In this document: positions 1-64,000 of the stretch, one piece after another
Layout of the letters: each line of letters begins with the position of its first letter
Position numbering within the stretch: the stretch's first letter is position 1
Source of the DNA: an uncultured bacterium
GTDB taxonomy: Bacteria; Planctomycetota; UBA1135; GCA-002686595
Assembly: GCA_905480285.1 (NCBI GenBank)
Contig: CAJQPT010000064.1
Location: 1-64,000, forward strand
Reading direction: 5' to 3'
Length of the DNA: 64,000 nucleotides
Translations under genes and position numbers: made by a program
Notes under the pieces: generated by a model
The model's input: only the letters and a program-made list of their open reading frames with translations
Database searches by the model: none
What the model was told of the DNA's origin: nothing

Positions 1-120
1 CGCCTCGAGCCCGGGATCATGAGCGTCCCGCGCGGCATGGACGGGGCGGTTCGCGTCCACGTTGGCGACCCCAAGATCAACGAGCAGGTCCTCAGGACCC
101 TCCGCGACCTGGTGGCCTGA
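1..120 (+). CDS. C-terminal fragment, possibly a HisC-like aminotransferase
   Basis: The first 40 codons of the window are open and end at a TGA (118-120). They give a 39-residue C-terminus; the 5' part lies outside the window. The pattern of a VRVHVGDPKINEQ stretch followed by a short amphipathic helix resembles the end of histidinol-phosphate and related class I/II PLP aminotransferases, which typically finish with an R-x-x-VG-x-P-x-x-N motif and a final helix. No catalytic residue is visible in this fragment, so the assignment is an inference from the tail alone. Confidence 0.4.
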   Translation, partial: RLEPGIMSVPRGMDGAVRVHVGDPKINEQVLRTLRDLVA

Positions 121-446
121 TCGGAGGCTCCTGCGGGGCCCGCCTGGCTGTCCTCACCTGGCTGTCCTCACCTGGCTGTCCTCACCTGGCAGTCCTGACC
201 TGGCAGGGCCGACCCAGCGGGTCCCACCTGACGAGGTTGACCTGGCGTGGCCTCTGCAGAGGCGGCCTGTCATGCCTCCCTGGACCCATGGGCGCCCGGT
301 TCGGACCACGAGCCGGGCGCCCGGTCCGTTCAAGGCCCTGGTGGGTCTCCGCTGACCCGCTGACCTGCCGCACCGCGCGCGCACCGCGCGCGACGAACTG
401 CACTCCCCCGATGACGGCCCGCATGGCCGGGGGCTATCCTCGGTCC
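121..446. other. Intergenic region holding a 14-bp tandem array
   Basis: This 326-bp stretch lies between the fragment ending at 120 and the M28 peptidase start. It contains the tandem array at 143-212, then GC-rich sequence with a short alternating CG-rich run near 371-391. I see no RNA gene and no convincing promoter. The peptidase frame stays open upstream to 237, but that part lacks coding character and the signal peptide begins at 447. Confidence 0.6.
143..212. repeat. 14-bp tandem array, five copies
   Basis: Five consecutive copies of a unit beginning cctggctgtcctca. The first three are identical and the last two diverge. The array starts 22 bp after the stop codon of the upstream gene fragment. 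The unit length is not a multiple of three and no gene covers it. It belongs to a class of locus-specific arrays found at gene borders across the window. Confidence 0.9.
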
Positions 447-1964
447 ATGCTCAGACTCCTCTGCTCGCTGCTCCTCCTCGCGCCAGCCGCGCCCGCTCTC
501 CAGGACACAGCTCTCCAGGGCACAGTTCTCAGGGATACAGTTCTCAGGGATACAGCGCGCCAGGAAACCGCGCGCGAGGACGCTGACGGCTTCCCCGGCG
601 ACCTCACTGTCAGCGCAGAAGTCGGCGCCGATGAGCTGCGCGGTCATGTGCAGGCGCTCGCCTCCGATGCCATGCAAGGACGGGCCATGGGCAGCGAGGG
701 GAGCCACGCCACGGCGCGCTATCTCGCCGCGCGCCTCGCCGCGGCGGGATTCGAGCCGGGCGCAGGCGAGGGCTCCTTCCTGCAGCGGATCCCCCTGCAG
801 CGCTTGAACTACAGCGGCGTCCCCGAGCTCCTGGTCAAAGGCAAGGGGCTCGAGGAGGTGCTCTACAACGGGGAGAGCTTCACCTTCTCCTCGCGGGGAG
901 CCATCCCCGGCGAGCCGCGGACGTTCAAGGTTCAGGTGGTCCGCGAGGAGTCGGACGTCCCCTCCGAGGCGAACGCGGAGCTCGCCCTGGTCATGACCAC
1001 GTCGGCCATGAAGTCGCGGCGCTGGCTCAGCGACGCCGGGCACGGGGGCGGAGAGGGCTTCGGCATGATTGTCCTCCCGCGCAAGGCCAAGGCGCGCGAG
1101 CGATCAAAGCCCAATGGCAGCTCGCTCGGCCCGGTCGCAGCGGGCGGCGGCGCCGCCGTGCAGCTGTCGCTCCGCGGGCCGTGGAGCGAGCGGTTCTCAA
1201 GCGGCGATGTGCAGGAGATCACCCTCGACGCCAAGGCCTCGGTCGAGGAGGGCGAGGACTTCAACGTGGTCGGGTTCCTGAAGGGGGCGGGCTCGGAGGG
1301 TTCCCCTGAGCTCGCGGATGAGATCGTCGTCCTGTCTGCCCACCGGGATCACATCGGCGTCAGCTCCCGGATTCAGCGCGGCGACGCCGAGGCGGACGCG
1401 ATCATGAACGGGGCGGACGACGATGCGTCAGGCTGCGCCGCCGTGATGGAGGTGGCGGAGGCCCTCGCCGCTGGGGAGCGCCCCGTCCGGTCTGTGGTGG
1501 CGATCTTCGACACGGGCGAGGAGCGGGGGTTCGTGGGCTCGACGTACTGGGTGGCGAACCCGACGCACCCGATTGACCGGGTCGTGTGCGCCCTGAACTT
1601 CGAGATGTTGGGCCGTCCAGATCCGCTCGTTGGTGGGGCCGGCAACGTCTGGCTGACCGGGGACGATCGATCCGATCTCGGGCCGGGGTTGCGGGAGCGG
1701 GGCATCGCGGTCAAGGCGGACCTGCGCCCTGGCATGAGCTTCTTCACTCGCTCCGACAACGTCCCCTTTGCCAGGGCCGGGATCGTGGCCCAGACCCTCT
1801 CTACGTACGGGGAGCACACGGACTATCACCAGCCGTCCGACGAGTGGCAAACCCTCGACTACCAGCACATGGAGACCGCCGTCCGGGTCTGCCTCGAGGC
1901 GGCGAGAGCGCTCGTCAACGAGCCCTGGCGGCCGGCCTGGAATGAGGGCGAGCCGCGCCTCTGA
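447..1964 (+). CDS. Secreted M28-family zinc metallopeptidase
   Basis: This is probably an exported aminopeptidase of family M28 (two-zinc exopeptidases), 505 residues. The start at 447 is chosen because a clear signal peptide (MLRLLCSLLLLAPAAPA) begins there; the frame is open further upstream but without coding character. The metal-site motifs appear in order: SAHRDHIG, NGADDDASG, the GEERG catalytic and metal glutamates, an EMLG acidic ligand, and a histidine in YHQPSDEW. The region between the signal peptide and the catalytic domain (roughly residues 60-280) looks like a PA-type insert. Residues 17-46 are a pentapeptide repeat encoded by a 15-bp tandem array. It stands alone, with repeats on both flanks. 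Confidence 0.88.
   Translation: MLRLLCSLLLLAPAAPALQDTALQGTVLRDTVLRDTARQETAREDADGFPGDLTVSAEVGADELRGHVQALASDAMQGRAMGSEGSHATARYLAARLAAAGFEPGAGEGSFLQRIPLQRLNYSGVPELLVKGKGLEEVLYNGESFTFSSRGAIPGEPRTFKVQVVREESDVPSEANAELALVMTTSAMKSRRWLSDAGHGGGEGFGMIVLPRKAKARERSKPNGSSLGPVAAGGGAAVQLSLRGPWSERFSSGDVQEITLDAKASVEEGEDFNVVGFLKGAGSEGSPELADEIVVLSAHRDHIGVSSRIQRGDAEADAIMNGADDDASGCAAVMEVAEALAAGERPVRSVVAIFDTGEERGFVGSTYWVANPTHPIDRVVCALNFEMLGRPDPLVGGAGNVWLTGDDRSDLGPGLRERGIAVKADLRPGMSFFTRSDNVPFARAGIVAQTLSTYGEHTDYHQPSDEWQTLDYQHMETAVRVCLEAARALVNEPWRPAWNEGEPRL
495..584 (+). repeat. 15-bp in-frame tandem array, six copies (M28 N-terminus)
   Basis: Six tandem 15-bp units encode the pentapeptides ALQDT, ALQGT, VLRDT, VLRDT, ARQET and AREDA directly after the signal peptide. 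The third and fourth copies are identical in DNA (gttctcagggataca). It is a coding counterpart of the intergenic arrays and produces a variable linker between the export signal and the enzyme. Confidence 0.9.
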
Positions 1965-2049
1965 CGGCGCCCGTGTGACGTGAAACCTCAGCGAGGGCGC
2001 GAAAGTCGCGCTCTCGCTCGCTAACCTGCTCGCTCGCTGCGCAACGGCG

Positions 2050-2124
2050 CGAGCACAGAGTCCTCGAGCACAGAGACCTCGAGCACAGAGTCCTCGAGCG
2101 CAGAGACCTCGAGCACCAAGACCC
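2050..2124. repeat. 15-bp tandem array, five copies
   Basis: Units of the form cgagcacagagtcct alternate with cgagcacagagacct, giving a higher-order two-unit pattern. The array ends 11 bp before the ATG of the methyltransferase at 2136, so it occupies the expected leader or promoter region. A weaker echo (ctcaagcaccaagac) appears at 2141, inside the gene. Confidence 0.9.
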
Positions 2125-2135
2125 AGGGGGACCAG

Positions 2136-3098
2136 ATGGCCTCAAGCACCAAGACAAAATCTGACAAGGCCAAGGGCTCCGGCAAGGGCAAGGGCCCCGG
2201 CAAGAGCAAGGGCGACGGCAAGGGATCCGGGGGCGAGGAGCGCCGGCGGACATCGCGCGCCAAGGATCAGCCGGGCAAGGAGGGCAAGAAGCGGGATCGG
2301 CGGATGAACGCCAAGAACGCTGACCGGTTCGAGCTGTATCAGCGCGCGGTCAACTCCCCCGAGACCGACATCGACTTCCTCGAGAAGGCGTATGCGCACT
2401 ACCGCGAAGGGACCCCCCTTCGCTTCCGGGAGGACTTCTGCGGCACGGCCTCCATGTGCTCGGAGTGGGTGCGCCGTGACCCGGCCCGCTCGGCGGAGGG
2501 CGTCGACCTCGACGCCGAGCCGGTGGAGTGGGGTAAGCGCAACAACTTCATCAAGGTGGAGGACGGGATCGAGCGCGTGGAGTTCCGGCTCGACGACGTG
2601 CGCTCGGCCTCTCCGCAGAAGCCGGACATCACCGCGGCGCAGAACTTCAGCTACTGGTGCTTCAAGACGCGCAAGGAGCTGGTCGACTACTGCAAGTCCG
2701 TGCGTGAGAACCTCGCGGACGACGGCATCTTCGTCATGGACCTCTACGGCGGCCCCGAGGCCACCGTCGAGCAGGAGGAGCTCCGCTCCCTCGGCGGCGG
2801 GATCGAATACGTCTGGGACCAGCGCGAGTATGTGCCGGGCACCGGGCAGTTCCTCACGGCCATCCACTTCCGATTCCGTGACGGCTCCGAGCTGACCAAC
2901 GCCTTCGAGTACGACTGGCGCTTCTGGCACCTCGGTGAGATCCGCGACGTCCTCTACGACGCGGGCTTCTCGGACGTCACGACCTGGTTCGAGGGTACGG
3001 ACCCTGACGACGAGGACGAGGGCGACGGCGTCTTCGAGATCGACGAGCGCGGTGAGAACTGCGAGGCCTGGCTGGGCTACCTCGTCTCGGCGAAGTGA
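2136..3098 (+). CDS. Class I SAM-dependent methyltransferase with Lys/Gly-rich N-terminus
   Basis: This is a 320-residue protein whose residues from about 65 on match a conserved methyltransferase family. Seen are an FREDFCGTASMCSEWVRR start of the Rossmann fold, a GVDLD motif II-like acidic residue, AQNFSYWCF, a motif IV-like FVMDLYGG, and a C-terminal DVTTWFEGTD segment. The substrate is unknown. Residues 1-60 are a low-complexity basic tail of K, G and S repeats encoded by imperfect tandem repeats (about 2164-2228). That tail is absent from the core fold and could bind nucleic acid or simply be repeat-derived. A strong hairpin follows at 3144-3180. Confidence 0.82.
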   Translation: MASSTKTKSDKAKGSGKGKGPGKSKGDGKGSGGEERRRTSRAKDQPGKEGKKRDRRMNAKNADRFELYQRAVNSPETDIDFLEKAYAHYREGTPLRFREDFCGTASMCSEWVRRDPARSAEGVDLDAEPVEWGKRNNFIKVEDGIERVEFRLDDVRSASPQKPDITAAQNFSYWCFKTRKELVDYCKSVRENLADDGIFVMDLYGGPEATVEQEELRSLGGGIEYVWDQREYVPGTGQFLTAIHFRFRDGSELTNAFEYDWRFWHLGEIRDVLYDAGFSDVTTWFEGTDPDDEDEGDGVFEIDERGENCEAWLGYLVSAK

Positions 3099-3143
3099 GG
3101 CTCTGCCGCGGCCGAGCCGCGAGCCCGACCGCGGATCCAAGCC

Positions 3144-3180
3144 AACGGCCCGGCGCCCCCTCAGGGAGCGCCGGGCCGTT
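3144..3180 (+). terminator. Hairpin terminator after the methyltransferase
   Basis: A perfect 13-bp stem (aacggcccggcgc pairing with gcgccgggccgtt) closes an 11-nt loop, 46 bp after the stop at 3098. It also lies downstream of the convergent gene ending at 3250. No long T-run follows, so it may act as a bidirectional structural terminator. Confidence 0.65.
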
Positions 3181-3249
3181 CAAATAGCGCGGGGCTTTGG
3201 GTGTCAGGCATTCGACGGGCAGGCCGCGGGACCCCGCCCGCCCTGAAGC

Positions 3250-4323
3250 TCAGTGCCGCAGGTCGGTCACGTTCTGCACCATGAAGTTCTCGTCCACGTC
3301 GAAGGCGATGGGGGTCGTGATGCCGTAGCCGCGCTTGAGCGCCGGCAGCGTCACCTTCTGGGAGGGCTCGGGGAGCAGCTCGCAGAGGTTGTTCTCGGCG
3401 GTGTCCTTGTTCTCGATGATCCGCAGGAGCACCAGGCTCTGGCCGCCCGCGGCGCCGCCGTCGCTGGCCCAGCGGCTCGGGTCGTTCTGGGCCTCCTCCC
3501 AGAGCTCCTCCAGGTGCTCCTTGCAGACCTCGCAGGTCTGGCGGTAGACGACCACGTGGCTGTTCGGGAGGACCGCGCCCATGCTCTGATCGGCGAAGGC
3601 CGCGATGTCGGTGGCGTAGAAGTCCTGGCCGGTCCACTCCGTCGAGCGGAGCTCGTAGAACTCAGGCAGCTCACCGCTCGGCTCCGTGGCCTCCTCCTCA
3701 GCCGGCGCGGGCCTGGGCTCTTCGGTTCCGCCGGCGGACGGGCCCGGGTCGGCGCCTTCAGGTCCCGGATCGGCGGCCTGGCCGTCGCCCTCGCCCTGTG
3801 GGGCGGCAGCGGTGATCCCATTGGGGCGGATCAACGTGGGGAGCGTCGGCGGGTCGAGCTTCATCAGGGGGGCGACGATCGCTACGAGGAGGAAGGGGAT
3901 GAATGCGGGTGCGCCAAGCCCGGCCTCCTTCGGCAGCCGCCATGGGGCGGAGAAGAGCAGCAGCCCCAGGAGGCTCCCGTCGATGAGCATCATCTGCCAC
4001 GGCGCGATGGTCACGTTGGAGCCGAAGCACCCGCACGAGGACTCGCCCCCAAGGGCGAGCGGGACGAGCACCGCGAGGAACACCGAGAAGATCCCGCTCA
4101 GGGCGATCCAGCCGAGGCGAGGGACGGTGAGCACGAGCCCGACCACCGCGAACTCCGCCGCGATCGCGAGCCGGAAGGTGTTGAACTTGTCGAAGGGCGA
4201 GTGCTCGACCACCGGCTGGGGGAGGTCGTTGGGGGACCCATCGAAGAACTTATAGAGCGCCCCGGCAAGGAGCCAGAGGAGGCCACAGGCGAGGGCGAAG
4301 CCGGGGAGGCGGGGACGGTCCAT
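3250..4323 (-). CDS. MauE/DoxX-like membrane protein with C-terminal redox domain
   Basis: A 357-residue membrane protein. The N-terminal 190 residues carry about five hydrophobic segments and the CGCFGS motif between helices that is typical of the MauE/DoxX redox-associated family. A Pro/Glu-rich linker (about residues 190-225) follows. The C-terminal domain has a CEVC (CxxC) motif near residue 267 in a thioredoxin-like context. It probably takes part in disulfide or quinone-linked redox chemistry at the cytoplasmic membrane. It lies 93 bp downstream of the DUF6919-like gene on the same strand and may share a transcript with the M48 peptidase. Confidence 0.75.
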   Translation of the reverse strand: MDRPRLPGFALACGLLWLLAGALYKFFDGSPNDLPQPVVEHSPFDKFNTFRLAIAAEFAVVGLVLTVPRLGWIALSGIFSVFLAVLVPLALGGESSCGCFGSNVTIAPWQMMLIDGSLLGLLLFSAPWRLPKEAGLGAPAFIPFLLVAIVAPLMKLDPPTLPTLIRPNGITAAAPQGEGDGQAADPGPEGADPGPSAGGTEEPRPAPAEEEATEPSGELPEFYELRSTEWTGQDFYATDIAAFADQSMGAVLPNSHVVVYRQTCEVCKEHLEELWEEAQNDPSRWASDGGAAGGQSLVLLRIIENKDTAENNLCELLPEPSQKVTLPALKRGYGITTPIAFDVDENFMVQNVTDLRH

Positions 4324-4416
4324 GCTGAGTCAGGGGCGAAGTGGAGGGGGTGCCGCGCGTACGGCGAGGCGGTGGGCGCGTTGGCGTCGCCAGGGAATCC
4401 TACCGGGGCACAGGCT

Positions 4417-4989
4417 CTATTGCGGCAGGGAGGCCAGCGCAGCGGGGAGGGCCTCCCTGCGGCCCCAGACCGGGTCGAAGAGCCACATGAAGGGACAGCG
4501 GGCGAGGGCAGCCTCGGCGGCGGGGCCGGCGCCCTCCGCGAAGATCTCGAGCTCCTGGTCGCGCGCCTCGGGCCCGAGGACGAGGAAGGGCAGCCCGTCC
4601 CTCAGGCCCACGGGGACGGAGCGGGCGGAGGGGGGGAGCCCGGGTCCCTGGAGCAGGGCCTCCAGTCCCCAGCGCGTCGCGGCCGCCGCGATGGCGGCGG
4701 CCCGCTCTGGCGCGACGAAGCCGCCCACGAAGGCTCGCCGGCCCCAGTCGAGGTCATCGTGGCCCGGCGCGAAGGGCTCCCCAGGCTGGGAGGCCACGGG
4801 GAGGAGCCCGGCGTCCACGGCCTGGAGCAGTCCGTCGCGCAGGTCGTCGGTCTCCTCATCAAGGTCTCCCGCGCCCCAGCCAGGGAACCGGTCGATCGCC
4901 CCGGTCAGGAAGCGCCGGGTGAGCCGCAGGAGTTCCTCGAGGGTCGCCGCGCTTGACCAGTCCGCCGCGTCCCCAGGCGCGCCGCTCAA
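4417..4989 (-). CDS. DUF6919-like protein of unknown function
   Basis: A soluble protein of about 190 residues. The segment starting ADWSSAATLEELLRLTRRF, followed by GWGAGDLDEETDDLRDGLLQAVDAG cores and ASQPG, matches my recollection of the DUF6919 family, mostly known from Actinobacteria. The function is unknown. The chosen start is a TTG at 4989 that overlaps the stop of the upstream M48 gene (ATTGA), which implies coupled translation. The frame stays open far upstream, but that part is antisense-like low-complexity sequence within the M48 gene. No ATG start is available near the domain boundary. Confidence 0.62.
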   Translation of the reverse strand: MSGAPGDAADWSSAATLEELLRLTRRFLTGAIDRFPGWGAGDLDEETDDLRDGLLQAVDAGLLPVASQPGEPFAPGHDDLDWGRRAFVGGFVAPERAAAIAAAATRWGLEALLQGPGLPPSARSVPVGLRDGLPFLVLGPEARDQELEIFAEGAGPAAEAALARCPFMWLFDPVWGRREALPAALASLPQ

Positions 4990-6110
4990 TCGTCCTCGGG
5001 CGCCCCAACCCGGTCGAGGATATCCGCCCAGTCGATGTCGAGCGGGTCCGGCTCCACGCCCTCGGCGGCGTCGACCTGTGCCTGGATGTCGTCGACCCGC
5101 GTCGAGTGCATGGGGTGGGTGCTCATCCAGCCGAGCACCCCCGGGGTCTCGCCGTACTTCTCCTTGAGGATGAGGAAGAACTCGCCCAGCTCTTTGGCGT
5201 CGAGGCCCGCACGGATCATCGCGGTGGTCCCGAGTACGTCCGCCTCCGTCTCCTGGGAACGGTCCCACTCGCGTCCCTTGGCGAGGGCGAGTACATCGCC
5301 GGCCATGCCGACCAGGCCGCCCGTGCCGCCGAAGATGAGCTGCACGCCGGCGAAGAGCCCGAGCTGGTTCGCGACCCGACGGAGGCCGTGACGCTGGAGC
5401 ACGTGGGCCATCTCGTGGCCGATCACGCCGGCGACCATGTCGGGGCTCGTCGCCTCCTCGATCAGGCCCGTGTAGACCGTGATATAGCCGCCGGGGAGGG
5501 CGAAGGCGTTGACCTCCTCGCTGTCCACCACGCGCACGTTCCAGGTCACCTCGGCAGGGTTGACGTCGGTGTCCTGGAACTCGCCGCTGAGGCGCTCGAC
5601 CATGAGCTCGATGGCCTGCTGCACCTCGGCGTCATCGACCACGTCGCTCACCTCCATCGACTCCTCGGTGACCCGCCCGAGCTCCTCATCGACGGAGTAG
5701 GGGAGCTGGTCCACCGTGGCGTCCATCGTGCTCCGGAAGCACCCCGGCACCGCGGTCACGAGGACCCATACGAGGACCAGGAACCCCAGGCACCCCAGGA
5801 TGCTCGACCCCTTGAGGCCGACCTGACCGCCGACGAGCTTGGCGAGCTCGCGGTCGAGGGTGTTGCCAGCGGCGCCCTCCAGCGAGCGCAGGAAGCCCGG
5901 GTCGTCGGAGCCCAGGACCCGGTCGCGGGTCACGACGAGGACGGCGCCGTCCGCCTCGTCCCGCCGCAGCTTGACGTGTCGCCACGGCTCCATCGCTCCG
6001 CCGTCGACCGAGATCCCCTCGAGGTCGAGGGTCAGCTTGATCGGGCGTCTCTGGCCACCGGCGACATGAAAGCCGTCGAGGACCATGTGGGTCTTGAACT
6101 CGTCCTGCAT
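4986..6110 (-). CDS. Membrane-anchored M48-family zinc metallopeptidase
   Basis: A 374-residue peptidase. An N-terminal beta-rich domain (about residues 1-95) precedes one transmembrane helix (about 104-122). The M48 catalytic domain follows, with GHEMAH at 231-236 (HExxH) and ETEAD near 287-291 providing the third zinc ligand. The NAFALPGGYI segment is the usual M48 substrate-edge strand. The family acts in envelope protein quality control. The gene is divergent from the sulfatase at 6148 (37 bp apart) and heads a minus-strand set with the DUF6919-like and MauE-like genes. Confidence 0.87.
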   Translation of the reverse strand: MQDEFKTHMVLDGFHVAGGQRRPIKLTLDLEGISVDGGAMEPWRHVKLRRDEADGAVLVVTRDRVLGSDDPGFLRSLEGAAGNTLDRELAKLVGGQVGLKGSSILGCLGFLVLVWVLVTAVPGCFRSTMDATVDQLPYSVDEELGRVTEESMEVSDVVDDAEVQQAIELMVERLSGEFQDTDVNPAEVTWNVRVVDSEEVNAFALPGGYITVYTGLIEEATSPDMVAGVIGHEMAHVLQRHGLRRVANQLGLFAGVQLIFGGTGGLVGMAGDVLALAKGREWDRSQETEADVLGTTAMIRAGLDAKELGEFFLILKEKYGETPGVLGWMSTHPMHSTRVDDIQAQVDAAEGVEPDPLDIDWADILDRVGAPEDD

Positions 6111-6147
6111 GGGGGAATCGTGGTCTCGCTACAGGCACAATAGCGAC

Positions 6148-7515
6148 ATGCGCCTCGGAATCGTCCTCCTTGCCCTGCTCAGTGGGAGCTGCGGTGGCCC
6201 GCCGCAGAGTGGATCTGTGGATTCGCGTCCTGACCTTCTCCTGCTGGTCTCGGACGACCAGGGAGTGGTGCTGGGGTGCTATGGCGCTGAGGGGGTGCAG
6301 ACCCCCCGGCTGGACGCCATGGCCCGAGATGGGCGCCGCTTCACGCGGGCCTACGCACCGAGCGCCGTCTGTACCCCGTCCCGCTCCTCGATCTACACGG
6401 GGCTCATGCCGGCCAGGCACGGCGCCAACGGCTTCGGGCCCATTGTCGACGGCGTCCCCGTGTGGGGGGAGCTGCTCGGTGATGCGGGCTACCGCACGGG
6501 GCTCATCGGCAAGGTCGGCGCGAAGCCACTGCGCCGCTTCCCGTTCGACTTCCTCTCCCGCTCCGGTCGCGCGGACGAGGGGGCCCGCAGCCTCCGGTGG
6601 CACGTGGAGCAGCTCGACGCCTTCCTCCAGGAGGATGACGGTCGTCCGTGGGCACTCGTGGTGAACTTCCGCGACAGCCACTGGCCCTTTCCCACCGACG
6701 GCGCGCCCTTCGGGGAGGGCTCCCCGCCGCCCCATGACCCTGCGGCGGTCGCCGTCCCAGGTGCGCTCGTGGATACCCCCGTGGTCCGGGCCGAGCTCGC
6801 ACGCTTCCATGACGGCCTCCGGCGTATGGACGCCACGGTGGGGGCCGTGCTCGACCGCCTGGCCGAGGAGGAGAGGGACAATGTCGTCGGGTTCTTCACC
6901 AGCGACAACGGGCCGCCGTTCCCCCTCGCCAAGACGACCCTCTACGAGGCCGGGATTCACATGCCGCTCCTCGCGTTCGGGCCCGGGGTCGAAGCTGGTG
7001 ACGACGATCACCTCGTGTCTCTCACCGACCTGCTGCCGACCTTTCTAGACCTCGCAGGGAGCCCTGGCGTGGCAGGAGCCTTCGACGGTCGGTCCCTGGT
7101 GCCGCTGCTCGAGGGCGGCGACCCGCAGGACTGGCGGACGAGTATCTTCGCGACTCACGATGCCCACCGGGTGGAGCCCGCCGTCCCCTCACGCTCGGTC
7201 CGCTTCGGTGACTGGAAGTACATCCGCACCTGGGGCGAGGGGCTGAGCTTCGAGAACGCTGTGATGCTCACGTCCGACACCTGGCACGAGATGGTGCGCG
7301 GTGCATCGGAGGGCGACGCGGGCCTCGCCCGCCGAGTCCAGCGCCTGCGGTTCCGACCGTCGGAGGAGCTCTATGACCTCGGCCGCGACCCCGAGGAGCT
7401 TGTGAACCTCGCGGAGGACCCTGGGGCGCCTGTGGCGACTGAGGCCGCGGAGGCCCTCGCCGAGGGGCGTCGGCTGCTGGCCGGGACCGACCTCGTCAGC
7501 GACCCCGGGCGCTGA
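6148..7515 (+). CDS. Exported sulfatase (formylglycine type)
   Basis: A 455-residue arylsulfatase-family hydrolase. The start at 6148 gives an export signal ending in LLSGSCGG, possibly a lipoprotein signal with an imperfect lipobox. The S1 signature CTPSR (Cys75 to Arg79) provides the cysteine expected to be converted to formylglycine. The metal-binding SDDQG near residue 35 and the SDNGPP motif, here TSDNG, are both present. Sulfatases of this kind are abundant in Planctomycetota and attack sulfated polysaccharides. The gene is convergent with the next one: their stop codons abut at 7515/7516 inside the palindrome tgatca. Confidence 0.9.
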   Translation: MRLGIVLLALLSGSCGGPPQSGSVDSRPDLLLLVSDDQGVVLGCYGAEGVQTPRLDAMARDGRRFTRAYAPSAVCTPSRSSIYTGLMPARHGANGFGPIVDGVPVWGELLGDAGYRTGLIGKVGAKPLRRFPFDFLSRSGRADEGARSLRWHVEQLDAFLQEDDGRPWALVVNFRDSHWPFPTDGAPFGEGSPPPHDPAAVAVPGALVDTPVVRAELARFHDGLRRMDATVGAVLDRLAEEERDNVVGFFTSDNGPPFPLAKTTLYEAGIHMPLLAFGPGVEAGDDDHLVSLTDLLPTFLDLAGSPGVAGAFDGRSLVPLLEGGDPQDWRTSIFATHDAHRVEPAVPSRSVRFGDWKYIRTWGEGLSFENAVMLTSDTWHEMVRGASEGDAGLARRVQRLRFRPSEELYDLGRDPEELVNLAEDPGAPVATEAAEALAEGRRLLAGTDLVSDPGR

Positions 7516-9255
7516 TCACTTGCGCGCAGCGCCGAGGCTCAGGAGCGCGTAGCTCGTGGCGAGCACGGGGTTGCCTTCCCACCACCGGGGCGCGTTCCGA
7601 TTCGCCCAGCTACCGTTCCCGCGATCCTGGAGCGAGAGGAGCCGGCCGGCGAGCTCGGCGCGCCAGTCGTGCTTCACGCCCTTCCCGTCCACGACCTCGT
7701 CGACGCCGTAGACGTCGAGGGCCTTCGCCATGGTGTGGAAGTAGTAGTAGAGGCCCTGGTAGGGGGCCACGGGATCGCCGCCGGGGTCGAAGCCCGGGTT
7801 GACGTCGAGGGTGTAGTTCTCGCACAGCCACTTCCAGCAGGCCTCGACCCGCGGATCGTCCTGGCTGAGGCCGGCGAAGACGAAGCTCTTGAGCAGGGCG
7901 TAGGTCATGGACCCGTAGGAGCGCGGGACCTTCGTGCCGTCCGCTAGCTGCACGAAGCCGGCCTTGGAGTCCCCCGGCGCATAGCCCGCGCCGCCGTCGT
8001 CGCCGGACTTGATGAGGATGCCCTTGCGGGTCAGCTCGACGTCATTGGTCTCGGAGCGATTCTGGCAGCGCTCAAGGAACTTCAGGGCTCGCTGGAAGGC
8101 GGCGTCGTCCCGGGAGAGTCCAGAGGCGGCCAGCGCCTCAAGGGACATCTGGAGGTTGGAGAGGTCGGGGCGCTCGTCGCCGCCGTAACCGATCCCGCCG
8201 TAGTACAGGTCGCCCTCGGAGTAGCCCTCGCCCTCGTCCGCCTGGAGCCCGATGAGCCAGTTGCGCGCGCGCAGCACGGGCTCGGCGTACTTCGGTTCGG
8301 CAGCGAGCGCCATGATGGACGCCGAGGTGACGTAGTTCGCGAGGCGCCCCTGGTGGATGGAGCCGTTCGCTTTCTGGTGGGTGAGGATCCAGGCGAGGGC
8401 GTCGTCGATGGCGGCCTGGATGTCGGCGGGCCGCGGCTCGGGGACCTCGAGGAGCGCGCTGGTGACCATGGCGGTCAAGCCCGCGTCAGGCTGACCCGGC
8501 GCACCCCAGCGCGCGCCCTCTCCCGCGGCGAGGAGGAAGCGCGCCCCGCGCAGGACGGCCTCATCGATGTCGACGCGGGTCGCCGGGGAGTAGCGCGGGA
8601 GCGGGGACGGCTTGCCCGGAGCCGCGGCCGGCGGGGCGACCTGGCTGCGGATGCGCGTCAGCGCCTCGACGCCGCGGGCCGTCTCGGTGACCCTGCCGCG
8701 CGGCCCCTCCCAGGAGCCCTCCTTCGCGCGGTCGCCGAGGAGCTTGAAGGCCAGGCGGGTCGCGCCGGCCTCGTCCTCGGGGACCTCGATCTGCTCGAGT
8801 GAGGGGGCGTCGACGCCGTTGCTCGCGAGGTACTTCAGGGCCTTGCCGAGGGGCGCGACCGAGCGGTCGTCGATGTGCACCGAGAGCGCGGCGGCAGCGG
8901 CGCGGGTCGAGCCCAGGGCGGACCCCTCGGGCCGGTCCGCGTCCACGAAGGAGCCGTCCTCTCGCTGGAGAGAGAGGAGGTAGTCGAGGGCCTTCGAGAT
9001 GAAGGGGCCGTCCGGCCGCTCGTACTTGCGCGGGCTCCTTGCCAGGGCGAAGAGGACCCACGCGGTGGCCTCGATGTCGCCGCCGTAGGCGCCGGTCTCG
9101 GGGTTCTGGGTGCTCCTCAGCCATCGGATCGAGAAGTCGATCTCGCCCTTCAGATCCGGGAGTTCGTCGGCCCTGGGGGCCTGGGCGGAGGCGAGTCCGG
9201 CGAGGGCCAGCGCGGAGAGGGCGATAGCGAGGGGGAGAGTGAGCAGTCTCAGCAT
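7516..9255 (-). CDS. Secreted prenyltransferase/squalene-cyclase-repeat protein
   Basis: A 579-residue exported protein (signal peptide MLRLLTLPLAIALSALALAGLASA). The mature part consists of repeated alpha-hairpin units with motifs such as LLSLQREDGSF, AWILTHQKANGSI, WLIGLQADEGEG and LLSLQDRGNGSW. These are the QW-like motifs of the alpha/alpha toroid fold of terpene cyclases, prenyltransferases and complement-like proteins. No DxDD cyclase motif is seen, so a binding or scaffold role is as likely as catalysis. Such proteins are frequent in planctomycete genomes. It is convergent with the sulfatase with no gap. Confidence 0.8.
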   Translation of the reverse strand: MLRLLTLPLAIALSALALAGLASAQAPRADELPDLKGEIDFSIRWLRSTQNPETGAYGGDIEATAWVLFALARSPRKYERPDGPFISKALDYLLSLQREDGSFVDADRPEGSALGSTRAAAAALSVHIDDRSVAPLGKALKYLASNGVDAPSLEQIEVPEDEAGATRLAFKLLGDRAKEGSWEGPRGRVTETARGVEALTRIRSQVAPPAAAPGKPSPLPRYSPATRVDIDEAVLRGARFLLAAGEGARWGAPGQPDAGLTAMVTSALLEVPEPRPADIQAAIDDALAWILTHQKANGSIHQGRLANYVTSASIMALAAEPKYAEPVLRARNWLIGLQADEGEGYSEGDLYYGGIGYGGDERPDLSNLQMSLEALAASGLSRDDAAFQRALKFLERCQNRSETNDVELTRKGILIKSGDDGGAGYAPGDSKAGFVQLADGTKVPRSYGSMTYALLKSFVFAGLSQDDPRVEACWKWLCENYTLDVNPGFDPGGDPVAPYQGLYYYFHTMAKALDVYGVDEVVDGKGVKHDWRAELAGRLLSLQDRGNGSWANRNAPRWWEGNPVLATSYALLSLGAARK

Positions 9256-9388
9256 GTCATCGGTAACGTAGTCGAGCCTCGCGCGCAGGTCACCCCTCCG
9301 AGGGGGTCCGGCGCAGTGCCCTGGACGACCCCCGTAACGGCGCGCAGCCAGGGAGGTTCATCCCATTGTCCACATCCCCCGTGTCCCC

Positions 9389-10054
9389 ATGGCCGATGCC
9401 CCCTTCATTCCGCTCGAGTTCCGCCGCCAAGGCGAGGACGAGATGCGTGCGCGGGCCGCGGCCTTCGCCGCGGAGGCCGATCGGCGGCGTTCTGTACGGT
9501 CCTTCTCGCCTGAGCCGGTGCCGCTTGAAGTCCTCGAGGACTGCATCCGGGCAGCAGGGACCGCGCCCTCAGGCGCCCACAAGCAGCCGTGGACCTTTGC
9601 GCTTGTCACGGACCCGGAGCTGAAGGCGAAGATCCGGGCCGCGGCCGAGGAGGAGGAGGAGGCGAACTACCGCGGTCGTATGAACGACGAGTGGCTCGCG
9701 GATCTCCAGCCCTTCGGCACGGACGCGAGCAAGCCGTTCCTCGAGATCGCCCCCGCGCTCATCATCGTCTTTCGCCACGCCTGGGAGCTGCAGGGGGACG
9801 GGAGTCAGGGGCAGAACTACTACACCCAGGAGTCCGTGGGAATCGCGAGCGGCATGCTGCTCGCCGCGCTGAACGCCGCCGGCCTCGTGACGCTGACGCA
9901 CACGCCTAGCCCCATGGGCTTCCTCGCGAAGGTGCTCGACCGCCCCGCGAACGAGCGGGCGTTCCTGCTCATCCCGGTGGGCTACCCCGCCGACGGCTGC
10001 CAGGTCCCCGCGCTCGCGCGCAAGGACCTCGACGAGATCCTCGCTCGGTACTGA
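9389..10054 (+). CDS. Iodotyrosine deiodinase-like nitroreductase-family flavoprotein
   Basis: A 221-residue FMN protein. RRSVRSFS near residue 33 and TAPSGAHKQPW near 57 are the FMN-binding motifs of the nitroreductase fold. The EEANYRGRMNDEWLADL segment followed by a conserved lysine (ASKPFLEIAP) corresponds to the substrate lid of iodotyrosine deiodinase, where Glu, Tyr and Lys clamp the halotyrosine zwitterion. THTPSPM fits the FMN-contacting loop of that family. A reductive dehalogenase of halotyrosines is therefore likely, though other nitroreductase substrates are possible. The last codons form the first unit of a tandem array that continues past the stop. Confidence 0.8.
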   Translation: MADAPFIPLEFRRQGEDEMRARAAAFAAEADRRRSVRSFSPEPVPLEVLEDCIRAAGTAPSGAHKQPWTFALVTDPELKAKIRAAAEEEEEANYRGRMNDEWLADLQPFGTDASKPFLEIAPALIIVFRHAWELQGDGSQGQNYYTQESVGIASGMLLAALNAAGLVTLTHTPSPMGFLAKVLDRPANERAFLLIPVGYPADGCQVPALARKDLDEILARY

Positions 10055-10109
10055 GTCCTTCCTCGGCACTGAATCCTCGCTCGGCACCGAATCCTCGCGC
10101 GCTGCTGAG
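10038..10109 (+). repeat. 18-bp tandem array spanning a stop codon, four copies
   Basis: Four tandem 18-bp units run 10038-10055, 10056-10073, 10074-10091 and 10092-10109. The first unit, tcctcgctcggtactgag, consists of the last codons plus the TGA of the deiodinase-like gene. Later units keep the TGA (copies 2 and 4) or CGA (copy 3). The array therefore looks like a reiterated gene 3' end. Confidence 0.92.
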
Positions 10110-10138
10110 CGTCCGCCAGCGGCAGGCGCCGGCGTGGC

Positions 10139-10468
10139 TCAGCCCTGGTCGGGGCGAACGACCTTGACCGCCGTGCCGTAGGCCACGACCTCGGCGCAGT
10201 TCTTCGCGACCTCACTGGTGGCGAAGCGGAAGCCGACGACCGCGTCTGCGCCGAGGGCGAAGGCCTCGGCCTTCATGCGATCGAGCGCCTCCTCCCGCGC
10301 CTCGGCGATGACCTTGGTGTACTCGTGGACCTCACCGCCGACCAGGCCCTTGAAGGCGGCGATCAGGTTGTGGCCCCAGTGGCGCGTCCGGACGGTGGTC
10401 CCGCGGACGAGCCCGAGGCTCTCGGTGATCTCAGCGGCGGCGACCTCGGTGGTGGTCAGGATCAACAT
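10139..10468 (-). CDS. YbjQ/UPF0145 family protein
   Basis: A 109-residue protein of the YbjQ (DUF74/UPF0145) family. It begins MLILTTTEVAAAEITESLG and carries the conserved GEVHEYTK, EARxxALDRMKAEA and GADAVVGFRF segments of this pentameric fold, often called a putative heavy-metal-binding domain. The molecular function is not established. It starts 1 bp after the stop of the anti-sigma-like gene and is thus the third gene of the sigma/anti-sigma operon. Confidence 0.85.
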   Translation of the reverse strand: MLILTTTEVAAAEITESLGLVRGTTVRTRHWGHNLIAAFKGLVGGEVHEYTKVIAEAREEALDRMKAEAFALGADAVVGFRFATSEVAKNCAEVVAYGTAVKVVRPDQG

Positions 10469-10469
10469 G

Positions 10470-10940
10470 TCAGCGCTGGACGTGGCGGTAGGGGTCGAGG
10501 GGGATGGCGCGCAGGCGGCGGCGGAGCACCGCGCTGAAGAGCAGCGCGAGCCCGAGCACGCCGGCCCCCGCGAGGGCGCGGGCAGGGAAGGGGACCGAGT
10601 CGTCGAGGAGGAAGCTCCCGCTCGCAACGGCGGCGCCGATGAGCGCGGACGCGGTGAGCAGCACCCAGCCGGCGACGGTGCTCCCTCGATGGGTGGGGTC
10701 TGCCTTGAGCCTCGCCCAGTCGATCTCGGCTGGTTCGGGGTGCCCCACCTGCCGCGCGAGGGCGTCGAGGGCCCGGTGCTCGGCCACGAGACGCAGGAGG
10801 GCGGGGTCGCTCTTCAGGCGCGTGGCGAAGGCCGCGGCTTCCTCGGCGCCCAGCTCGCCATCGGCAAAGGCCATGGCCATGAGCTCATCCTCGCCAGGCG
10901 GCGGCTCCTCGGGATGGCGGTTGTCCGGGTCCAGCATCAT
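10470..10940 (-). CDS. Putative membrane anti-sigma factor
   Basis: A 156-residue protein directly downstream of the ECF sigma gene (26-bp gap). The N-terminal half has the short helical layout of anti-sigma factors (MAMAFADGELGAEEAAAF, then a DPALLRLVAEHRALDALAR helix). Two hydrophobic helices (about residues 88-110 and 120-140) follow, with a basic C-terminus. The HxxxCxxC zinc motif of zf-HC2 anti-sigma factors is absent. Genome position and architecture make it the likely partner of the sigma factor; sequence alone would not prove it. Confidence 0.65.
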   Translation of the reverse strand: MMLDPDNRHPEEPPPGEDELMAMAFADGELGAEEAAAFATRLKSDPALLRLVAEHRALDALARQVGHPEPAEIDWARLKADPTHRGSTVAGWVLLTASALIGAAVASGSFLLDDSVPFPARALAGAGVLGLALLFSAVLRRRLRAIPLDPYRHVQR

Positions 10941-10966
10941 GGGTGGTCTTACGCGCCGAGCTGAGC

Positions 10967-11581
10967 TCAGCGCGGCGAGCGTCCTCCGTCGCTCGTTGGA
11001 CTCAAGAGATCTTCGATCCTCGGTTCAAGATGTACGCGCAGTCGCTTCCGTGCGTGGAAGAGCCGCGACATGACGGTCCCCTGGGGGATCTCCAGGGCCT
11101 CTGAGATCTCGCGGTAGGAGAGCTCCTGGTAGTGGCGAAGGACCAGGATCTCCCGGTCGGTCGCGGAGAGTCGCTCGAGGGCGACCTCGAAGTGCTCGCG
11201 GCGCTCCTCTGCGACGAACCGGTCCGAGGGGCTCGGAGCGGACTCGTCCTCCAGCTGGAGGGTGTGGCTCTCGCCGTCCGAATCGACGGCGTGTAGCGAG
11301 GTGTTGCGCGCGCGGCCGCGCTTGCGGAGGAAGCTGAAGCAGGTGTTCCTCAGGATGCGGTGGAACCAGGGCAGGAACGGCTGGTCCGGGTCATAGCTCC
11401 CCTTCGCCTTGTAGGCCTTGATGAAGGCCTCCTGCGTCATGTCGAGGGCGTCCGCATGGGAGCCGACCAGGGAGCGTGCCGACTGGATGGCGACCCCGCG
11501 GACCTTCAGGAACAGGGCCTCGAACGCCTCTTCGTCACCCGAGCGGGCGGCGGTCATGAGTTGTGTGGCCTCGCAGTGCAT
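10967..11581 (-). CDS. ECF-type RNA polymerase sigma factor
   Basis: A 204-residue sigma-70 family factor. Region 2 (about residues 40-95) includes DALDMTQEAFIKAYK and a PWFHRILRNTCFSFLRKR stretch. Region 4 (about 135-190) has LSATDREILVLRHYQELSY and a helix-turn-helix GTVMSRLFHARKRL. The start at 11581 is chosen because upstream sequence in this frame is Pro-rich and noncoding in character. The gene heads an operon with the anti-sigma-like and YbjQ genes. A short palindrome in a locally AT-rich patch lies 33-45 bp upstream. Confidence 0.87.
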   Translation of the reverse strand: MHCEATQLMTAARSGDEEAFEALFLKVRGVAIQSARSLVGSHADALDMTQEAFIKAYKAKGSYDPDQPFLPWFHRILRNTCFSFLRKRGRARNTSLHAVDSDGESHTLQLEDESAPSPSDRFVAEERREHFEVALERLSATDREILVLRHYQELSYREISEALEIPQGTVMSRLFHARKRLRVHLEPRIEDLLSPTSDGGRSPR

Positions 11582-11613
11582 CGTCGAACGGCTGTACCCG
11601 GGGCTCTCGGGGT

Positions 11614-11626
11614 CATTCAATGAATG
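11614..11626 (-). promoter_or_regulatory. Palindrome in an AT-rich patch upstream of the ECF sigma gene
   Basis: The 13-bp sequence cattcaatgaatg (6-bp arms around one base) begins 33 bp upstream of the sigma start, inside one of the few AT-rich patches of the region (11613-11636). Position and symmetry suit an operator or part of an autoregulated ECF promoter. No -35/-10 consensus for this sigma is known, so function is inferred. Confidence 0.35.
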
Positions 11627-11747
11627 TGATGAAAACCCATGCCCTGCGCTCGGGGACGGGTCAGGAGCCCCCTCGGAGGGCCCTGCGGCGCCGCCAGGGA
11701 GGTCCGCCGTGGGCGACCCGTCTGCGTCGCTGGAAGGTGGCTTCGGC

Positions 11748-13115
11748 TCAGGCACGGGCTGGGGCTCCTGTGGCCCCCGGGGGCGTGGCGAGGTTGAGGG
11801 CGTGGGCCGCCGCGCGGTCAATGGCGCCCGGCGGACCGAGGCGGCGGGCGGCCCCCTCGAGGCCCTTGGAGGCGCGCGCGCGGGTCTCGGGATCCAGGAA
11901 GGCGTCTCGAACCTGGGCTCCCACTAGCCCGACGGGGCCCTCTCCGCGGAAGCCGTGCTCGGGGAGCACCTCGCTGCCGGCGAGCAGGTTGGTGGACGCG
12001 AAGAAGGGGGTCGTGAGCACGTGGTCATAGAGAAAAGACTCGAGCCTCTTCGAGAACCGGTAGAGCACGACCGTGGGGAGTCGATGATGGAGCACGTCCG
12101 TCAGGATGGTCCCTGACACGGCGAAGGCGGACCGGGCTCGGGCGAGCTCTCCGTGCAGGTCCCCGCTGGCGAAGGTCACCACATGGTCCCGGGCGAGCTC
12201 TCCGATCAGAGCGGCGTGTTCGTCGGTGGCCTGGAGGATCCGCACCTCGGCGTCGGGCGCGGCCTTCCGGAGCGGCTCTAGGGCGTCGAGCATCCACGGG
12301 AGATTGCGCTGGATCACGCCCCGGCGGCTCCCGGGGAGCAGCGCGAGGACCCGTGACCGCTCATCGGGTCGGGTCACGGGGGTCTCCGCGAGATGGTCGA
12401 GGAGGGGGTGGCCGATGTGGCGGGTGTGGACCTCGTGCCTCGAGTACCAGGCGGGCTCGTGGGGGAGAATGGTGAGGGCGAGGTCCATGGCCCTTCGGTA
12501 GCCCCGGACTCGCCAGGGGGCCCAGCCCCAGTACTGCGGCGCCACGAGGTGGCAGGTCTTGACGCCATAACGCCGGACGGCGTGGGCCAGGGGCACATTC
12601 AGAGCGGGGGAGTCCACCGGGATGAAGAGGTCCGGGCGTACCGTTCGAGCGTGCCGGGCGGTGTCCTCGATCACCCCGACGTAGTACGGCAGCGACTCGA
12701 GGACGCCGTCGAAACCTGTGTGGGCGCGGGCCACGGGGTCCGCGATGGTCGGAACATCGAGGGCGCGGATGCGCTCTCCGCCCAGCGCGGCGAACTCCGG
12801 AGCCGGGCCACCGGCGGCCTCGACGCGGGCGCGAATGGCCTGGATCAGGTTGGCGCCGTGGATCTCGCCGGAGGCCTCGGCGGCCCCGATCAGGATGCGA
12901 AGCGGGCGATCGGTCGGGACCTCGGGTGTGGGGAGCGGGCTGAGCACCCCGGCGCCCTCGTGCACGTCCTCTCGGATCTCCGAGAGGACACGGCGCCGCA
13001 CCGGCACGTGGGCCGCGTATCGCAGCGGCGCGAGGAGCGCCCCGCCGAGGGCGCGGCCCAGCTCGAGCCGCGCCGCCGTCCGCGGTCGGGTGCCATGTAG
13101 AGATCGATCAGCCAC
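11748..13115 (-). CDS. lpxB: Lipid-A-disaccharide synthase
   Basis: A 455-residue GT19 glycosyltransferase that condenses UDP-2,3-diacylglucosamine with lipid X to form the lipid A disaccharide. Family motifs are visible: GAAEASGEIHGANLI near the N-terminus of the catalytic domain, PALNVPLAHAVR, APQYWGWAPWR and LLPGSRRGVI in the C-terminal UDP-binding half. About 60 residues precede the catalytic domain, more than in E. coli LpxB. The start is a GTG at 13115. Its presence implies an LPS-bearing outer membrane. No other lpx gene is in view. Confidence 0.9.
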   Translation of the reverse strand: MADRSLHGTRPRTAARLELGRALGGALLAPLRYAAHVPVRRRVLSEIREDVHEGAGVLSPLPTPEVPTDRPLRILIGAAEASGEIHGANLIQAIRARVEAAGGPAPEFAALGGERIRALDVPTIADPVARAHTGFDGVLESLPYYVGVIEDTARHARTVRPDLFIPVDSPALNVPLAHAVRRYGVKTCHLVAPQYWGWAPWRVRGYRRAMDLALTILPHEPAWYSRHEVHTRHIGHPLLDHLAETPVTRPDERSRVLALLPGSRRGVIQRNLPWMLDALEPLRKAAPDAEVRILQATDEHAALIGELARDHVVTFASGDLHGELARARSAFAVSGTILTDVLHHRLPTVVLYRFSKRLESFLYDHVLTTPFFASTNLLAGSEVLPEHGFRGEGPVGLVGAQVRDAFLDPETRARASKGLEGAARRLGPPGAIDRAAAHALNLATPPGATGAPARA

Positions 13116-13156
13116 GTCGGGAGGATACGTTCGTGGTGCGTTATCCTCCCCACGGG

Positions 13157-13855
13157 ATGGCTCGACTCCTCATCTTCTTCGTCTCGGTCTTCATTCTGAC
13201 GGGCTTCCTGGCGCAGCTTCCGCTGGTCGGGGCGCTGTTCCGGATCCCCTTCCTGGGCTTCTGGTTCACGGCTCTGCTGGTCTCTGCGGTGGCAGCGAAG
13301 CTCGGCACCGAGGCCGTTGATGCGGGCGCGCGGCGGCGGCTCGAGCGATCGCTGGGGGCCGTGGATACACCCCACCACAAGGGGAAGCTGGGCGCGCTGT
13401 TGCTCTCCCAGGGCAAGGCCCGTCGGGCGATCCCGCTGCTGGAGGCCGCGTCCGAGGGGGACCCCTCCTCCCTGGAGCTGCGCTATCGGTTAGGGGAGGC
13501 TCGGCTTCGCGCGGGTGGCGACCCTGAGGGCGCCCTCGAGGCGCTCGACTCGGTCCTCCAAGAGGACGAGGAGTATGCCTACGGCGGGGCGATGCTGCGG
13601 TCGGTCGAGGCGGCCCGGGCTGCGAGGCAGTGGGAGGGCGCGCTGGAGCGGGTGAAGCGGCTGGAGCGAAATCACGGCGAGACTCCGGAGAGCGCGATGC
13701 TGCGCGCGCGGATCCTGCGCGCCGCCGGCGACGTCGAGTCGGCGCGCCGAGCGTTCGATGAGGTGGTGCCCCTGGCGGCGGTCAGCGGTCGGGGGGGCGC
13801 GTCCCGAACCTGGACATGGCGGCTCAGGACGATGCTGGCGCGTAGCTTCGGCTGA
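13157..13855 (+). CDS. Membrane-anchored TPR-like protein
   Basis: A 232-residue protein with two N-terminal hydrophobic segments (MARLLIFFVSVFILTGFLAQ and FWFTALLVSAVAAKL). Helical repeats of tetratricopeptide type follow (LGALLLSQGKARRAIPLLEAA, LRYRLGEARLRAGGDPEGALEAL, AMLRARILRAAGDVESARRAF). TPR units normally mediate protein-protein contact, so this is probably a membrane scaffold or assembly factor. It is divergent from lpxB with a 41-bp gap and precedes the DUF1570 gene by 42 bp, so the latter two may be co-transcribed. Confidence 0.68.
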   Translation: MARLLIFFVSVFILTGFLAQLPLVGALFRIPFLGFWFTALLVSAVAAKLGTEAVDAGARRRLERSLGAVDTPHHKGKLGALLLSQGKARRAIPLLEAASEGDPSSLELRYRLGEARLRAGGDPEGALEALDSVLQEDEEYAYGGAMLRSVEAARAARQWEGALERVKRLERNHGETPESAMLRARILRAAGDVESARRAFDEVVPLAAVSGRGGASRTWTWRLRTMLARSFG

Positions 13856-13897
13856 CCCGTCTGGAGCGTGGGGGTGCTCGTGGACGATCAAGGGTCC

Positions 13898-15373
13898 ATG
13901 CGAGCATGCCACCTGCTGATCCTCGGAGCTCTGTTGATGGCCAGCGCCTCTGGCGCTTCCTCCAGCGGCGCGACGCCGGAGCGACTCGAGAAGTACCCCG
14001 CGCTTGGCTTCGGTTTCGAGCGCTCCTCCCGGCTTGAAGCGCGGCAAGTACCGCCGGACGCGGAGGGGTTGCTGCTGCTCTTCGCGACGAAGGAGGGGCC
14101 GAGTGATCGAGCGGCGCCTTGTACCCAGAGCGTGTACCGGGTGGAGAAGCCCGGGCTCGACGCGACGGGGACCCGGGCCTGGGCTCAGGGCGTCTTCCCG
14201 ACGTCGGACCTCGACGAGGAGCGCTACGTCCGCGTTCGCTTCGGCCGCAAGCCGTTCCGCCTCTCCGGGTATCACGTGGTGGATGGGAAGAAGCGGAGCG
14301 TCTTCATCCACGCGTGGGCAGGGCCCAAGGACGCCATCGTCTTCGTGGGAGAGTGCGAGGAGTCGCTCTACCGCCGCGAGCGTCGGGCCTTTCAGCGGGC
14401 GGCGACCAGCTTCAAGTTCTTCGAGCAGGCCGAGGTGGACCAGGGTCGCAGGAAGTGGGAGGCGCGGTATCGAAAGACGGTGCTCCCATTCGAGGAGGAG
14501 CGTATCGAGATCGGCGTCAAGCTGGCCGATGGCTGGAGCGTCACGGACACCAAGAGCGCGATGGTCTTGTTCCACGGGCCCAAGCACTCGCTCCTCCCCG
14601 TGCAGCTCTCAGGGGCCATGATGGCCGTTCGCCGCAGGCTCACGGCGGACCTCCCACCCGATCGGAAGATCTCATCGCTCGCGGTGGTTCGAATCTGCCG
14701 CGATCGCGGGGAGTACCTGACCTATGGCGGGAGCCCCACGACCGTGGGCTACTTCAACCCAGGAGTCGGAGAGCTCGTCCTCTACGACGCCCGCCAGGAC
14801 TCCGAGGGTCCCATCCCGCTGGATCACCCCACGGCCAGGACGCTCTACCACGAGGTCTGCCACCAGTACCTCGACCAGGTGATGAGCGCCGCTTCGCCTC
14901 AGACCTGGTTCGGCGAGGGCCTCTCGGAGTACTACGCCGGCGCGCGTATTCGATCCGGCCGGGTCGTCGAGATCGGGCCCCTGGAGCAGCAACTCGAGTA
15001 CCTACAGCGCAAGGAGGTCCGCGCTGCGCTGCCGTCGCTCGGCGAGTTGATCGGCCTCTCCAGGTCAGCCTTCTACGCCAACGCGGCAGCGTGCTATCCG
15101 TACAGCTACGCCTTCATCCGGTTCCTGCAGACCAGCAAGGAGGCTCAGTCGCGCAGGGCATGGGGCTCGTTGGTCGAGCGGTACTTCCTGGCCCTGAGGG
15201 AGAGTTGGCGCTCGGAGGTCGAGGAGCTCGCGCTCAGCGGGATCACCCAGCGCGCGTATGACGCGGCTGTGGCCCGGAGCCAGCTGAGCGCCCTCGACGC
15301 AGCCTTCGAGGGGGTGGACGTGCCGGAGCTGGAGCGAGCGTTCTGGGACTGGATCACGCGCGGAGAAGGCTGA
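13898..15373 (+). CDS. Secreted DUF1570-like HExxH metallopeptidase
   Basis: A 491-residue protein with a signal peptide (MRACHLLILGALLMASASGA). The C-terminal half contains LYHEVCHQYL (HExxH at 318-322), then WFGEGLSEYYAG about 17 residues later, giving the glutamate ligand of a gluzincin. This layout is typical of the DUF1570 family, abundant in Planctomycetota. Substrate and target are unknown. The N-terminal half (residues 30-200) shows no domain I recognise. The start at 13898 is selected because the export signal begins there. Confidence 0.78.
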   Translation: MRACHLLILGALLMASASGASSSGATPERLEKYPALGFGFERSSRLEARQVPPDAEGLLLLFATKEGPSDRAAPCTQSVYRVEKPGLDATGTRAWAQGVFPTSDLDEERYVRVRFGRKPFRLSGYHVVDGKKRSVFIHAWAGPKDAIVFVGECEESLYRRERRAFQRAATSFKFFEQAEVDQGRRKWEARYRKTVLPFEEERIEIGVKLADGWSVTDTKSAMVLFHGPKHSLLPVQLSGAMMAVRRRLTADLPPDRKISSLAVVRICRDRGEYLTYGGSPTTVGYFNPGVGELVLYDARQDSEGPIPLDHPTARTLYHEVCHQYLDQVMSAASPQTWFGEGLSEYYAGARIRSGRVVEIGPLEQQLEYLQRKEVRAALPSLGELIGLSRSAFYANAAACYPYSYAFIRFLQTSKEAQSRRAWGSLVERYFLALRESWRSEVEELALSGITQRAYDAAVARSQLSALDAAFEGVDVPELERAFWDWITRGEG

Positions 15374-15598
15374 GCCCCCGGATGGCCCGAGGTGCGCCCG
15401 AGCGATCGCCGGAGGAGTTCGAGCCTCCGATGGACGCCAGCACCCGGGCGGCCCCCAGGCTCGCGCCAGGGCTCAGGGCAGAGGGTCCAGCAAGGAGGGC
15501 TCAGCACAGAGGGCCCGAGACAAGGAGCTCAGAACTCCGGCCCCAGCGTTCCCTGCGCAGCGCCTTCTACCCGGGGCTCCCAACCCGGGGCTTGGCCC

Positions 15599-16363
15599 TC
15601 AGGGCACTCGCTTGAGGAACGCACGAACAGAGAGGCCGTAGGCGGCGGCGGTGCAGGCGAGCATCGGCGCGAGCAGCGTCCAGTTCATGGCATCGTTCGT
15701 GATGATGCGCATGAACACCTTGATCTCGACCAGGCGGTAGAGGGAGTAATGGGTGACGCCCTCCACCAGGTAGAGGGCGAAGACCATGACGGAGACGAAG
15801 AGCATCACGAAGCTGATGCGCATGGGCTCGGAGCTGTGGCATGACCACAGGAAGCTGACCGCGTAGATCGCCGCCAGGAAGGCGCTCATGTGCACGGAGC
15901 AGCGCATCAGGTCCGAGATGGCCATGGTCTTGTCGAACATGCCGAGGAGCCCAGGGACCGTCAGGCTCGTCGCAAACACCGGCCCGATCACGACGAGCAG
16001 GCCTCCAAGCCAGCGTTCGCTCACGAGCCTCAGCCGCGACACCGGGCGCGCGAGCCAGATCTCCATGGTGCCGCGGTGGGCCTCGCCGGCGACCGAGTTG
16101 GCCGCGAACAGCACCGCCGCCGCGGTTCCAAGCGCGCTGCAGCCCTTGAAGAAGTGCTGGCCCACGATGTAACCCGAGACGCCGAACTGGTCGACCTGGT
16201 CCACGAGGTCGCTGAGCATCGCGATCGGGGCCGCGATGGCCTTGATCGAGGGAATGTTCTGCTCGAAGGTCGGCCACCAGTAGATCGCCGCGACGAGCAT
16301 GATCTCCAGCACGGCGAAGAAGCCGATCCCGTAGATGATGTAGCCCCTGCTGCCCTTGAACAT
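15599..16363 (-). CDS. ABC-2 type transporter permease
   Basis: A 254-residue membrane protein with about six hydrophobic segments. The NSVAGEAHRGTMEIWLARPVSR stretch between helices is characteristic of ABC-2 exporter permeases. The start codon overlaps the stop of the ATPase gene by one base (TGATG at 16363), so the two subunits are translationally coupled. The exported substrate cannot be told from sequence. Confidence 0.82.
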   Translation of the reverse strand: MFKGSRGYIIYGIGFFAVLEIMLVAAIYWWPTFEQNIPSIKAIAAPIAMLSDLVDQVDQFGVSGYIVGQHFFKGCSALGTAAAVLFAANSVAGEAHRGTMEIWLARPVSRLRLVSERWLGGLLVVIGPVFATSLTVPGLLGMFDKTMAISDLMRCSVHMSAFLAAIYAVSFLWSCHSSEPMRISFVMLFVSVMVFALYLVEGVTHYSLYRLVEIKVFMRIITNDAMNWTLLAPMLACTAAAYGLSVRAFLKRVP

Positions 16364-17325
16364 CAGGTGCCCTCCACGCCGTAGAGCGTCCGGTACAGCT
16401 CGCTCAAGGAGATCCGGCCGTGCTCCACGCTGATGGGGGCGGGCAGATCGCCAGAGGCGGCGAGGCGGCCGAGAAATGCCCTGGGGTCATCGTCAGAGAG
16501 CATGACGTTCACCCGGTCGGCGGCCTCCTCGACGGACTCGACCCCGGGACCCTCGAGGACCGTGGTGCTCGTCGGCTTCAGGGCGCCTGGGGAGAACCGG
16601 AGCCGGACGAGGCGGCCGGCGCGGCGCCGGACCTCCTCCGCGCTCTCGTCGGCGACGACGCGGCCAGCGTTCAGGAAGACGAGCCGCTGGCAGGAGCGAT
16701 CCACCTCGCCCAGGTGATGGGAGGAGAGCAGGATCGTGGTCCCTCGCGCCGCGTCCGCGTCGATGAGGTCGAGGACCTGACTCCGCTTGGCCGGGTCGAG
16801 CCCCTCGCTGATCTCGTCGAGGATCCGGACCCGGACCTCCGGCGCGATGGCCGCCGCGAAGAGGAGCTGGCGCTTCATTCCGTGGCTGTACTCGCGGATC
16901 CTGCGGTCCAGGGGAAGGCCCAGCTCTCCGGCGATGGCGCGTGCGCGCTCGAGGCTCGAGCCGGGGCGCCCGCGCATGAGAAACCGCAGGTGCTCGCCGC
17001 CCTTCAGCTCCCCGTACAGGTGGAGCTCGCCGGGCGCGTAGGTGGTGCGCCGCCGGATCGCGAGCCCATCGCCGGTGAGGCGTACGCCATCCACGGAGAT
17101 CTCTCCCCGCTGCTTCGGGACCAGGCCCGTGAGCAGGCGCATCAGCGTGCTCTTGCCGCTCCCGTTGGGACCCAGCAGGCCGACGACGCCGCCGGGAGGG
17201 ATCTGGAGGTCGGTGGGGTGCAGCGCCTGGTTGGCGCCGAAGCGGTGCTCCAGCCCGCGGACCTCGACGCCGCCAGCAGTCTCCGAGGGAGGGGACGCGG
17301 CCTGGTTGGGGGCGACGGCGGACAT
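16363..17325 (-). CDS. ABC transporter ATP-binding protein
   Basis: A 320-residue ATPase. Walker A is GPNGSGKST near residue 53, the signature loop is the variant YSHGMKRQ, Walker B is VRILDEISEGLD, and the switch histidine lies in LLSSHHLGEVD. A C-terminal extension of about 100 residues follows the nucleotide-binding domain, as in CcmA/NodI-type ABC-2 exporters. It is paired with the permease and is divergent from the kinase-like gene at 17347. Confidence 0.9.
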   Translation of the reverse strand: MSAVAPNQAASPPSETAGGVEVRGLEHRFGANQALHPTDLQIPPGGVVGLLGPNGSGKSTLMRLLTGLVPKQRGEISVDGVRLTGDGLAIRRRTTYAPGELHLYGELKGGEHLRFLMRGRPGSSLERARAIAGELGLPLDRRIREYSHGMKRQLLFAAAIAPEVRVRILDEISEGLDPAKRSQVLDLIDADAARGTTILLSSHHLGEVDRSCQRLVFLNAGRVVADESAEEVRRRAGRLVRLRFSPGALKPTSTTVLEGPGVESVEEAADRVNVMLSDDDPRAFLGRLAASGDLPAPISVEHGRISLSELYRTLYGVEGT

Positions 17326-17346
17326 GTGCGTGGTAGGTTACTCAGC

Positions 17347-18171
17347 GTGGGAACGGTTCGCATCCAGGAGGAGATGAAACGGGACGCTCTAGGCGCCGTT
17401 CACCGGGTCGTCCTGGAGCGCATGGACGAGCCGCAGCGGGAGTTCGTGATGCGCTCCATCGACGGGTGGGCGGTCCTGCGTCCCTTCGCGCGCCTGCTCG
17501 CCCGGCGGGAGCAGCGCGCCATGGCCGCCTGCCGAGGGGGAGGCCTGTCACGCTTTGAGCCCCCTGCTGCCCTGCGGGAGGAGGAGCGCGTGGCCCTCGG
17601 CAAGACGCCCGGCGTCCAAGCCCGGGAGATCTTCGCGCGTCCCTTCTTCCCCGGCGCACCGCTCCACCGCGCCGAGCGCTTGCCCCTGGACTTCTTTGAC
17701 CTCCTAGAGGCCGCTGTGCGTGACCTGCACGCCGTCGGGGTCTGTCACAATGATCTCCACAAGGAGCAGAACGTCGTCGTCGACCGTGCCGGCCGGCCGC
17801 AGCTGATCGACTTCCAGCTCGCGAGCGTGCACCCCGGAGGCCTGGGCAAGCGCTTCGCGTCCCGCTGCCGGGACGATCTGCGGCACGTGCAGAAGCTCCG
17901 GCGTCGCTACACCATGAACGGCCGCGGGCCCGCGGAGATCGCCGTCCCCGAGGCGTCGCGTATGCGCCGGCGCGGGCTGGCGCTGGTGTGGCGCCGGACC
18001 GGAAAGCCGGCCTACCTCTTCCTCACGCGAGGTCTCATGGGGACCAAGGATGGCGAGGATCGGCGTCCGTTCGAGGGCCCCTGGCCGCAGTGGGATGCGC
18101 CGGTCGGACCCGCGCCCGCGGGGACGCTTGGGGCGGCCCGTTCGGGCGGCGCTGATCCCCACGGGGGCTGA
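17347..18171 (+). CDS. Lipopolysaccharide (Kdo/heptose) kinase-like protein
   Basis: A small protein-kinase-fold protein of about 274 residues. The catalytic loop GVCHNDLHKEQNVVVD (HxDLHxxN) and the following LIDFQLAS (DFG replaced by DFQ) resemble the Kdo-kinase/WaaP/RIO-like families that phosphorylate LPS core sugars. The lysine-containing N-lobe is short. The start is uncertain: a GTG at 17347, or an ATG at 17374 that has aggagg only 2-3 bases upstream. I prefer 17347 because of spacing. With lpxB nearby, a role in LPS core modification is a reasonable inference. The C-terminal 40 residues are low-complexity. Confidence 0.65.
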   Translation: MGTVRIQEEMKRDALGAVHRVVLERMDEPQREFVMRSIDGWAVLRPFARLLARREQRAMAACRGGGLSRFEPPAALREEERVALGKTPGVQAREIFARPFFPGAPLHRAERLPLDFFDLLEAAVRDLHAVGVCHNDLHKEQNVVVDRAGRPQLIDFQLASVHPGGLGKRFASRCRDDLRHVQKLRRRYTMNGRGPAEIAVPEASRMRRRGLALVWRRTGKPAYLFLTRGLMGTKDGEDRRPFEGPWPQWDAPVGPAPAGTLGAARSGGADPHGG

Positions 18172-18182
18172 GCCCAGCGCCG

Positions 18183-18761
18183 TCAGCGGCTGCAGCAATC
18201 GAGGAAGTTCCTGAAGACGGTCAAGCCGCCGTCGATGCTCAGGATGGACTCGGGGTGCCCCTGGAGGCCGAAGAGTGGCCGGGAGGCATGGCGCAGGCCC
18301 GCGATGTCGCCGTCCTCGGTTCGTGCGGTGATGACGAGGTCGGTCGGGAGGGCAGCCTCGTCCACCACGAGGGAGTTGTAGCGGGCCATCGGGAAGGGGC
18401 TGGGGAGTCCCGTCAGCAGGCCCTCGCCGTCATGGTGGATCGGGCGCACGGCTCCGTGGACGAGCTCGGAGGCGGGGCGGATGTTGGCGCCCAGGGCGCT
18501 CCCGAGAGCCTGGTGACCCAGGCAGATCCCCAGGATTGGAGGCGCCCCGGGTCGCGCGACCGCCATCCGGAAGACCTCCTCGCTGCAGCCTGCCGCGCTC
18601 GGCTCACCGGGCCCGGGGCCCACGAGGACCCCTTCGGCGCCCATGACCTCCTCGGCGCGGGCGCTGCGTCCGTCGATGACGGCCACCTCGGCGCCCAGCC
18701 GCTGGAGGGCCTGAACGAGGTTGAAGGTGAACGAATCGCGATTGTCGACGAGGGCGATCAC
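18183..18761 (-). CDS. pabA: Glutamine amidotransferase subunit of aminodeoxychorismate/anthranilate synthase
   Basis: A 192-residue class I glutamine amidotransferase. The nucleophile Cys80 is in GICLGHQ and the His169-Glu171 pair is in GHPES. The N-terminal MIALVDNRDSFTFNL motif is typical of TrpG/PabA. It supplies ammonia to the chorismate-using subunit. No trpE neighbour is present; the only synthase subunit in the window is the PabB-like gene at 51305. PabA is preferred for that reason, although such subunits often serve both enzymes. The start is a GTG at 18761. It is convergent with the kinase-like gene and divergent from trkA. Confidence 0.82.
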   Translation of the reverse strand: MIALVDNRDSFTFNLVQALQRLGAEVAVIDGRSARAEEVMGAEGVLVGPGPGEPSAAGCSEEVFRMAVARPGAPPILGICLGHQALGSALGANIRPASELVHGAVRPIHHDGEGLLTGLPSPFPMARYNSLVVDEAALPTDLVITARTEDGDIAGLRHASRPLFGLQGHPESILSIDGGLTVFRNFLDCCSR

Positions 18762-18806
18762 CGTCCTGTTGTACCCCGCGGCGGCCAGGGTCTATCGTTC
18801 CGCACG

Positions 18807-20147
18807 ATGAACATCGTGATCATTGGCGCAGGCGAGGTCGGCCAGCACCTCGCCGGGGTCCTCAGCCGTGAGGAGCACTCGGTGACCGTGGTGGATCCGG
18901 ATCCTTCGAAGTCACGCAAGCTGACCGAGTCCCTGGACGTGCAGTCGATCGTCGGGGACGGGACGCGTGCGGACACGCTCACCGACGCCGGAGCGTCCTC
19001 GGCGGACCTCGTCATCGCGGTGTCCGACGACGACCGCGTCAACATGCTCACGAGCGTGATCGCCAAGAAGCTCGGCGCGAGCCGGGTCATCATCCGGCTG
19101 AAGGACACGCGTGTGCTGGCGGACTACCGCTACTTCTACAAGGACGCCCTCGGCTTTGACGTCGTGCTCTCCACCGAGGAGCTCGTCGCAGAGGAGCTCC
19201 TCGGCCTCGTCCGTGAGCGGCACGCGCTGGAGGTCCAGAGCTTCGCTAACGGCCAGGTCCAGCTTCGGCGCCTGCGGCTCAAGGAGGACTCGCAGCTCAC
19301 CAGTCGGCCGCTCGAGGAGCTGAAGATCCCCGCGGGGGTCCTGGTGACGGCGGTCTCCAGGGGCGGCAAGCTGACGGTCCCCTCCGGCAGCGACGAGCTC
19401 CTCGGCAAGGACCAGGTCTACGTCCTTGGGTCCTCGAAGGACCTCGATCAGTTCGAGCGGCTCGCCGGGGAGAAGGTCGAGTGGAAGCGGTCGGTGGTGA
19501 TCATGGGCGCCGGCGGCATCGGCCGGGAGATCGCCCTGCGGCTCTCCGGGGAGCCGGGGATCAGCGTGCTGGTGCTCGAGCAGGACCCCGCGCGGGCGAG
19601 GGCGCTGGACCTCGAGCGCTCGGGGGACCTGACCGTGATGGTGGGCGACGCGACGGACATGATGCTCTTCCGTGAGGAGCGCCTCGCCGACGCCAGCGTC
19701 TTCGTCGCGACCACTCACGACGACGAGGACAATATCGTCGCCTGCCAGCTGGCCAAGTCATTCGGCGTGGAGCGCACGGTCGCGCTGGTGGAGAAGTCCT
19801 CCTACGCCGAGATCTTCGACCTCCTCGAGGGCGTGGACCAGGCCATCAGCCCGCGCATGATGTGCGCCAAGGCCATCACCCGCCTCGCCAGAGCGGGCTC
19901 GCCGCGGGCCATCGCGGCGATCGGGAACGGCCAGGCGGAGATCATCGAGCTCGAGGTCGGGCTGAAGGAACCCGTCAAGCTCAGGAAGCTGGGCCTCCCC
20001 AGGGGCGTCGTGCTCGGGGCGCTGGTCCGCGACAACGCCGTGACCATCCCCGGCGGAGACACCGTCGTTCGCAAGGGGGACACCGCGGTCGTGTTCGCCA
20101 TGCGGGAGTCCCTCGAGGAGGCCGAGCGAGCGCTCGGGGCCCTCTGA
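18807..20147 (+). CDS. trkA: Trk potassium uptake regulatory subunit TrkA
   Basis: A 446-residue peripheral subunit with two RCK units. Each begins with a dinucleotide-binding glycine motif (GAGEVGQHL near residue 7 and GAGGIGREI near 233) and each is followed by a TrkA_C domain. The acidic end of strand 2 (VDPDPSK; LEQDPAR) suits NAD(H) binding. It gates the TrkH channel encoded 58 bp downstream. The start ATG at 18807 is 45 bp from the divergent pabA start. Confidence 0.92.
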   Translation: MNIVIIGAGEVGQHLAGVLSREEHSVTVVDPDPSKSRKLTESLDVQSIVGDGTRADTLTDAGASSADLVIAVSDDDRVNMLTSVIAKKLGASRVIIRLKDTRVLADYRYFYKDALGFDVVLSTEELVAEELLGLVRERHALEVQSFANGQVQLRRLRLKEDSQLTSRPLEELKIPAGVLVTAVSRGGKLTVPSGSDELLGKDQVYVLGSSKDLDQFERLAGEKVEWKRSVVIMGAGGIGREIALRLSGEPGISVLVLEQDPARARALDLERSGDLTVMVGDATDMMLFREERLADASVFVATTHDDEDNIVACQLAKSFGVERTVALVEKSSYAEIFDLLEGVDQAISPRMMCAKAITRLARAGSPRAIAAIGNGQAEIIELEVGLKEPVKLRKLGLPRGVVLGALVRDNAVTIPGGDTVVRKGDTAVVFAMRESLEEAERALGAL

Positions 20148-20205
20148 CCGTGGTGGCGCCCCGGACCATCCCCCCGCGGCCGCGGACCTCAGCAGGAGGC
20201 TGCCA

Positions 20206-21717
20206 GTGAACTTCCGCGCGGTCGCGCAGATGCTCGGCGTCGTCCTGCTGCTGATGGCGGGGTTCCTGGCGGTGCCCGCCGCGGTCGGCCTCGGGATGGG
20301 GGAGCGTGGCCCCGCCGCGAGCTGCGGGCTCGCGGCGTTCGTCACGGCGCTGGTGGGGGCGCTGGTGACCTTTGTCTTCCGGGGCGCGACCCGCGACACC
20401 CGCAAGCGCCCGGACTACTTTCGCCGAGAGGGGCTCGCCACGGTCGGGCTGGCGTGGCTCGTGGGGGGCGTCGCTGGCGCCCTGCCGTTCCTCTTCGAGG
20501 GGACGATCACCTCCCCGGTCGACGCCTTCTTCGAGTCAGTCTCGGGCCTGACGACCACGGGCTCGACGGTGATGACGGCGGAGCAGATCGACTCCATGCC
20601 CGCGGCCATCGCCTTCTGGCGGAGCTTCAGCCAGTGGCTCGGGGGCTTCGGCATCGTCATGGTCTTCGTGGTGATCTTCCCCACCGGGGGCCGCAGCCTC
20701 TTCCGCTCGGAGGTGCCCGGCATCTCACGCGAGGCCGGGCACCAACGCGTGCGAGACGCCGCCTTGATGCTGATGAAGATCTACCTGGTCCTCAGCGTCA
20801 CGCTGCTCGCCGCGCTGATGCTGGTCGGGCTCCCGGTCTTCGACGCGGTGATCCACACGTTCACGACGGTGGCCAACGGTGGGTTCTCCAACCACTCGGA
20901 GAGCATCGCCTACTTCGACTCCGCGTTGGTGGAGGGGGTGCTGGTGGTGTTCATGCTCCTCTCCGCCCTCAACTTTGCGATCTACGACACGCTGATCCGG
21001 GTGGGGCCGCGCCCAGCCTGGCGCAAGCTGGTGGGCAGCCTCGAGGTGCGGCTCTTCTTCGGCATCGTGGTGGGGGCCTCGTTGGTCATCGCGGCGGTGC
21101 TCTGGTTCGCTGGCGGAGGGGCCGCTGCCGGAGGGGGGGATGCCCAGAGCGTCCCAGGGCCGCTGGCCGCGCTTCGGCTCAGCGTCTTCCACGTGGTCTG
21201 CCAGATCACCACGGCGGGCTACGCCACGGCCGACTTCAACGCCTGGCCCCAGTTCTGCCGCATCGCGCTGATGCTCCTGGCGTTCTGCGGGGCCTGCGCC
21301 GGGTCCACCAGCGGCGGACTGAAGCTGGTGCGGCTGGCGATCGTGCTCAAGGCCGCGCTGGTCGCTGTGCGTCGCTTCGCGCGACCGCGGGTGATCCACC
21401 GGATCCGGATCGACGGTCAGGCGCTGGACGAGTCGGTCGTGGCGTCCGTCACGGGCTACCTCGTGCTGTGGCTCATGGTCTTCGTGGCGGCAACGACGCT
21501 GCTCGGCGCCTACGGCATTGACCTCGAGACCAGCGCAACCGCCGTCCTCGTGACGCTCAACAACGTGGGGCCGGGCCTCGGAGGAGTCGGGCCAGCCATG
21601 AACTTCGGGGACCTTCCTGGAGCGGCGAAGTTCGCCCTCTCGATCTGCATGGTCCTCGGCCGGCTCGAGTTCTATGCGCTCGTGGCGCTGTTGATGCCGA
21701 CGTTCTGGCGGCGTTGA
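20206..21717 (+). CDS. trkH: Trk-type potassium transporter membrane subunit
   Basis: A 503-residue potassium channel protein with four M1-P-M2 repeats. The four selectivity-loop glycine sites are visible as LTTTGST, VANGGFSN, ITTAGYAT and NNVGPGLG. The start is a GTG at 20206 preceded by a perfect aggagg (20194-20199) at a spacing of 6, one of the few strong Shine-Dalgarno sites in the window. It forms an operon with trkA. A tandem array begins 11 bp after its stop. Confidence 0.92.
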   Translation: MNFRAVAQMLGVVLLLMAGFLAVPAAVGLGMGERGPAASCGLAAFVTALVGALVTFVFRGATRDTRKRPDYFRREGLATVGLAWLVGGVAGALPFLFEGTITSPVDAFFESVSGLTTTGSTVMTAEQIDSMPAAIAFWRSFSQWLGGFGIVMVFVVIFPTGGRSLFRSEVPGISREAGHQRVRDAALMLMKIYLVLSVTLLAALMLVGLPVFDAVIHTFTTVANGGFSNHSESIAYFDSALVEGVLVVFMLLSALNFAIYDTLIRVGPRPAWRKLVGSLEVRLFFGIVVGASLVIAAVLWFAGGGAAAGGGDAQSVPGPLAALRLSVFHVVCQITTAGYATADFNAWPQFCRIALMLLAFCGACAGSTSGGLKLVRLAIVLKAALVAVRRFARPRVIHRIRIDGQALDESVVASVTGYLVLWLMVFVAATTLLGAYGIDLETSATAVLVTLNNVGPGLGGVGPAMNFGDLPGAAKFALSICMVLGRLEFYALVALLMPTFWRR

Positions 21718-21728
21718 CAGCGCTCCCG

Positions 21729-21818
21729 CTGCACGACGGGTTCCAGCTGCACGACGGGTTCCAGCAACTCGATGGGCTCAAATCGAACGACCGGCTCAAA
21801 CCGCACGACCGGTTCCGG
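21729..21818. repeat. 18-bp tandem array, five copies
   Basis: Five 18-bp units starting ctgcacgacgggttccag. Copies one and two are identical; copies three to five drift but keep the spacing. The array starts 11 bp after the trkH stop codon and is followed by about 140 bp of unassigned sequence before the hairpin at 21960. Confidence 0.92.
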
Positions 21819-21959
21819 TGGCGCTGAAGGGGACCCGCCCAGGGGGCCTCGGCCTGGGAGCTCTGGGCCTGCTCCGGACGGAGATTCCCTGGCTCCAGGG
21901 GCCGTCGGTAGAGTCCTCGAGCGGACCCTGATGGCGCGGCCGAGGCGGCTGAATGAAGA

Positions 21960-21981
21960 GGGCCGACCCTGCGGTCGGCCC
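21960..21981. terminator. Hairpin between convergent trkH and a lipoprotein gene
   Basis: A 9-bp perfect stem (gggccgacc with ggtcggccc) around a ctgc tetraloop lies 35 bp beyond the stop of the minus-strand lipoprotein gene and downstream of trkH. There is no T-run. It is probably a bidirectional terminator for the convergent pair. Confidence 0.55.
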
Positions 21982-22016
21982 CCGGTGGATTCAGATCGAC
22001 GAGCTGGCGGCTCGGC

Positions 22017-22697
22017 TCAGAGGAGGTCCTCGCGGTACACGAACGGCCGGCGACGGAGCTTGTCCTTGCGGTGCGCTGCGAGGCGCCAGAGGGTGTTGGC
22101 GCCGACGACCGCGAGGTACTGGTGGCTCTGGCCATCGCGCTGAATCGAGACCTTGCCAGAGACGAGGCCCACGAGGTCCTTCGTGAACTCCCCGGTCTGG
22201 CGGTAGACGCCCGCGCCGGTCTGGTCGACGCTGTCGAGGAAGCCCTCGGGAATCTCCACCAGGACGCCTTCGACGCCCTCCACGATGCGGCAGCTGGTCA
22301 TGGCGGACCAGCGGTCCCAACCGCGGCGGCCCATGATCTCGAGCGCCTCGCCCTCCGTGGGGAGATCGAATGTGATCGGAACGTGCGGCAGCCGAATCTC
22401 CATGTCCGCGGTGTAGAGCCCACCGCCGACCGGCTCGATGACCGACTGCTCCATGGAGGGGCCGTCGCCGAAGAACGCCTCGACGATGACGGGGCCGCGG
22501 TCCGTGGTCTTGCCCAGGAAGACCACGCCGAACTCCGTGGACACTCCGAGCTCCATCCCGCGGTCGGTCATGATGCCGACGACCGGGTCGGTCAGCTTGC
22601 GGGTGCCCGTGCACGCCGTCAGCGAGAGGGCCAGCGCGATGGCGGCCACGCCGCGCAGGGAGCGCCTGGGGGCCAGTTGGAGGGGGGATTTACTCAT
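22017..22697 (-). CDS. Lipoprotein of unknown function
   Basis: A 226-residue protein with a classic lipoprotein signal: a basic start, the hydrophobic stretch GVAAIALALSLTAC and the lipobox LTAC. The mature part (about 198 residues) is mixed alpha/beta without a motif I recognise. It lacks internal hydrophobic segments and is therefore a membrane-anchored periplasmic protein. It is divergent from the large repeat-domain gene at 22874. Confidence 0.65.
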   Translation of the reverse strand: MSKSPLQLAPRRSLRGVAAIALALSLTACTGTRKLTDPVVGIMTDRGMELGVSTEFGVVFLGKTTDRGPVIVEAFFGDGPSMEQSVIEPVGGGLYTADMEIRLPHVPITFDLPTEGEALEIMGRRGWDRWSAMTSCRIVEGVEGVLVEIPEGFLDSVDQTGAGVYRQTGEFTKDLVGLVSGKVSIQRDGQSHQYLAVVGANTLWRLAAHRKDKLRRRPFVYREDLL

Positions 22698-22847
22698 GGC
22701 TTGTCAACCCGAGGAGGATGAGGGACGACCCGCCGTCCCGCTACGATTATCGTCGGGACCGTGCCTGGACTCGACAGGTCCTCGGATTTGATCCGAATCC
22801 GGACCCCCTTCGCCGTCCCAGGGGACTCCTGGTCGCCGTTCACCCTC

Positions 22848-22887
22848 CAGAACACGACCCACGCGAGCAGAACATGACCCACGCGAG
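22848..22887 (+). repeat. 20-bp direct repeat spanning a start codon
   Basis: Two adjacent 20-bp copies (cagaacacgacccacgcgag and cagaacatgacccacgcgag) differ by one base. In the second copy that base creates the ATG (22874) used as start of the large downstream gene; the first copy has ACG at the same place. The arrangement resembles the stop-codon arrays but at a 5' end. Confidence 0.88.
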
Positions 22888-25852
22888 CAAAGCTGGACCC
22901 AGGCTCCTCCTCGGAGTCGTCGCTTTGCTTTGCCTCGGTGTGCTCCTCTGGTTGGCCCCCTGGGAGTCGGCGAGACCCGAGGGGGGGCTCGAGGTGCTCC
23001 AGAGGTCCGACGCCTTCGCGATCGGCGCCCCGGGCCAGGACCAGGCCCTGCCCGGGATCGGTCAAGCGAAGGGGAGGCGCCCCGACCAGGTCTCCGCGGA
23101 GGCCCTCGCCGCCGCTGAGGCGGAGGCGGCGCGCGCTGAAGCCAATGGGCCCGCGGCCCAGCTCATCGGACGGGTGGTGGGGCCGGCGGGGGAGCCGCTG
23201 GCAGCGGCCAGGGTCCTCGCGACCACAGGGCGATCCGCGGGTTCCTCCCTGGGGATGGAGCTCGAGGACCGGGAGCTCCGGAGCGTCTGTTCTGCAGAGA
23301 GCGGCGACGATGGGGAGTTCCGGATCGGCGTCGCGGAGGGCGTCCCCGAACTTGAAGAAGGGAGGACCGTCTCGGCCTTGATCCGGGCGTCGGGCTGGGT
23401 GGTTCAGAGCCGCCGCCTAGGCCGCTTCCCGGGGCGGCTGCCGATGGTGATCGACCCGATTGTCATGGAGCCCGGCGCGGCGATCTCCGGTCGGGTCATC
23501 GGTCCCGACGGTCTCGCTGCCGAGGGCGCCACGGTCTACTTCGGGCAGTCCGCAACGGTCGGAGGCCTGCGCGTGAGCGCCCCGAGCCGAGGGTATCCGC
23601 TGGGGACGACGGGCAGCGACGGCGCCTTCCGCTGCGACGAGCTGGCGCCAGGTGCCTTCCACCTCGTCGTGGAGAAGCCGGGTCATCCCGTGGCGTTCTT
23701 CGAGGGGGAGGCGACCCTCGGGCGAGAGCTCGAAGGGGTGACGGTGCGGTTGGATCGAGGAGTCTCCATCACGGGCTCGGTGAAGGGCGCCGGGACGCGC
23801 GCCTCCTCTCTCTGGATCTCGGTCTGGCCGGCGGGGGACGATGCTCCGGCAGTGGACCGTCGCCCGCGGGGCGTGGCCCCCGCCAGCGACGGGGCGTTCG
23901 AGTTGACCGGGCTGCGTCCCGGCGGAGAGTACGTGCTCACCCTGCACTCGAGCCGCGGGGCTCGGCGGCGCAGGGGGCGGGACGGGGAGCGCGTCGTGGC
24001 CGTGAGCGGCGCTCGTGGGGTTCAACTCGTGTGGACGCCGCGGTCGAGCGTTGGGGGGCGGGTCGTGGGGTTGACGGACGGCGCTGGCGCGCCGGCTCCT
24101 CTGGAGCAGTTCGTGCTCTGGCACACCTTCAAGACCCCGAAGGACGACCTCTTCTCCGGCGAGGCGCTCGAAGTGGACGGCGAGGTCGTCGCGGTGCACC
24201 CAGATGGCCGCTTCTTGATCGAGGGCCTGCGCTTGGATCCTGGCTCGACCGGGCAAATGGCCCTCCGGATCCGGGCGCCGGGCTTCGAGCAGCTCGTTCG
24301 CCTCGGAGTGGCGGTGCCCCACGCGGCGGACGTCGACCTCGGGGAGATCGCCTTGGCGCCGGCCCCGGGGCTCAGGGTCCGGGTCGTGGAAGCTGGCAGC
24401 GAGCGTCCGCTGGACGGGGCGAGGGTCTTCCTGGCCGCTCAAACGGAGCGGAAGAGCCTGGGCCGCTGGCGCCTCCGTGACACGCCTGCCCACGGCAGTA
24501 CCAAGACTCGCTACGCGGAGACGGACGCGACGGGCTACGCGCTCCTCCAGCTCCCGAAGAAGCGACCCTGGATCGTCTTCGCTAACGCCGACGGCTTCCC
24601 TGTCGGGGAGTTTCGCACGGTCGCGGGCGAGGAGGAGGTCGTGGTGCTCGAGCTCGTTCGTGGATCGAGTCTGGCCGCCGAGGTGGTGGACCTCGCGGGC
24701 AATCCGCTGAAGGGAGTCGAGGTCTCCATGCGCGTCAGCGGGGAGGAGGGCGGGAGCATCTGGCTCCCACGCCGTGTGGTCCGGACCGATGCCGCCGGGG
24801 TTGCGCTCTTCGAGCACATCGAGGCCGGCGTCGCGACGGTGAGGGCCGAGCCGCCGCGCATGCGGCCCCGCCAGCCGAAGGCCTGGCAGGAGGCGGTCGA
24901 GCGGGTGGAGGTCTCCGAAGGGGAGGAGTTGGCGGTCCGGCTGGTGATGCCCCTTTCCGCCGAGCTCAGGGGAAGGGTCCGCCTCGGAGGCGCGCCGCTC
25001 CCCGACGCTCGGCTACGCCTCGCCGTCGACGAGGGCGGTCAAATCCTGCGTCCGGATACCACCTCGGACACGCTCCGGGCGATCACGAACGAGGACGGAG
25101 AGTTCGCGTTGCAGGGGGTCCCGACCGGGACGTACGCCGTGACGGTCAGCCACCGGTCACTGGCGATGGCGTCGGTCTTCACCTACGAGGTCCGACCCGA
25201 GCCGAGCGAGCTGGTGGTCGACCTGGTGGAGACGCGCGTGTCCGGGCGGGTGGTCCTCGAGGGGACCGGCGAGCCTGCGCGGGGCGTCCAGGTGAGGGTG
25301 GCGGGTCCAACCCAGCTCCATCGCGCCTGGATCGGCCAGCGCGCGCTGCGGGAGGACTGGTGGGGTGGAATGGACTCCAGCGATCGCTGGCTGGAGCCAG
25401 GCAAGCTGACCACCGGTGAGGACGGGACCTTCGAGTTCGCAGGGATCACCCCGGGGGTGCCTGTCTCGCTGGAGCTCTCCGGTGAGCTGATCCGCGCCAA
25501 GACCGAATCGCTCGGCGTCTTCGACGAGGGCACGGTGCGAGAGGAGGTCATCCTTGAGGTCGAGGCCGGGGCGAGCCTGCGGGTCGTCGCGGAGAACTCG
25601 GCCCGTCGAAGAGGGGGGCGTTCGGGGCGATCTCGGGCCTACGGAATTCGTCTCCGTGCGCTTGATCAGCGAATGCGAGACAAGGTGGTGAAGTCGTTCA
25701 GGGGCTCCTCGCACCGTTTCATTTCCCTGCGGCCGGGCCGCTACAGCGTCGAGACGATCGATCTTGGGGCCGAGGGGGCTCCCGCGATCGAGGCTCGAGA
25801 GGTCACGCTGGTCGGCGGAGAGCGGGCCGAGGTCACGATGCCGGGTCTGTGA
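22874..25852 (+). CDS. Large protein of repeated carboxypeptidase-regulatory-like domains
   Basis: A 992-residue protein with one N-terminal hydrophobic helix (PRLLLGVVALLCLGVLLWLA). At least seven beta-sandwich units of the CarboxypepD_reg type follow. Each has an LxGRVxGPxGxPLxxARV-like start and a DGxFxxxxLxPGxYxLxV-like end, for example LIGRVVGPAGEPLAAARV, FELTGLRPGGEYVLTL and FALQGVPTGTYAVTV. Such proteins are surface or periplasmic and often adhesive or structural; no enzymatic motif is visible. The start at 22874 is preferred over the longer open frame from 22718 because the helix follows directly and because of the direct repeat there. Confidence 0.8.
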   Translation: MTHASKAGPRLLLGVVALLCLGVLLWLAPWESARPEGGLEVLQRSDAFAIGAPGQDQALPGIGQAKGRRPDQVSAEALAAAEAEAARAEANGPAAQLIGRVVGPAGEPLAAARVLATTGRSAGSSLGMELEDRELRSVCSAESGDDGEFRIGVAEGVPELEEGRTVSALIRASGWVVQSRRLGRFPGRLPMVIDPIVMEPGAAISGRVIGPDGLAAEGATVYFGQSATVGGLRVSAPSRGYPLGTTGSDGAFRCDELAPGAFHLVVEKPGHPVAFFEGEATLGRELEGVTVRLDRGVSITGSVKGAGTRASSLWISVWPAGDDAPAVDRRPRGVAPASDGAFELTGLRPGGEYVLTLHSSRGARRRRGRDGERVVAVSGARGVQLVWTPRSSVGGRVVGLTDGAGAPAPLEQFVLWHTFKTPKDDLFSGEALEVDGEVVAVHPDGRFLIEGLRLDPGSTGQMALRIRAPGFEQLVRLGVAVPHAADVDLGEIALAPAPGLRVRVVEAGSERPLDGARVFLAAQTERKSLGRWRLRDTPAHGSTKTRYAETDATGYALLQLPKKRPWIVFANADGFPVGEFRTVAGEEEVVVLELVRGSSLAAEVVDLAGNPLKGVEVSMRVSGEEGGSIWLPRRVVRTDAAGVALFEHIEAGVATVRAEPPRMRPRQPKAWQEAVERVEVSEGEELAVRLVMPLSAELRGRVRLGGAPLPDARLRLAVDEGGQILRPDTTSDTLRAITNEDGEFALQGVPTGTYAVTVSHRSLAMASVFTYEVRPEPSELVVDLVETRVSGRVVLEGTGEPARGVQVRVAGPTQLHRAWIGQRALREDWWGGMDSSDRWLEPGKLTTGEDGTFEFAGITPGVPVSLELSGELIRAKTESLGVFDEGTVREEVILEVEAGASLRVVAENSARRRGGRSGRSRAYGIRLRALDQRMRDKVVKSFRGSSHRFISLRPGRYSVETIDLGAEGAPAIEAREVTLVGGERAEVTMPGL

Positions 25853-25888
25853 TCGAGCCGGCGGTCAGCAGGAGCTAGGATCTGCCCC

Positions 25889-26728
25889 ATGACGCGCGAG
25901 TACGACGCCCTGCTCCTGGACCTCGACGGGACCCTGCTGACCCCAGACGAGACGATTCACCCCCGGACGCGAGAGGCGATCCTCGAGGCCGAGCGCCAGG
26001 GGGTCGAGGTCATGGTGGTGACCGGCCGCTCCAAGATCTCGGCCATGCCCATTGTCACGGACCTGGGACTCGACGCTCCGACGGTGCTCTTCAACGGGTG
26101 CGCTGTCTGGTGTCACAAGGGGGAGCGCATGCTCGAGGAGCGGACCATCGCGACCCGGACGCTCCAGCGCCTGCACCGCTGGGCTGCCGAGCGCGAAGCC
26201 CAGGTCCTCGTCATGACCGCCGACGAGAAGCTCGCCCTGGCGCCGCGGAGCGACGAGGAGGCCCGCAACTTCGAGGGCTTCATCGGGGTGCAGTTTGTGG
26301 ACCGCCCAGGGCTGATCCGGGACTACACCATCCGGCTCAGCTTCCTGATGAAGTGCGGGGACGTCGGCTCGGCGACCGTGGCCGCGGAGCTCGAGGAGGC
26401 GGCCGGGGCGCCGATCTACATCTCGCACTTCCCGCTCTCCATCCTGCCGCGCCACCACACCAACCCCTACAGCGCGATCGACGTCCACGCGCCGTGCCAG
26501 GGAAAGGCCGAGGCGATCCGCCTGCTCCAGGAGACCAAGGGGATTCCTGCGTCGCGGGTCATCGCGATCGGTGACGCGGACAATGACGTTCCCATGCTCC
26601 GGCGCGCCGGCCTTGGCGTCGCGATGGGGAACGCGTTCCCCGAGGTCCAGGCCGAAGCGAACCTCGTCCTCGCCCATCATCGGACGGACACCATCGGTGC
26701 GCTCGTCGAGGAGAAGCTCCTGCGCTGA
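25889..26728 (+). CDS. Cof-type HAD-superfamily phosphatase
   Basis: A 279-residue phosphatase. The nucleophile motif LLLDLDGTLL (Asp11, Asp13) is at the N-terminus. Motif II is VVTGRS, and motifs III/IV are a lysine in GKAEAI with GDADNDVPML. A type IIB cap lies between, as in Cof/YidA proteins that dephosphorylate sugar phosphates and cofactors. The exact substrate is not deducible. It follows the large repeat-domain gene by 36 bp on the same strand. Confidence 0.88.
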   Translation: MTREYDALLLDLDGTLLTPDETIHPRTREAILEAERQGVEVMVVTGRSKISAMPIVTDLGLDAPTVLFNGCAVWCHKGERMLEERTIATRTLQRLHRWAAEREAQVLVMTADEKLALAPRSDEEARNFEGFIGVQFVDRPGLIRDYTIRLSFLMKCGDVGSATVAAELEEAAGAPIYISHFPLSILPRHHTNPYSAIDVHAPCQGKAEAIRLLQETKGIPASRVIAIGDADNDVPMLRRAGLGVAMGNAFPEVQAEANLVLAHHRTDTIGALVEEKLLR

Positions 26729-26765
26729 GGCGCTCCCCCTGGCTCCAAGGTGACCCCGGCGGATG

Positions 26766-26810
26766 CCCTGCTTCAGGGAACCCGGCTTCGATGAATCCGG
26801 CTTCGAGGGG
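26766..26810. repeat. 15-bp tandem array, three copies
   Basis: Three degenerate 15-bp units (ccctgcttcagggaa, cccggcttcgatgaa, tccggcttcgagggg) begin 38 bp after the HAD gene stop, in the gap before the convergent FmdB-like gene. Confidence 0.75.
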
Positions 26811-26907
26811 TGCGGTGGAGCCCTCCCCTGCGGTCAGGCCGCACGACAGGCGGCAGAAGGTCCTCCGCCTGCGCGACTCTGGAGCCCGGCCCCTTCCAGG
26901 ACGAGCC

Positions 26908-27228
26908 TCAGTCCCCTGAGGGCTTGCTCTTCTTCTTCGAGGAGGACCCGCTCTTCGAGGACGAGTCGCTCTTCGGGGACGAGCCGCCGGACTCGGAGCT
27001 CTTCTTCTCCGCGGTATCGGCCTTCTTCGCGTCGTCGTAGCTCTTCGAGCGATAGTCCGTGACGTAGTACCCGGAGCCCTTGAAGACGAAGCCCGCTCCG
27101 GAGCCGATCAGGCGCTCAAGCTTCAGCTTCCCGCACTCCGGGCACTTGCGCATGACGCGATCGCTCATCATCTGGAACTCCTCGAACGTATGTCCGCAGG
27201 CGTTGCAGCGATAGTCGTACGTCGGCAT
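26908..27228 (-). CDS. FmdB-family zinc-ribbon protein
   Basis: A 106-residue protein. The N-terminal zinc ribbon starts MPTYDYRCNACGHTFE and pairs CNAC with CPEC, the FmdB/CxxC_CxxC_SSSS regulatory-protein family. The C-terminal 50 residues are a Ser/Lys-rich disordered tail. Its start overlaps the grpE stop by one base (TGATG), so it is translationally coupled to the chaperone genes. Its role there is unknown; zinc-ribbon regulation or ribosome-associated function are both possible. Confidence 0.82.
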   Translation of the reverse strand: MPTYDYRCNACGHTFEEFQMMSDRVMRKCPECGKLKLERLIGSGAGFVFKGSGYYVTDYRSKSYDDAKKADTAEKKSSESGGSSPKSDSSSKSGSSSKKKSKPSGD

Positions 27229-27935
27229 CAGGCGCTCCCCTCGACGCCCTCTTCAACGCCGCCGTTGTCAGCCGCCTCGGCGACCTCCTCGTGGGCCGTG
27301 TCTCCCGTGGAGCCGGCCCCGTCCGCGGGAGCCTCATCCGCGGGAGCCTCATCTGCAGGGGCCTCATCCGCAGGGGCATCGGGCGCTGCAGCGACTCGGA
27401 CCTGAGCGAACCGGAGGACGGCCTCGCCGATGGTCCAGCCGCCGCGCACGACCTCGACGATCGTGCCGGGCTCATGCTCGTCGGTCTCGACAGTGGAGAC
27501 GGCCTGGTGCCGGCTGGGATCGAAGGCGCCCTCGGCGGTGACGGCCCTGACGTTCATCCTGTCGAACAGCGCCTGCAGCTGCTGGCGGGTCATCTCGACC
27601 CCGACCTTGAGGTTCTTGGCCTCCTCGCTGGTGACCTCGAAGGCGAGCGCCATGTCGAGGTAGTCGAGGATAGTGACGGCCTCACCGAGGACCTCCGACC
27701 GGGCGTTGGCCACGGCCGTGTCGATGTTGGTCTGCGCGTGGCGCCGGTGGTTCTGGAAGTCGGCCTGGAGCCGCATCCAGCGGTCCACGGCGTCGTCTCT
27801 CTCGCGGGCCAGCGTGAGCAGCGGATCCTCGTCCTCGACGACCTCCTCCACGGGGGCGTCTTGCGCCTCCGTGGAGGGCTCCTCGCTCGCGGGCTCTGCC
27901 TTCTTCTCGCTTCTCTTGCTCTTTCCGAATGCCAT
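27228..27935 (-). CDS. grpE: Nucleotide exchange factor GrpE
   Basis: A 235-residue GrpE, the exchange factor that releases ADP from DnaK. The long N-terminal helix region (ERDDAVDRWMRLQADFQNHRR) and the C-terminal beta domain (VETDEHEPGTIVEVVRGGW ahead of a VLRFAQVRV strand) are conserved. The start is ATG 27935; an alternative GTG at 27944 would overlap the dnaJ stop. The last 50 residues are an acidic tail, including four APADE-like pentapeptides from a 15-bp array. No dnaK gene is in the window. Confidence 0.9.
   Translation of the reverse strand: MAFGKSKRSEKKAEPASEEPSTEAQDAPVEEVVEDEDPLLTLARERDDAVDRWMRLQADFQNHRRHAQTNIDTAVANARSEVLGEAVTILDYLDMALAFEVTSEEAKNLKVGVEMTRQQLQALFDRMNVRAVTAEGAFDPSRHQAVSTVETDEHEPGTIVEVVRGGWTIGEAVLRFAQVRVAAAPDAPADEAPADEAPADEAPADGAGSTGDTAHEEVAEAADNGGVEEGVEGSA
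27322..27381 (-). repeat. 15-bp in-frame tandem array in grpE, four copies
   Basis: Four tandem 15-bp units encode the pentapeptide repeat APADE near the C-terminus of GrpE. Plus-strand copies at 27322 and 27337 are identical (tccgcgggagcctca). The repeat lengthens an acidic tail outside the conserved GrpE fold. Confidence 0.88.
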
Positions 27936-27940
27936 GGCGG

Positions 27941-29068
27941 TCACTTGAAGTACTCGGTGACGCGATCGAAGAACGACTTACGGCCGCTCGTCTCCCGGTC
28001 AATCTCCTGGAACTCCTCGAGCAGCTCGCGCTGCCGGTCGGTGATCTTCTTGGGCACCTCGCAGAAGACTCGCACGAGCTGGTCCCCGCGGGCGCGGCTG
28101 TCCAGGCGAGGCAGCCCTTGGCCGCGAAGGCGGAAGACCTTGCCGCTCTGGGTGCCGGCGGGCACGGTCATTTCGACCTTGCCGCGCAGGGTGGGGATCT
28201 CGATCTTGTCCCCGAGCGCCAGCTGCGAGAAGGCGAAGGGGACCTCGGTCAGGACATCCGGCCCCGACCGCTGGAAGACGCGGTGCTCCTTCTCACGGAT
28301 CACGCAGTAGAGGTCGCCTCGCGGGGAGCCGTTCGCTCCGGCGTCGCCCTCGCCGGTGATGCGCAGCTGAACACCCTCCTCGACTCCCGCCGGGACCTGG
28401 ATCTCGACCTCGGTGCGATCTTGGACGTTGCCGCTGCCGCTGCAGGACTGGCAGGGAGACTCGATCACCTCTCCGGCCCCGCGGCAGGAGGGGCAGGGGG
28501 AGGCCATCTGGAAGAAGCCCGCGCTGCGGGTCACCTGGCCGCTGCCGTTGCACGTCGAGCAGCGCGACTTGCCGGTACCCTTGCGCGCGCCGGATCCCGA
28601 GCAGGTCCCGCAGCCGTCCATGCGCTTGAGCGCGACCGTCTTGGACACGCCCTCGTCGATCTCTTCGAGGGTGAGGTCGAGGACAATGCGGAGGTCGCGG
28701 CCCCGCTGGGGCCCACGGCGCCGCCCGCCGCCGCCTCCGAACATGCTCCCGAAGCCGCCCGAGCCACCGAAGATGTCACCGAAGGCCGAGAAGATGTCAT
28801 CGACGTTGGTGAAGCCGCCCGCTCCGGCCCCGGCCCCCTGATCGAAGGCCTGGTGCCCGAACTGGTCGTATCGGGGCCGCTTCTCCGCGTCGCCCACGAC
28901 GTCATAGGCCTCGGCCGCCTCCTTGAAGCTGGCCTCCGCGTCGGCGTCGTCGGGGTTCTGATCGGGGTGGTACTTGAGGGCGAGCTTGCGGTACGCCTTC
29001 TTGATGTCACCTGCCGGAGCGTCCTTGGGGACGCCGAGCACCTCGTAGTAGTCGCGCTTCTGGCTCAT
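27941..29068 (-). CDS. dnaJ: Chaperone DnaJ (Hsp40)
   Basis: A full-length 375-residue type I DnaJ. The J domain has YHPDQ with HPD at 34-36. A Gly/Phe-rich linker follows (about residues 75-120). The zinc domain has four CxxCxGxG units (CGTCSGSG, CSTCNGSG, CPSCRGAG, CQSCSGSG), and a C-terminal substrate-binding domain completes it. It stimulates the ATPase of DnaK. It abuts grpE and is separated from the upstream groEL by two hairpins. Confidence 0.95.
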   Translation of the reverse strand: MSQKRDYYEVLGVPKDAPAGDIKKAYRKLALKYHPDQNPDDADAEASFKEAAEAYDVVGDAEKRPRYDQFGHQAFDQGAGAGAGGFTNVDDIFSAFGDIFGGSGGFGSMFGGGGGRRRGPQRGRDLRIVLDLTLEEIDEGVSKTVALKRMDGCGTCSGSGARKGTGKSRCSTCNGSGQVTRSAGFFQMASPCPSCRGAGEVIESPCQSCSGSGNVQDRTEVEIQVPAGVEEGVQLRITGEGDAGANGSPRGDLYCVIREKEHRVFQRSGPDVLTEVPFAFSQLALGDKIEIPTLRGKVEMTVPAGTQSGKVFRLRGQGLPRLDSRARGDQLVRVFCEVPKKITDRQRELLEEFQEIDRETSGRKSFFDRVTEYFK

Positions 29069-29118
29069 CGGGGCGATTCGGTCGGGGACGGCTGTGACTG
29101 GAGGCGGTGCAAATGGGA

Positions 29119-29184
29119 GCCGGGCGGCGGGACGGGAGTCCGTCCCGCCGCCCGGCGCTGAGGGTCGCGGCCGTGTGGCCGCGA
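29119..29184 (-). terminator. Two hairpins between groEL and dnaJ
   Basis: A 17-bp perfect stem (29119-29135 with 29140-29156, loop gagt) is followed by an 8-bp stem (29165-29172 with 29177-29184, loop gtgt). Both lie between the groEL stop (29189) and the dnaJ start (29068). They probably terminate or attenuate the groEL transcript, so dnaJ-grpE-fmdB may be read at a lower level or from another promoter. Confidence 0.65.
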
Positions 29185-29188
29185 GCGA

Positions 29189-30790
29189 TCAGGCGACCGA
29201 CCCCTCGATGGAGTGGTCGTTCTTGAGGTCCGTGATCATCGAGTCCGTCGTCAGGAGCAGGCCTGAGATTGACGCGGCGTTCTGCAGCGCGCTGCGCACC
29301 ACCTTCGCCGGGTCAATGACGCCGGCCTTGAACATGTCCTCGTACTCGCCCGTGAGCGCGTTGTACCCCGTGGACTTGCCCTTCTCTCGGACCATCTCCG
29401 CGACGACCGAACCGTCGACGCCCGCGTTCTCGGCGATCTGCCGGATCGGGGCCTCGAGGGCGCGCTCGATGATGAGCGCGCCGAACTTCTCGTCGCCCTT
29501 GTAGCGGCCCTCGGCCACGGCAGAGGAGGCGCGCAACAGGGCGACTCCGCCGCCCGGCACGATGCCCTCTTCGATGGCGGCACGGGTGGCATTGAGGGCG
29601 TCCTCGACGCGGTCCTTGCGCTCCTTCATCTCGGCCTCGGTCTTGCCGCCGACCTTGATGACGGCGACGCCGCCGGTGAGCTTCGCGAGGCGCTCCTCGA
29701 GCTTCTCCTTGTCGTAGTCCGAGGTCGACTTCTCGATCTGGACCCGGATCTGAGCGGCGCGCTCGGAGACGGCCTTCTTCTTCCCGGAGCCCTGGATGAT
29801 CGTGGTCGAGTCCTTGGAGACGACGACGCGGCTAGCGTGGCCGAAGTGCTCGGCGGTGACGCTCTCCAGGGGCATCCCCAGCTCGTCCGTGATCGCGGTC
29901 CCGCCGGTGAGGGCGGCGATGTCCTCGAGGTACGACTTGCGACGCTCGCCGAAGCCGGGCGCCTTCACGGCGGCGACGTTGAGGACGTTCTTGAGGCGGT
30001 TGATGACGAGGGCCGTGAGGGCCTCGCCTTCGATGTCTTCAGCGATGATCAGCAGCGGCTTACCCGTGCGCATGGCGGCCTCGAGGGCAGGCACCAGCTC
30101 GCGGACCGTCGAGATCTTCTTGTTGCAAATGAAGATGTGGACGTCCTCGTACTCAGCGACGAGCTTCGAGAGGTCCGTCGCGAAGTAAGGCGAGAGGTAG
30201 CCCTTGTCGAACTCCATTCCCTCGACGTGGTCGAGGAGGGTGTCGATGCCCTTGTTCTCCTCGACGGTGATCACGCCCTCATTGCCAACCTTGTCGAAGG
30301 CCTCGGCCAGGAGCTCACCCGTCTCGGGGTCGTTGTTCGCGGAGATCGTCGCGACAGCGGCTTTGTCGGCTTTCGACTTGATGTTCCGCGACTGGGATGC
30401 GATCGAGGCGACGGCGGCCTGGACGGCCTTGTCGATGCCGGACCGCAGGGCGATGGTGGACACCCCCGTGGCGGCGTACTTGAGGCCCTCGTTGAAGATG
30501 GCCGAGGCGAGCACCGTCGCGGTGGTCGTGCCGTCACCGGCGATGTCGTTGGTCTTGTTGGCGACCTCGAGCACGAGCTTCGCGCCCATGTTCTCGAACG
30601 GATCAACGTGCTCGATTTCCTTGGCGACGGAGACGCCGTCCTTTGTCACGTGCGGGGAGCCGAAGCTCTTCTGCAGGATGACGTTTCGACCGGCGGGGCC
30701 GAGGGTGACGCGCACCGTCTTGGCGAGCTTCTCGATGCCCGCCTTCATCTTCTGACGAGCGGCGTCGTCGAACATGATTTGCTTGGCCAT
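29189..30790 (-). CDS. groEL: Chaperonin GroEL, paralogue without GGM tail
   Basis: A 533-residue 60-kDa chaperonin. It begins [18 protein letters not shown], has the nucleotide motif [10 protein letters not shown] near residue 86, and ends [13 protein letters not shown] without the Gly-Gly-Met repeat tail. It should form the double-ring folding chamber with GroES, but no groES lies nearby. It follows the second groEL by 66 bp on the same strand. The two copies diverge clearly throughout, so this is an old duplication with likely functional specialisation. Confidence 0.93.
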
Positions 30791-30856
30791 TTGGTGTTCC
30801 TTCTTTGGTGTTGGTGATCTGTGTGTACGGGGGGGGAGTTGGGGAGGGGCGCGGGA

Positions 30857-32524
<1,668 letters not shown>

Positions 32525-33041
32525 GGGTGTCTGAGCTTTCTGTGTACGGGGAGTCGGGGAGCGGCACCGCGGAGCGCGGCGCGCGCGAGTTCGGGAGCCG
32601 GGGTGGGTACGCCCGGCCAGGGGAGGGCCGAGTGCAAAGGGCGTGCCGAACCCAGATGGGGCCGCTCTGGGCCTCTGGCGCTGCCGAAGTGGCAGGGCGC
32701 CCGCTCCGCCCACGGGGGCGCTGCCGATTTGACCGCTCCTGACTGCTTCTGCCCGCTCCTGACTGGGCCAGCGGTGCCTGGGCCCCGCTGGAGGCGGGAG
32801 CTGGGCCGTGATGGTGGGGGCGGCGCTGCTGATCTGGAAGGGCGGTCTGGGGGGGGCTGAGGACCCCGAGGCTCCAGGCTTGGGGCGGACGCGGATTGCC
32901 CCTTGGCTTCGGGTTGCCCCGAGCGGGTAGGTTGGGCCGCCCCCGAGCACCTGCTCGACAGGATTCCATGGCCAATCTCGCCCTGAAGCCCACTCCCGCG
33001 CGGTCACTGGCGCTCCGATGGCGTGACCCGGTGGTGTCCCC
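32525..33041. other. Divergent intergenic region upstream of groEL
   Basis: This 517-bp region separates the minus-strand groEL start from the plus-strand methyltransferase. It is extremely GC-rich. A near-duplication (ccgctcctgactg twice, about 20 bp apart near 32733-32765) is visible. I see no CIRCE inverted repeat, no groES and no clear -35/-10 pair. A 25-codon frame from ATG 32968 ends at TGA 33043-33045, overlapping the GTG start of the downstream gene; it could be a leader peptide or chance. Confidence 0.5.
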
Positions 33042-33887
33042 GTGAGCTCCGAGCGCGGAGAGGGCGGGTCCCCCGATCGGCCGGCCCCGGAGGTCTTGGG
33101 TGGGGAGGACCTGGCTGGGATCGCCGCGGAGAAGCTGCCCCATGAGGAGGAGCACCTCGCCGCGCTGGAGCGCATGGCCGGGCTGGAGCCTTACTACCGC
33201 TGGGTCGCGGAGCTCGCCGAGGCCATGAACGGAGGGCCGCTGGGGTCGCGGGTCCTCGACGCGGGGTGCGGCATCGGGAACTTCGTGGAGATCATGAGGC
33301 ATCGAGCCGAGGAGGTGCTCGCCGTCGATCTCTCGCCCTTGAACGTGGCGGTCCTCGAGCGCCGCTTCGAGGGAGTGGCTGGCGTCGAGGTGCTCCAGAC
33401 CGACCTGGACGCCCAGCGAGAGGAGCTCCGGGCGCGTGATGTGGAGGCCGTCGTATGCCTGGATGTCCTCGAACACATCCAGGACGATCTCTCGTTGCTG
33501 AGGAGCTTCGCGGGGATCCTGCCGCCTGGCGGGAGGCTCTTCATCAAGGTCCCCGCTCACCAGTGGCTCTTCGGGTCCGTGGACGTCGCCTCCGATCACC
33601 TGCGCCGCTACAGCCGCAGGGACCTCGTCTCCAGGGTGACGGAGGCGGGGTTCACGGTCCGCGCCGCTCGCTACATGAACCTCGCGGGCGTCGGCCCTTA
33701 CCTCTTGAAGAGTCGCATCCTGCGTCGCGGCTCGACGTTCTCCAGCTCGTTCAACGAGCGGCAGCTGCGCTGGATCAAGCGCTCCATCGGCGCCTTCCGT
33801 GCGGTCGATCACCTCACGGGCTGGGCCGGGCCGGGCGGCGGCCCTCCGGTCGGGCAGTCCGTGGTCCTGCTCGCCACTCGGCCCTGA
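33042..33887 (+). CDS. Class I SAM-dependent methyltransferase
   Basis: A 281-residue methyltransferase. Motif I is RVLDAGCGIGNFVE near residue 71, the acidic motif II is AVDLSPLN, and a motif IV-like VVCLDVLEHI with the following GGRLFIKVPAH are all present. This pattern is of the Methyltransf_11/23 type, which often methylates small molecules, quinones or glycolipid sugars. The start is a GTG at 33042. The substrate cannot be inferred from the neighbours. Confidence 0.8.
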   Translation: MSSERGEGGSPDRPAPEVLGGEDLAGIAAEKLPHEEEHLAALERMAGLEPYYRWVAELAEAMNGGPLGSRVLDAGCGIGNFVEIMRHRAEEVLAVDLSPLNVAVLERRFEGVAGVEVLQTDLDAQREELRARDVEAVVCLDVLEHIQDDLSLLRSFAGILPPGGRLFIKVPAHQWLFGSVDVASDHLRRYSRRDLVSRVTEAGFTVRAARYMNLAGVGPYLLKSRILRRGSTFSSSFNERQLRWIKRSIGAFRAVDHLTGWAGPGGGPPVGQSVVLLATRP

Positions 33888-33952
33888 TCCGCCCGCGGAC
33901 GGTCCAGGGCTCGACGGGTGCCATCGGGGCCGCGGCAGCCTACGATGACCCC

Positions 33953-35233
33953 ATGAATACGACCGAGGGCCCCTGTTTTCCCCTGCTCCTCGCGCTCCTC
34001 TTCTCTGCGCTACTGCCGACGACCGCCGTCGGCCAGGATCAGGACGACGCTGAACCCTCGGCGATCTCGGAGTCCGATCCGCGCGTGGTGCTGGAGGACC
34101 TCGCGGGTGAGCTGACCTACCGCGCCGTGGACGCGGCGCCGCTCAGGAGTCTCGTCGAGGCCGGAGCAGCGTTCGCTCGCTTCGAAGGACTCGCCCCCGT
34201 GGAGAGCGCTGGCCGCACCGCGGGTGCGAGCGTGGCCTCCCTCGGCCTGGCCGGCGGGGACCGCCTGCGGGCCGTGATCCGCGGCGGTGAGGGCGACGTC
34301 CTCGACGTCGAGCTCCGGCCAGGCGTGGTCGTGGCGCTCTCGGTGGACTCGATCCGCTCCATCGTTCACCCCTCACGAATCCCGGACTCCGTCACGGAGA
34401 GCCCCGCGGCGGGGCCCCCTGAGGATGGCGACCGCCTCTATCTCGTCGCGGCCAACGGGCTCGATCGCGCGCAGGGGTTCGTCGAGTCGTTCTCCATGGA
34501 GGGCGTCGCCTTCTTCGACGAGCGGCTGGGCCAGCGCACCTACGCCTGGGACCGGGTCGCCGCGCTCTTTGTCGCGCCCCTCGACGAGGGCGGTCCGGAG
34601 CCGTTGGAGAGCGAAGGCGCGGGGGAGCGGGTCGCGGTCACCCTCGTCGGAGGCGGCCGGATCAGCGGTGCTCTCGTTCAGCTCGGCCCGCCCGCCGAGG
34701 GCGTACAGCTTCGGATCGGCGGCGGCGCCCCGGTGCAGCTGCCAGGGTCCATCGTCACCGAGGTCTCGCTGGATGACGGCTCGTTCCGGTTCCTTGGAGA
34801 CGTGGTCCCCAGCGAGCGGGGGAGCTCGTCGCCCTTCGGCGATGAACTGGGATTTGTCTGGCCCATGCGCGTGGACCGGAACTGCCGGGGCGGGCTGCTC
34901 TCTGTGGGAGGCGAGGTCTACGACCGCGGGCTCGGCGTCCACGCACCCAGCCGGGTCGCCTGGGACCTCGCGGGCGAGTGGTCGTCCATACGCCTGATGT
35001 GTGGGGTCGACGACTCTGGCCAGAGCGGCGCCCGTTCGGGGGCCGTGCGCTTCCGCGTCATCGGCGATGGGAAGACCCTCTGGGAGAGCGACGTGCTCCG
35101 GACGGGGTTGGCGGCCGCCAGGACGCCCTCCATCTCGCTCGAAGGCGTTCAGCAGCTCACCCTCGAAGTGGACCCCGCAGGCGACTTTGTGCTGGATCGG
35201 GCCAACTGGATACGACCCATGCTGCTTCGGTGA
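33953..35233 (+). CDS. Secreted NPCBM-domain protein
   Basis: A 426-residue exported protein (signal peptide CFPLLLALLFSALLPTTAVG). The last 130 residues form an NPCBM (novel putative carbohydrate-binding module) domain, with GEVYDRGLGVHAPSRVAWDL, FRVIGDGKTLWESDVL and LDRANWI strands. The N-terminal 270 residues contain no domain I can name; they look beta-rich, with Gly/Val-rich segments. NPCBM domains are very common on planctomycete surface proteins and suggest glycan binding. The start at 33953 is fixed by the signal peptide. Confidence 0.78.
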   Translation: MNTTEGPCFPLLLALLFSALLPTTAVGQDQDDAEPSAISESDPRVVLEDLAGELTYRAVDAAPLRSLVEAGAAFARFEGLAPVESAGRTAGASVASLGLAGGDRLRAVIRGGEGDVLDVELRPGVVVALSVDSIRSIVHPSRIPDSVTESPAAGPPEDGDRLYLVAANGLDRAQGFVESFSMEGVAFFDERLGQRTYAWDRVAALFVAPLDEGGPEPLESEGAGERVAVTLVGGGRISGALVQLGPPAEGVQLRIGGGAPVQLPGSIVTEVSLDDGSFRFLGDVVPSERGSSSPFGDELGFVWPMRVDRNCRGGLLSVGGEVYDRGLGVHAPSRVAWDLAGEWSSIRLMCGVDDSGQSGARSGAVRFRVIGDGKTLWESDVLRTGLAAARTPSISLEGVQQLTLEVDPAGDFVLDRANWIRPMLLR

Positions 35234-35285
35234 GCTTACCGAGCCGGCGCGCGGACGGGCCCACGCCTCGGCGTGGACCGTCAGC

Positions 35286-35358
35286 GGGGTCTCGGCAAAC
35301 TCAGGAACCCCGGCAGACCCAGGATCCCCGGCAAAATCAGGATCCCCGGCAAGAATCA
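35286..35358 (-). repeat. 18-19-bp tandem array spanning the diguanylate cyclase stop codon
   Basis: Read on the minus strand, the stop of the GGDEF gene sits in ggatcctga. This word recurs three more times at 18-19 bp intervals as ggatcctga, ggatcctgg and ggttcctga, each followed by a tt/gt-tgccgg segment. The array therefore reiterates the gene end outward, as at 10038-10109. It fills the gap to the NPCBM gene. Confidence 0.9.
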
Positions 35359-36405
35359 GGATCCGACGGCGGCGGCCTCGTGGTTGTCGTCTGTCCCGAG
35401 GCTGCGGAAGTAGACGCCCTGATTTCCCCCGCGCCTCTTGGCCGCGTGAAGGGCTTGCTCGGCGTGGAGGCGGAGCTCTTCGAGGGTCCCGAGATCCCCG
35501 CCGTCGTATGTCTCGAAGCCAAGGCTCGCGGAGACCCGAATCGAGCGACGCGGGTCGCCGCGGCGCTGATCGACGTAGGGGCGTAGGCCGGAGGGAGGGC
35601 CGCTGAGCCCGCGAATGCGGGCCGCGAGCCTGGCCACCACCCGGGCCGCGTCGACCCTCGACGTGAAGGGCAGGATGAGCGCGAATTCGTCGCCGCCCAG
35701 GCGCCCGCCGATGTCCTCCTCACGCAGGCTGGTCCGGATGGTCTCCCCCGCCCGGGAGATGACCTCGTCGCCGACCGTGTGATCGAAGTCCTTGTTCACG
35801 CGACCGAAGTCGTCGAGGTCGATGAGGATCAGGGCCAGCTCGAGCCGGTGTCGCTGCGTCGCTGAGAAGTGCTCGCGCAGCCGCTCCCCGAAGGGCCGGG
35901 GGCGAAGCAGCCCGGTGAGGTCGTCGTGCGAGGCCTGGTAGCGGGCCTTGTCCAGCTGGTGGAGCACATCAGCTCGCTCCAGGAGCTGCTCGGCACGGAG
36001 CAGGAACTCCTCCACCGGGGCATCGGCGCGCACAAGATCCCAGGGGATGCCCCTGATGGACCGGCCGGCGATGATGGCCGACATGGCGTCCTCGTCGTCG
36101 ATGACGAGCAGCAGGGGGATCGGACGGGGCCGGGCGAGAGCCTGCGGCAGCTGGTCGCGGGCGAGGCCCTCCAGCTGATCGCGCTCGAGGATCAGGAGCT
36201 CCACCTCGCCGCGCTCGATCAGGTTGAGCGTGGTCTCTGGCGTCGAGCTCGGGACCAGCTCCAGCCCCAGGGCCTCGAGCGGGCGCAGGGCCTCGCGGAG
36301 TCCTGAGGCGCCGTGGTCGGCGATGAGCAGGCGGGTGGGGAGGGTCACGGTGAGGGTGGGGCGGAGGCGGCGACTGGCCAGCCTCTCCACCCTATGACAA
36401 CGCAT
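35356..36405 (-). CDS. Diguanylate cyclase (GGDEF) with receiver-like N-terminus
   Basis: A protein of about 349 residues. The C-terminal GGDEF domain (about residues 165-345) has LILIDLDDFGRVNKDFDHTVG and the active-site RLGGDEFALIL, so it should convert two GTP to cyclic di-GMP. The N-terminal domain looks like a degenerate response-regulator receiver (TRLLIADHGASGLREALRP). No RxxD inhibitory site was found with confidence. The start is uncertain: ATG 36405 is used here, and a GTG at 36348 begins exactly at the receiver-like domain. Tandem arrays lie at both ends of the gene. Confidence 0.82.
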   Translation of the reverse strand: MRCHRVERLASRRLRPTLTVTLPTRLLIADHGASGLREALRPLEALGLELVPSSTPETTLNLIERGEVELLILERDQLEGLARDQLPQALARPRPIPLLLVIDDEDAMSAIIAGRSIRGIPWDLVRADAPVEEFLLRAEQLLERADVLHQLDKARYQASHDDLTGLLRPRPFGERLREHFSATQRHRLELALILIDLDDFGRVNKDFDHTVGDEVISRAGETIRTSLREEDIGGRLGGDEFALILPFTSRVDAARVVARLAARIRGLSGPPSGLRPYVDQRRGDPRRSIRVSASLGFETYDGGDLGTLEELRLHAEQALHAAKRRGGNQGVYFRSLGTDDNHEAAAVGS

Positions 36406-36411
36406 TGTAGC

Positions 36412-36471
36412 CCCGATCCCCTGGCTTGCCCGATCCCCTGGCTTGACGGGCTCCTGGCTTGACGGGTCTCC
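36412..36471. repeat. 17-bp tandem array, about 3.5 copies
   Basis: Two identical cccgatcccctggcttg units are followed by degenerate acgggctcctggcttg and a partial copy. The array lies just upstream of the diguanylate cyclase start and upstream of the divergent rpsB promoter region. Confidence 0.88.
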
Positions 36472-36510
36472 GGGGGGGACACCCCCCTCGAGGCCTGGAT
36501 CTTGGAAAGC

Positions 36511-36538
36511 TGGACTTTCAGGGGCCCCCCCGTACACT
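36511..36538 (+). promoter_or_regulatory. Candidate sigma-70-like promoter for rpsB
   Basis: A tggact box (36511-36516) and a tacact box (36533-36538) are separated by 16 bp, each matching 4 of 6 consensus positions. They lie about 60 bp upstream of the rpsB ATG. This is the best pair in the region but weak in itself. Confidence 0.4.
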
Positions 36539-36599
36539 CTTCCGCTCGTTTCCGGCCGTCTCGTTTGGCGACCGGGCTTCCCCCTGTTTCGAGGACCCC

Positions 36600-37565
36600 A
36601 TGAGTAATATCAACGCACAGAAGCTGATCGAAGCTGGCGTGCACTTTGGATGCCGCGTGTCGCGGTGGAATCCGAAGATGGCCCCCTACATCCACGGCCG
36701 TCGCGGAATGATCCACGTGATCGATCTGCGCGAGACCGTCAAAGGCCTTCTCCGAGCCCAGAACCTGCTGTTCCAGATCGCGTCAGAGGGCCAGACGGTC
36801 CTGTGGGTCGGAACCAAGCGTCAGGTCAAGGGCGTGATCGAGGACGCTGGTCAGCGCACCGGCATGCCGATCGTCACCGAGCGTTGGATCGGCGGCACGC
36901 TGACCAACTTCAGCGTCATCCGCAGCCGACTGAAGCGCCTCGCCCAGCTCGAGGCCATCGACGAGAAGGCCATCGAGCAGCAGAAGCTCACCAAGAAGGA
37001 GGTCGCGCAGATCAACCGCGAGCTCCGGAAGATCACCCGTAACCTGGGCGGCATCCGCGAGATGGATCGCATGCCCGGTGCGATGGTCGTCGTCGACCCC
37101 TCCCGCGAAGGGAACGCCATCCGCGAGGCCCGCAAGATGGGCATCGTCGTGATCGGCCTCCTGGACACCGACTGCGACCCGAACGACGTGGACATCGTCA
37201 TCCCGGGTAACGATGACGCGCTCAAGTCGGTGCGTCTGCTCGTCGAGGAGCTCGTGGACTCGGTCGAGGCTGGCGCCCACCAGCACACCGACAACATGCA
37301 GGCCGTCGGCTCCGCCGAGCGCAGCTCCGACGAGGAGACGATCCCCGGCGACGAGGTTCGTCCGACCACCGGGAACACGCTCCCCGAGCCCATCGGGAAG
37401 ACGGCTGAAGCCGCGGCACCCGCCGCAGCTGAGCCCGCCGCAGCTGAGCCCGCCGCAGCTGCTCCGGCTGCTGCTGCCCCGGCTCCGGCTCCGGCTCCGG
37501 CCGCGGAAGCCGCTCCGGCGGCCCCGGCCGCCGATGGCGCCCCCGAGGCGCCCGCAGCCGAGTGA
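36600..37565 (+). CDS. rpsB: 30S ribosomal protein S2 with Ala/Pro-rich tail
   Basis: A 321-residue S2, longer than the usual 230-260. Residues 1-230 are canonical (AGVHFGCRVSRWNPKMAPYI, TERWIGGTLTNF, VVVDPSREGNAIREA and VIPGNDDALKSVRL with the loop before it). The last 80 residues are an Ala/Pro/Glu tail, partly encoded by 15-bp tandem repeats (37419-37463). It is the first gene of the rpsB-tsf-pyrH-frr cluster. The ATG at 36600 is preferred since S2 homology starts there. Confidence 0.95.
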   Translation: MSNINAQKLIEAGVHFGCRVSRWNPKMAPYIHGRRGMIHVIDLRETVKGLLRAQNLLFQIASEGQTVLWVGTKRQVKGVIEDAGQRTGMPIVTERWIGGTLTNFSVIRSRLKRLAQLEAIDEKAIEQQKLTKKEVAQINRELRKITRNLGGIREMDRMPGAMVVVDPSREGNAIREARKMGIVVIGLLDTDCDPNDVDIVIPGNDDALKSVRLLVEELVDSVEAGAHQHTDNMQAVGSAERSSDEETIPGDEVRPTTGNTLPEPIGKTAEAAAPAAAEPAAAEPAAAAPAAAAPAPAPAPAAEAAPAAPAADGAPEAPAAE

Positions 37566-37730
37566 CGACCGGGCGCGGGGGGAGACCTCCCGCGCCTCCA
37601 ACTCTTCACCCGTCGCGCACTCGCGCGGCGGGTGCTTCTTCAAACTCCTCGCGACCAGCGAGGTCCTGCGGGCCTCGCCCGCAACTCCACCCACCATGCG
37701 GCGCTCATGGCGCCCAACCTCAACCCACCG

Positions 37731-38576
37731 ATGGCTGAGATCACCGCCCAACTGGTTCGGCAACTCCGCGAGATGAGCGGCGCCGGGATGATGGAGTGCA
37801 AGAAAGCACTCAAGGCAACCGACGGCGACCCCGAGGCCGCGCTCGACGAACTCCGCAAGGCGGGGCTCAAGTCGGCGGCCAAGAAGGTCGGTCGCGAGAC
37901 CGCTGAGGGCCGCGTCGCCTTCAAGGTCAGCGATGACGGCAGCAAGGGCGCCATCGTCGCGCTCGCCTCCGAGACGGACTTCCTCGCGTCGACGCCGAAC
38001 TTCGGCGAGTTCCTCGAGGCGCTCGTCCAGCACGCCTTTGACCACGAGCCCAAGTCCGTGGATGAGATGCTGACGCAGGCGTGGCACGCCGGCGGCACCG
38101 TCCAGGACGCGCTCACGGCCACGATCGGCGACCTGAAGGAGAACCTTCAGATCGTCGAGGCCTGCGCCTACTCGACCGACGGCGGCCAGGTCGTCGCCTA
38201 CGTGCACCACGACAACAAGAAGGGTGCTCTGGTCAACGTCACCACCGGCGGTGACGCGGCCAAGGCGGCGGACGTGCTGAAGCAGCTCTGCATGCACATC
38301 GTCGTCTTCAACCCCTCCGCCCTTGACGAGGGCAGCGTGCCCGCTGAGGACGTGGAGCGCGAGAAGGCGATCATCAAGGACGGCCTCCAGGGCAAGCCCG
38401 AGGAGATCCAGGAGAAGATCATGGTCGGTCGTCTCCAGAAGTTCTTCGGTGAGCGGACCCTCGTCGGGCAGCCGTGGATCATGGACGACAAGACGTCTGT
38501 CTCGAAGGCGCTCGTCAAGGAGCTCGGTGACGGGACCAAGGTCGAGGGCTTCACGCGCTGCCAGCTCGGCAGCTGA
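37731..38576 (+). CDS. tsf: Elongation factor Ts
   Basis: A 281-residue EF-Ts, the GDP/GTP exchange factor for EF-Tu. The N-terminal UBA-like domain has VRQLREMSGAGMMECKKAL and AAKKVGRETAEG. The core has the exchange motif ASETDFLAS (TDFV type) near residue 80. The ATG at 37731 matches the family start; another ATG eight codons upstream (37707) is possible. It is 165 bp downstream of rpsB and is followed by a very strong hairpin. Confidence 0.95.
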   Translation: MAEITAQLVRQLREMSGAGMMECKKALKATDGDPEAALDELRKAGLKSAAKKVGRETAEGRVAFKVSDDGSKGAIVALASETDFLASTPNFGEFLEALVQHAFDHEPKSVDEMLTQAWHAGGTVQDALTATIGDLKENLQIVEACAYSTDGGQVVAYVHHDNKKGALVNVTTGGDAAKAADVLKQLCMHIVVFNPSALDEGSVPAEDVEREKAIIKDGLQGKPEEIQEKIMVGRLQKFFGERTLVGQPWIMDDKTSVSKALVKELGDGTKVEGFTRCQLGS

Positions 38577-38593
38577 TCGAGCCGCGGTCTCCA

Positions 38594-38635
38594 GAGGAGG
38601 GGGCGCCCGCCGGGATCGGCGGGCGCCCCCTCCTC
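38594..38635 (+). terminator. Strong hairpin terminator after tsf
   Basis: A 19-bp perfect stem (38594-38612 with 38617-38635) with a ggat loop lies 18 bp after the tsf stop. There is no T-run after it. It suggests that rpsB-tsf and pyrH-frr may be separate or attenuated transcripts despite conserved gene order. Confidence 0.75.
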
Positions 38636-38755
38636 CGTTCCGCGGACCCTCGCGAACGGCGCTCTTTTCCGATCGGGAGGGGCGTTCGCCGGAGGGGAGG
38701 GGGCTAGACTGCCGCCAGCCCCCCGAGGAGCGCCGCCCGCGCTCTCCAAAAGCCC

Positions 38756-39472
38756 ATGACCTATCGACGCGTCCTATTGAAGATGTCCGGAGAGGCGCTC
38801 GGCGCCGCGGACACCGGCCACGGGATCTCCGCACCCGACGTGCAGAAGATCGCCCGACAGGTCGCTCGGGTCTGCGAGCTCGGGGTCGAGGTCGCGATGG
38901 TCGTGGGGGGCGGGAACATCCTCCGCGGGGCTGAGTTCTCCGAACTCGGGGGGCACAGGGCCAACGCGGACTACATGGGAATGCTCGGGACGGTCATCAA
39001 CGCCCTCGCCATGTCCGACGCCCTCGAGAGCCAGGGCCTCGAGACGCGGGTCATGACGGCGCTCGAGATCCGTCAGGTCGCCGAACCCTTCGTCCGGCGC
39101 CGTGCGGAGCGCCACCTCCGCCGCGGGCGGGTGGTGATCCTCGGAGCGGGCACTGGCAATCCATTCTTCACGACCGACAGCGCCGCGGCGCTGCGGGCGA
39201 ACGAGCTGGGATGCGACGTGCTGCTCAAGGCCACCAAGGTCGATGGCGTCTACTCCGCAGACCCCAAGCTCGACCCGGCGGCCACGCGCTACGAGGATCT
39301 CACCTACGACGAGGTGCTGCTCAAGAACCTCAAGGTCATGGACAGCACCGCCATCTCCATGTGTCGCGACCACGGACTCCCTGTGGTCGTGTTCGACATG
39401 TTCAAGGAGGGCAACCTCGAGCGCGTCGTCGCTGGCGAGCCCGTGGGGACCCTCGTGCACCCCGCGTCCTGA
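38756..39472 (+). CDS. pyrH: UMP kinase
   Basis: A 238-residue bacterial UMP kinase of the amino acid kinase fold, making UDP from UMP and ATP. Typical segments are VLLKMSGEAL, VVGGGNILRG, NADYMGMLGTVINALAM, GAGTGNPFFTTDSAA and KVDGVYSADPK. It is the third gene of the conserved translation cluster. Confidence 0.96.
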   Translation: MTYRRVLLKMSGEALGAADTGHGISAPDVQKIARQVARVCELGVEVAMVVGGGNILRGAEFSELGGHRANADYMGMLGTVINALAMSDALESQGLETRVMTALEIRQVAEPFVRRRAERHLRRGRVVILGAGTGNPFFTTDSAAALRANELGCDVLLKATKVDGVYSADPKLDPAATRYEDLTYDEVLLKNLKVMDSTAISMCRDHGLPVVVFDMFKEGNLERVVAGEPVGTLVHPAS

Positions 39473-39554
39473 AGACACACCACAAGCGGTGCCCGCCCGG
39501 GGCCCGCCCGCCCAGACTTTCCAACGAAGGCCCCTGCCGGGGCTACGAAGAGAT

Positions 39555-40115
39555 ATGAGCTACGAGAGCGTTTTGAAAGATGCCGGGGCCCGCATGGAAA
39601 AGGCGGTGTCCCACACGAGCGACATGCTCAAGAACATCCGGACGTCGCGCGCCTCCTCGGCGCTCGTCGAGCATGTGCGGGTGGACTACTACGGCACCCC
39701 GACTCCCCTCAGCCAGCTTGCCCAGATCAGCGTCCCCGAGGCGCGGACGCTGGTGATCAAGCCCTTCGACGCCAGCGTCATCAAGGAGGTCGAGAAGGCG
39801 CTCATGAAGTCCGATCTCGGGATCTCCCCGGAGTCCGACGGCAAGGTGATCCGGCTGACGATGCCGCCGCTCTCCGGCGAGCAGCGCAAGAAGTACGCTG
39901 CCAAGGCCAAGGACCTGGGTGAGGAGGGACGTGTGTCCCTGCGCAACGTCCGGCGCGATGCCAACAAGGATGCCGACGCCCACAAGAAGAGCGGAGAGGT
40001 CACCGAGGACGGCCACAAGGACCTCCAGGACGAGATCCAGAAGTTGCTGAAGTCCTTCGAGGCCAAGGTCGGGGCGGCCCAGGACAAGAAGACCAAGGAG
40101 ATCCTCGAGGACTGA
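39555..40115 (+). CDS. frr: Ribosome recycling factor
   Basis: A 186-residue RRF, which splits post-termination ribosomes together with EF-G. It has the family signatures NIRTSRASSALVEHV, YYGTPTPLSQLAQISVPEAR and GKVIRLTMPPLSGEQRKKY. The ATG at 39555 is 82 bp downstream of pyrH. Confidence 0.96.
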   Translation: MSYESVLKDAGARMEKAVSHTSDMLKNIRTSRASSALVEHVRVDYYGTPTPLSQLAQISVPEARTLVIKPFDASVIKEVEKALMKSDLGISPESDGKVIRLTMPPLSGEQRKKYAAKAKDLGEEGRVSLRNVRRDANKDADAHKKSGEVTEDGHKDLQDEIQKLLKSFEAKVGAAQDKKTKEILED

Positions 40116-40151
40116 CGGAGGGGCGGCTTGTGGATCTCCGGGGCGGAATAC

Positions 40152-40179
40152 TTGCGCCCCGTCTCAAAAGCCGTATCTT
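40152..40179 (+). promoter_or_regulatory. Candidate promoter of tRNA-Lys
   Basis: ttgcgc (40152-40157) and tatctt (40174-40179) are spaced by 16 bp. A 9-bp hairpin with a ctc loop (40192-40212) then lies just before the mature tRNA at 40232. The -10 box tatctt is the same as in the tRNA-Glu promoter at 45732, which supports both. Confidence 0.6.
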
Positions 40180-40231
40180 CTCGCCCTCGAACGCGCGGTC
40201 CTCGACCGCGCGCCGAATCGACACAACGGGT

Positions 40232-40307
40232 GGGCGCGTAGCTCAGTTGGTAGAGCAACTGGCTTTTAACCAGTAGGTCCCAGGTTCGATCCCTGGCGCG
40301 CTCACCA
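40232..40307 (+). tRNA. tRNA-Lys (anticodon TTT)
   Basis: A complete cloverleaf. The acceptor gggcgcg pairs with cgcgctc, the D arm contains agctcagttggtagagc, the anticodon stem actgg/ccagt encloses cttttaa, and the T arm has ggttcgatcc. The 3' CCA is encoded. It is 116 bp downstream of frr and has its own candidate promoter. Confidence 0.96.
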
Positions 40308-40614
40308 CCCTCTTCGATTCCCCTGACCCTCCGCGCCCCGCCCACTGACCACGGGCAGGCCGGGCACCATAGGGTGGGGACCCCGGGCCGATCCTCCGGG
40401 GAGCCCGAGTCGACCCTCCGGGGAATTCGGCCCGCTCCTCCGGGGAGTCCGAGCCGACGGATCCAGAACCGACAGGCTCGATCCCCCTGAGCCGGATCAC
40501 GGACCGGGCTGAGGTGCCGGCGCGCCCTGTCCCGGGTCGCTAAAGAGCCTCGCGCATGGTCGCAGGCCTGCGGTCCCGGTGTGGCGCTTCGAGCGGCGCG
40601 GCGAGGGGGCCTCG
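40308..40614. other. Intergenic region with 22-bp tandem array
   Basis: This 307-bp gap lies between tRNA-Lys and the stop of the membrane protein gene at 40615. It holds the array at 40388-40475 and otherwise GC-rich sequence without a gene, tRNA or recognisable promoter. No poly-T terminator for the tRNA is seen. Confidence 0.6.
40388..40475. repeat. 22-bp tandem array, about four copies
   Basis: Units at 40388, 40410 and 40432 share the core ctccgggga in a 22-bp period; a fourth unit from 40454 is strongly diverged. It begins about 80 bp after tRNA-Lys. Confidence 0.85.
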
Positions 40615-41484
40615 TCAGCCTTGCCGTTGACCGGCCGTGGCGGAGAGCCCGCCGAGCCGCGGGTACGCCATGGACCAAGCACGGCAGCGGGCGGAGCCCA
40701 TGAGGCTCGCGAGGACGACGAGCTGGGCGAGACCCCATGTCGGTCCGGCGAGGTAGCTGGCCAGGCCTGCGGCGGCGAGGATGAGGGTCCGGAGGATGAA
40801 CTCCAAGGCCGCGAGCCGCCGAACGTGGCCGGGCCGGCCTCGCATCAGGCGCCAGCCGTGGAGGACGGCGGAGCCGACCCCGCGGTCGTGGCGAACGAGG
40901 CTGGCGAGCGCGAGCTGGTGGAGGGCGCCCAACTCCGCGGCGTACGCGAGCGTCAGGACCAGAGCCACGCCCGAGAGGATGACCCCGAATGGGCCGAGCG
41001 CCTCCGCGCCGACGAGGACCGTGAGCAGGACCAGCGGGCCAAGCAGCACGAACGTCCCGCAGGCCATCATGCCGAAGATCTGGAACCAGATGCCGGCCGC
41101 GGAGGTCTGGAGGGTCTTGCCCTCCGTCCAGGCCTTGGGCAGGGTCGTCCGCTGCGCCCTGTCAGGCTGATTGTGGATGGACAGCCGCGCCGCCCCACCG
41201 CCCACCCGGGCGCAGACCAGGAGCAGGGGGAGGGCGACGAGGAAGAGCGCCGCAGCTCCAGCGGGGCCGGGAATCGGCAGGCCGGAGCCCACGGCATTCG
41301 AGACCAGCTCCGCGTCCCCCGCCAGCGCAGCGAGCCCGGTCAGGGCCGCGGCGCCGCCAAGGACCCACGCGAGGCCGCTGAGCTCGTACGCCACCCCGGC
41401 GAGGCTGGGAATCGCTGCCCCGCGGATCGCCTCGGCGAGGCTCCCGGGTTGATGGGAGCCGGAGGGTTGCGGCGTCGGGCTCAT
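40615..41484 (-). CDS. Polytopic membrane protein of unknown function
   Basis: A 289-residue integral membrane protein with about six hydrophobic segments, including GAAALFLVALPLLLVCARV and GPLVLLTVLVGAEALG. A short amphipathic segment HGWRLMRGRPGH sits between helices. I recognise no family with confidence; its organisation recalls DUF-type membrane domains of small Planctomycetota proteins. It starts one base after the stop of the aminopeptidase P gene (TGAGATG) and is translationally coupled to it. Confidence 0.6.
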   Translation of the reverse strand: MSPTPQPSGSHQPGSLAEAIRGAAIPSLAGVAYELSGLAWVLGGAAALTGLAALAGDAELVSNAVGSGLPIPGPAGAAALFLVALPLLLVCARVGGGAARLSIHNQPDRAQRTTLPKAWTEGKTLQTSAAGIWFQIFGMMACGTFVLLGPLVLLTVLVGAEALGPFGVILSGVALVLTLAYAAELGALHQLALASLVRHDRGVGSAVLHGWRLMRGRPGHVRRLAALEFILRTLILAAAGLASYLAGPTWGLAQLVVLASLMGSARCRAWSMAYPRLGGLSATAGQRQG

Positions 41485-41485
41485 C

Positions 41486-42823
41486 TCACCCCTTGGCGTC
41501 TGTGGCCGCCGCGCACATGGCCTCGACCTCGTGGATGGCCTTCGGGACGTCGCCTGTTAGCACCTCGTGGCCCTCTTCGGTGATGAGGACGTCATCCTCG
41601 ATGCGGATGCCGATCCCGCGCCAGCGGGCCTCGACCTCCATGTTCTCCGGGTCGACGTAGATCCCTGGTTCGACCGTGAAGACCATCCCGGGTTCGAGGG
41701 GCCGAGAGGCGCCGCCGGGGGTCGTGTATCGCCCGCAGTCGTGGACGTCGAGCCCGAGGTAGTGGCCCGTCTTGTGCATGAAGAACTCGCGGTAAGACCC
41801 GGATTCGAGGGCCTCTTCACGCGTCCCCTTGAGGAGCCCGTGCTCAAGGAGCCCGTCGACGATCACGCCGAGGGCGACCTCATGGATCCGGTCGTAGGGG
41901 ACGTTCGGCCCGGAGACCGCGATCGCGGCCTCCTCGACGTCGAGGACGACCTGGTAGAGCGCCCTCTGCTCCGCGGTGAACTTCCCGCCGACGGGGAAGG
42001 TGCGCGTGATGTCGGCCGCGTAGTAGTGCCACTCTGCGCCGGAGTCGACGAGCAGCAGGTCGCCGTCCTTGAGCGGCTGATCGTTCTCGATGTAGTGGAG
42101 GATGCAGGCGTTGGCGCCGCCAGCGCAGATGTGGCTGTACGCGGCGCCGCTAGAGCCGGCGCTCCGGTAGCCGTGGTCGAGGAAGGCCTCGGCCTCGCAC
42201 TCGTTCATACCCGGCTGGACATGGCGCATGAGGGCTGCGTGGGTCTCGGCGCTGAGCCTGGCGGCGCGGCGCATGAGCTCGAGCTCAGCGTCACTCTTGA
42301 TGACCCGGAGCTCGTGCAGGACCGGCCCGGTATCGAGCAGCTCCTTGGCGGGCTCCACCGGCCCGCGGGCCAGGTTGCGCAGGGAGGTGAAGGTCTCGAC
42401 CATCCGCCGGTCGGCGACGTCGTCATCTCCGAAGCGCCACATGATCCGTTCACGCCCCTCCAGCAGCTTGGGGAGCTCCGTCCAGAGCTCCTCGATGTCC
42501 ATGGCGGTGTCCACTCCCAGGGCCTCAGGGGCGCGCTCGAGCCCCAGGCGGCGTCCGTCCCAGATCTCGCGCAGCTTGTCCCGCTCGCGCAGGAACAGGA
42601 CCGAGCGGTGCGGCTCACCGTCCTCGCCCGGCAGCAGGACCAGGCAGGCGCCGGGCTCGTTCAGGCCGGTGAGGTACCAGAAGTCACTGGTCGGCCGAAA
42701 CTTGTAGTCCGCGTCGTCGTTCCTCGTCTTGGTCGTCGCGGTGGGGATGACGGCCACCGCGTTGCGCTCGGCGAGCAGGTCGAGGAAGCGGGCGCGGTGC
42801 TGGGCGTGGATGGAGTCACTCAT
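41486..42823 (-). CDS. pepP: Xaa-Pro aminopeptidase (M24B)
   Basis: A 445-residue aminopeptidase P that removes N-terminal residues preceding proline. The N-terminal creatinase-like domain (about residues 1-170) has the FRPTSDFWYLTGLNEPGA start. The pita-bread catalytic domain carries metal ligands Asp260 (LLLVDSG) and Asp271 (ADITRTFP), a histidine in GHYLGLDVHD, and glutamates in FTVEPGIYV and RIEDDVLIT. Length and motifs fit the family. Confidence 0.93.
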   Translation of the reverse strand: MSDSIHAQHRARFLDLLAERNAVAVIPTATTKTRNDDADYKFRPTSDFWYLTGLNEPGACLVLLPGEDGEPHRSVLFLRERDKLREIWDGRRLGLERAPEALGVDTAMDIEELWTELPKLLEGRERIMWRFGDDDVADRRMVETFTSLRNLARGPVEPAKELLDTGPVLHELRVIKSDAELELMRRAARLSAETHAALMRHVQPGMNECEAEAFLDHGYRSAGSSGAAYSHICAGGANACILHYIENDQPLKDGDLLLVDSGAEWHYYAADITRTFPVGGKFTAEQRALYQVVLDVEEAAIAVSGPNVPYDRIHEVALGVIVDGLLEHGLLKGTREEALESGSYREFFMHKTGHYLGLDVHDCGRYTTPGGASRPLEPGMVFTVEPGIYVDPENMEVEARWRGIGIRIEDDVLITEEGHEVLTGDVPKAIHEVEAMCAAATDAKG

Positions 42824-42867
42824 GGTAGGAGCGCCACCATAACGCCCCGGCGCCCGGTCGGGCGCCC

Positions 42868-43998
42868 TCAGCGTTCCCTCAACCGGACCTCGATCGCGTG
42901 GGTCACGCGGCGCCTCAGGGCCTCGGGGTCCGCGGCGAGATCGAAGCGCAGCGCTGTGGGGAGCGGAGCGGCCCCCTCGCGGAGAACCTCGGCCGGCGAA
43001 CCGACGCGCGCGGGGACACCGAGGACGTCAGCGAAGGCGCGCGCCATGGCCGTCCAGCGTGGCCCCTGCTCCTCTTCCGGGACGACGAGGAGGAGCCCCC
43101 GTCCGGTGATGGAGCCGGGCAGAGGAGCCCGCGCCGAGGGGGCGGTGGGGAGGGCGAGGTCTCGCCGCTCGAGGCGGGCGAAGAGCGAGATCGGGTCCTC
43201 GGACGGGGCCACGTGCACCGTCAGCGGCGTCCCCGCCCAGTCGACCTGCGCTGCCTCGATCCCCTCGCCGGGCTCCTGGAGTTCCCAGTCCACGTAGACG
43301 CTCTTCAATCGATAGCCCGCGGGGGCCGGGAGCGCGACGCGGATGGTGATCGGGTCACCGGTCACATGGGTCAGCTCGGCGATGACGCCCGAGCCGTCCA
43401 CCTTGAGCATCATGTCGAATGTGGTCCCCCCGGCGCGCAGGCCGCGCGCCGTGATCCGTCGATTCTCGATGCTCCCGATGAGCGCTGCTGCGCTGCGCGG
43501 CGGAAGCTGAGGCCGCAGGAGCGCCCCCTCGGTCAGGGGAGCCGGTCGACCGCCCCCGCCGAGCTGCGCCTCCGGGTCAAGGCCGGGGAACAGGTAGGGG
43601 ATGGAGCCTGCCAGGGCCTGCGCGTCGCCGGCTCCGAAGGCGCCGATCCAGCCGTAGGCATCCTCCATGCGTCCGTCCCTCGTAGCGAGGCCGAGGAGGA
43701 CCGAGACGGCCTCTCGCCGGGTCTCCGATGCGGAGACCTGCTTCATGGCGCGGCGCCAGTCCTCCCATGCGGCCTCCTCCGTGGCGAGAGCGCCGGCGAC
43801 ATGGGTGGACCTCCACGGGGCTGTCTCTGCGCCGACGGAGGCCCACAGTCTTCCAAGGGGGTCCTCGGGAAGATCCAGCCAGCCTCTCGGCGTGTCCTGG
43901 GCGGGGGCTGCGGTGGCGAGCCCACTGGTCGAGAGCCCAAGGCCCAGCGTGAGTGCGGCGGCGATCGCCCAGGGGGCGCTGCGGAGGACGGAGAGCAT
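42868..43998 (-). CDS. Secreted protein of unknown function
   Basis: A protein of about 376 residues with an export signal (WAIAAALTLGLGLSTSGLATAAPAQ). I recognise no domain. The middle (residues 160-270) is beta-rich (ITIRVALPAPAGYRLKSVYVDWEL) and could be a small sandwich domain. The C-terminal 90 residues are mixed alpha/beta. The start at 43998 places the signal at the N-terminus; an ATG six codons upstream (44016) is also possible. It lies 44 bp upstream of pepP on the same strand. Confidence 0.58.
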   Translation of the reverse strand: MLSVLRSAPWAIAAALTLGLGLSTSGLATAAPAQDTPRGWLDLPEDPLGRLWASVGAETAPWRSTHVAGALATEEAAWEDWRRAMKQVSASETRREAVSVLLGLATRDGRMEDAYGWIGAFGAGDAQALAGSIPYLFPGLDPEAQLGGGGRPAPLTEGALLRPQLPPRSAAALIGSIENRRITARGLRAGGTTFDMMLKVDGSGVIAELTHVTGDPITIRVALPAPAGYRLKSVYVDWELQEPGEGIEAAQVDWAGTPLTVHVAPSEDPISLFARLERRDLALPTAPSARAPLPGSITGRGLLLVVPEEEQGPRWTAMARAFADVLGVPARVGSPAEVLREGAAPLPTALRFDLAADPEALRRRVTHAIEVRLRER

Positions 43999-44158
43999 GG
44001 CACCAACCTCCAGCACGGCCCATCCGGGGTCAAGCTCAGATCATCTCCCGCGAAGCGGCGGCTCGTTCGGGTTGCGTTGTCCGTGCCCATGCACGATTCT
44101 TCACGGCGGAGCCCGCGTCCCCTTTCTTCCACCAGCTCCCCGCCACCCCACCAGCGCC

Positions 44159-44416
44159 GTGATCCACCCCGACCTCCTCGCCATCCTCGCCTGCCCGGAT
44201 TCTCGTCAGCCCCTCGACCTCGCGGACGAGGCCACGCTCGGCGCGCTGAACGGGCGAATCGCCGCGGGCGGCGTCCAGAACGTGGGGGGGGCCGAAGTGT
44301 CCGTCGCACTTGAAGCCGGGCTGGTCCGAGAGGATGGAGCGATCGTCTACCCCGTCCGAGACGACATCCCCGTCCTGCTGCGCGAGGAAGGGATCGCTGT
44401 CGAGCCCGCAGGCTGA
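44159..44416 (+). CDS. Trm112/YcaR-like protein lacking most zinc cysteines
   Basis: An 85-residue protein with GTG start at 44159. VIHPDLLAILACPD at the N-terminus and GAIVYPVRDDIPVLLREEG at the end match the YcaR/Trm112 family of small methyltransferase activators and assembly proteins. Only one of the usual cysteines (ACPD) is kept, so zinc binding is doubtful, and a 30-residue insert separates the two halves. It ends 5 bp before eboE and is probably co-translated. Confidence 0.72.
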   Translation: MIHPDLLAILACPDSRQPLDLADEATLGALNGRIAAGGVQNVGGAEVSVALEAGLVREDGAIVYPVRDDIPVLLREEGIAVEPAG

Positions 44417-44421
44417 GCGCC

Positions 44422-45681
44422 ATGCGGTTCCATCACCCCAGCTCGGACCGAGTCGTCCGGGTCGGGTACTGCCTCAACCTCCACGCGGCGGAGACCCTCA
44501 CGGACGTCCGTCGGGCCATCGAGTCCTTCTCCGTGCCCCTGCGTGATCGCCTCGCCCCCGACGGGGAGAGCTTCGGGGTCGGGATGTACCTCGCTGCCGG
44601 CGCGGCCCGGGAGCTCCGCGAGGATCCCCAGGCCCTCCGAGACCTGCGTGAGTTCCTCAGGGCGCAGCGGATCGATCCCTTCACGTTCAACGCGTTCCCC
44701 TACGGCGGCTTCCAGGAGGACGGCCTCAAGGCCCGCGTCTACCAGCCGAACTGGATGGAAGCCGCGCGAGTGGACTACACCGTCGACGTCGCGTGGGCCG
44801 CGGCTGGACTTGTGGAGGCGTCGCGGGACGAGCCCCGAATGGTCTCGATCAGCACGCACCCGGGGGCCTACGGCGCCGACATCAATGATCGCTCGGGGCT
44901 GCGCCGCTGCGCCGAGGGTATGGGGCGAGCGCTGGGGGAGTTCGTCCAGATCGAGGAGGAGACCGGCGTCCGCGCCGTGCTCTCCCTGGAGTCCGAGCCG
45001 GACGCGAGCGCTAGGAACGGGCGTGCGCTGGCGGAGTACCTGGTCTTCGCGCGGCTCATCGCGACCCGCGTCCTGCAGGACGAGTTCGGGGTCGACGTCG
45101 AGGGGGCCGCGCGGCTGGCCGCTCGGCATCTGGGGACCTGCCTGGACTGCTGCCACTCGGCCGTCGAATTCGAGGAGCCCGCCGACTCCCTGGCCCTCGC
45201 CACCCACGGGGGACCGCTGGGCAAGGTGCAGGTCAGCAGCGCCCTCCGCCTCCCCGAACCGGCCCTGCACCCCGAGGCGCGGGCCGAGCTCCTCGGGATG
45301 GACGAGCCCCGCTTCCTCCACCAGGTGACCGGTCGCGCGGACGGGTCGTTCATGCACCTGCCGGATCTCCCCGCGCTCTCCAGCGCTCTCGCGGAAGAGG
45401 GCAGCCCCTGGGCCAACGCCGAGGAGTGGCGCTGCCACTTCCATGTGCCCCTGGATCAGGCGACCTTCGGGGCCCTTGGGACGACCCAGGCCCACGCGGA
45501 CCGGATCGTGGATGGCTTGCTGGCGGACCCTGAGGGCTGGAGCACCCCCGAACTCCACCTCGAGATCGAGACGTACACCTGGTCCATCCTTGGTGACCCA
45601 GGGCAGGTGGTGGACGGGCTCGCGCGGGAGTACGGCCACCTGACCGAGCGGCTCAGCGCTGCCGGATGGGCCTCGCGCTGA
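44422..45681 (+). CDS. eboE: EboE-like TIM-barrel protein (metabolite traffic)
   Basis: A 419-residue protein of the EboE family, part of the ebo/eustigmatophyte operon system implicated in moving glycolipid-like metabolites to the periplasm. The start VGYCLNLHAAETL, the FNAFPYGGFQ segment and CLDCCHSAVEFEEP agree with the sugar-isomerase-like TIM barrel of EboE. The remaining ebo genes (a UbiA-type prenyltransferase, EboD-like dehydroquinate synthase fold, TatD-like EboB and others) are not in the neighbourhood. It follows the Trm112-like gene by 5 bp. Confidence 0.75.
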   Translation: MRFHHPSSDRVVRVGYCLNLHAAETLTDVRRAIESFSVPLRDRLAPDGESFGVGMYLAAGAARELREDPQALRDLREFLRAQRIDPFTFNAFPYGGFQEDGLKARVYQPNWMEAARVDYTVDVAWAAAGLVEASRDEPRMVSISTHPGAYGADINDRSGLRRCAEGMGRALGEFVQIEEETGVRAVLSLESEPDASARNGRALAEYLVFARLIATRVLQDEFGVDVEGAARLAARHLGTCLDCCHSAVEFEEPADSLALATHGGPLGKVQVSSALRLPEPALHPEARAELLGMDEPRFLHQVTGRADGSFMHLPDLPALSSALAEEGSPWANAEEWRCHFHVPLDQATFGALGTTQAHADRIVDGLLADPEGWSTPELHLEIETYTWSILGDPGQVVDGLAREYGHLTERLSAAGWASR

Positions 45682-45708
45682 ACGGAGAAAATCCGCACGG
45701 GGGAGGGT

Positions 45709-45737
45709 TTGACATGACCAGGACCAGGCCCTATCTT
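45709..45737 (+). promoter_or_regulatory. Promoter of tRNA-Glu
   Basis: A perfect ttgaca (45709-45714) and tatctt (45732-45737) are separated by 17 bp, the canonical housekeeping layout. The leader has a small hairpin gtcc-ttcg-ggac (45752-45763) with a UUCG tetraloop, possibly a processing signal. This is the clearest sigma-70 promoter in the window. Confidence 0.8.
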
Positions 45738-45776
45738 CCCCGCCGTCGAACGTCCTTCGGGACAGACGTCACCCGT

Positions 45777-45854
45777 GGCCCTATCGTCTAGTCAGGCCTA
45801 GGACACCAGGTTTTCATCCTGGCGACGGGGGTTCGAATCCCCCTAGGGTCACCA
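45777..45854 (+). tRNA. tRNA-Glu (anticodon TTC)
   Basis: A complete cloverleaf. The acceptor ggcccta pairs with tagggtc (one G-T pair), the D-loop is long, the anticodon stem ccagg/cctgg encloses ttttcat, and the T arm has ggttcgaatcc. CCA is encoded in the DNA (45852-45854). The anticodon wobble U34 is a target of MnmD-type modification, whose gene lies downstream. Confidence 0.96.
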
Positions 45855-46171
45855 CCACTCCCTCTCCGGTTTCGAGAGGCCTCGCACGGGCGGGGCTGGC
45901 TCCTGGAGGCCGGGACCTCCAGTCCCCGCGACGGGGGAGAGGAGCGCTCGCAAGTGCTGTTGGCCGGACGACTGGCATCGGGCTCGTCGCCGCGCCGGTG
46001 TCTCCCCGTCAGTGTCTTCCCGCGAGTGTCTCCCCGTCAGCGTCGCCCCGCCAGTGTCTCCCCGCCAGGGTCCCCTCGGGGGCTCTCGGGTCGTCTCCCC
46101 ATGAGGGTGAGCGCGCTCCCCATCCTCACGGGGTCTCCTGCCCCTGAGCGCGCTTCGTAAGCTGGCGGTCC
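45855..46171. other. Intergenic region with 14-bp tandem array
   Basis: This 317-bp gap lies between tRNA-Glu and mnmD. It contains the array at 45998-46081 and otherwise GC-rich sequence; no further tRNA, no gene and no T-rich terminator are seen. Confidence 0.6.
45998..46081. repeat. 14-bp tandem array, about six copies
   Basis: Units gtgtctccccgtca, gtgtcttcccgcga, gtgtctccccgtca, gcgtcgccccgcca, gtgtctccccgcca and a diverged sixth run in exact 14-bp register between tRNA-Glu and mnmD. Confidence 0.93.
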
Positions 46172-46918
46172 ATGGCAAGAGAAGCGGGAGGAGCGAGGGG
46201 AGTGGGGGGCCGCGAGCCCAACCTGATCTGGTCCGACGAAGGGGTCCCCTTCGCGCCGGACTACGACGATGTCTACTACTCCCGCAGCGGCATGGAGCAG
46301 GGCGACCTCGTCTTCGTGCAGGGGAGCGACCTGCCCGCACGCCTGGGCCGGGGCGAGTCCATCACGATCCTGGAGACGGGGCTCGGCCTGGGCGTGAATC
46401 TCCTGGCCGCCGTGAGGGCGCTGTTGGAGGCCGGACGTGGTGCGCTGTGCCACACCTCCATCGAGCTCCACCCGCTCTCGCCAGCGACCATGGCCGAGGT
46501 TCACGGGCGGCTCGGGCGGTTAGGGCGGCTCGGGCGGACGGATGAGGCGACCGAGGCCTTCCTCCGAGCGTATCCGGAGCTCCTGGAGGAGGGCGAGGCG
46601 ACCCTGAGCCTCGGGGGCCACGTGGTCCCCCTGCGGCTCGTCGTCGGTGACGGCGCAGCGGCGCTCCGCCGGCTTGAATTCCGCGCCGACGCGATCTTCC
46701 TTGACGGCTTTGCGCCCGCGCGCAACCCCGAGCTCTGGTCCCCAGAGGTGTTCGCCGAGCTCGCGCGCCTCGCGCGCCCCGGGGCCAGCCTCGCCACCTA
46801 TACCGCAGCCGGCGCCGTTCGCGCCGGCCTGGATCGCGCCGGGTTCGAGGTGAAGCGGTGTGAAGGGTTCGGGTTGAAGCGACACCGGCTCTCCGGCACG
46901 CGCCGCGCGGACGTCTGA
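46172..46918 (+). CDS. mnmD: MnmD-type tRNA wobble-uridine methyltransferase
   Basis: A 248-residue protein matching the N-terminal domain of MnmC without the FAD domain, as in stand-alone MnmD. It should methylate nm5(s2)U34 to mnm5(s2)U34 in tRNA-Glu, tRNA-Lys and tRNA-Gln. ITILETGLGLGVNLLAA is the SAM motif I, and DAIFLDGFAPARNPELWS is the family signature. The first 15 residues are Gly/Arg-rich. A 9-bp tandem repeat (46506-46541) encodes GRLGRLGRLGR in a loop. It lies 318 bp downstream of the tRNA-Glu gene. Confidence 0.82.
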   Translation: MAREAGGARGVGGREPNLIWSDEGVPFAPDYDDVYYSRSGMEQGDLVFVQGSDLPARLGRGESITILETGLGLGVNLLAAVRALLEAGRGALCHTSIELHPLSPATMAEVHGRLGRLGRLGRTDEATEAFLRAYPELLEEGEATLSLGGHVVPLRLVVGDGAAALRRLEFRADAIFLDGFAPARNPELWSPEVFAELARLARPGASLATYTAAGAVRAGLDRAGFEVKRCEGFGLKRHRLSGTRRADV

Positions 46919-47031
46919 CCTGCGGCCGTGACCCGGAGGCGGTCCGCCGGGGGCGTCATCCCGGGGGGAGCCTCACGCCCAAGGGGCATTAGCCGCAGCA
47001 GCATTTGATGGGCTGCCATAGCATCGGTCCC

Positions 47032-48309
47032 ATGCCCATCCCGCCGATCTCACGCCGTCGAGTCCTCCGGAGCGCCGCCGCGCTCGCCACCTCGGCCGCA
47101 GCCGCACCCTTCATCCGGACGCGCCCACTGAGGGATCGCCTCAAGCTCGCGGCCATCGGCGTCGCGAATCGGGGTGCCGCCAACGTCGACGGCGTGCTCT
47201 CACAGGACGTCGCGGTGATGTGTGACGTGGACTCCGCGATGCTCGCGCGCGGTCTGGCGCAGGTCGAAGCCGCCGGGCAGCTGCGCCCCAAGACCTACGT
47301 GGACTGGCGAGAGCTCCTCGAACAGGAGAAGGACCTCGCAGGCGTCGTGATCTCGACCCCCGATCACCTGCACGCGCCGATCGCGCGGGCAGCGCTACGC
47401 CGCAACATCGCCGTGTACTGTGAGAAGCCGCTGACGCGCACGGTGGAGGAGGCCCAGCAGCTCCAGGAGCTGGCGAAGAGCTCAGGTGTGGCCACCCAGA
47501 TGGGCACGCAGATTCACGCGACCGACAACTACCGCAGGGTGGTCGAGGCCATTCGAAGCGGCGCCATCGGTGACGTGCACACCGTGCATGTGGTGTGCCG
47601 GAAGTCATGGTCCAACGGCAAGTTCTCCGCGCCGAAGCCCGCGCCCAAGAACCTGGCTTGGGACCTTTGGCTCGGGCCAACCCCTGAGCGCCCCTATTGC
47701 GACGGCGTGCACCCCGGCAACTGGCGGCGCTTCTGGGCCTTTGGAACCGGCACCGTGGGGGACATGGCCTGTCACTGGGTCGACCTCGTGCACTGGGCCC
47801 TCGACCTGAAGACCCCCGTGGCGATCGAGGTGGAGGGCCCCCCGGTGGACCCCGTGGGGACCCCTGCTTGGATGCATGTGAAGTGGTCCCACGCCGCGGC
47901 GGGGGACCGCAAGGCGGTGGATGTGCACTGGTGGGATGGCGGCTCCGCGCCGGAGGAGGCACCCCAGGGGGACAGCCATGTCTTCATCGGGAGCAAGGGC
48001 CGACTCATCTCGAACTACAACTCGATGCGGGTGGAGCTCACGGACCCCTCAGAGCCGTGGCAAGCGCCCGCTCCGACCATCGCGAGCTCGCCCGGGCACC
48101 ACGTCGAGTGGCTGAACGCCATCGAGGAGGGGACGCCGGAGGCGCCGCTGTGTCGCTTCGATTACGCGGGCCCCTTGACCCAGACGGTGCTCCTGGCGAC
48201 GGTGGCCTACCGCGCGGGAGGGCAGGCCCGATGGGACGCCGGGAAGGGCGCGTTCGACGCGGACGCCGGGCTCATTGGAAGCGAAGACCGGCCGGGCTGG
48301 GACATCTGA
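47032..48309 (+). CDS. Tat-exported Gfo/Idh/MocA family oxidoreductase
   Basis: A 425-residue dehydrogenase. A twin-arginine signal (SRRRVLRSAAALATSAAAAP) precedes a Rossmann domain starting LAAIGVANRGAANV. The catalytic EKPL motif (VYCEKPLTRTVEE) and the planctomycete-type C-terminal domain (GNWRRFWAFGTGTVGDMACHW) follow. These enzymes oxidise or epimerise sugars with bound NAD(P) and are exported in large numbers in Planctomycetota. The start at 47032 places the RR motif correctly. Confidence 0.9.
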   Translation: MPIPPISRRRVLRSAAALATSAAAAPFIRTRPLRDRLKLAAIGVANRGAANVDGVLSQDVAVMCDVDSAMLARGLAQVEAAGQLRPKTYVDWRELLEQEKDLAGVVISTPDHLHAPIARAALRRNIAVYCEKPLTRTVEEAQQLQELAKSSGVATQMGTQIHATDNYRRVVEAIRSGAIGDVHTVHVVCRKSWSNGKFSAPKPAPKNLAWDLWLGPTPERPYCDGVHPGNWRRFWAFGTGTVGDMACHWVDLVHWALDLKTPVAIEVEGPPVDPVGTPAWMHVKWSHAAAGDRKAVDVHWWDGGSAPEEAPQGDSHVFIGSKGRLISNYNSMRVELTDPSEPWQAPAPTIASSPGHHVEWLNAIEEGTPEAPLCRFDYAGPLTQTVLLATVAYRAGGQARWDAGKGAFDADAGLIGSEDRPGWDI

Positions 48310-48394
48310 CGGGGTGGCCTTCGGGGGCGACCTTGCCGGCGCCTCGATCCCGTTCGTCCGCGCCGCGACTCCACTCGACCGAGGCCCAGCCTGC

Positions 48395-49318
48395 TCAAGC
48401 GCGCGGGTGGGCCTTCTCGTAGATCTCCTGCAAGCGCGCCACGGAGACGTGGGTGTAGATCTGGGTGGTGGCGAGGTGTTCGTGCCCGAGGAGCTCCTGC
48501 ACGGACCGCAGGTCGGCGCCCCGGTCGAGCAGGTGAGTGGCGAAGCAGTGACGCAGGGTGTGCGGCGTCGCTCGGCGAGTGATGCCTGCCCGTAGAGCAT
48601 GCTTGGCCACGATCGTCTCGAGGCTCCGCGTGCTGAGCCGGCCACCAGAGCGGTTCAGGAAGAGCGCATCGCCCGCTGCGCTGGTGGGGGCGGGGCGCCT
48701 GGGGTCGGTGAGATAGTCCGAGATCGCCTCGACGGCGAAGCGGCCGAGCGCGACCAGACGCTCCTTGCGGCCCTTGCCGAGGACGCGGCCGACGCCGCGG
48801 CTCAGGTCCAGGTGCGCGCGGTCGAGCCCGACGGTCTCCGCCGCACGGGTGCCGGCGCTGTACATGAACTCGAGGATGGCCTTGTCTCGCAGGCCGCCAG
48901 GAGCTGCTCCATCCGGCGCGGCGAGGAGCGCCTCGATCTCGGCCTCGGAGAGGACCCCTGGCAGGTGGCGCGAGCTGCGGCGCTGGCGGAGGCCGGTGGC
49001 CGGGTTGACCTCCAGGAGTCCCTCGTGCACAAGGCTCTTGAGGAAGGACCTGGCGGCGGAGAGCCGGCGCTGGATCGTCGAGCGAGCCAGTCCACGCTCG
49101 TCAAGGTCGCCGAGCCAACCGCGCAGGGCGCGTGGCGTGATGGAGGCGTGCCTGGTGACGCCGCGGCCAGCGAGAAAGCCCACGAGGTCAGCGAGGTCGA
49201 GCCCGTAGGCACGAAGGGTGTGGTCGGAGGCGCCGCGCGTCACGCGCATGCGCTCGATGAAGGCGTCCACCCGGGGCCAGAGCTCCGACTCCAGCTGGCG
49301 GGGCTCGGCGGCGTTCAA
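48395..49318 (-). CDS. xerC: Xer-type tyrosine recombinase
   Basis: A 307-residue recombinase with the length and layout of XerC/XerD. The N-terminal SAM-like domain has RVTRGASDHTLRAYGLDL. The catalytic residues are visible: Arg158 (SAGTRAAE), Lys in GKGRKER, His253-x-x-Arg256 (HTLRH), His279 (LGHEHL) and Tyr288 (TTQIYTH). It probably resolves chromosome dimers at dif; no dif-like site is evident nearby. The start is a TTG at 49318 overlapping the upstream stop (TTGA). There is no sign of an integrated element around it. Confidence 0.87.
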   Translation of the reverse strand: MNAAEPRQLESELWPRVDAFIERMRVTRGASDHTLRAYGLDLADLVGFLAGRGVTRHASITPRALRGWLGDLDERGLARSTIQRRLSAARSFLKSLVHEGLLEVNPATGLRQRRSSRHLPGVLSEAEIEALLAAPDGAAPGGLRDKAILEFMYSAGTRAAETVGLDRAHLDLSRGVGRVLGKGRKERLVALGRFAVEAISDYLTDPRRPAPTSAAGDALFLNRSGGRLSTRSLETIVAKHALRAGITRRATPHTLRHCFATHLLDRGADLRSVQELLGHEHLATTQIYTHVSVARLQEIYEKAHPRA

Positions 49319-49707
49319 CGGCGCTGGCGGCGGCCCTGACGGCGGTCGCTGTCCTTGCTCTTGTCCTTCGACTTGGACTTGGACTCCATGGACTGCATGG
49401 CCTTGGCCTGGGCCCGCAGTCCTTCGAGCAGCACCTCGCGGGAGCGCGGGTTGATGCCTGCCGTGAAGCCCTCCGCTTCCGATCGGGCGAGCGCCTCGGT
49501 CAGCTCTTTCCCCGCCGCGGCCTGCTGGATCATGAACTCCTGGCAGGTCAGGACCTGGACCTCGAGCTCGAGGATCTCGGCGCGGAGCTGGGCGAGGACC
49601 TTGTTTGGGTCCTCCTGGCTCGCCTCGGTGGAACCCGAACCGAAGGAGATGAGCGTGGCGAGAAGCGCGCTACCGGCGCACAGGACAGGTGTCTGAAAGC
49701 GTTGCAT
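49315..49707 (-). CDS. Small exported coiled-coil protein
   Basis: A 130-residue protein with a signal peptide (PVLCAGSALLATLISFGSG), a helical, possibly coiled-coil segment (KVLAQLRAEILELEVQVL) and a C-terminal tail rich in Lys, Ser, Asp and Arg (SKSKSKDKSKDSDRRQGRR). I recognise no family. It overlaps the xerC start by four bases, so the two are translationally coupled, an odd pairing of an exported protein with a recombinase. Confidence 0.6.
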   Translation of the reverse strand: MQRFQTPVLCAGSALLATLISFGSGSTEASQEDPNKVLAQLRAEILELEVQVLTCQEFMIQQAAAGKELTEALARSEAEGFTAGINPRSREVLLEGLRAQAKAMQSMESKSKSKDKSKDSDRRQGRRQRR

Positions 49708-49809
49708 AACATCACCTCTATCGGCCGGGGGACCCGGCGGGTGAAGCGCCGAATGCTCGTGGCGCTCCAGATGGGCCGTGGGGGGCCTGGAAGGGCCTTG
49801 GTGGACCTC

Positions 49810-49842
49810 TGAGTCTCCCCTGAGTCTCCCCTGAGTCTCCTC
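49810..49842. repeat. 11-bp tandem array, three copies
   Basis: tgagtctcccc, tgagtctcccc and tgagtctcctc run in register, followed by a diverged tgagggcctg. The array lies in the 218-bp gap between the MFS gene stop and the small exported protein. No other feature is seen in that gap. Confidence 0.85.
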
Positions 49843-49925
49843 TGAGGGCCTGTGAGACGCGGCCCTGTGGCTCCCCCTGGTGGGTCGCCCCGGAGGCTCC
49901 AACCCTGCAGGGGCGGCGCGCCCGG

Positions 49926-51254
49926 CTAATCCGGCGCGCTTGCAGGAGGCGCCGGGAGCCGTCGGGTCAGCGCGAGCGGCATCAGGAGTAGCACCGCGCC
50001 CACGACGTAGGGCGCGAGGGCGCCGAGCCCGTAGTACAGCAGGCCCCCGGCGATCGGTCCGACCACGCGGGCGAGGCTCCCGAAGCTCCGGAAGACGCCG
50101 AGGGCGAACCCCTGTCGGTCGTCGGGGACATAGCGGCTCGCCAGGGAGCTCAGGCTGGGCATCACCAGCGAGCTGCCCACGGCCACCAGCGCGAGCCCGG
50201 TGTAGAGGACGGGCGGCGAGGCGGCCTTGGTCACCGCGGCGATCACGAGGAACCCGGGGAGGGTGAGCGCCATGCCGAGGGTGGCCACCTTCCGCTCGCC
50301 CACGCGTGGCACCAGGCGCCGGACGATGCCGCCCTGTACGAAGGCGATCGTCAGGCCGATGAAGACGAACATCCAGGCGTTGTCCCGGGGCCCATAGCCC
50401 AGGTGCTCGGCGGCCAGGAAGACCAGCGTGAACTCCATGGCCCCGAAGGCGGCGAAGTAGATGAAGTAAGCGAAGTTCAGCGTGCGGACGCCGGGGAAGG
50501 TCAGGCCTCCCTGGGCGGCGAACGGGTTGATACTCCTCTTCTCCACGGTGTCTGTCGTGGCCTCCAGTGTCTCCGGGAAACGCGCCGCGGCCCAGATGAG
50601 GTTGATGAGCGCGAGCACGAACGCGATCAGGGCCGCGCCACTGAAGGGGTTGATCCCTGGGGTGTCCGGCAGCGAGGCTGTGAGGTCCCAGCCGGAGGCG
50701 AGGCCGCCCAGGGCGGGGCCGACCACGAAGCCCAGCCCGATGCCCGCGCCGAGAATGCCCATGCCCTTCGCGCGGTCCGCCTTCTTGTGGGTGTCGGCGA
50801 CCGCGGCGGAGGCGATCGAGATGTTGCCCGCCATGATCCCGCCCGCGAGGCGCGCGGCGATCAGCAGGGCGAAGCTCCCCGCGAAGAACCACACCACGTA
50901 GGAGAGCGCCGTCCCCGTCAGCGTGAGGAGCAGGATCGAGCGCCGGCCGCGGCGGTCCGACAGGCCTCCCCAGATCGGCGCGAAGATGAACTGCAGGCCC
51001 GAGTAGAGAGAGCCAAGGAGCCCTCCGAACAGGACGATCACCGCGAAGCGATCCTCGACGAGGGTCTCCAGCCAGCTGGCGAGCTGTCCCACGAGGCTCT
51101 CCGGCCCCTCCTCTGCCACGTACCAGTCCAGCATCTGGGGGAAGAGCGGGAAGATGACCGAGAAGCCGACCATGTCGAGGAACACGGTCAGGAAGACGAG
51201 CCCCAGGACGCCCTTGCGGGGTCCGGTCGAGGGCTGGGGGGCGGGGGTACTCAT
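49926..51254 (-). CDS. MFS transporter, drug-efflux-like
   Basis: A 442-residue major facilitator with about twelve hydrophobic segments. The cytoplasmic loop 2-3 motif A is present as GGLSDRRGRRSIL, and VLGLVFLTVFLDMVGFSVIFP is TetA-like helix 1. A long loop after helix 1 and a loop near the middle (about residues 190-215) interrupt the usual spacing. It is probably a proton-driven exporter; the substrate is unknown. It is divergent from pabB. Confidence 0.85.
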   Translation of the reverse strand: MSTPAPQPSTGPRKGVLGLVFLTVFLDMVGFSVIFPLFPQMLDWYVAEEGPESLVGQLASWLETLVEDRFAVIVLFGGLLGSLYSGLQFIFAPIWGGLSDRRGRRSILLLTLTGTALSYVVWFFAGSFALLIAARLAGGIMAGNISIASAAVADTHKKADRAKGMGILGAGIGLGFVVGPALGGLASGWDLTASLPDTPGINPFSGAALIAFVLALINLIWAAARFPETLEATTDTVEKRSINPFAAQGGLTFPGVRTLNFAYFIYFAAFGAMEFTLVFLAAEHLGYGPRDNAWMFVFIGLTIAFVQGGIVRRLVPRVGERKVATLGMALTLPGFLVIAAVTKAASPPVLYTGLALVAVGSSLVMPSLSSLASRYVPDDRQGFALGVFRSFGSLARVVGPIAGGLLYYGLGALAPYVVGAVLLLMPLALTRRLPAPPASAPD

Positions 51255-51304
51255 GGTGGATGTTCCTCTCTGGAACGCGCGGGGCCGTATAGAGTGCGAC
51301 TCCG

Positions 51305-52816
51305 ATGGCAGAGGTCCAGACTCAACCCGCGAGCGTTCGCCTGAGCGGGCGCGCCATGGACCTCGCCGAGCTCGTGATTCGGGGACTCGACGTCCCTACC
51401 GCGCTCCTGCGCCTCGCTCACCGCCAAGGGCTCGTGGCCCTCGACAGCGCGAGCGGCGCACCGGGACGCTGGTCACTGGTGGCCTTCGATCCGATCGAGC
51501 AGTTCCCCACCCCAGGGCGCCTGGGCGCCCCAGGGCCGAGGGGCCAGGAGCAGGTCTCCCCCCAGGGGAGCGCTGACCTGGGGGGGGGCCGTCCCGCCAG
51601 CCTCGACGACCTTCGCCGAGCTCTCGGCGGCATGGCATGGGAAGGAGACCTGCCCCCTGGCCCCTTCTGCGGCGGGTTCATCGGCGCGATCGCCTACGAC
51701 CTCGGGGTGGAGGGAGAGGACCTGGATCTCCCTTCTGCCGTGTGGCCCCAGCCGCCCATCAGCGGGGGGCTCTACCGCGACTGGCTGGTCTTCGAGCTCG
51801 ATGAAGCCGGGGCCGTGGGTGAGGCCCACCTTGTGATGGCAGATCGAGTGGGCTCGGGGGATGACGGGGCGCTTCGCGCGGCGGGCGTCCTCGAGGACCT
51901 TGAGCGGCCGGGGAGCGCGCCAGAGCCCCAGTCGCCCACGGCACACCGGCGCCACGTCTCCTCGGACGAGCACCAAGCCAGGGTCGAGCGAGCCCGAGCG
52001 CTGATCGAGCGAGGGGAGATCTACCAGGCCAACATCTGCCACCGGATGACGGCGCCGGCCTCCACCGGTCCGCTTGATCTCTACCTCGAACTACGCCGGC
52101 AGAACCCGGCGCCCTTCATGGGCTATCTGGGCTTCATGTTCCCGGATGGCGCCGAGGGCGCGATCCTCTCGTCGAGCCCCGAACTCCTGCTGGAGCTGGA
52201 GGCGCGCGGCGTCGAGGGGCGCCGCGCCCGGACCCGGCCCATCAAGGGCACGATCGCGTGCGGAGCGGACCCCGAGTCGGACGCTCTGCAGCGGGAGCGG
52301 CTGCTGGGCAGCGAGAAGGACCGCGCCGAGCTCGCGATGATCGTCGATCTGGAGCGCAATGACCTCGGACGGATCGCTGTCCCGGGCGGCGTGACCGTCG
52401 GCGAGTTTCCGCGGCTGGAGACCTATCGAGGCCTCCATCACCTGGTCACGGAGGTGACCGGTGAGGTGCGACCGGAGTGCTGCGCCGTCGACGTGGTCGC
52501 GGCGCTCTTCCCGGGCGGGTCCATCACCGGCGCCCCCAAGCTCCGGAGCATGGAGGCGATCGGTGAGATCGAGGGGGAGGGGCGCGGGTTCTTCACGGGG
52601 TCCATGGGCTTCATCGACGTGCATGGCCGGGCCACCCTCAACATCTTGATCCGCACGATCATCCACCGCACGGGCGGGGACGGTGACCGGGAGGTGTCGT
52701 TCCACGTGGGGGGCGGCATCACATGGTCCTCGGACGCGGCGGCCGAGGACGACGAGACCATGCTGAAGGCGTCGGCCTTGATCGCCGCGCTGAGCGGATC
52801 CGCACTCCGGGGTTGA
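51305..52816 (+). CDS. pabB: Aminodeoxychorismate synthase component I
   Basis: A 503-residue chorismate-binding enzyme. The RPIKGT motif (Lys314) carries the lysine that distinguishes aminodeoxychorismate synthase PabB from TrpE, which has alanine there. Other conserved pieces are IERGEIYQANICHRM, FMGYLGF, SSSPELLLELE, DLERNDLGRI, FPGGSITGAPKLRSME and HVGGGITWSSD. It feeds p-aminobenzoate and folate synthesis and needs the glutaminase PabA, encoded 33 kb away at 18183. No PabC lyase gene is adjacent. Confidence 0.88.
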   Translation: MAEVQTQPASVRLSGRAMDLAELVIRGLDVPTALLRLAHRQGLVALDSASGAPGRWSLVAFDPIEQFPTPGRLGAPGPRGQEQVSPQGSADLGGGRPASLDDLRRALGGMAWEGDLPPGPFCGGFIGAIAYDLGVEGEDLDLPSAVWPQPPISGGLYRDWLVFELDEAGAVGEAHLVMADRVGSGDDGALRAAGVLEDLERPGSAPEPQSPTAHRRHVSSDEHQARVERARALIERGEIYQANICHRMTAPASTGPLDLYLELRRQNPAPFMGYLGFMFPDGAEGAILSSSPELLLELEARGVEGRRARTRPIKGTIACGADPESDALQRERLLGSEKDRAELAMIVDLERNDLGRIAVPGGVTVGEFPRLETYRGLHHLVTEVTGEVRPECCAVDVVAALFPGGSITGAPKLRSMEAIGEIEGEGRGFFTGSMGFIDVHGRATLNILIRTIIHRTGGDGDREVSFHVGGGITWSSDAAAEDDETMLKASALIAALSGSALRG

Positions 52817-53006
52817 GCCGGCCTCCGGGCCGGGGGTGGGTACCTGGGGAGGGCATGGGGGGCACCGTGGCTGGCGGTCAGCGCTCCACGGACCCGGTGC
52901 TTGGTTTGCATTCCGTCGTTAACGCCCTCCTTTCTTGCGGGGGCCCGGCGCACCCCCGAACATGGGGCGACGACGCCCATCTCCCGCTCCCTCTCGACGG
53001 AGGACC

Positions 53007-53858
53007 ATGATGATCTTCACGCTCGCCCTGTCCCTTTCGCTCCTCGCTCCCGCACCCGCCAGCGCTTCCGCGTCGGCCAGCGCTTCGGCATCCGCCGTCG
53101 CACGGGTCGCGGCTCCTCCCTCGCCCGGCGCGCTCCCCATCCTCCAGGACGATGAGGAGAAGCCCGACAAGCGCGATGAGATCAAGGACGCGCTCAAGTC
53201 CCTGAAGGGGCATGTGGGTAAACGCGGCAACGAGGACATCGAGGCGGTCCAGGTCATCGCGACCCTCAAGGCTGAGTTCCCCGAGAGCGGCCCGAAGGAT
53301 CGCAAGGCCATCGTGAAGGGCATCAACGCCTGCCTGAAGTCGAAGCGCAAGCTCACCAAGGAGAAGCTCTTTGACAACAAGCTCCACCTCGCCGCAGCGG
53401 AGGCCCTCGGGAGCATGGGGCCTGAGAGCGTCAAGGACCTCTCCGGGTGGGTCGATCACAAGAGCTTCATCAAGGACCTCGACATGCGCCGCACGCTGAT
53501 CCTGAGCCTCGGCAAGACCAAGGACGAGGACGCCGTCGATCCGCTCGTCGATCTCCTGACGAACCACGAACCCGCGGTCCAGGCGGCGGCTGCCCAGGCC
53601 CTGGGGGACTACGGCTTCCTCGACCAGAAGGACCGCAAGGCGGTCTTCAAGAAGGTCCTCGACGTCATCACCCAGGTCAAGAACGCGCTCGATGTGGGGC
53701 AGACCGACCCCATCGTCCAGGACCGGTACGACACCATCGCGGGGCCGATGCTGACCACGCTCCAAAAGCTCTCGGGGCACGACGCCCGGGACGCGCTGGT
53801 CTTCCGCCAGTGGTGGAACAAGAACAAGAAGAAAGACTGGGACGAGGGGAAGAGCTGA
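53007..53858 (+). CDS. Secreted HEAT-repeat-like protein
   Basis: A 283-residue protein with a signal peptide followed by an SASASASASA linker encoded by short tandem repeats. Helical HEAT-like units follow (LHLAAAEALGSMG, MRRTLILSLGKTKDEDAVDPL, AVQAAAAQALGDYG). These superhelical repeats usually bind proteins. The gene is the first of a closely spaced plus-strand series that runs to 58582. The start has ATGATG (53007/53010) after ggagga. Confidence 0.68.
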   Translation: MMIFTLALSLSLLAPAPASASASASASASAVARVAAPPSPGALPILQDDEEKPDKRDEIKDALKSLKGHVGKRGNEDIEAVQVIATLKAEFPESGPKDRKAIVKGINACLKSKRKLTKEKLFDNKLHLAAAEALGSMGPESVKDLSGWVDHKSFIKDLDMRRTLILSLGKTKDEDAVDPLVDLLTNHEPAVQAAAAQALGDYGFLDQKDRKAVFKKVLDVITQVKNALDVGQTDPIVQDRYDTIAGPMLTTLQKLSGHDARDALVFRQWWNKNKKKDWDEGKS

Positions 53859-53883
53859 GATCGCTGGATCGTCGCTCCCACCC

Positions 53884-54723
53884 ATGACACCTGACGCTGC
53901 CAAGGACCCTGAAGCCGCCGGGGACCCTGAAGCCGCCGGGGACCCTGACGCCGCCAGGAACCCTGACGAGCCGTCGGGTTCCCAGGTCGCCCGCAGCGGG
54001 CTCTGGCTCTTCGCCCCAGTGGCGATGGTCCTCTTCCTCGCGCTCCGGGAGCGGGTCTTTCCCTCGCCGACGCCGGGCCAGCAGTCGGCACCAGTGGCAC
54101 CCGACTCCCTTGGCATCCTTGTGCCGGTGACGAGCTTTGAGGGTTGGATCCCGCGGCCCGCCGACGGCGCTCGGCTGCTGGCCCGGCTCGAGCCTCTCCA
54201 CCCCGATCCGGCCCGGCAAGCCTTCGACACGGTGGTCCTGGCCGAGCGCTTTGGCCTCGAGACGCAAGCCCCTCGGGGGCAGGATCGCGCGCCGCAACCC
54301 TGGCGTCTGTCCCTGGTCGCCGAGGCGGGTCCGGGAGGAGCCCTCGAAGAGGAGGCGGAAGATGGCTCCTCAGCTCCTCGCGGGACTGAATCGAGCGCGC
54401 TGGCCGCCGAAGCGGTGGCTCCTCTCGTCGCGTCTCTCGCCAACGTGACCGTCTCTGGCCTCGAGCGCCTCGACCTCGGTCGCGTCGAAGAGGGCGCGGA
54501 CGTGGAGCTCCTCGCGGCGCTGTTCGGCGCCACCAGCGCTCCGCTCGAGGTGGGCGAGCGCGCGGACCTCATCTTCTGGGGGCCGGGGCCGACGGGACCC
54601 ATCGTGGTGGGAGACCTGGGCTCGGTGGCCCCGCTTCCCCTCGTCCGCGAGGTGCGCCGCCGCTCGGAGGCGGTGGCGTGGGAGGACGCGCGAAGGTCCA
54701 CAGGGCCGGGGGCGGGCAAGTGA
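53884..54723 (+). CDS. Membrane-anchored protein of unknown function
   Basis: A 279-residue protein. The N-terminal 35 residues are five hexapeptide repeats of the type DPEAAG encoded by an 18-bp array. One hydrophobic helix follows (GLWLFAPVAMVLFLALRERV), then an extracytoplasmic part without a known domain. The gene overlaps the next one by four bases (GTGA) and probably forms a functional unit with it. Confidence 0.58.
   Translation: MTPDAAKDPEAAGDPEAAGDPDAARNPDEPSGSQVARSGLWLFAPVAMVLFLALRERVFPSPTPGQQSAPVAPDSLGILVPVTSFEGWIPRPADGARLLARLEPLHPDPARQAFDTVVLAERFGLETQAPRGQDRAPQPWRLSLVAEAGPGGALEEEAEDGSSAPRGTESSALAAEAVAPLVASLANVTVSGLERLDLGRVEEGADVELLAALFGATSAPLEVGERADLIFWGPGPTGPIVVGDLGSVAPLPLVREVRRRSEAVAWEDARRSTGPGAGK
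53887..53976 (+). repeat. 18-bp in-frame tandem array, five copies
   Basis: Units of gaccctgaagccgccggg begin right after the start codon. Copies at 53905 and 53923 are identical and the others drift. They encode DPEAAG-like hexapeptides at the cytoplasmic N-terminus of the membrane protein. Confidence 0.92.
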
Positions 54724-55991
54724 TCGCGACCGCGACGCTCGTCGCTGTCCTCGCGACGCAGGGGACAGCGAGCGATACGCCACAGGAGCCCGGGGTCGGT
54801 CCGGCGCCGCCGGTGGAGGTCGACCGACTGCGCGCGCGGGAACGTGAGCTCCTCGAGCGCATCGCGATCCTCGAGACCGAGCTGCGCGCTGAGAGAGCGC
54901 GTAGCCTCGCGCGTCAGGAGGAGTGGCTCGCCTTCACTCGGCTGCTCCAAGGCTTCGAGATCCCTGCGTTGCCCGATCCCCCTGAGTTCTTGGCCGAGGC
55001 CCTCATCGCCCCGCGAGACCCCGCGGCCGAGGCGCTCGAGCGGACCGAGAACGCGCGCCGTATTCGTGGTGCCCAGGTCGCAGGCTCCCTGCGAACACTG
55101 CTCAAGGCCGAGGGCGTCCGCGGTTTCGATCTGCTTGAGGTTGGCCTGCTCCATCAGCACGAGGGGCGGGCCTGGACGGGCCCAGTCATCGCCCGGCTCC
55201 TCGATGAGCGCGGCCGCATGGTCGGGATGCTGAAGGCAGAGCGGCTTCGTCTGGAGGTCAGCCGCTCGTCGCGCTCGGTCACCGTCATCCTCGAGGACGG
55301 CTACGAGTCGCGAGCGGGGTTGCGTCGCGCCTTCGAGGGGGGAGCGGCCGTGCCCACAGAGCTGGGCGTAGCCAACAGGATCGGCGGCGGCCGACGCCGG
55401 GTCTATCTCGGCGCTGTGGACCCCGAACCCTGGATCGAGGCGCTCCCCGAGCTCGTGGACCCGGTCCTGCTCGCCAGGGGAAGCGACGATGGCATGTGGG
55501 ACCTTGACGACCTGCGGGTGCAGCTGGTTCGTCTGCTCCACGAGGCGGCCCAGGCGGGGGATCCGCGCTGGCGGCTGGTGGGTCTCGGGGGGGTGCGTGG
55601 GAACGAGCTTCGCGACGTTCAATTCGCCGAGCTCGACCCCGTCACCGGGCGGGCTCAGCGACGGGCCTTCGCCGACAGCGTGCGGATCCGGCTCCGACCG
55701 AGCGGCGGGGTCGAGCTGCTGCTCGAGGGCGGGACGGTCCGGCGCGGCACCCGCGTGGCGCCCTTCCTCGGGGGCAAGTACCGCATCGTCCTGCCGCGGG
55801 CTCGCGCGGACGATTGGCGCGATGCGGCCCTTCCGGGGATCGCTCCTCCGCCCTTGCGGCCGGCCATGCCGCCCGCTGGGGAGCCAACGGGGCAGCCGGA
55901 GCAGAAGGCGACGCAGCCGCGGATCCAGCGAGCGGCGCCTGCCGAGGACTCGAAGGAGATCATCAAGGAACCCGCCTCGTCCGTCCGGTAG
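54720..55991 (+). CDS. Exported coiled-coil protein of unknown function
   Basis: A 423-residue protein starting at a GTG (54720) that overlaps the previous stop (GTGA). A short export signal (TATLVAVLATQGTAS) precedes a coiled-coil segment (VDRLRARERELLERIAILET). A region of about 280 residues with beta character and a Pro/Gln-rich C-terminal tail follow. No known domain is recognised. The stop is TAG, one of the few non-TGA stops here. It lies 10 bp upstream of xseA. Confidence 0.6.
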   Translation: MIATATLVAVLATQGTASDTPQEPGVGPAPPVEVDRLRARERELLERIAILETELRAERARSLARQEEWLAFTRLLQGFEIPALPDPPEFLAEALIAPRDPAAEALERTENARRIRGAQVAGSLRTLLKAEGVRGFDLLEVGLLHQHEGRAWTGPVIARLLDERGRMVGMLKAERLRLEVSRSSRSVTVILEDGYESRAGLRRAFEGGAAVPTELGVANRIGGGRRRVYLGAVDPEPWIEALPELVDPVLLARGSDDGMWDLDDLRVQLVRLLHEAAQAGDPRWRLVGLGGVRGNELRDVQFAELDPVTGRAQRRAFADSVRIRLRPSGGVELLLEGGTVRRGTRVAPFLGGKYRIVLPRARADDWRDAALPGIAPPPLRPAMPPAGEPTGQPEQKATQPRIQRAAPAEDSKEIIKEPASSVR

Positions 55992-56001
55992 CCTTGCGGG
56001 C

Positions 56002-57543
56002 GTGAGCCTTTTCGACGACGTCCCCAGGCGCCCCCGCGGCGGAACGCGCGGCCGAGGTTCACGCTCGGCGCGCCCGTCGGCGGCGCAGCCGTCTCAGACC
56101 TCGCGGCCGGCGAGGGCGCCCGGCGGACCCACCTCCGGTGCCGGCGGCCCGGAGCCCGGAGGAGGGGGCGGCCCCTCGGTGGAGTCCGTGTCCCAGCTCA
56201 CAGCGAGGATCAACTCGGCTCTGAAGGGCTTCGGGCGACTGGCGGTGGAGGGTGAGATCAGCCGTCCGAAGACGGTCGCATCGGGTCACGTCTTCTTCAC
56301 GCTCAAGGACGGCTCCGCGGTGCTGGACGCGAAGGTCTGGCGCTCGGCGGCGCCCCGTGCGCTCGCCTCGGTGGGCAAGCTGGCGGAGGGGGCCAGGGTG
56401 GTCTGCCATGGCAGTCTCGACGTCTACGCGCCCTACGGGAAGCACAGCCTCATCGTGGATCGCATCGAGCCGCGGGGGATGGGGGCGCTGCTCGCAGACC
56501 TCGAGCGGCTCAAGGTGCAGCTGCGTGAGGAGGGGCTGATGGACCGGCGTCGACCGCTCCCGAGGTTCCCCGCTCGAGTCGGCGTCGTCACGAGCCGCGA
56601 CGCCGATGCCTGGCGAGATTTTCTCAGGACCCGATCCCTGCGTTGGGCGGGCTATCCCGTGCGGCTGGTGCACTCGCGGGTGCAGGGGCAGGCCGCCGCG
56701 CGCGAGATCGCCGGCGCCATCCGGCGGCTCGACGAGAGCGGGGTGGACGTGGTGGTGGTCTGCCGGGGGGGCGGCGCGATCGAGGACCTGTGGTGCTTCA
56801 ATGAGGAGGTCGTCGCCCGTGCCATCTGGGCCTGCAGTGTCCCGGTGGTGACCGGGGTCGGGCACGAGTCGGACACGACCCTCGTCGACCTCGTCGCGGA
56901 TCACCGGGCCCACACTCCGACCGATGCCGCCCAGACGGTGCTCCCGGACCGATCAACGCTGATGGAGGCCATCGAGCGACAGGGCGCGTATCTGGGCGAC
57001 GCTATGGAGCGCGTTGTGGACGGCCGCGCGGACCGCTTCTCGCGCGCGGCGCGGACCCTGCGGCTGCGGACGCCGGCCCGGCTCGTCGAGGAGCGGGGTG
57101 CTCGGGTCGAGGCCGCAGGCCATCGCGGGCGTAGCGCCGCGGTCTCGGCGATTCAGGGATCGACGGCTCGGCTGGAGCGCCTGGCGTCCCGGCTCGAACG
57201 TCAGAGTCCGATGGCGCGCGTGGTGCGGGGCGAGGGGTGCGTGGACGGGGCGAAGGCCAGGCTCCTCGCCGCCATGAAGGCGCTGGTCTCCGCGGCCGAT
57301 CGGCGTCTGGAGCCCGCGGGGCGCGCGCTCGAGGCGGTCTCGCCCCTGGCCGTCCTGGAGCGGGGCTATTCGATCACCCGGCGCGCCGATGGGAGCGTTG
57401 TAGAGGACCCCTCAGACCTGGACGCCGGAGAGACGCTCACCACGATCGTGGCACGCGGAGAGGTCGACGCCGCCGTCCAGGCTGTAAGGACCCAGGATCG
57501 GAATCAGGGTCGGGCTGAGGCGCGAGGCGGCGGCGATGGATGA
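56002..57543 (+). CDS. xseA: Exodeoxyribonuclease VII large subunit
   Basis: A 513-residue protein from a GTG at 56002. Residues 1-60 are an Arg/Gly/Pro-rich extension not found in E. coli XseA. The OB-fold domain (SQLTARINSALKGFGRLAVEGEI, then SGHVFFTLKD) and catalytic domain (FPARVGVVTSRDADAWRDF, GGAIEDLWCFN, GVGHESDTTLVDLVADHRA) are canonical. A coiled-coil region and ERGYSITR near the end complete it. The small subunit XseB, often adjacent, is not seen. The gene overlaps the glycosyltransferase start by 8 bp. Confidence 0.93.
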   Translation: MSLFDDVPRRPRGGTRGRGSRSARPSAAQPSQTSRPARAPGGPTSGAGGPEPGGGGGPSVESVSQLTARINSALKGFGRLAVEGEISRPKTVASGHVFFTLKDGSAVLDAKVWRSAAPRALASVGKLAEGARVVCHGSLDVYAPYGKHSLIVDRIEPRGMGALLADLERLKVQLREEGLMDRRRPLPRFPARVGVVTSRDADAWRDFLRTRSLRWAGYPVRLVHSRVQGQAAAREIAGAIRRLDESGVDVVVVCRGGGAIEDLWCFNEEVVARAIWACSVPVVTGVGHESDTTLVDLVADHRAHTPTDAAQTVLPDRSTLMEAIERQGAYLGDAMERVVDGRADRFSRAARTLRLRTPARLVEERGARVEAAGHRGRSAAVSAIQGSTARLERLASRLERQSPMARVVRGEGCVDGAKARLLAAMKALVSAADRRLEPAGRALEAVSPLAVLERGYSITRRADGSVVEDPSDLDAGETLTTIVARGEVDAAVQAVRTQDRNQGRAEARGGGDG

Positions 57544-58582
57544 GCACGATCAGCGGACGAGCTCGCGGGAGAGCTCAGCGGACAGCTCGGTGGAGGGCTC
57601 GGTGGAGAGCTCGGCGGAGGGCTCGGCGGGGGGCTCGGCGGGGGGCTCAGGCACCTGGGCCGTGGTCGTGAACTGGAACGGCGGCCTTGAACAGAACCTG
57701 GCCTGCCTGCGGTCCCTCGAGGCCCAGGGGCTCCAGGCCGGCCGCATCGTCTTCGTGGACAACGCCTCGAGCGATGGGTCAAGGGAGGAGGTCGCGGCCG
57801 CGATGGCGGGGTTGGTTCACCTCGACAACGGCGACAACCTGGGGTTCGGTGAGGCCGCGAATCAGGGCGCAAAGCTGGCGCTGGACAAAGGGGCAGAGGC
57901 CGTGTTCTTCGTGAACAATGACCTCCGCTTCGACGCCGGAGCGTCCTGCCTCGCGGAGCTCGAGGAGACGCTCAGTTCGGGGCCGCGGGTCGGCATGGCC
58001 GGACCGCGAATCCTCTTCGACGACGATACGGGTCGGGTATGGTGCGCGGGGGGGCGCTTGGACTTCCGCCAGAACCTCTCCACGCTGCTCGGCCACAAGC
58101 AGCCCGACGGGCCGCGGTGGCGCGAGTCCGGGCCCGTGGATTACATTCCCGGGTGCGCGCTTCTGGTCAGCCGTGAGTGCCTGCAGGACGTTGGATTCTT
58201 CGACGCTGCGTTCTTCGCCTACATGGAAGACGTGGACCTGGGGCTCCGCGCGCGCCGGAGGAACTGGTCCGTCCTCCTTCGCGGGGATCTGCGCGCCCTT
58301 CATGCCCCCTCTAGCTCGACCGGGGGGGGGTATGGCGCGCGGCGGAAGTGGATGCAGGGCGTCAACTCGATCCGCTTCCTCGTCCTGCACGGGCGCCCGA
58401 CGCATTGGCTGCGGTTCCTTGTCTTTGACGTCCTCACGCTCCCGGGGGCGTTGCTCCTGCGTGGGTGCCGAGGCGAGGGCGCCGGCGTGCTCGCGAAGGC
58501 GAAGGGCATCCTCGACGGGGCCCGTGGCCGCAGGGTGACGGCGGAGGCCCTGGAGCCCGGGGCTTCGCGGCTCTGGCCCTGA
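57536..58582 (+). CDS. Family 2 glycosyltransferase
   Basis: A 348-residue GT-A enzyme. After a 38-residue Ser/Glu/Gly repeat tail, the catalytic domain has AVVVNWNGG, FVDNASSDGS, NLGFGEAANQG and the DxD-like VFFVNNDLRF. An acceptor-side motif AFFAYMEDVDLGLRARR follows, typical of rhamnosyltransferase-like GT2 proteins that build polysaccharides. The C-terminus has a hydrophobic patch (LRFLVFDVLTLPGALLL). Tandem arrays flank the gene: one in frame at its 5' end and one starting at its stop codon. Confidence 0.83.
   Translation: MDEHDQRTSSRESSADSSVEGSVESSAEGSAGGSAGGSGTWAVVVNWNGGLEQNLACLRSLEAQGLQAGRIVFVDNASSDGSREEVAAAMAGLVHLDNGDNLGFGEAANQGAKLALDKGAEAVFFVNNDLRFDAGASCLAELEETLSSGPRVGMAGPRILFDDDTGRVWCAGGRLDFRQNLSTLLGHKQPDGPRWRESGPVDYIPGCALLVSRECLQDVGFFDAAFFAYMEDVDLGLRARRRNWSVLLRGDLRALHAPSSSTGGGYGARRKWMQGVNSIRFLVLHGRPTHWLRFLVFDVLTLPGALLLRGCRGEGAGVLAKAKGILDGARGRRVTAEALEPGASRLWP
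57569..57652 (+). repeat. 12-bp in-frame tandem array, seven copies
   Basis: Seven 12-bp units (such as gagggctcggtg, gagagctcggcg and gggggctcggcg) encode tetrapeptides of Ser, Glu, Ala and Gly before the glycosyltransferase fold. Confidence 0.9.
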
Positions 58583-58644
58583 ATCGGTTCTGAATCGGCC
58601 CTGAGCTGACCCTGAGCTGACCCTGAGCTGACCCTGGGCAAACG
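58579..58644 (+). repeat. 11-bp tandem array beginning at a stop codon
   Basis: Units ctgaatcggtt, ctgaatcggcc and three copies of ctgagctgacc run in 11-bp register, with a diverged sixth. The first unit contains the TGA stop (58580-58582) of the glycosyltransferase. Because 11 is not a multiple of three and each unit carries TGA, stops appear in all three frames. Confidence 0.92.
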
Positions 58645-58841
58645 CAATGCAGATATCAGTGTGCAGCGGTCAGGATGGGGGGGGCCGAGAGGCGGCCTCA
58701 GAACGAGTGCTGCGCGCCCCAGATTGATGGAACACGTGGCTGCGATCGGCTCTCCAAGGACGTGTGGCGACAGACGCGGCTAACCTATAGAACCGGGAGC
58801 GCCCTCCCCCGCTCGGCTCCGATTCAAAGGACCCTCCGATC

Positions 58842-60236
58842 ATGAGACTCTCCATCGAACCAGGCCCCCTTGGAACCCTGGGCGCGCTGCTGCTGGCGGG
58901 CGTGGCGTCGTCTCAGGAGCCCCAGCCGCTCATGGGCCAGCCCGTGCGCGGCCTGTCGGCTCAGGAGCTCGCGCTCTTCGAGGAAGGGCGGATGGCGTTC
59001 ATCGCTCCGCTGCCCCAGTCCGAGGGTGCGGGCCCCCTGTTCAACGAGCTCACCTGCGCCGGGTGCCACAACGTGCCGGCGATCGGCGGGTTCGGCGGTC
59101 GCCGGGTCACGCGCTTTGGCGTGGCGGCCACGAGCACGTCACCCTTCCAGGCTCTCGAGGGGCTCGGCGGGACCCTGCTTCAGGACCAGTCCTTCACGAT
59201 CGCGTGCCGCGAAACCGTGCCGACGCAGGCGACACACACCGCGCTCCGAGGGACGCCGATCCTGTTCGGCGCAGGGCTCATCGAGTCGATTCCGGACGCG
59301 ACCTTGGTCGTGCGCGCGAATAACCAGCCCTCCGGGCTCGTGGGCCGTGTGCACACGACCGTGCCGATCGAGACCCCGGGCGGTGCTCGTCGCATCGGGC
59401 GCTTCGGCTGGAAGGGCGGCATCGCGACCGTCGATTCCTTCTCGCTCGACGCAGCGCTGAATGAGATGGGGTTGACGAGCCAGTTCCTCCCGCAAGAGAA
59501 CGCGCCCAACGGAGACCTGGCGCTGCTCGCCCAGTGCGACACCGTCGCCGATCCCGAGGACATGCCGGACGCCGCGGGCTTCACCCGCACGGATCGCTTC
59601 ACCCACTTCCAGCGCTTCCTCGCGGCCCCCGCGCAGACTCCGCGGAGCGGGATGGCCGGAGAGGCGGTCTTCGAGGCGGTGGGATGTGCGGACTGCCACG
59701 TCGCGAGCTACGTGACGGCTCAGGTGCCAGAGGACGCGTTGTCCGGGCAGACCATCCAGCCGTACGCCGACTTCCTCCTTCATGACCTCGGCTCGCTGGG
59801 TGATGGCATCGTCGAGGGGGAGGCCACCGAGACCGAGATGATGACGCGCCCGCTCTGGGGGCTCGCCCAGCGGCCGAGCTTCCTCCACGACGGGCGCGCG
59901 ACCGGGGGCACCTTCGAGCAGAACGTGGCGGCGGCCATCGCCGAGCATGGGGGCACGGCGACTCCCTCGGCTCAGGCCTTCGCGGCGCTCTCCGCCGCGG
60001 AGAAGGACCTGGTCTACCGCTTCCTTGGCTCTCTCGGCCGCGCAGAGTTCGACTGGGATACGAACAACACCATCGATGAGTTCGACTGGTTCTTCATTTA
60101 CCCCCTGATGACAGGACCGGAGCCGGCGACCCCTCTCTCCCCTGACGACACCGGGGCCATCGCTGACGTGGACCAGGACGGAGACTTCGACCTGGTTGAA
60201 TTCGGCAAGCTCCAGCGCGCGTTCACCGGACAGTGA
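58842..60236 (+). CDS. Secreted di-heme oxidoreductase with dockerin-like tail
   Basis: A 464-residue DHOR-family protein related to MauG/cytochrome c peroxidase. It has an export signal, two c-type heme sites (CAGCH near residue 74 and CADCH near 285) and the family segments AGPLFNELTC, ILFGAGLIESIPD, and RPLWGLAQRPSFLHDGRA. Residues 404-464 form a separate module with two calcium-loop-like repeats (DTNNTIDEFDW and DVDQDGDFDLVEF), like a dockerin. It lies 11 bp upstream of a cohesin-like gene. The electron partner is unknown. Confidence 0.83.
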   Translation: MRLSIEPGPLGTLGALLLAGVASSQEPQPLMGQPVRGLSAQELALFEEGRMAFIAPLPQSEGAGPLFNELTCAGCHNVPAIGGFGGRRVTRFGVAATSTSPFQALEGLGGTLLQDQSFTIACRETVPTQATHTALRGTPILFGAGLIESIPDATLVVRANNQPSGLVGRVHTTVPIETPGGARRIGRFGWKGGIATVDSFSLDAALNEMGLTSQFLPQENAPNGDLALLAQCDTVADPEDMPDAAGFTRTDRFTHFQRFLAAPAQTPRSGMAGEAVFEAVGCADCHVASYVTAQVPEDALSGQTIQPYADFLLHDLGSLGDGIVEGEATETEMMTRPLWGLAQRPSFLHDGRATGGTFEQNVAAAIAEHGGTATPSAQAFAALSAAEKDLVYRFLGSLGRAEFDWDTNNTIDEFDWFFIYPLMTGPEPATPLSPDDTGAIADVDQDGDFDLVEFGKLQRAFTGQ

Positions 60237-60247
60237 GGTCCCACGTC

Positions 60248-61264
60248 ATGTTCAAACAAAGCTCCATCCTCGTCGCCGCGGCGACGCTCGCGGCGCCCCT
60301 CGCTGCCCAGGTGACCCTCGACGTCAAGGTCCTCTCCGCGGGTGCTCCTGTGGTGAGCGTCATGCCGGGACAGGTCGTCTCGTTCTCCCTGGAGGCGCAG
60401 CTCGGCGGCGAACCCAGTCAGGGGCTCGCCATGTTCGCCGTGGACCTCGACCACGACGGCGGCCCCCTCACTCAGGTGACGCCGAGCGCGGCGGCTGCGC
60501 CCTTCGTCTCGCCCATGGGCGTGAACAACCCCGCCGGGTTCGGTGGCACCGTCCGAGGCGGCGACCTGCTCCAGGTCGGCGGAGCCATGAACACCATCAA
60601 CAACCAGTTCGCCTCCGCTCCGCTGGGGTCAGTGGTGACCGGGATCGCACTCACAAGCGCCGAGGTGCTTGCCACCGGGTCGGTCACGGCCCCCACGACG
60701 GCGGGCGTCTACCGGGTCTCGGCGACGAACCTCTTCGCCAACGCGCTGGACGCTCCGGCGCCAGGGGGGCATTGGGACGTCAAGGCCGTGGAGGCTGGGG
60801 CCGTTGAGTCGCTCACGATCCTCGTCCTGGACTGCGGGGCGGAGACCTTCTGCGACGCGAAGGAGGACTCCGCGGGCTGCGTACCCGCGATCACCTCTTC
60901 CGGCGCCGCGTCGCTGGGCGGGAACTCGATCCTTACCCTGACGGCGTCGGGCGTCCTCAACCGGCAGTTCGGCCTCTTCATCTACGGCACCGAGGTCGCG
61001 GACGACCCGGCCTTCGGCGGCACGCTGTGTGTCGGCGGGAACGAGGTTCGGCTCATGGAGCCCACCAACTCTGGCGGCAGCGGCGCGCCGGGGACCTCCT
61101 GCGATGGCAGCTTCACGCGCGTCATCGACGGCGCCTTCCTGGCTGCCGCAGGCTTCGGCATCGGTGAAGAGGTCTTCTGTCAGTGGCTCTATCGTGACCC
61201 CCTCGCCCCCGACGGAAGCGGCGCAGGCATCACGAACGCCGCGGCTTTCCTCGTCTGCCCCTGA
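60248..61264 (+). CDS. Secreted cohesin-like protein with C-terminal planctomycete domain
   Basis: A 338-residue exported protein (signal peptide ending LAAPLAAQ). Residues 20-200 resemble a cohesin-type beta sandwich (VTLDVKVLSAGAPVVSVMPG, then FSLEAQLGG, MFAVDLDHD). The C-terminal 140 residues hold four or more cysteines and the segments CVPAITSSGAASLGG, FGLFIYGTEVA, FGGTLCVGG and VFCQWLYRDP. I associate this pattern with a repeated C-terminal domain in some Planctomycetota surface proteins. It probably forms an operon with the DHOR gene (11-bp gap). Confidence 0.68.
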   Translation: MFKQSSILVAAATLAAPLAAQVTLDVKVLSAGAPVVSVMPGQVVSFSLEAQLGGEPSQGLAMFAVDLDHDGGPLTQVTPSAAAAPFVSPMGVNNPAGFGGTVRGGDLLQVGGAMNTINNQFASAPLGSVVTGIALTSAEVLATGSVTAPTTAGVYRVSATNLFANALDAPAPGGHWDVKAVEAGAVESLTILVLDCGAETFCDAKEDSAGCVPAITSSGAASLGGNSILTLTASGVLNRQFGLFIYGTEVADDPAFGGTLCVGGNEVRLMEPTNSGGSGAPGTSCDGSFTRVIDGAFLAAAGFGIGEEVFCQWLYRDPLAPDGSGAGITNAAAFLVCP

Positions 61265-61300
61265 CCGCTGCGGCCCCGAAGAGGGGCCCATGGCTTCTGC

Positions 61301-64000
61301 ATGATTGCACCGCTCTTCCTCTCGTTGGCCGCGGTCGCGACCGCCGTCGCTGGCCCGCAGGAGCCGGGTCCCGACCGGGCGGGCGACGTGGAGGCGTTTG
61401 TCGAGGCGCAGGCCGATTGGATCGGTGCCCTCAAGAGCTGGGCTGAGGGACGGGGACAGGCACCCTTCAGCGAAGCGGCCAAGCTGACGGTTCCCGGCGG
61501 CGAGCCTTCGGTCGTCGACGAAGGGACCGTGCGCCTGGCCCGAAGCGCCCGGGATGGGGGAGCGCGCCGCCGGACGGATGCGGCGGGCCTGCGGGACGCG
61601 CTCCTCGGCGGGCAAGGGGTGCATGATCTGGCCAGCGTGAGCACCAAGGTCCTGGCGGCGGTCGCCGCAGACGGGGGATACGACCTTGAGCTTCGGTTCG
61701 AGGCGGAGGCCCCAACTGAGGCCCCAACTGAGGCCCTTGCCAAGGCTCCGCTCTGGCAGGCGGTCTCGACGGCCACCGTGAGCCTTCGGCCCTCGCCCTC
61801 GCCAGCGGCCGCTGGCGTGGAGGTTGAGGAGTGGGACTGCACCGCTCTCAGCGTCGACTCCTGGGAGTGGGCCTCCAGGACCGGCGAGCTCTTCGTCGAG
61901 CGGACCCTGGGCGTGATGGGGCCGGACAAGCGGGCGGCGAGGTTGCTAGGAGTCGGGATGGATCGTTGGGCGCAGCGGCTCGACGACCCGTCTCGGTCGT
62001 CCTGGTTCGGTCACCAGGGGATCGCCGCAGGCGACGTCAACGGGGACGGACGCCCGGACCTGCTGGTCGCCATGCCGAGCGGGCTGCCGAACATGCTCCT
62101 GTTGCAGCAACCGGATGGGACCGTGCGGGACGTGGCGCGCGAGGTGGGGCTCGCCTGGCTCGACGACACCAAGGGTGTGCTCCTCGCTGACATGGACGGC
62201 GACGGCCGGCTCGACGCGGTCTCGTCCCTCGGCCACGTCCTCGTCGTGCAGCGGCAGGACGAGCGTGGCCGCTTCCAGATGGCGGGCTGGGGCGTCGCCC
62301 CTGACGAGGCACCGTTCTACGGGATCAGCGCCGCGGACGTGGACGGGGACGGGGACCTCGACCTCTTCGGGGCGCGGTATGTCTCGACGCACTACGCCGA
62401 CACGGTCCCGGTTCCTTTCGAGGACGCCCGCAACGGGCCCTCGAACGTGCTCTTCCGCAACGACGGCGGACGACTCGTGGACGCCACCGCGGCCGCGGGG
62501 CTGGACTCCGGAGGCGGGCGATTCAGCCTCCAGGGGACCTTCGGAGACTTCGACCTCGACGGCGATCCCGACCTGTATGTGGTGAACGACTTCGGCCGGA
62601 ACCAGCTCTTCGTCAACAGGGGAGGGCAGTTTGTGGACGAGGCGGCGGCCTTCGGTGTGGAGGATCAGGGAGCCGGCATGGGGGCGTCCTGGTCCGACTT
62701 CGATCGGGATGGGGACCTCGACCTCTACGTCACCAACATGTTCTCCTCGGCGGGACGCCGGGTCGCGTTTCAGGAGGGCTTCGCGCCCGAGAGGACCGAG
62801 GAGGAGCGGGCGGAGATCCGCCGGCTGAGCCTGGGGAACAGCCTCTTCGTTCGTGATGGGGCTCGCTTCGTCGACCGGTCCGATGAGGCCGGCGTACGGA
62901 TGGGGCGCTGGGCCTGGGGCGCCGTGTTCGCCGACCTGAACGCTGACGGTTTCGACGACCTGGTCAGCCCGGCCGGGTTCCTGACGGGGCCAGAGCCAGG
63001 CGACCTCTGAAGCTCGTTCTGGCGGCGCGTGGCGCCGCAGCCGAGCTCCGGGGAAGGCGCCGGCGACTACGTGTCGGCGTGGGGGGAGATCGCTCGGTCC
63101 ATGGAGTCGGGTGTCTCGTGGAGCGGCCACGAGCGGAACGTGGCCTGGCTAAATTTGGAGCGCGGCGAGTTTGTGGACGTCTCGGCGGTCAGCGGGCTCG
63201 ATCACGCGGAGGACGGGCGGGTCGCCCTCCGCTGTGATTGGGACGGAGACGGCGACCTGGACCTGTGGCTGCGCTTTCGGAGCGGACCGACCCTGCGCTA
63301 CCTGGAGAACCAGGCGGATCCGGAGCGGCACTTCGCCTTCGATCCGGGCGTGCCAGGCGCATCGGTCGTGGTCGAGACGCGTCTCGGGGAAGTCGTGCAC
63401 CGTACGCTCCTCCAGACCCGAACGGCGGACGGGTACCTCGCCGGTGTTCGTCAACGTGCGGTGCTCGCCTTGCAACCGAACGAGGTGGTGCTCGATGGCG
63501 CGGCCCTCGCCTCGCAAGGGGCCCGGGTGGTGGAGAGGCCGGAGCCCCGGCCAGCACTGGCAGCCGGTGAGCTGCAGCCCGTGGACCTGCCGGCGCGGGT
63601 CGTGCTGCGCTCGTCGCTCTCTCTTCCGGGGGAGTGGCTCGGCCAGATGGGCTTTGAGCGGGGCCGGGCGCAACTCGTCATCGTGGAGGACCCTGATTGC
63701 GCCGCGTGCCGCGAGGTCCTGCCGGCGGCGGTCGCCGCCGTCGAACGGGACGGTCGCCTGGGGCTGACCCGGCTGAACACGCGGAACCCAGCGGCTGGTT
63801 CAGCCGTCCGATGGTTATCGATGATCGCAACGCACCTCCTCGGCCCCGGGGCCGAACTTGACACACCGCTGTCGCTGCTGGTCGGGCCGGACGGGCGGCT
63901 GGAGGTCGCTCGCGTGGGTGACCTCGAGTGGGGCGATTTGTCGCGCGATGTCGGCTGGTTCGGCCTCCAGCCCGTCCAGGGGGCGTTTCGGTCGTCCTTC
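61301..64000 (+). CDS. CRTAC1-family FG-GAP/VCBS protein with in-frame TGA (possible selenoprotein); 3' end beyond window
   Basis: An exported protein starting MIAPLFLSLAAVATAVAG. Calcium-loop FG-GAP/VCBS repeats follow (GDVNGDGRPDLLV, ADMDGDGRLDA, ADVDGDGDLDLFG, FDLDGDPDLYVV, SDFDRDGDLDLYV, ADLNADGFDDLV). Codon 570 is TGA (63008-63010). The same frame continues for 330 codons to the window edge with clear family sequence: SSFWRRVAP right after the TGA, SWSGHERNVAWLN, CDWDGDGDLDLWLRF, and a thioredoxin-like end with CAAC (Cys800/Cys803). Either TGA encodes selenocysteine, is read through, or is a mutation or sequencing error. If it acts as a stop, the product is 569 residues (61301-63010). 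Confidence 0.75.
63008..63047 (+). promoter_or_regulatory. In-frame TGA followed by a bacterial-SECIS-like hairpin
   Basis: Directly after the TGA, agctcg (63011-63016) pairs with cgagct (63042-63047). Above a small internal loop, ct-g (63019-63021) and cggcgc (63023-63028) pair with gcgccgcag (63032-63040), with G63022 bulged. The apical loop is gtg (63029-63031). A G at the first loop position and 18 nt between the UGA and the loop satisfy the published bacterial SECIS constraints (G in the first two loop bases, 16-37 nt spacing). GC richness makes chance hairpins common, so this is suggestive only. Confidence 0.5.

Follow-up and report, generated by a model that had tools for sequence, protein, structure and literature searches.

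The window, a stretch of 64,000 nucleotides from an uncultured bacterium of the Planctomycetota, ends inside a gene of the CRTAC1/FG-GAP type that carries a TGA in its reading frame, and the question that this locus raises is whether the codon terminates a short protein or is read as selenocysteine (Sec). The sequence-only reading had put forward a possible selenoprotein. This proposal is now strongly supported, in the absence of protein-level evidence.

Reading frame, domain architecture and neighbouring genes

The gene started at ATG 61301 on the forward strand, as do all features of it described below, and comprised 937 codons in total (61301-64000, with the last 114 bases past the window and the end read on the contig). 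From the ATG, 569 open codons preceded TGA 63008-63010, the single in-frame TGA of the gene (residue 570), and 330 open codons followed up to the window end; past it, the contig added 38 codons to the frame and then a stop. The sequence-only reading had described 569 open codons, one TGA and at least 330 open codons after it, and had taken both sides for one protein; both statements held. FG-GAP repeats were found both 5' and 3' of the TGA, and the whole length could be aligned with congeneric orthologues at 71-80% identity. The same TGA was present in four congeneric genomes, and substitutions were third-position-biased both upstream and downstream of it, which indicates selection at the protein level on both halves. 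TGA is the normal stop here, as had also been claimed, because 39 of the 43 long open reading frames of the window terminate in it.

The encoded protein consisted of a probable signal peptide, an N-terminal domain, an FG-GAP propeller, a UnbV/ASPIC domain and a TlpA/AhpC-like domain, which is followed by TPRs in most relatives. The signal peptide (residues 1-18, 61301-61354, MIAPLFLSLAAVATAVAG) was inferred from the sequence without a predictor, and AlphaFold placed a helix at residues 3-16. The CRTAC1-type FG-GAP beta-propeller that contains the Sec (61958-63310) was assigned by Pfam (FG-GAP_3 and FG-GAP), by the AlphaFold model (pLDDT 83, pTM 0.87) and by a PDB match, murine CRTAC1 (9etn, E 1.4e-22) being the best fold match of the model. 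A divergent UnbV/ASPIC domain occupies residues 675-745 (63323-63535); Pfam PF07593 recognized it in 39 of the 40 members aligned, and the window copy itself scored below the Pfam threshold. Membership in the CRTAC1 type was judged by two features, of which the FG-GAP beta-propeller fold was met, and the UnbV/ASPIC domain after the propeller was met by 39 of the 40 relatives. The C-terminal TlpA/AhpC-TSA-like thioredoxin-fold domain (residues 765-899, 63593-63997) was recognized in 32 of the 40 members by Pfam AhpC-TSA; the family profile matched TlpA (1jfu, E 1e-19), and an alpha/beta fold was predicted. It contained a CxxC motif (CAAC, residues 800-803, 63698-63709) in nearly invariant columns, which confirms the thioredoxin-like CxxC that had been noted near the C-terminus; the motif goes with the presence of Sec and is proposed to be its redox partner.

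In the AlphaFold model, a helix in the loop region of the propeller (residues 569-577) held Sec 570 in its first turn. A first-turn position in a helix activates thiols and selenols, as in thioredoxins and peroxiredoxins. The residues D568, L569, U570, S571, F573, W574, R575 and V577 were invariant across 40 aligned members.

No conserved operon was found around the genes of the family, and their neighbours gave no consistent hint on the substrate. Recurring neighbours, read by eye, included tandem paralogues and sulfatases, and in Acidobacteria also TonB receptors. Two genes upstream of the selenoprotein gene, the window encodes a di-haem oxidoreductase or putative peroxidase (58842-60236, forward strand; Pfam DHOR, E 2e-33), to which no link has been shown. 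Directly 3' of the selenoprotein gene, just past the window end and on the same strand, lies a gene for an FG-GAP repeat protein without a TGA (L009:14161-15942). The same locus harbored, on the reverse strand, a frame resembling NadA (quinolinate synthetase; L009:18560-19993) and another resembling deoxyhypusine synthase (DS; L009:17262-19031), which overlap in different frames of one strand; this overlap, if nothing else, seems odd. In anammox bacteria, a CRTAC1-family FG-GAP gene is reported between hydrazine-synthase-like subunit genes in several clades (PMC12758564, 2025), and its membership in the Sec family has not been established.

Conservation of the UGA codon, the hairpin and the decoding machinery

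A protein search of 60 related genomes recovered over 100 homologues in which TGA occurred exactly once, and in all of these that were examined it was in the same column. At least 163 distinct homologous sequences carried TGA at exactly the Sec site. The family motif around this site was D-[L/T]-U-[S/T]-x-[F/Y]-W-R, represented in the window copy by D-L-U-S-S-F-W-R (residues 568-575, 63002-63025). Of the 174 homologues bearing the motif, 163 had TGA at this codon and 11 had a sense codon; TAA or TAG occurred at the site in none of the 174, and either could have shown up there, since the extraction required the frames to be open except at the Sec codon. Sequences with TGA were distributed over several deep subfamilies (DLU.SFFWR, DTU.STYWRHVV, FUTHFWR, and one with WRTVVR), and they included paralogue subfamilies 28-41% identical. 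The source genome contained three TGA genes of the family, and in two further paralogues the site codes for Gln; the two other Sec paralogues are L193 (contig 234, DTU.STYWRHVV) and L192 (contig 288, DLU.SSFWRHVV), and the Gln paralogues, L194 and L195, are on contigs 136 and 135, respectively.

A DNA pattern for D-L-UGA-S-F-F-W-R was also run on 84,980 species genomes and returned at least 117 stretches. True homologues accounted for 107 of the 117, including 44 from Planctomycetota, 43 from Verrucomicrobiota, 18 from Acidobacteriota and two unplaced. The remaining 10 stretches, including one each in Lokiarchaeota, Neobacillus and Edaphovirga, were rejected as chance matches: they showed no homology, and their frames closed no more than about 20 codons past the site. 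The comparison with relatives that the sequence-only reading had called for therefore found TGA at the site and no Cys form, and it went further than that reading in showing a large family, present in three phyla, without a Cys-containing counterpart.

The UGA was followed by a bacterial SECIS-like hairpin (63022-63038; GCGGCG CGUGG CGCCGC), with a stem of 63022-63027 paired to 63033-63038 and a loop at 63028-63032. In the main subfamily, the hairpin took the form GCGRCA-GGUCG-UGUCGC, with a 6-bp stem and a loop starting 18 nt after the UGA. Across 65 distinct sequences, 96.4% of the cells were paired, and compensatory double changes were observed in four of the six pairs and in 35 cells; none of 500 shuffles matched these pairing and covariation values. 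Sliding the partner strand by one to three columns reduced pairing to at most 72%, and RNAalifold recovered the same helix except for one pair. In the sense-codon homologues, which have nearly the same amino acids, pairing was lost and fell to 9-18% of sequences at some positions. Compared with synonymous shuffles, the hairpin of Sec genes was also more stable, with a mean z of -2.3 and the same value for the window copy; non-Sec genes, with a mean z of -0.45, showed no such excess (Mann-Whitney p 1.7e-7 between the two groups). TTG encoded the Leu before the UGA in 91 of 117 cases; among 589 Leu codons of the flanking sequence, 74 were TTG.

Bacterial SECIS elements carry an apical loop about 16-37 nt from the UGA, with a G among the first loop bases. 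The family hairpin met this rule, with its loop 18 nt after the UGA and GGU or CGU in the loop. Conservation of the hairpin was one of the checks that the sequence-only reading had suggested; it was borne out, with covariation, and the apical loop 18 nt downstream given by that reading was confirmed. Its stem beginning at the base after the TGA was correct for the window copy; the lower stem that starts there is an additional, non-conserved element, and only the upper helix is conserved in the family. The claim of a G-first apical loop held in part: the five-base loop CGUGG is G-first only if the closing C-G pair is counted as stem. In the WRTVVR / WRAVVR subfamily, the hairpin appeared to be displaced by one base and to enclose a loop of 4 nt.

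The source genome (4.5 Mb in 339 contigs) contained all four components of the Sec machinery that the sequence-only reading had proposed to look for, namely a tRNA-Sec (69 bits, anticodon TCA), SelB (above the cut-off), SelA (454 bits) and SelD (327 bits). SelA adjoins SelD on contig 25, and the SelD gene itself contained a TGA in frame, within the usual GUxxK context. Co-occurrence was assessed in 294 genomes of Planctomycetota, of which 47 had a high-confidence TGA motif; high-confidence and doubtful sites were sorted by eye on the matched letters, and 10 of the 57 motif-positive genomes in the phylum scan had only doubtful sites and were left out of the count. A strong tRNA-Sec was found in 43 of the 47 genomes with the motif versus 139 of the 247 without it (Fisher p 1.2e-6). 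The four exceptions all had SelB above the cut-off, so missing contigs likely explain the absent tRNA-Sec. In G031, a genome of the same family, no tRNA-Sec or SelB was found above the cut-off and no TGA form was among the listed matches. These results strongly support decoding of UGA 63008 as selenocysteine within one 937-residue protein, although there is no chemical evidence of selenium.

Replacement of selenocysteine and a putative redox pair

The homologues without TGA were single continuous proteins, and the residue at the Sec site was Gln, Glu, Ala, Asp, His, Asn, Ser or Gly. No true Cys was found at this position in about 30 non-Sec rows; an apparent Cys (L233) belonged to a short misaligned fragment, and the full match of the same protein had Glu. 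Cys homologues at the Sec position, which are usual for selenoproteins but not strictly required, were therefore lacking. In a tree of the propeller region, Sec was the reconstructed state at the midpoint root, an arbitrary rooting, and four to seven changes of Sec state were inferred, depending on the sample. Paralogues that have Gln, Glu or Ala in place of Sec have been retained, so part of the role of the protein may not need Sec.

The CxxC of the thioredoxin-like domain was the only nearly invariant Cys pair in the family. It was present in 134 of 148 Sec proteins versus two of 25 non-Sec proteins (Fisher p 6e-17, kinship ignored), and most of the non-Sec proteins kept the TlpA-like domain and had lost its cysteines. 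The sequences share ancestry and are thus not separate observations, and a fair test counts the four independent losses of Sec; CxxC was lost alongside in about three of these and the opposite was seen in none, which is not significant. CxxC tracks Sec across the family, and on this basis the two are inferred to form a redox pair, with Sec as the catalytic nucleophile and CxxC as its reductant. This inference rests on four losses only, and the distance between Sec and CxxC was not measured. No CxxC was detected in 14 of the 148 Sec members, seven of which had no detected thioredoxin-like domain at all; a CxxC in the same chain is therefore not essential, and these members might use a partner in trans. 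In the WRTVVR / WRAVVR Sec subfamily (L200-L206, L229), the thioredoxin-like domain was undetected in most members, and locus L204 had two copies of this subfamily in tandem.

In the proposed mechanism, SelB would bind the hairpin just 3' of UGA 63008 and bring Sec-tRNA-Sec, so that the codon would be translated as selenocysteine 570 and a single 937-residue exported protein would result. According to the alignment and the model, the Sec would be situated in the propeller loop region among invariant polar and aromatic residues, a setting that resembles an active site. Its selenolate is inferred most likely to perform redox chemistry outside the cytoplasm on an unidentified substrate, with the CxxC in the thioredoxin-like domain of the same polypeptide as its reductant. 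Taken as a whole, an exported selenoprotein with Sec 570 acting in redox chemistry together with CxxC is very likely, although protein-level evidence is lacking.

Alternative explanations and significance

The main rival accepts the insertion of Sec 570 and assigns it the function of a metal ligand or structural residue instead of a redox catalyst. This remains possible, as the replacements Glu, Gln, Asp, His and Asn are possible ligands or hydrogen-bonders and Cys is never among them, and as the thioredoxin domain was undetected in seven Sec members. Metal binding also has precedents, in the Ca2+ bound by FG-GAP propellers and in the metals of some beta-propeller enzymes. On the other hand, Ala and Ser, which are poor ligands, were also seen at the site, and most non-Sec homologues were without CxxC, which fits a loss of redox function.

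The possibility that the UGA is a true stop, giving a short propeller protein with a separate downstream frame or occasional readthrough without Sec, is all but excluded. In its favor, TGA is the usual stop in the genome, and GTG 63029 could begin a downstream frame of 361 codons. However, SFFWR, which lies between the UGA and this GTG, belongs to the most strongly conserved protein segments of the family; non-TGA homologues are continuous; the site codon is TGA in 163 of the 174 motif-bearing homologues and sense in 11; and the hairpin covaries and vanishes in sense-codon homologues. An explanation by a pseudogene, a sequencing error or a local reassignment of TGA (for example, to Trp) found no supporting point and can likewise be all but dismissed. 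It is refuted by the recurrence of this TGA across three phyla, in over 160 distinct sequences, by third-position-biased substitution on both sides and by the use of TGA to end most other genes of the window.

For the selenoprotein reading, the nearest known systems share only part of its features. The CRTAC1 family (FG-GAP and ASPIC/UnbV; mammalian CRTAC1, PDB 9etn) has the same propeller fold and UnbV/ASPIC domain, whereas the present family adds a UGA-encoded Sec at a helix start, a TlpA-like domain and often TPRs. Thioredoxin-fold bacterial selenoproteins (TlpA/redoxin, peroxiredoxin and UGC-type TlpA) share a SECIS-decoded Sec and a thioredoxin-fold domain with CxxC; in contrast, the Sec described here is in a beta-propeller and is not part of a UxxC or CxxU, and the sample contained no Cys homologue. 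Sec encoded by UGA is shared with the families of PMC13188914, some of which likewise lack a simple redox motif. Table 1 of that inventory (2026; 119 prokaryotic selenoprotein families or subfamilies), from which the families of Haft and Tolstoy 2025 were also taken, contained no CRTAC1, FG-GAP, VCBS, UnbV or propeller entry. No NCBIfam 20.0 model scored above its cut-off for the Sec propeller family, and the literature searched, which did not include non-open papers, yielded nothing joining bacterial selenoproteins with the FG-GAP or CRTAC1 family. A study of planctomycete selenoproteins (PMC4807772, 2016) named no FG-GAP or CRTAC1 protein in its main text, S9 Table being excluded. As far as could be checked, with existing RefSeq annotations outside the check, the decoding follows the standard bacterial Sec route, and the protein family, the fold around the Sec and the lack of Cys forms are new.

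Standard selenoprotein discovery presumes Cys homologues (PMC13188914; PMC12013277), and the family could be overlooked for this reason; as its non-Sec relatives never have Cys, screens for Cys/Sec pairs would miss it. A bolder reading, for which the evidence is evenly balanced, is that these proteins constitute an ancient class of exported selenoenzymes, built on a propeller with an essential Sec and without a Cys-based equivalent, that occurs widely and in several copies across Planctomycetota, Verrucomicrobiota and Acidobacteriota, that catalyzes a reaction needing selenium, and that has been hidden by Cys/Sec-pair discovery methods.

The family is apparently among the larger undescribed families of bacterial selenoproteins, with several copies per genome and a probably old origin, and the three phyla that carry it are common in the sea and in soil. 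It puts Sec in a fold missing from the 2026 prokaryotic inventory, and its non-Sec relatives without Cys show where discovery by Cys/Sec pairs is blind. Such genes are likely truncated at the UGA by automatic annotation, and thus many entries labeled as CRTAC1 family may be cut short. The family also hints at what maintains the Sec trait in lineages with few recognized selenoproteins.
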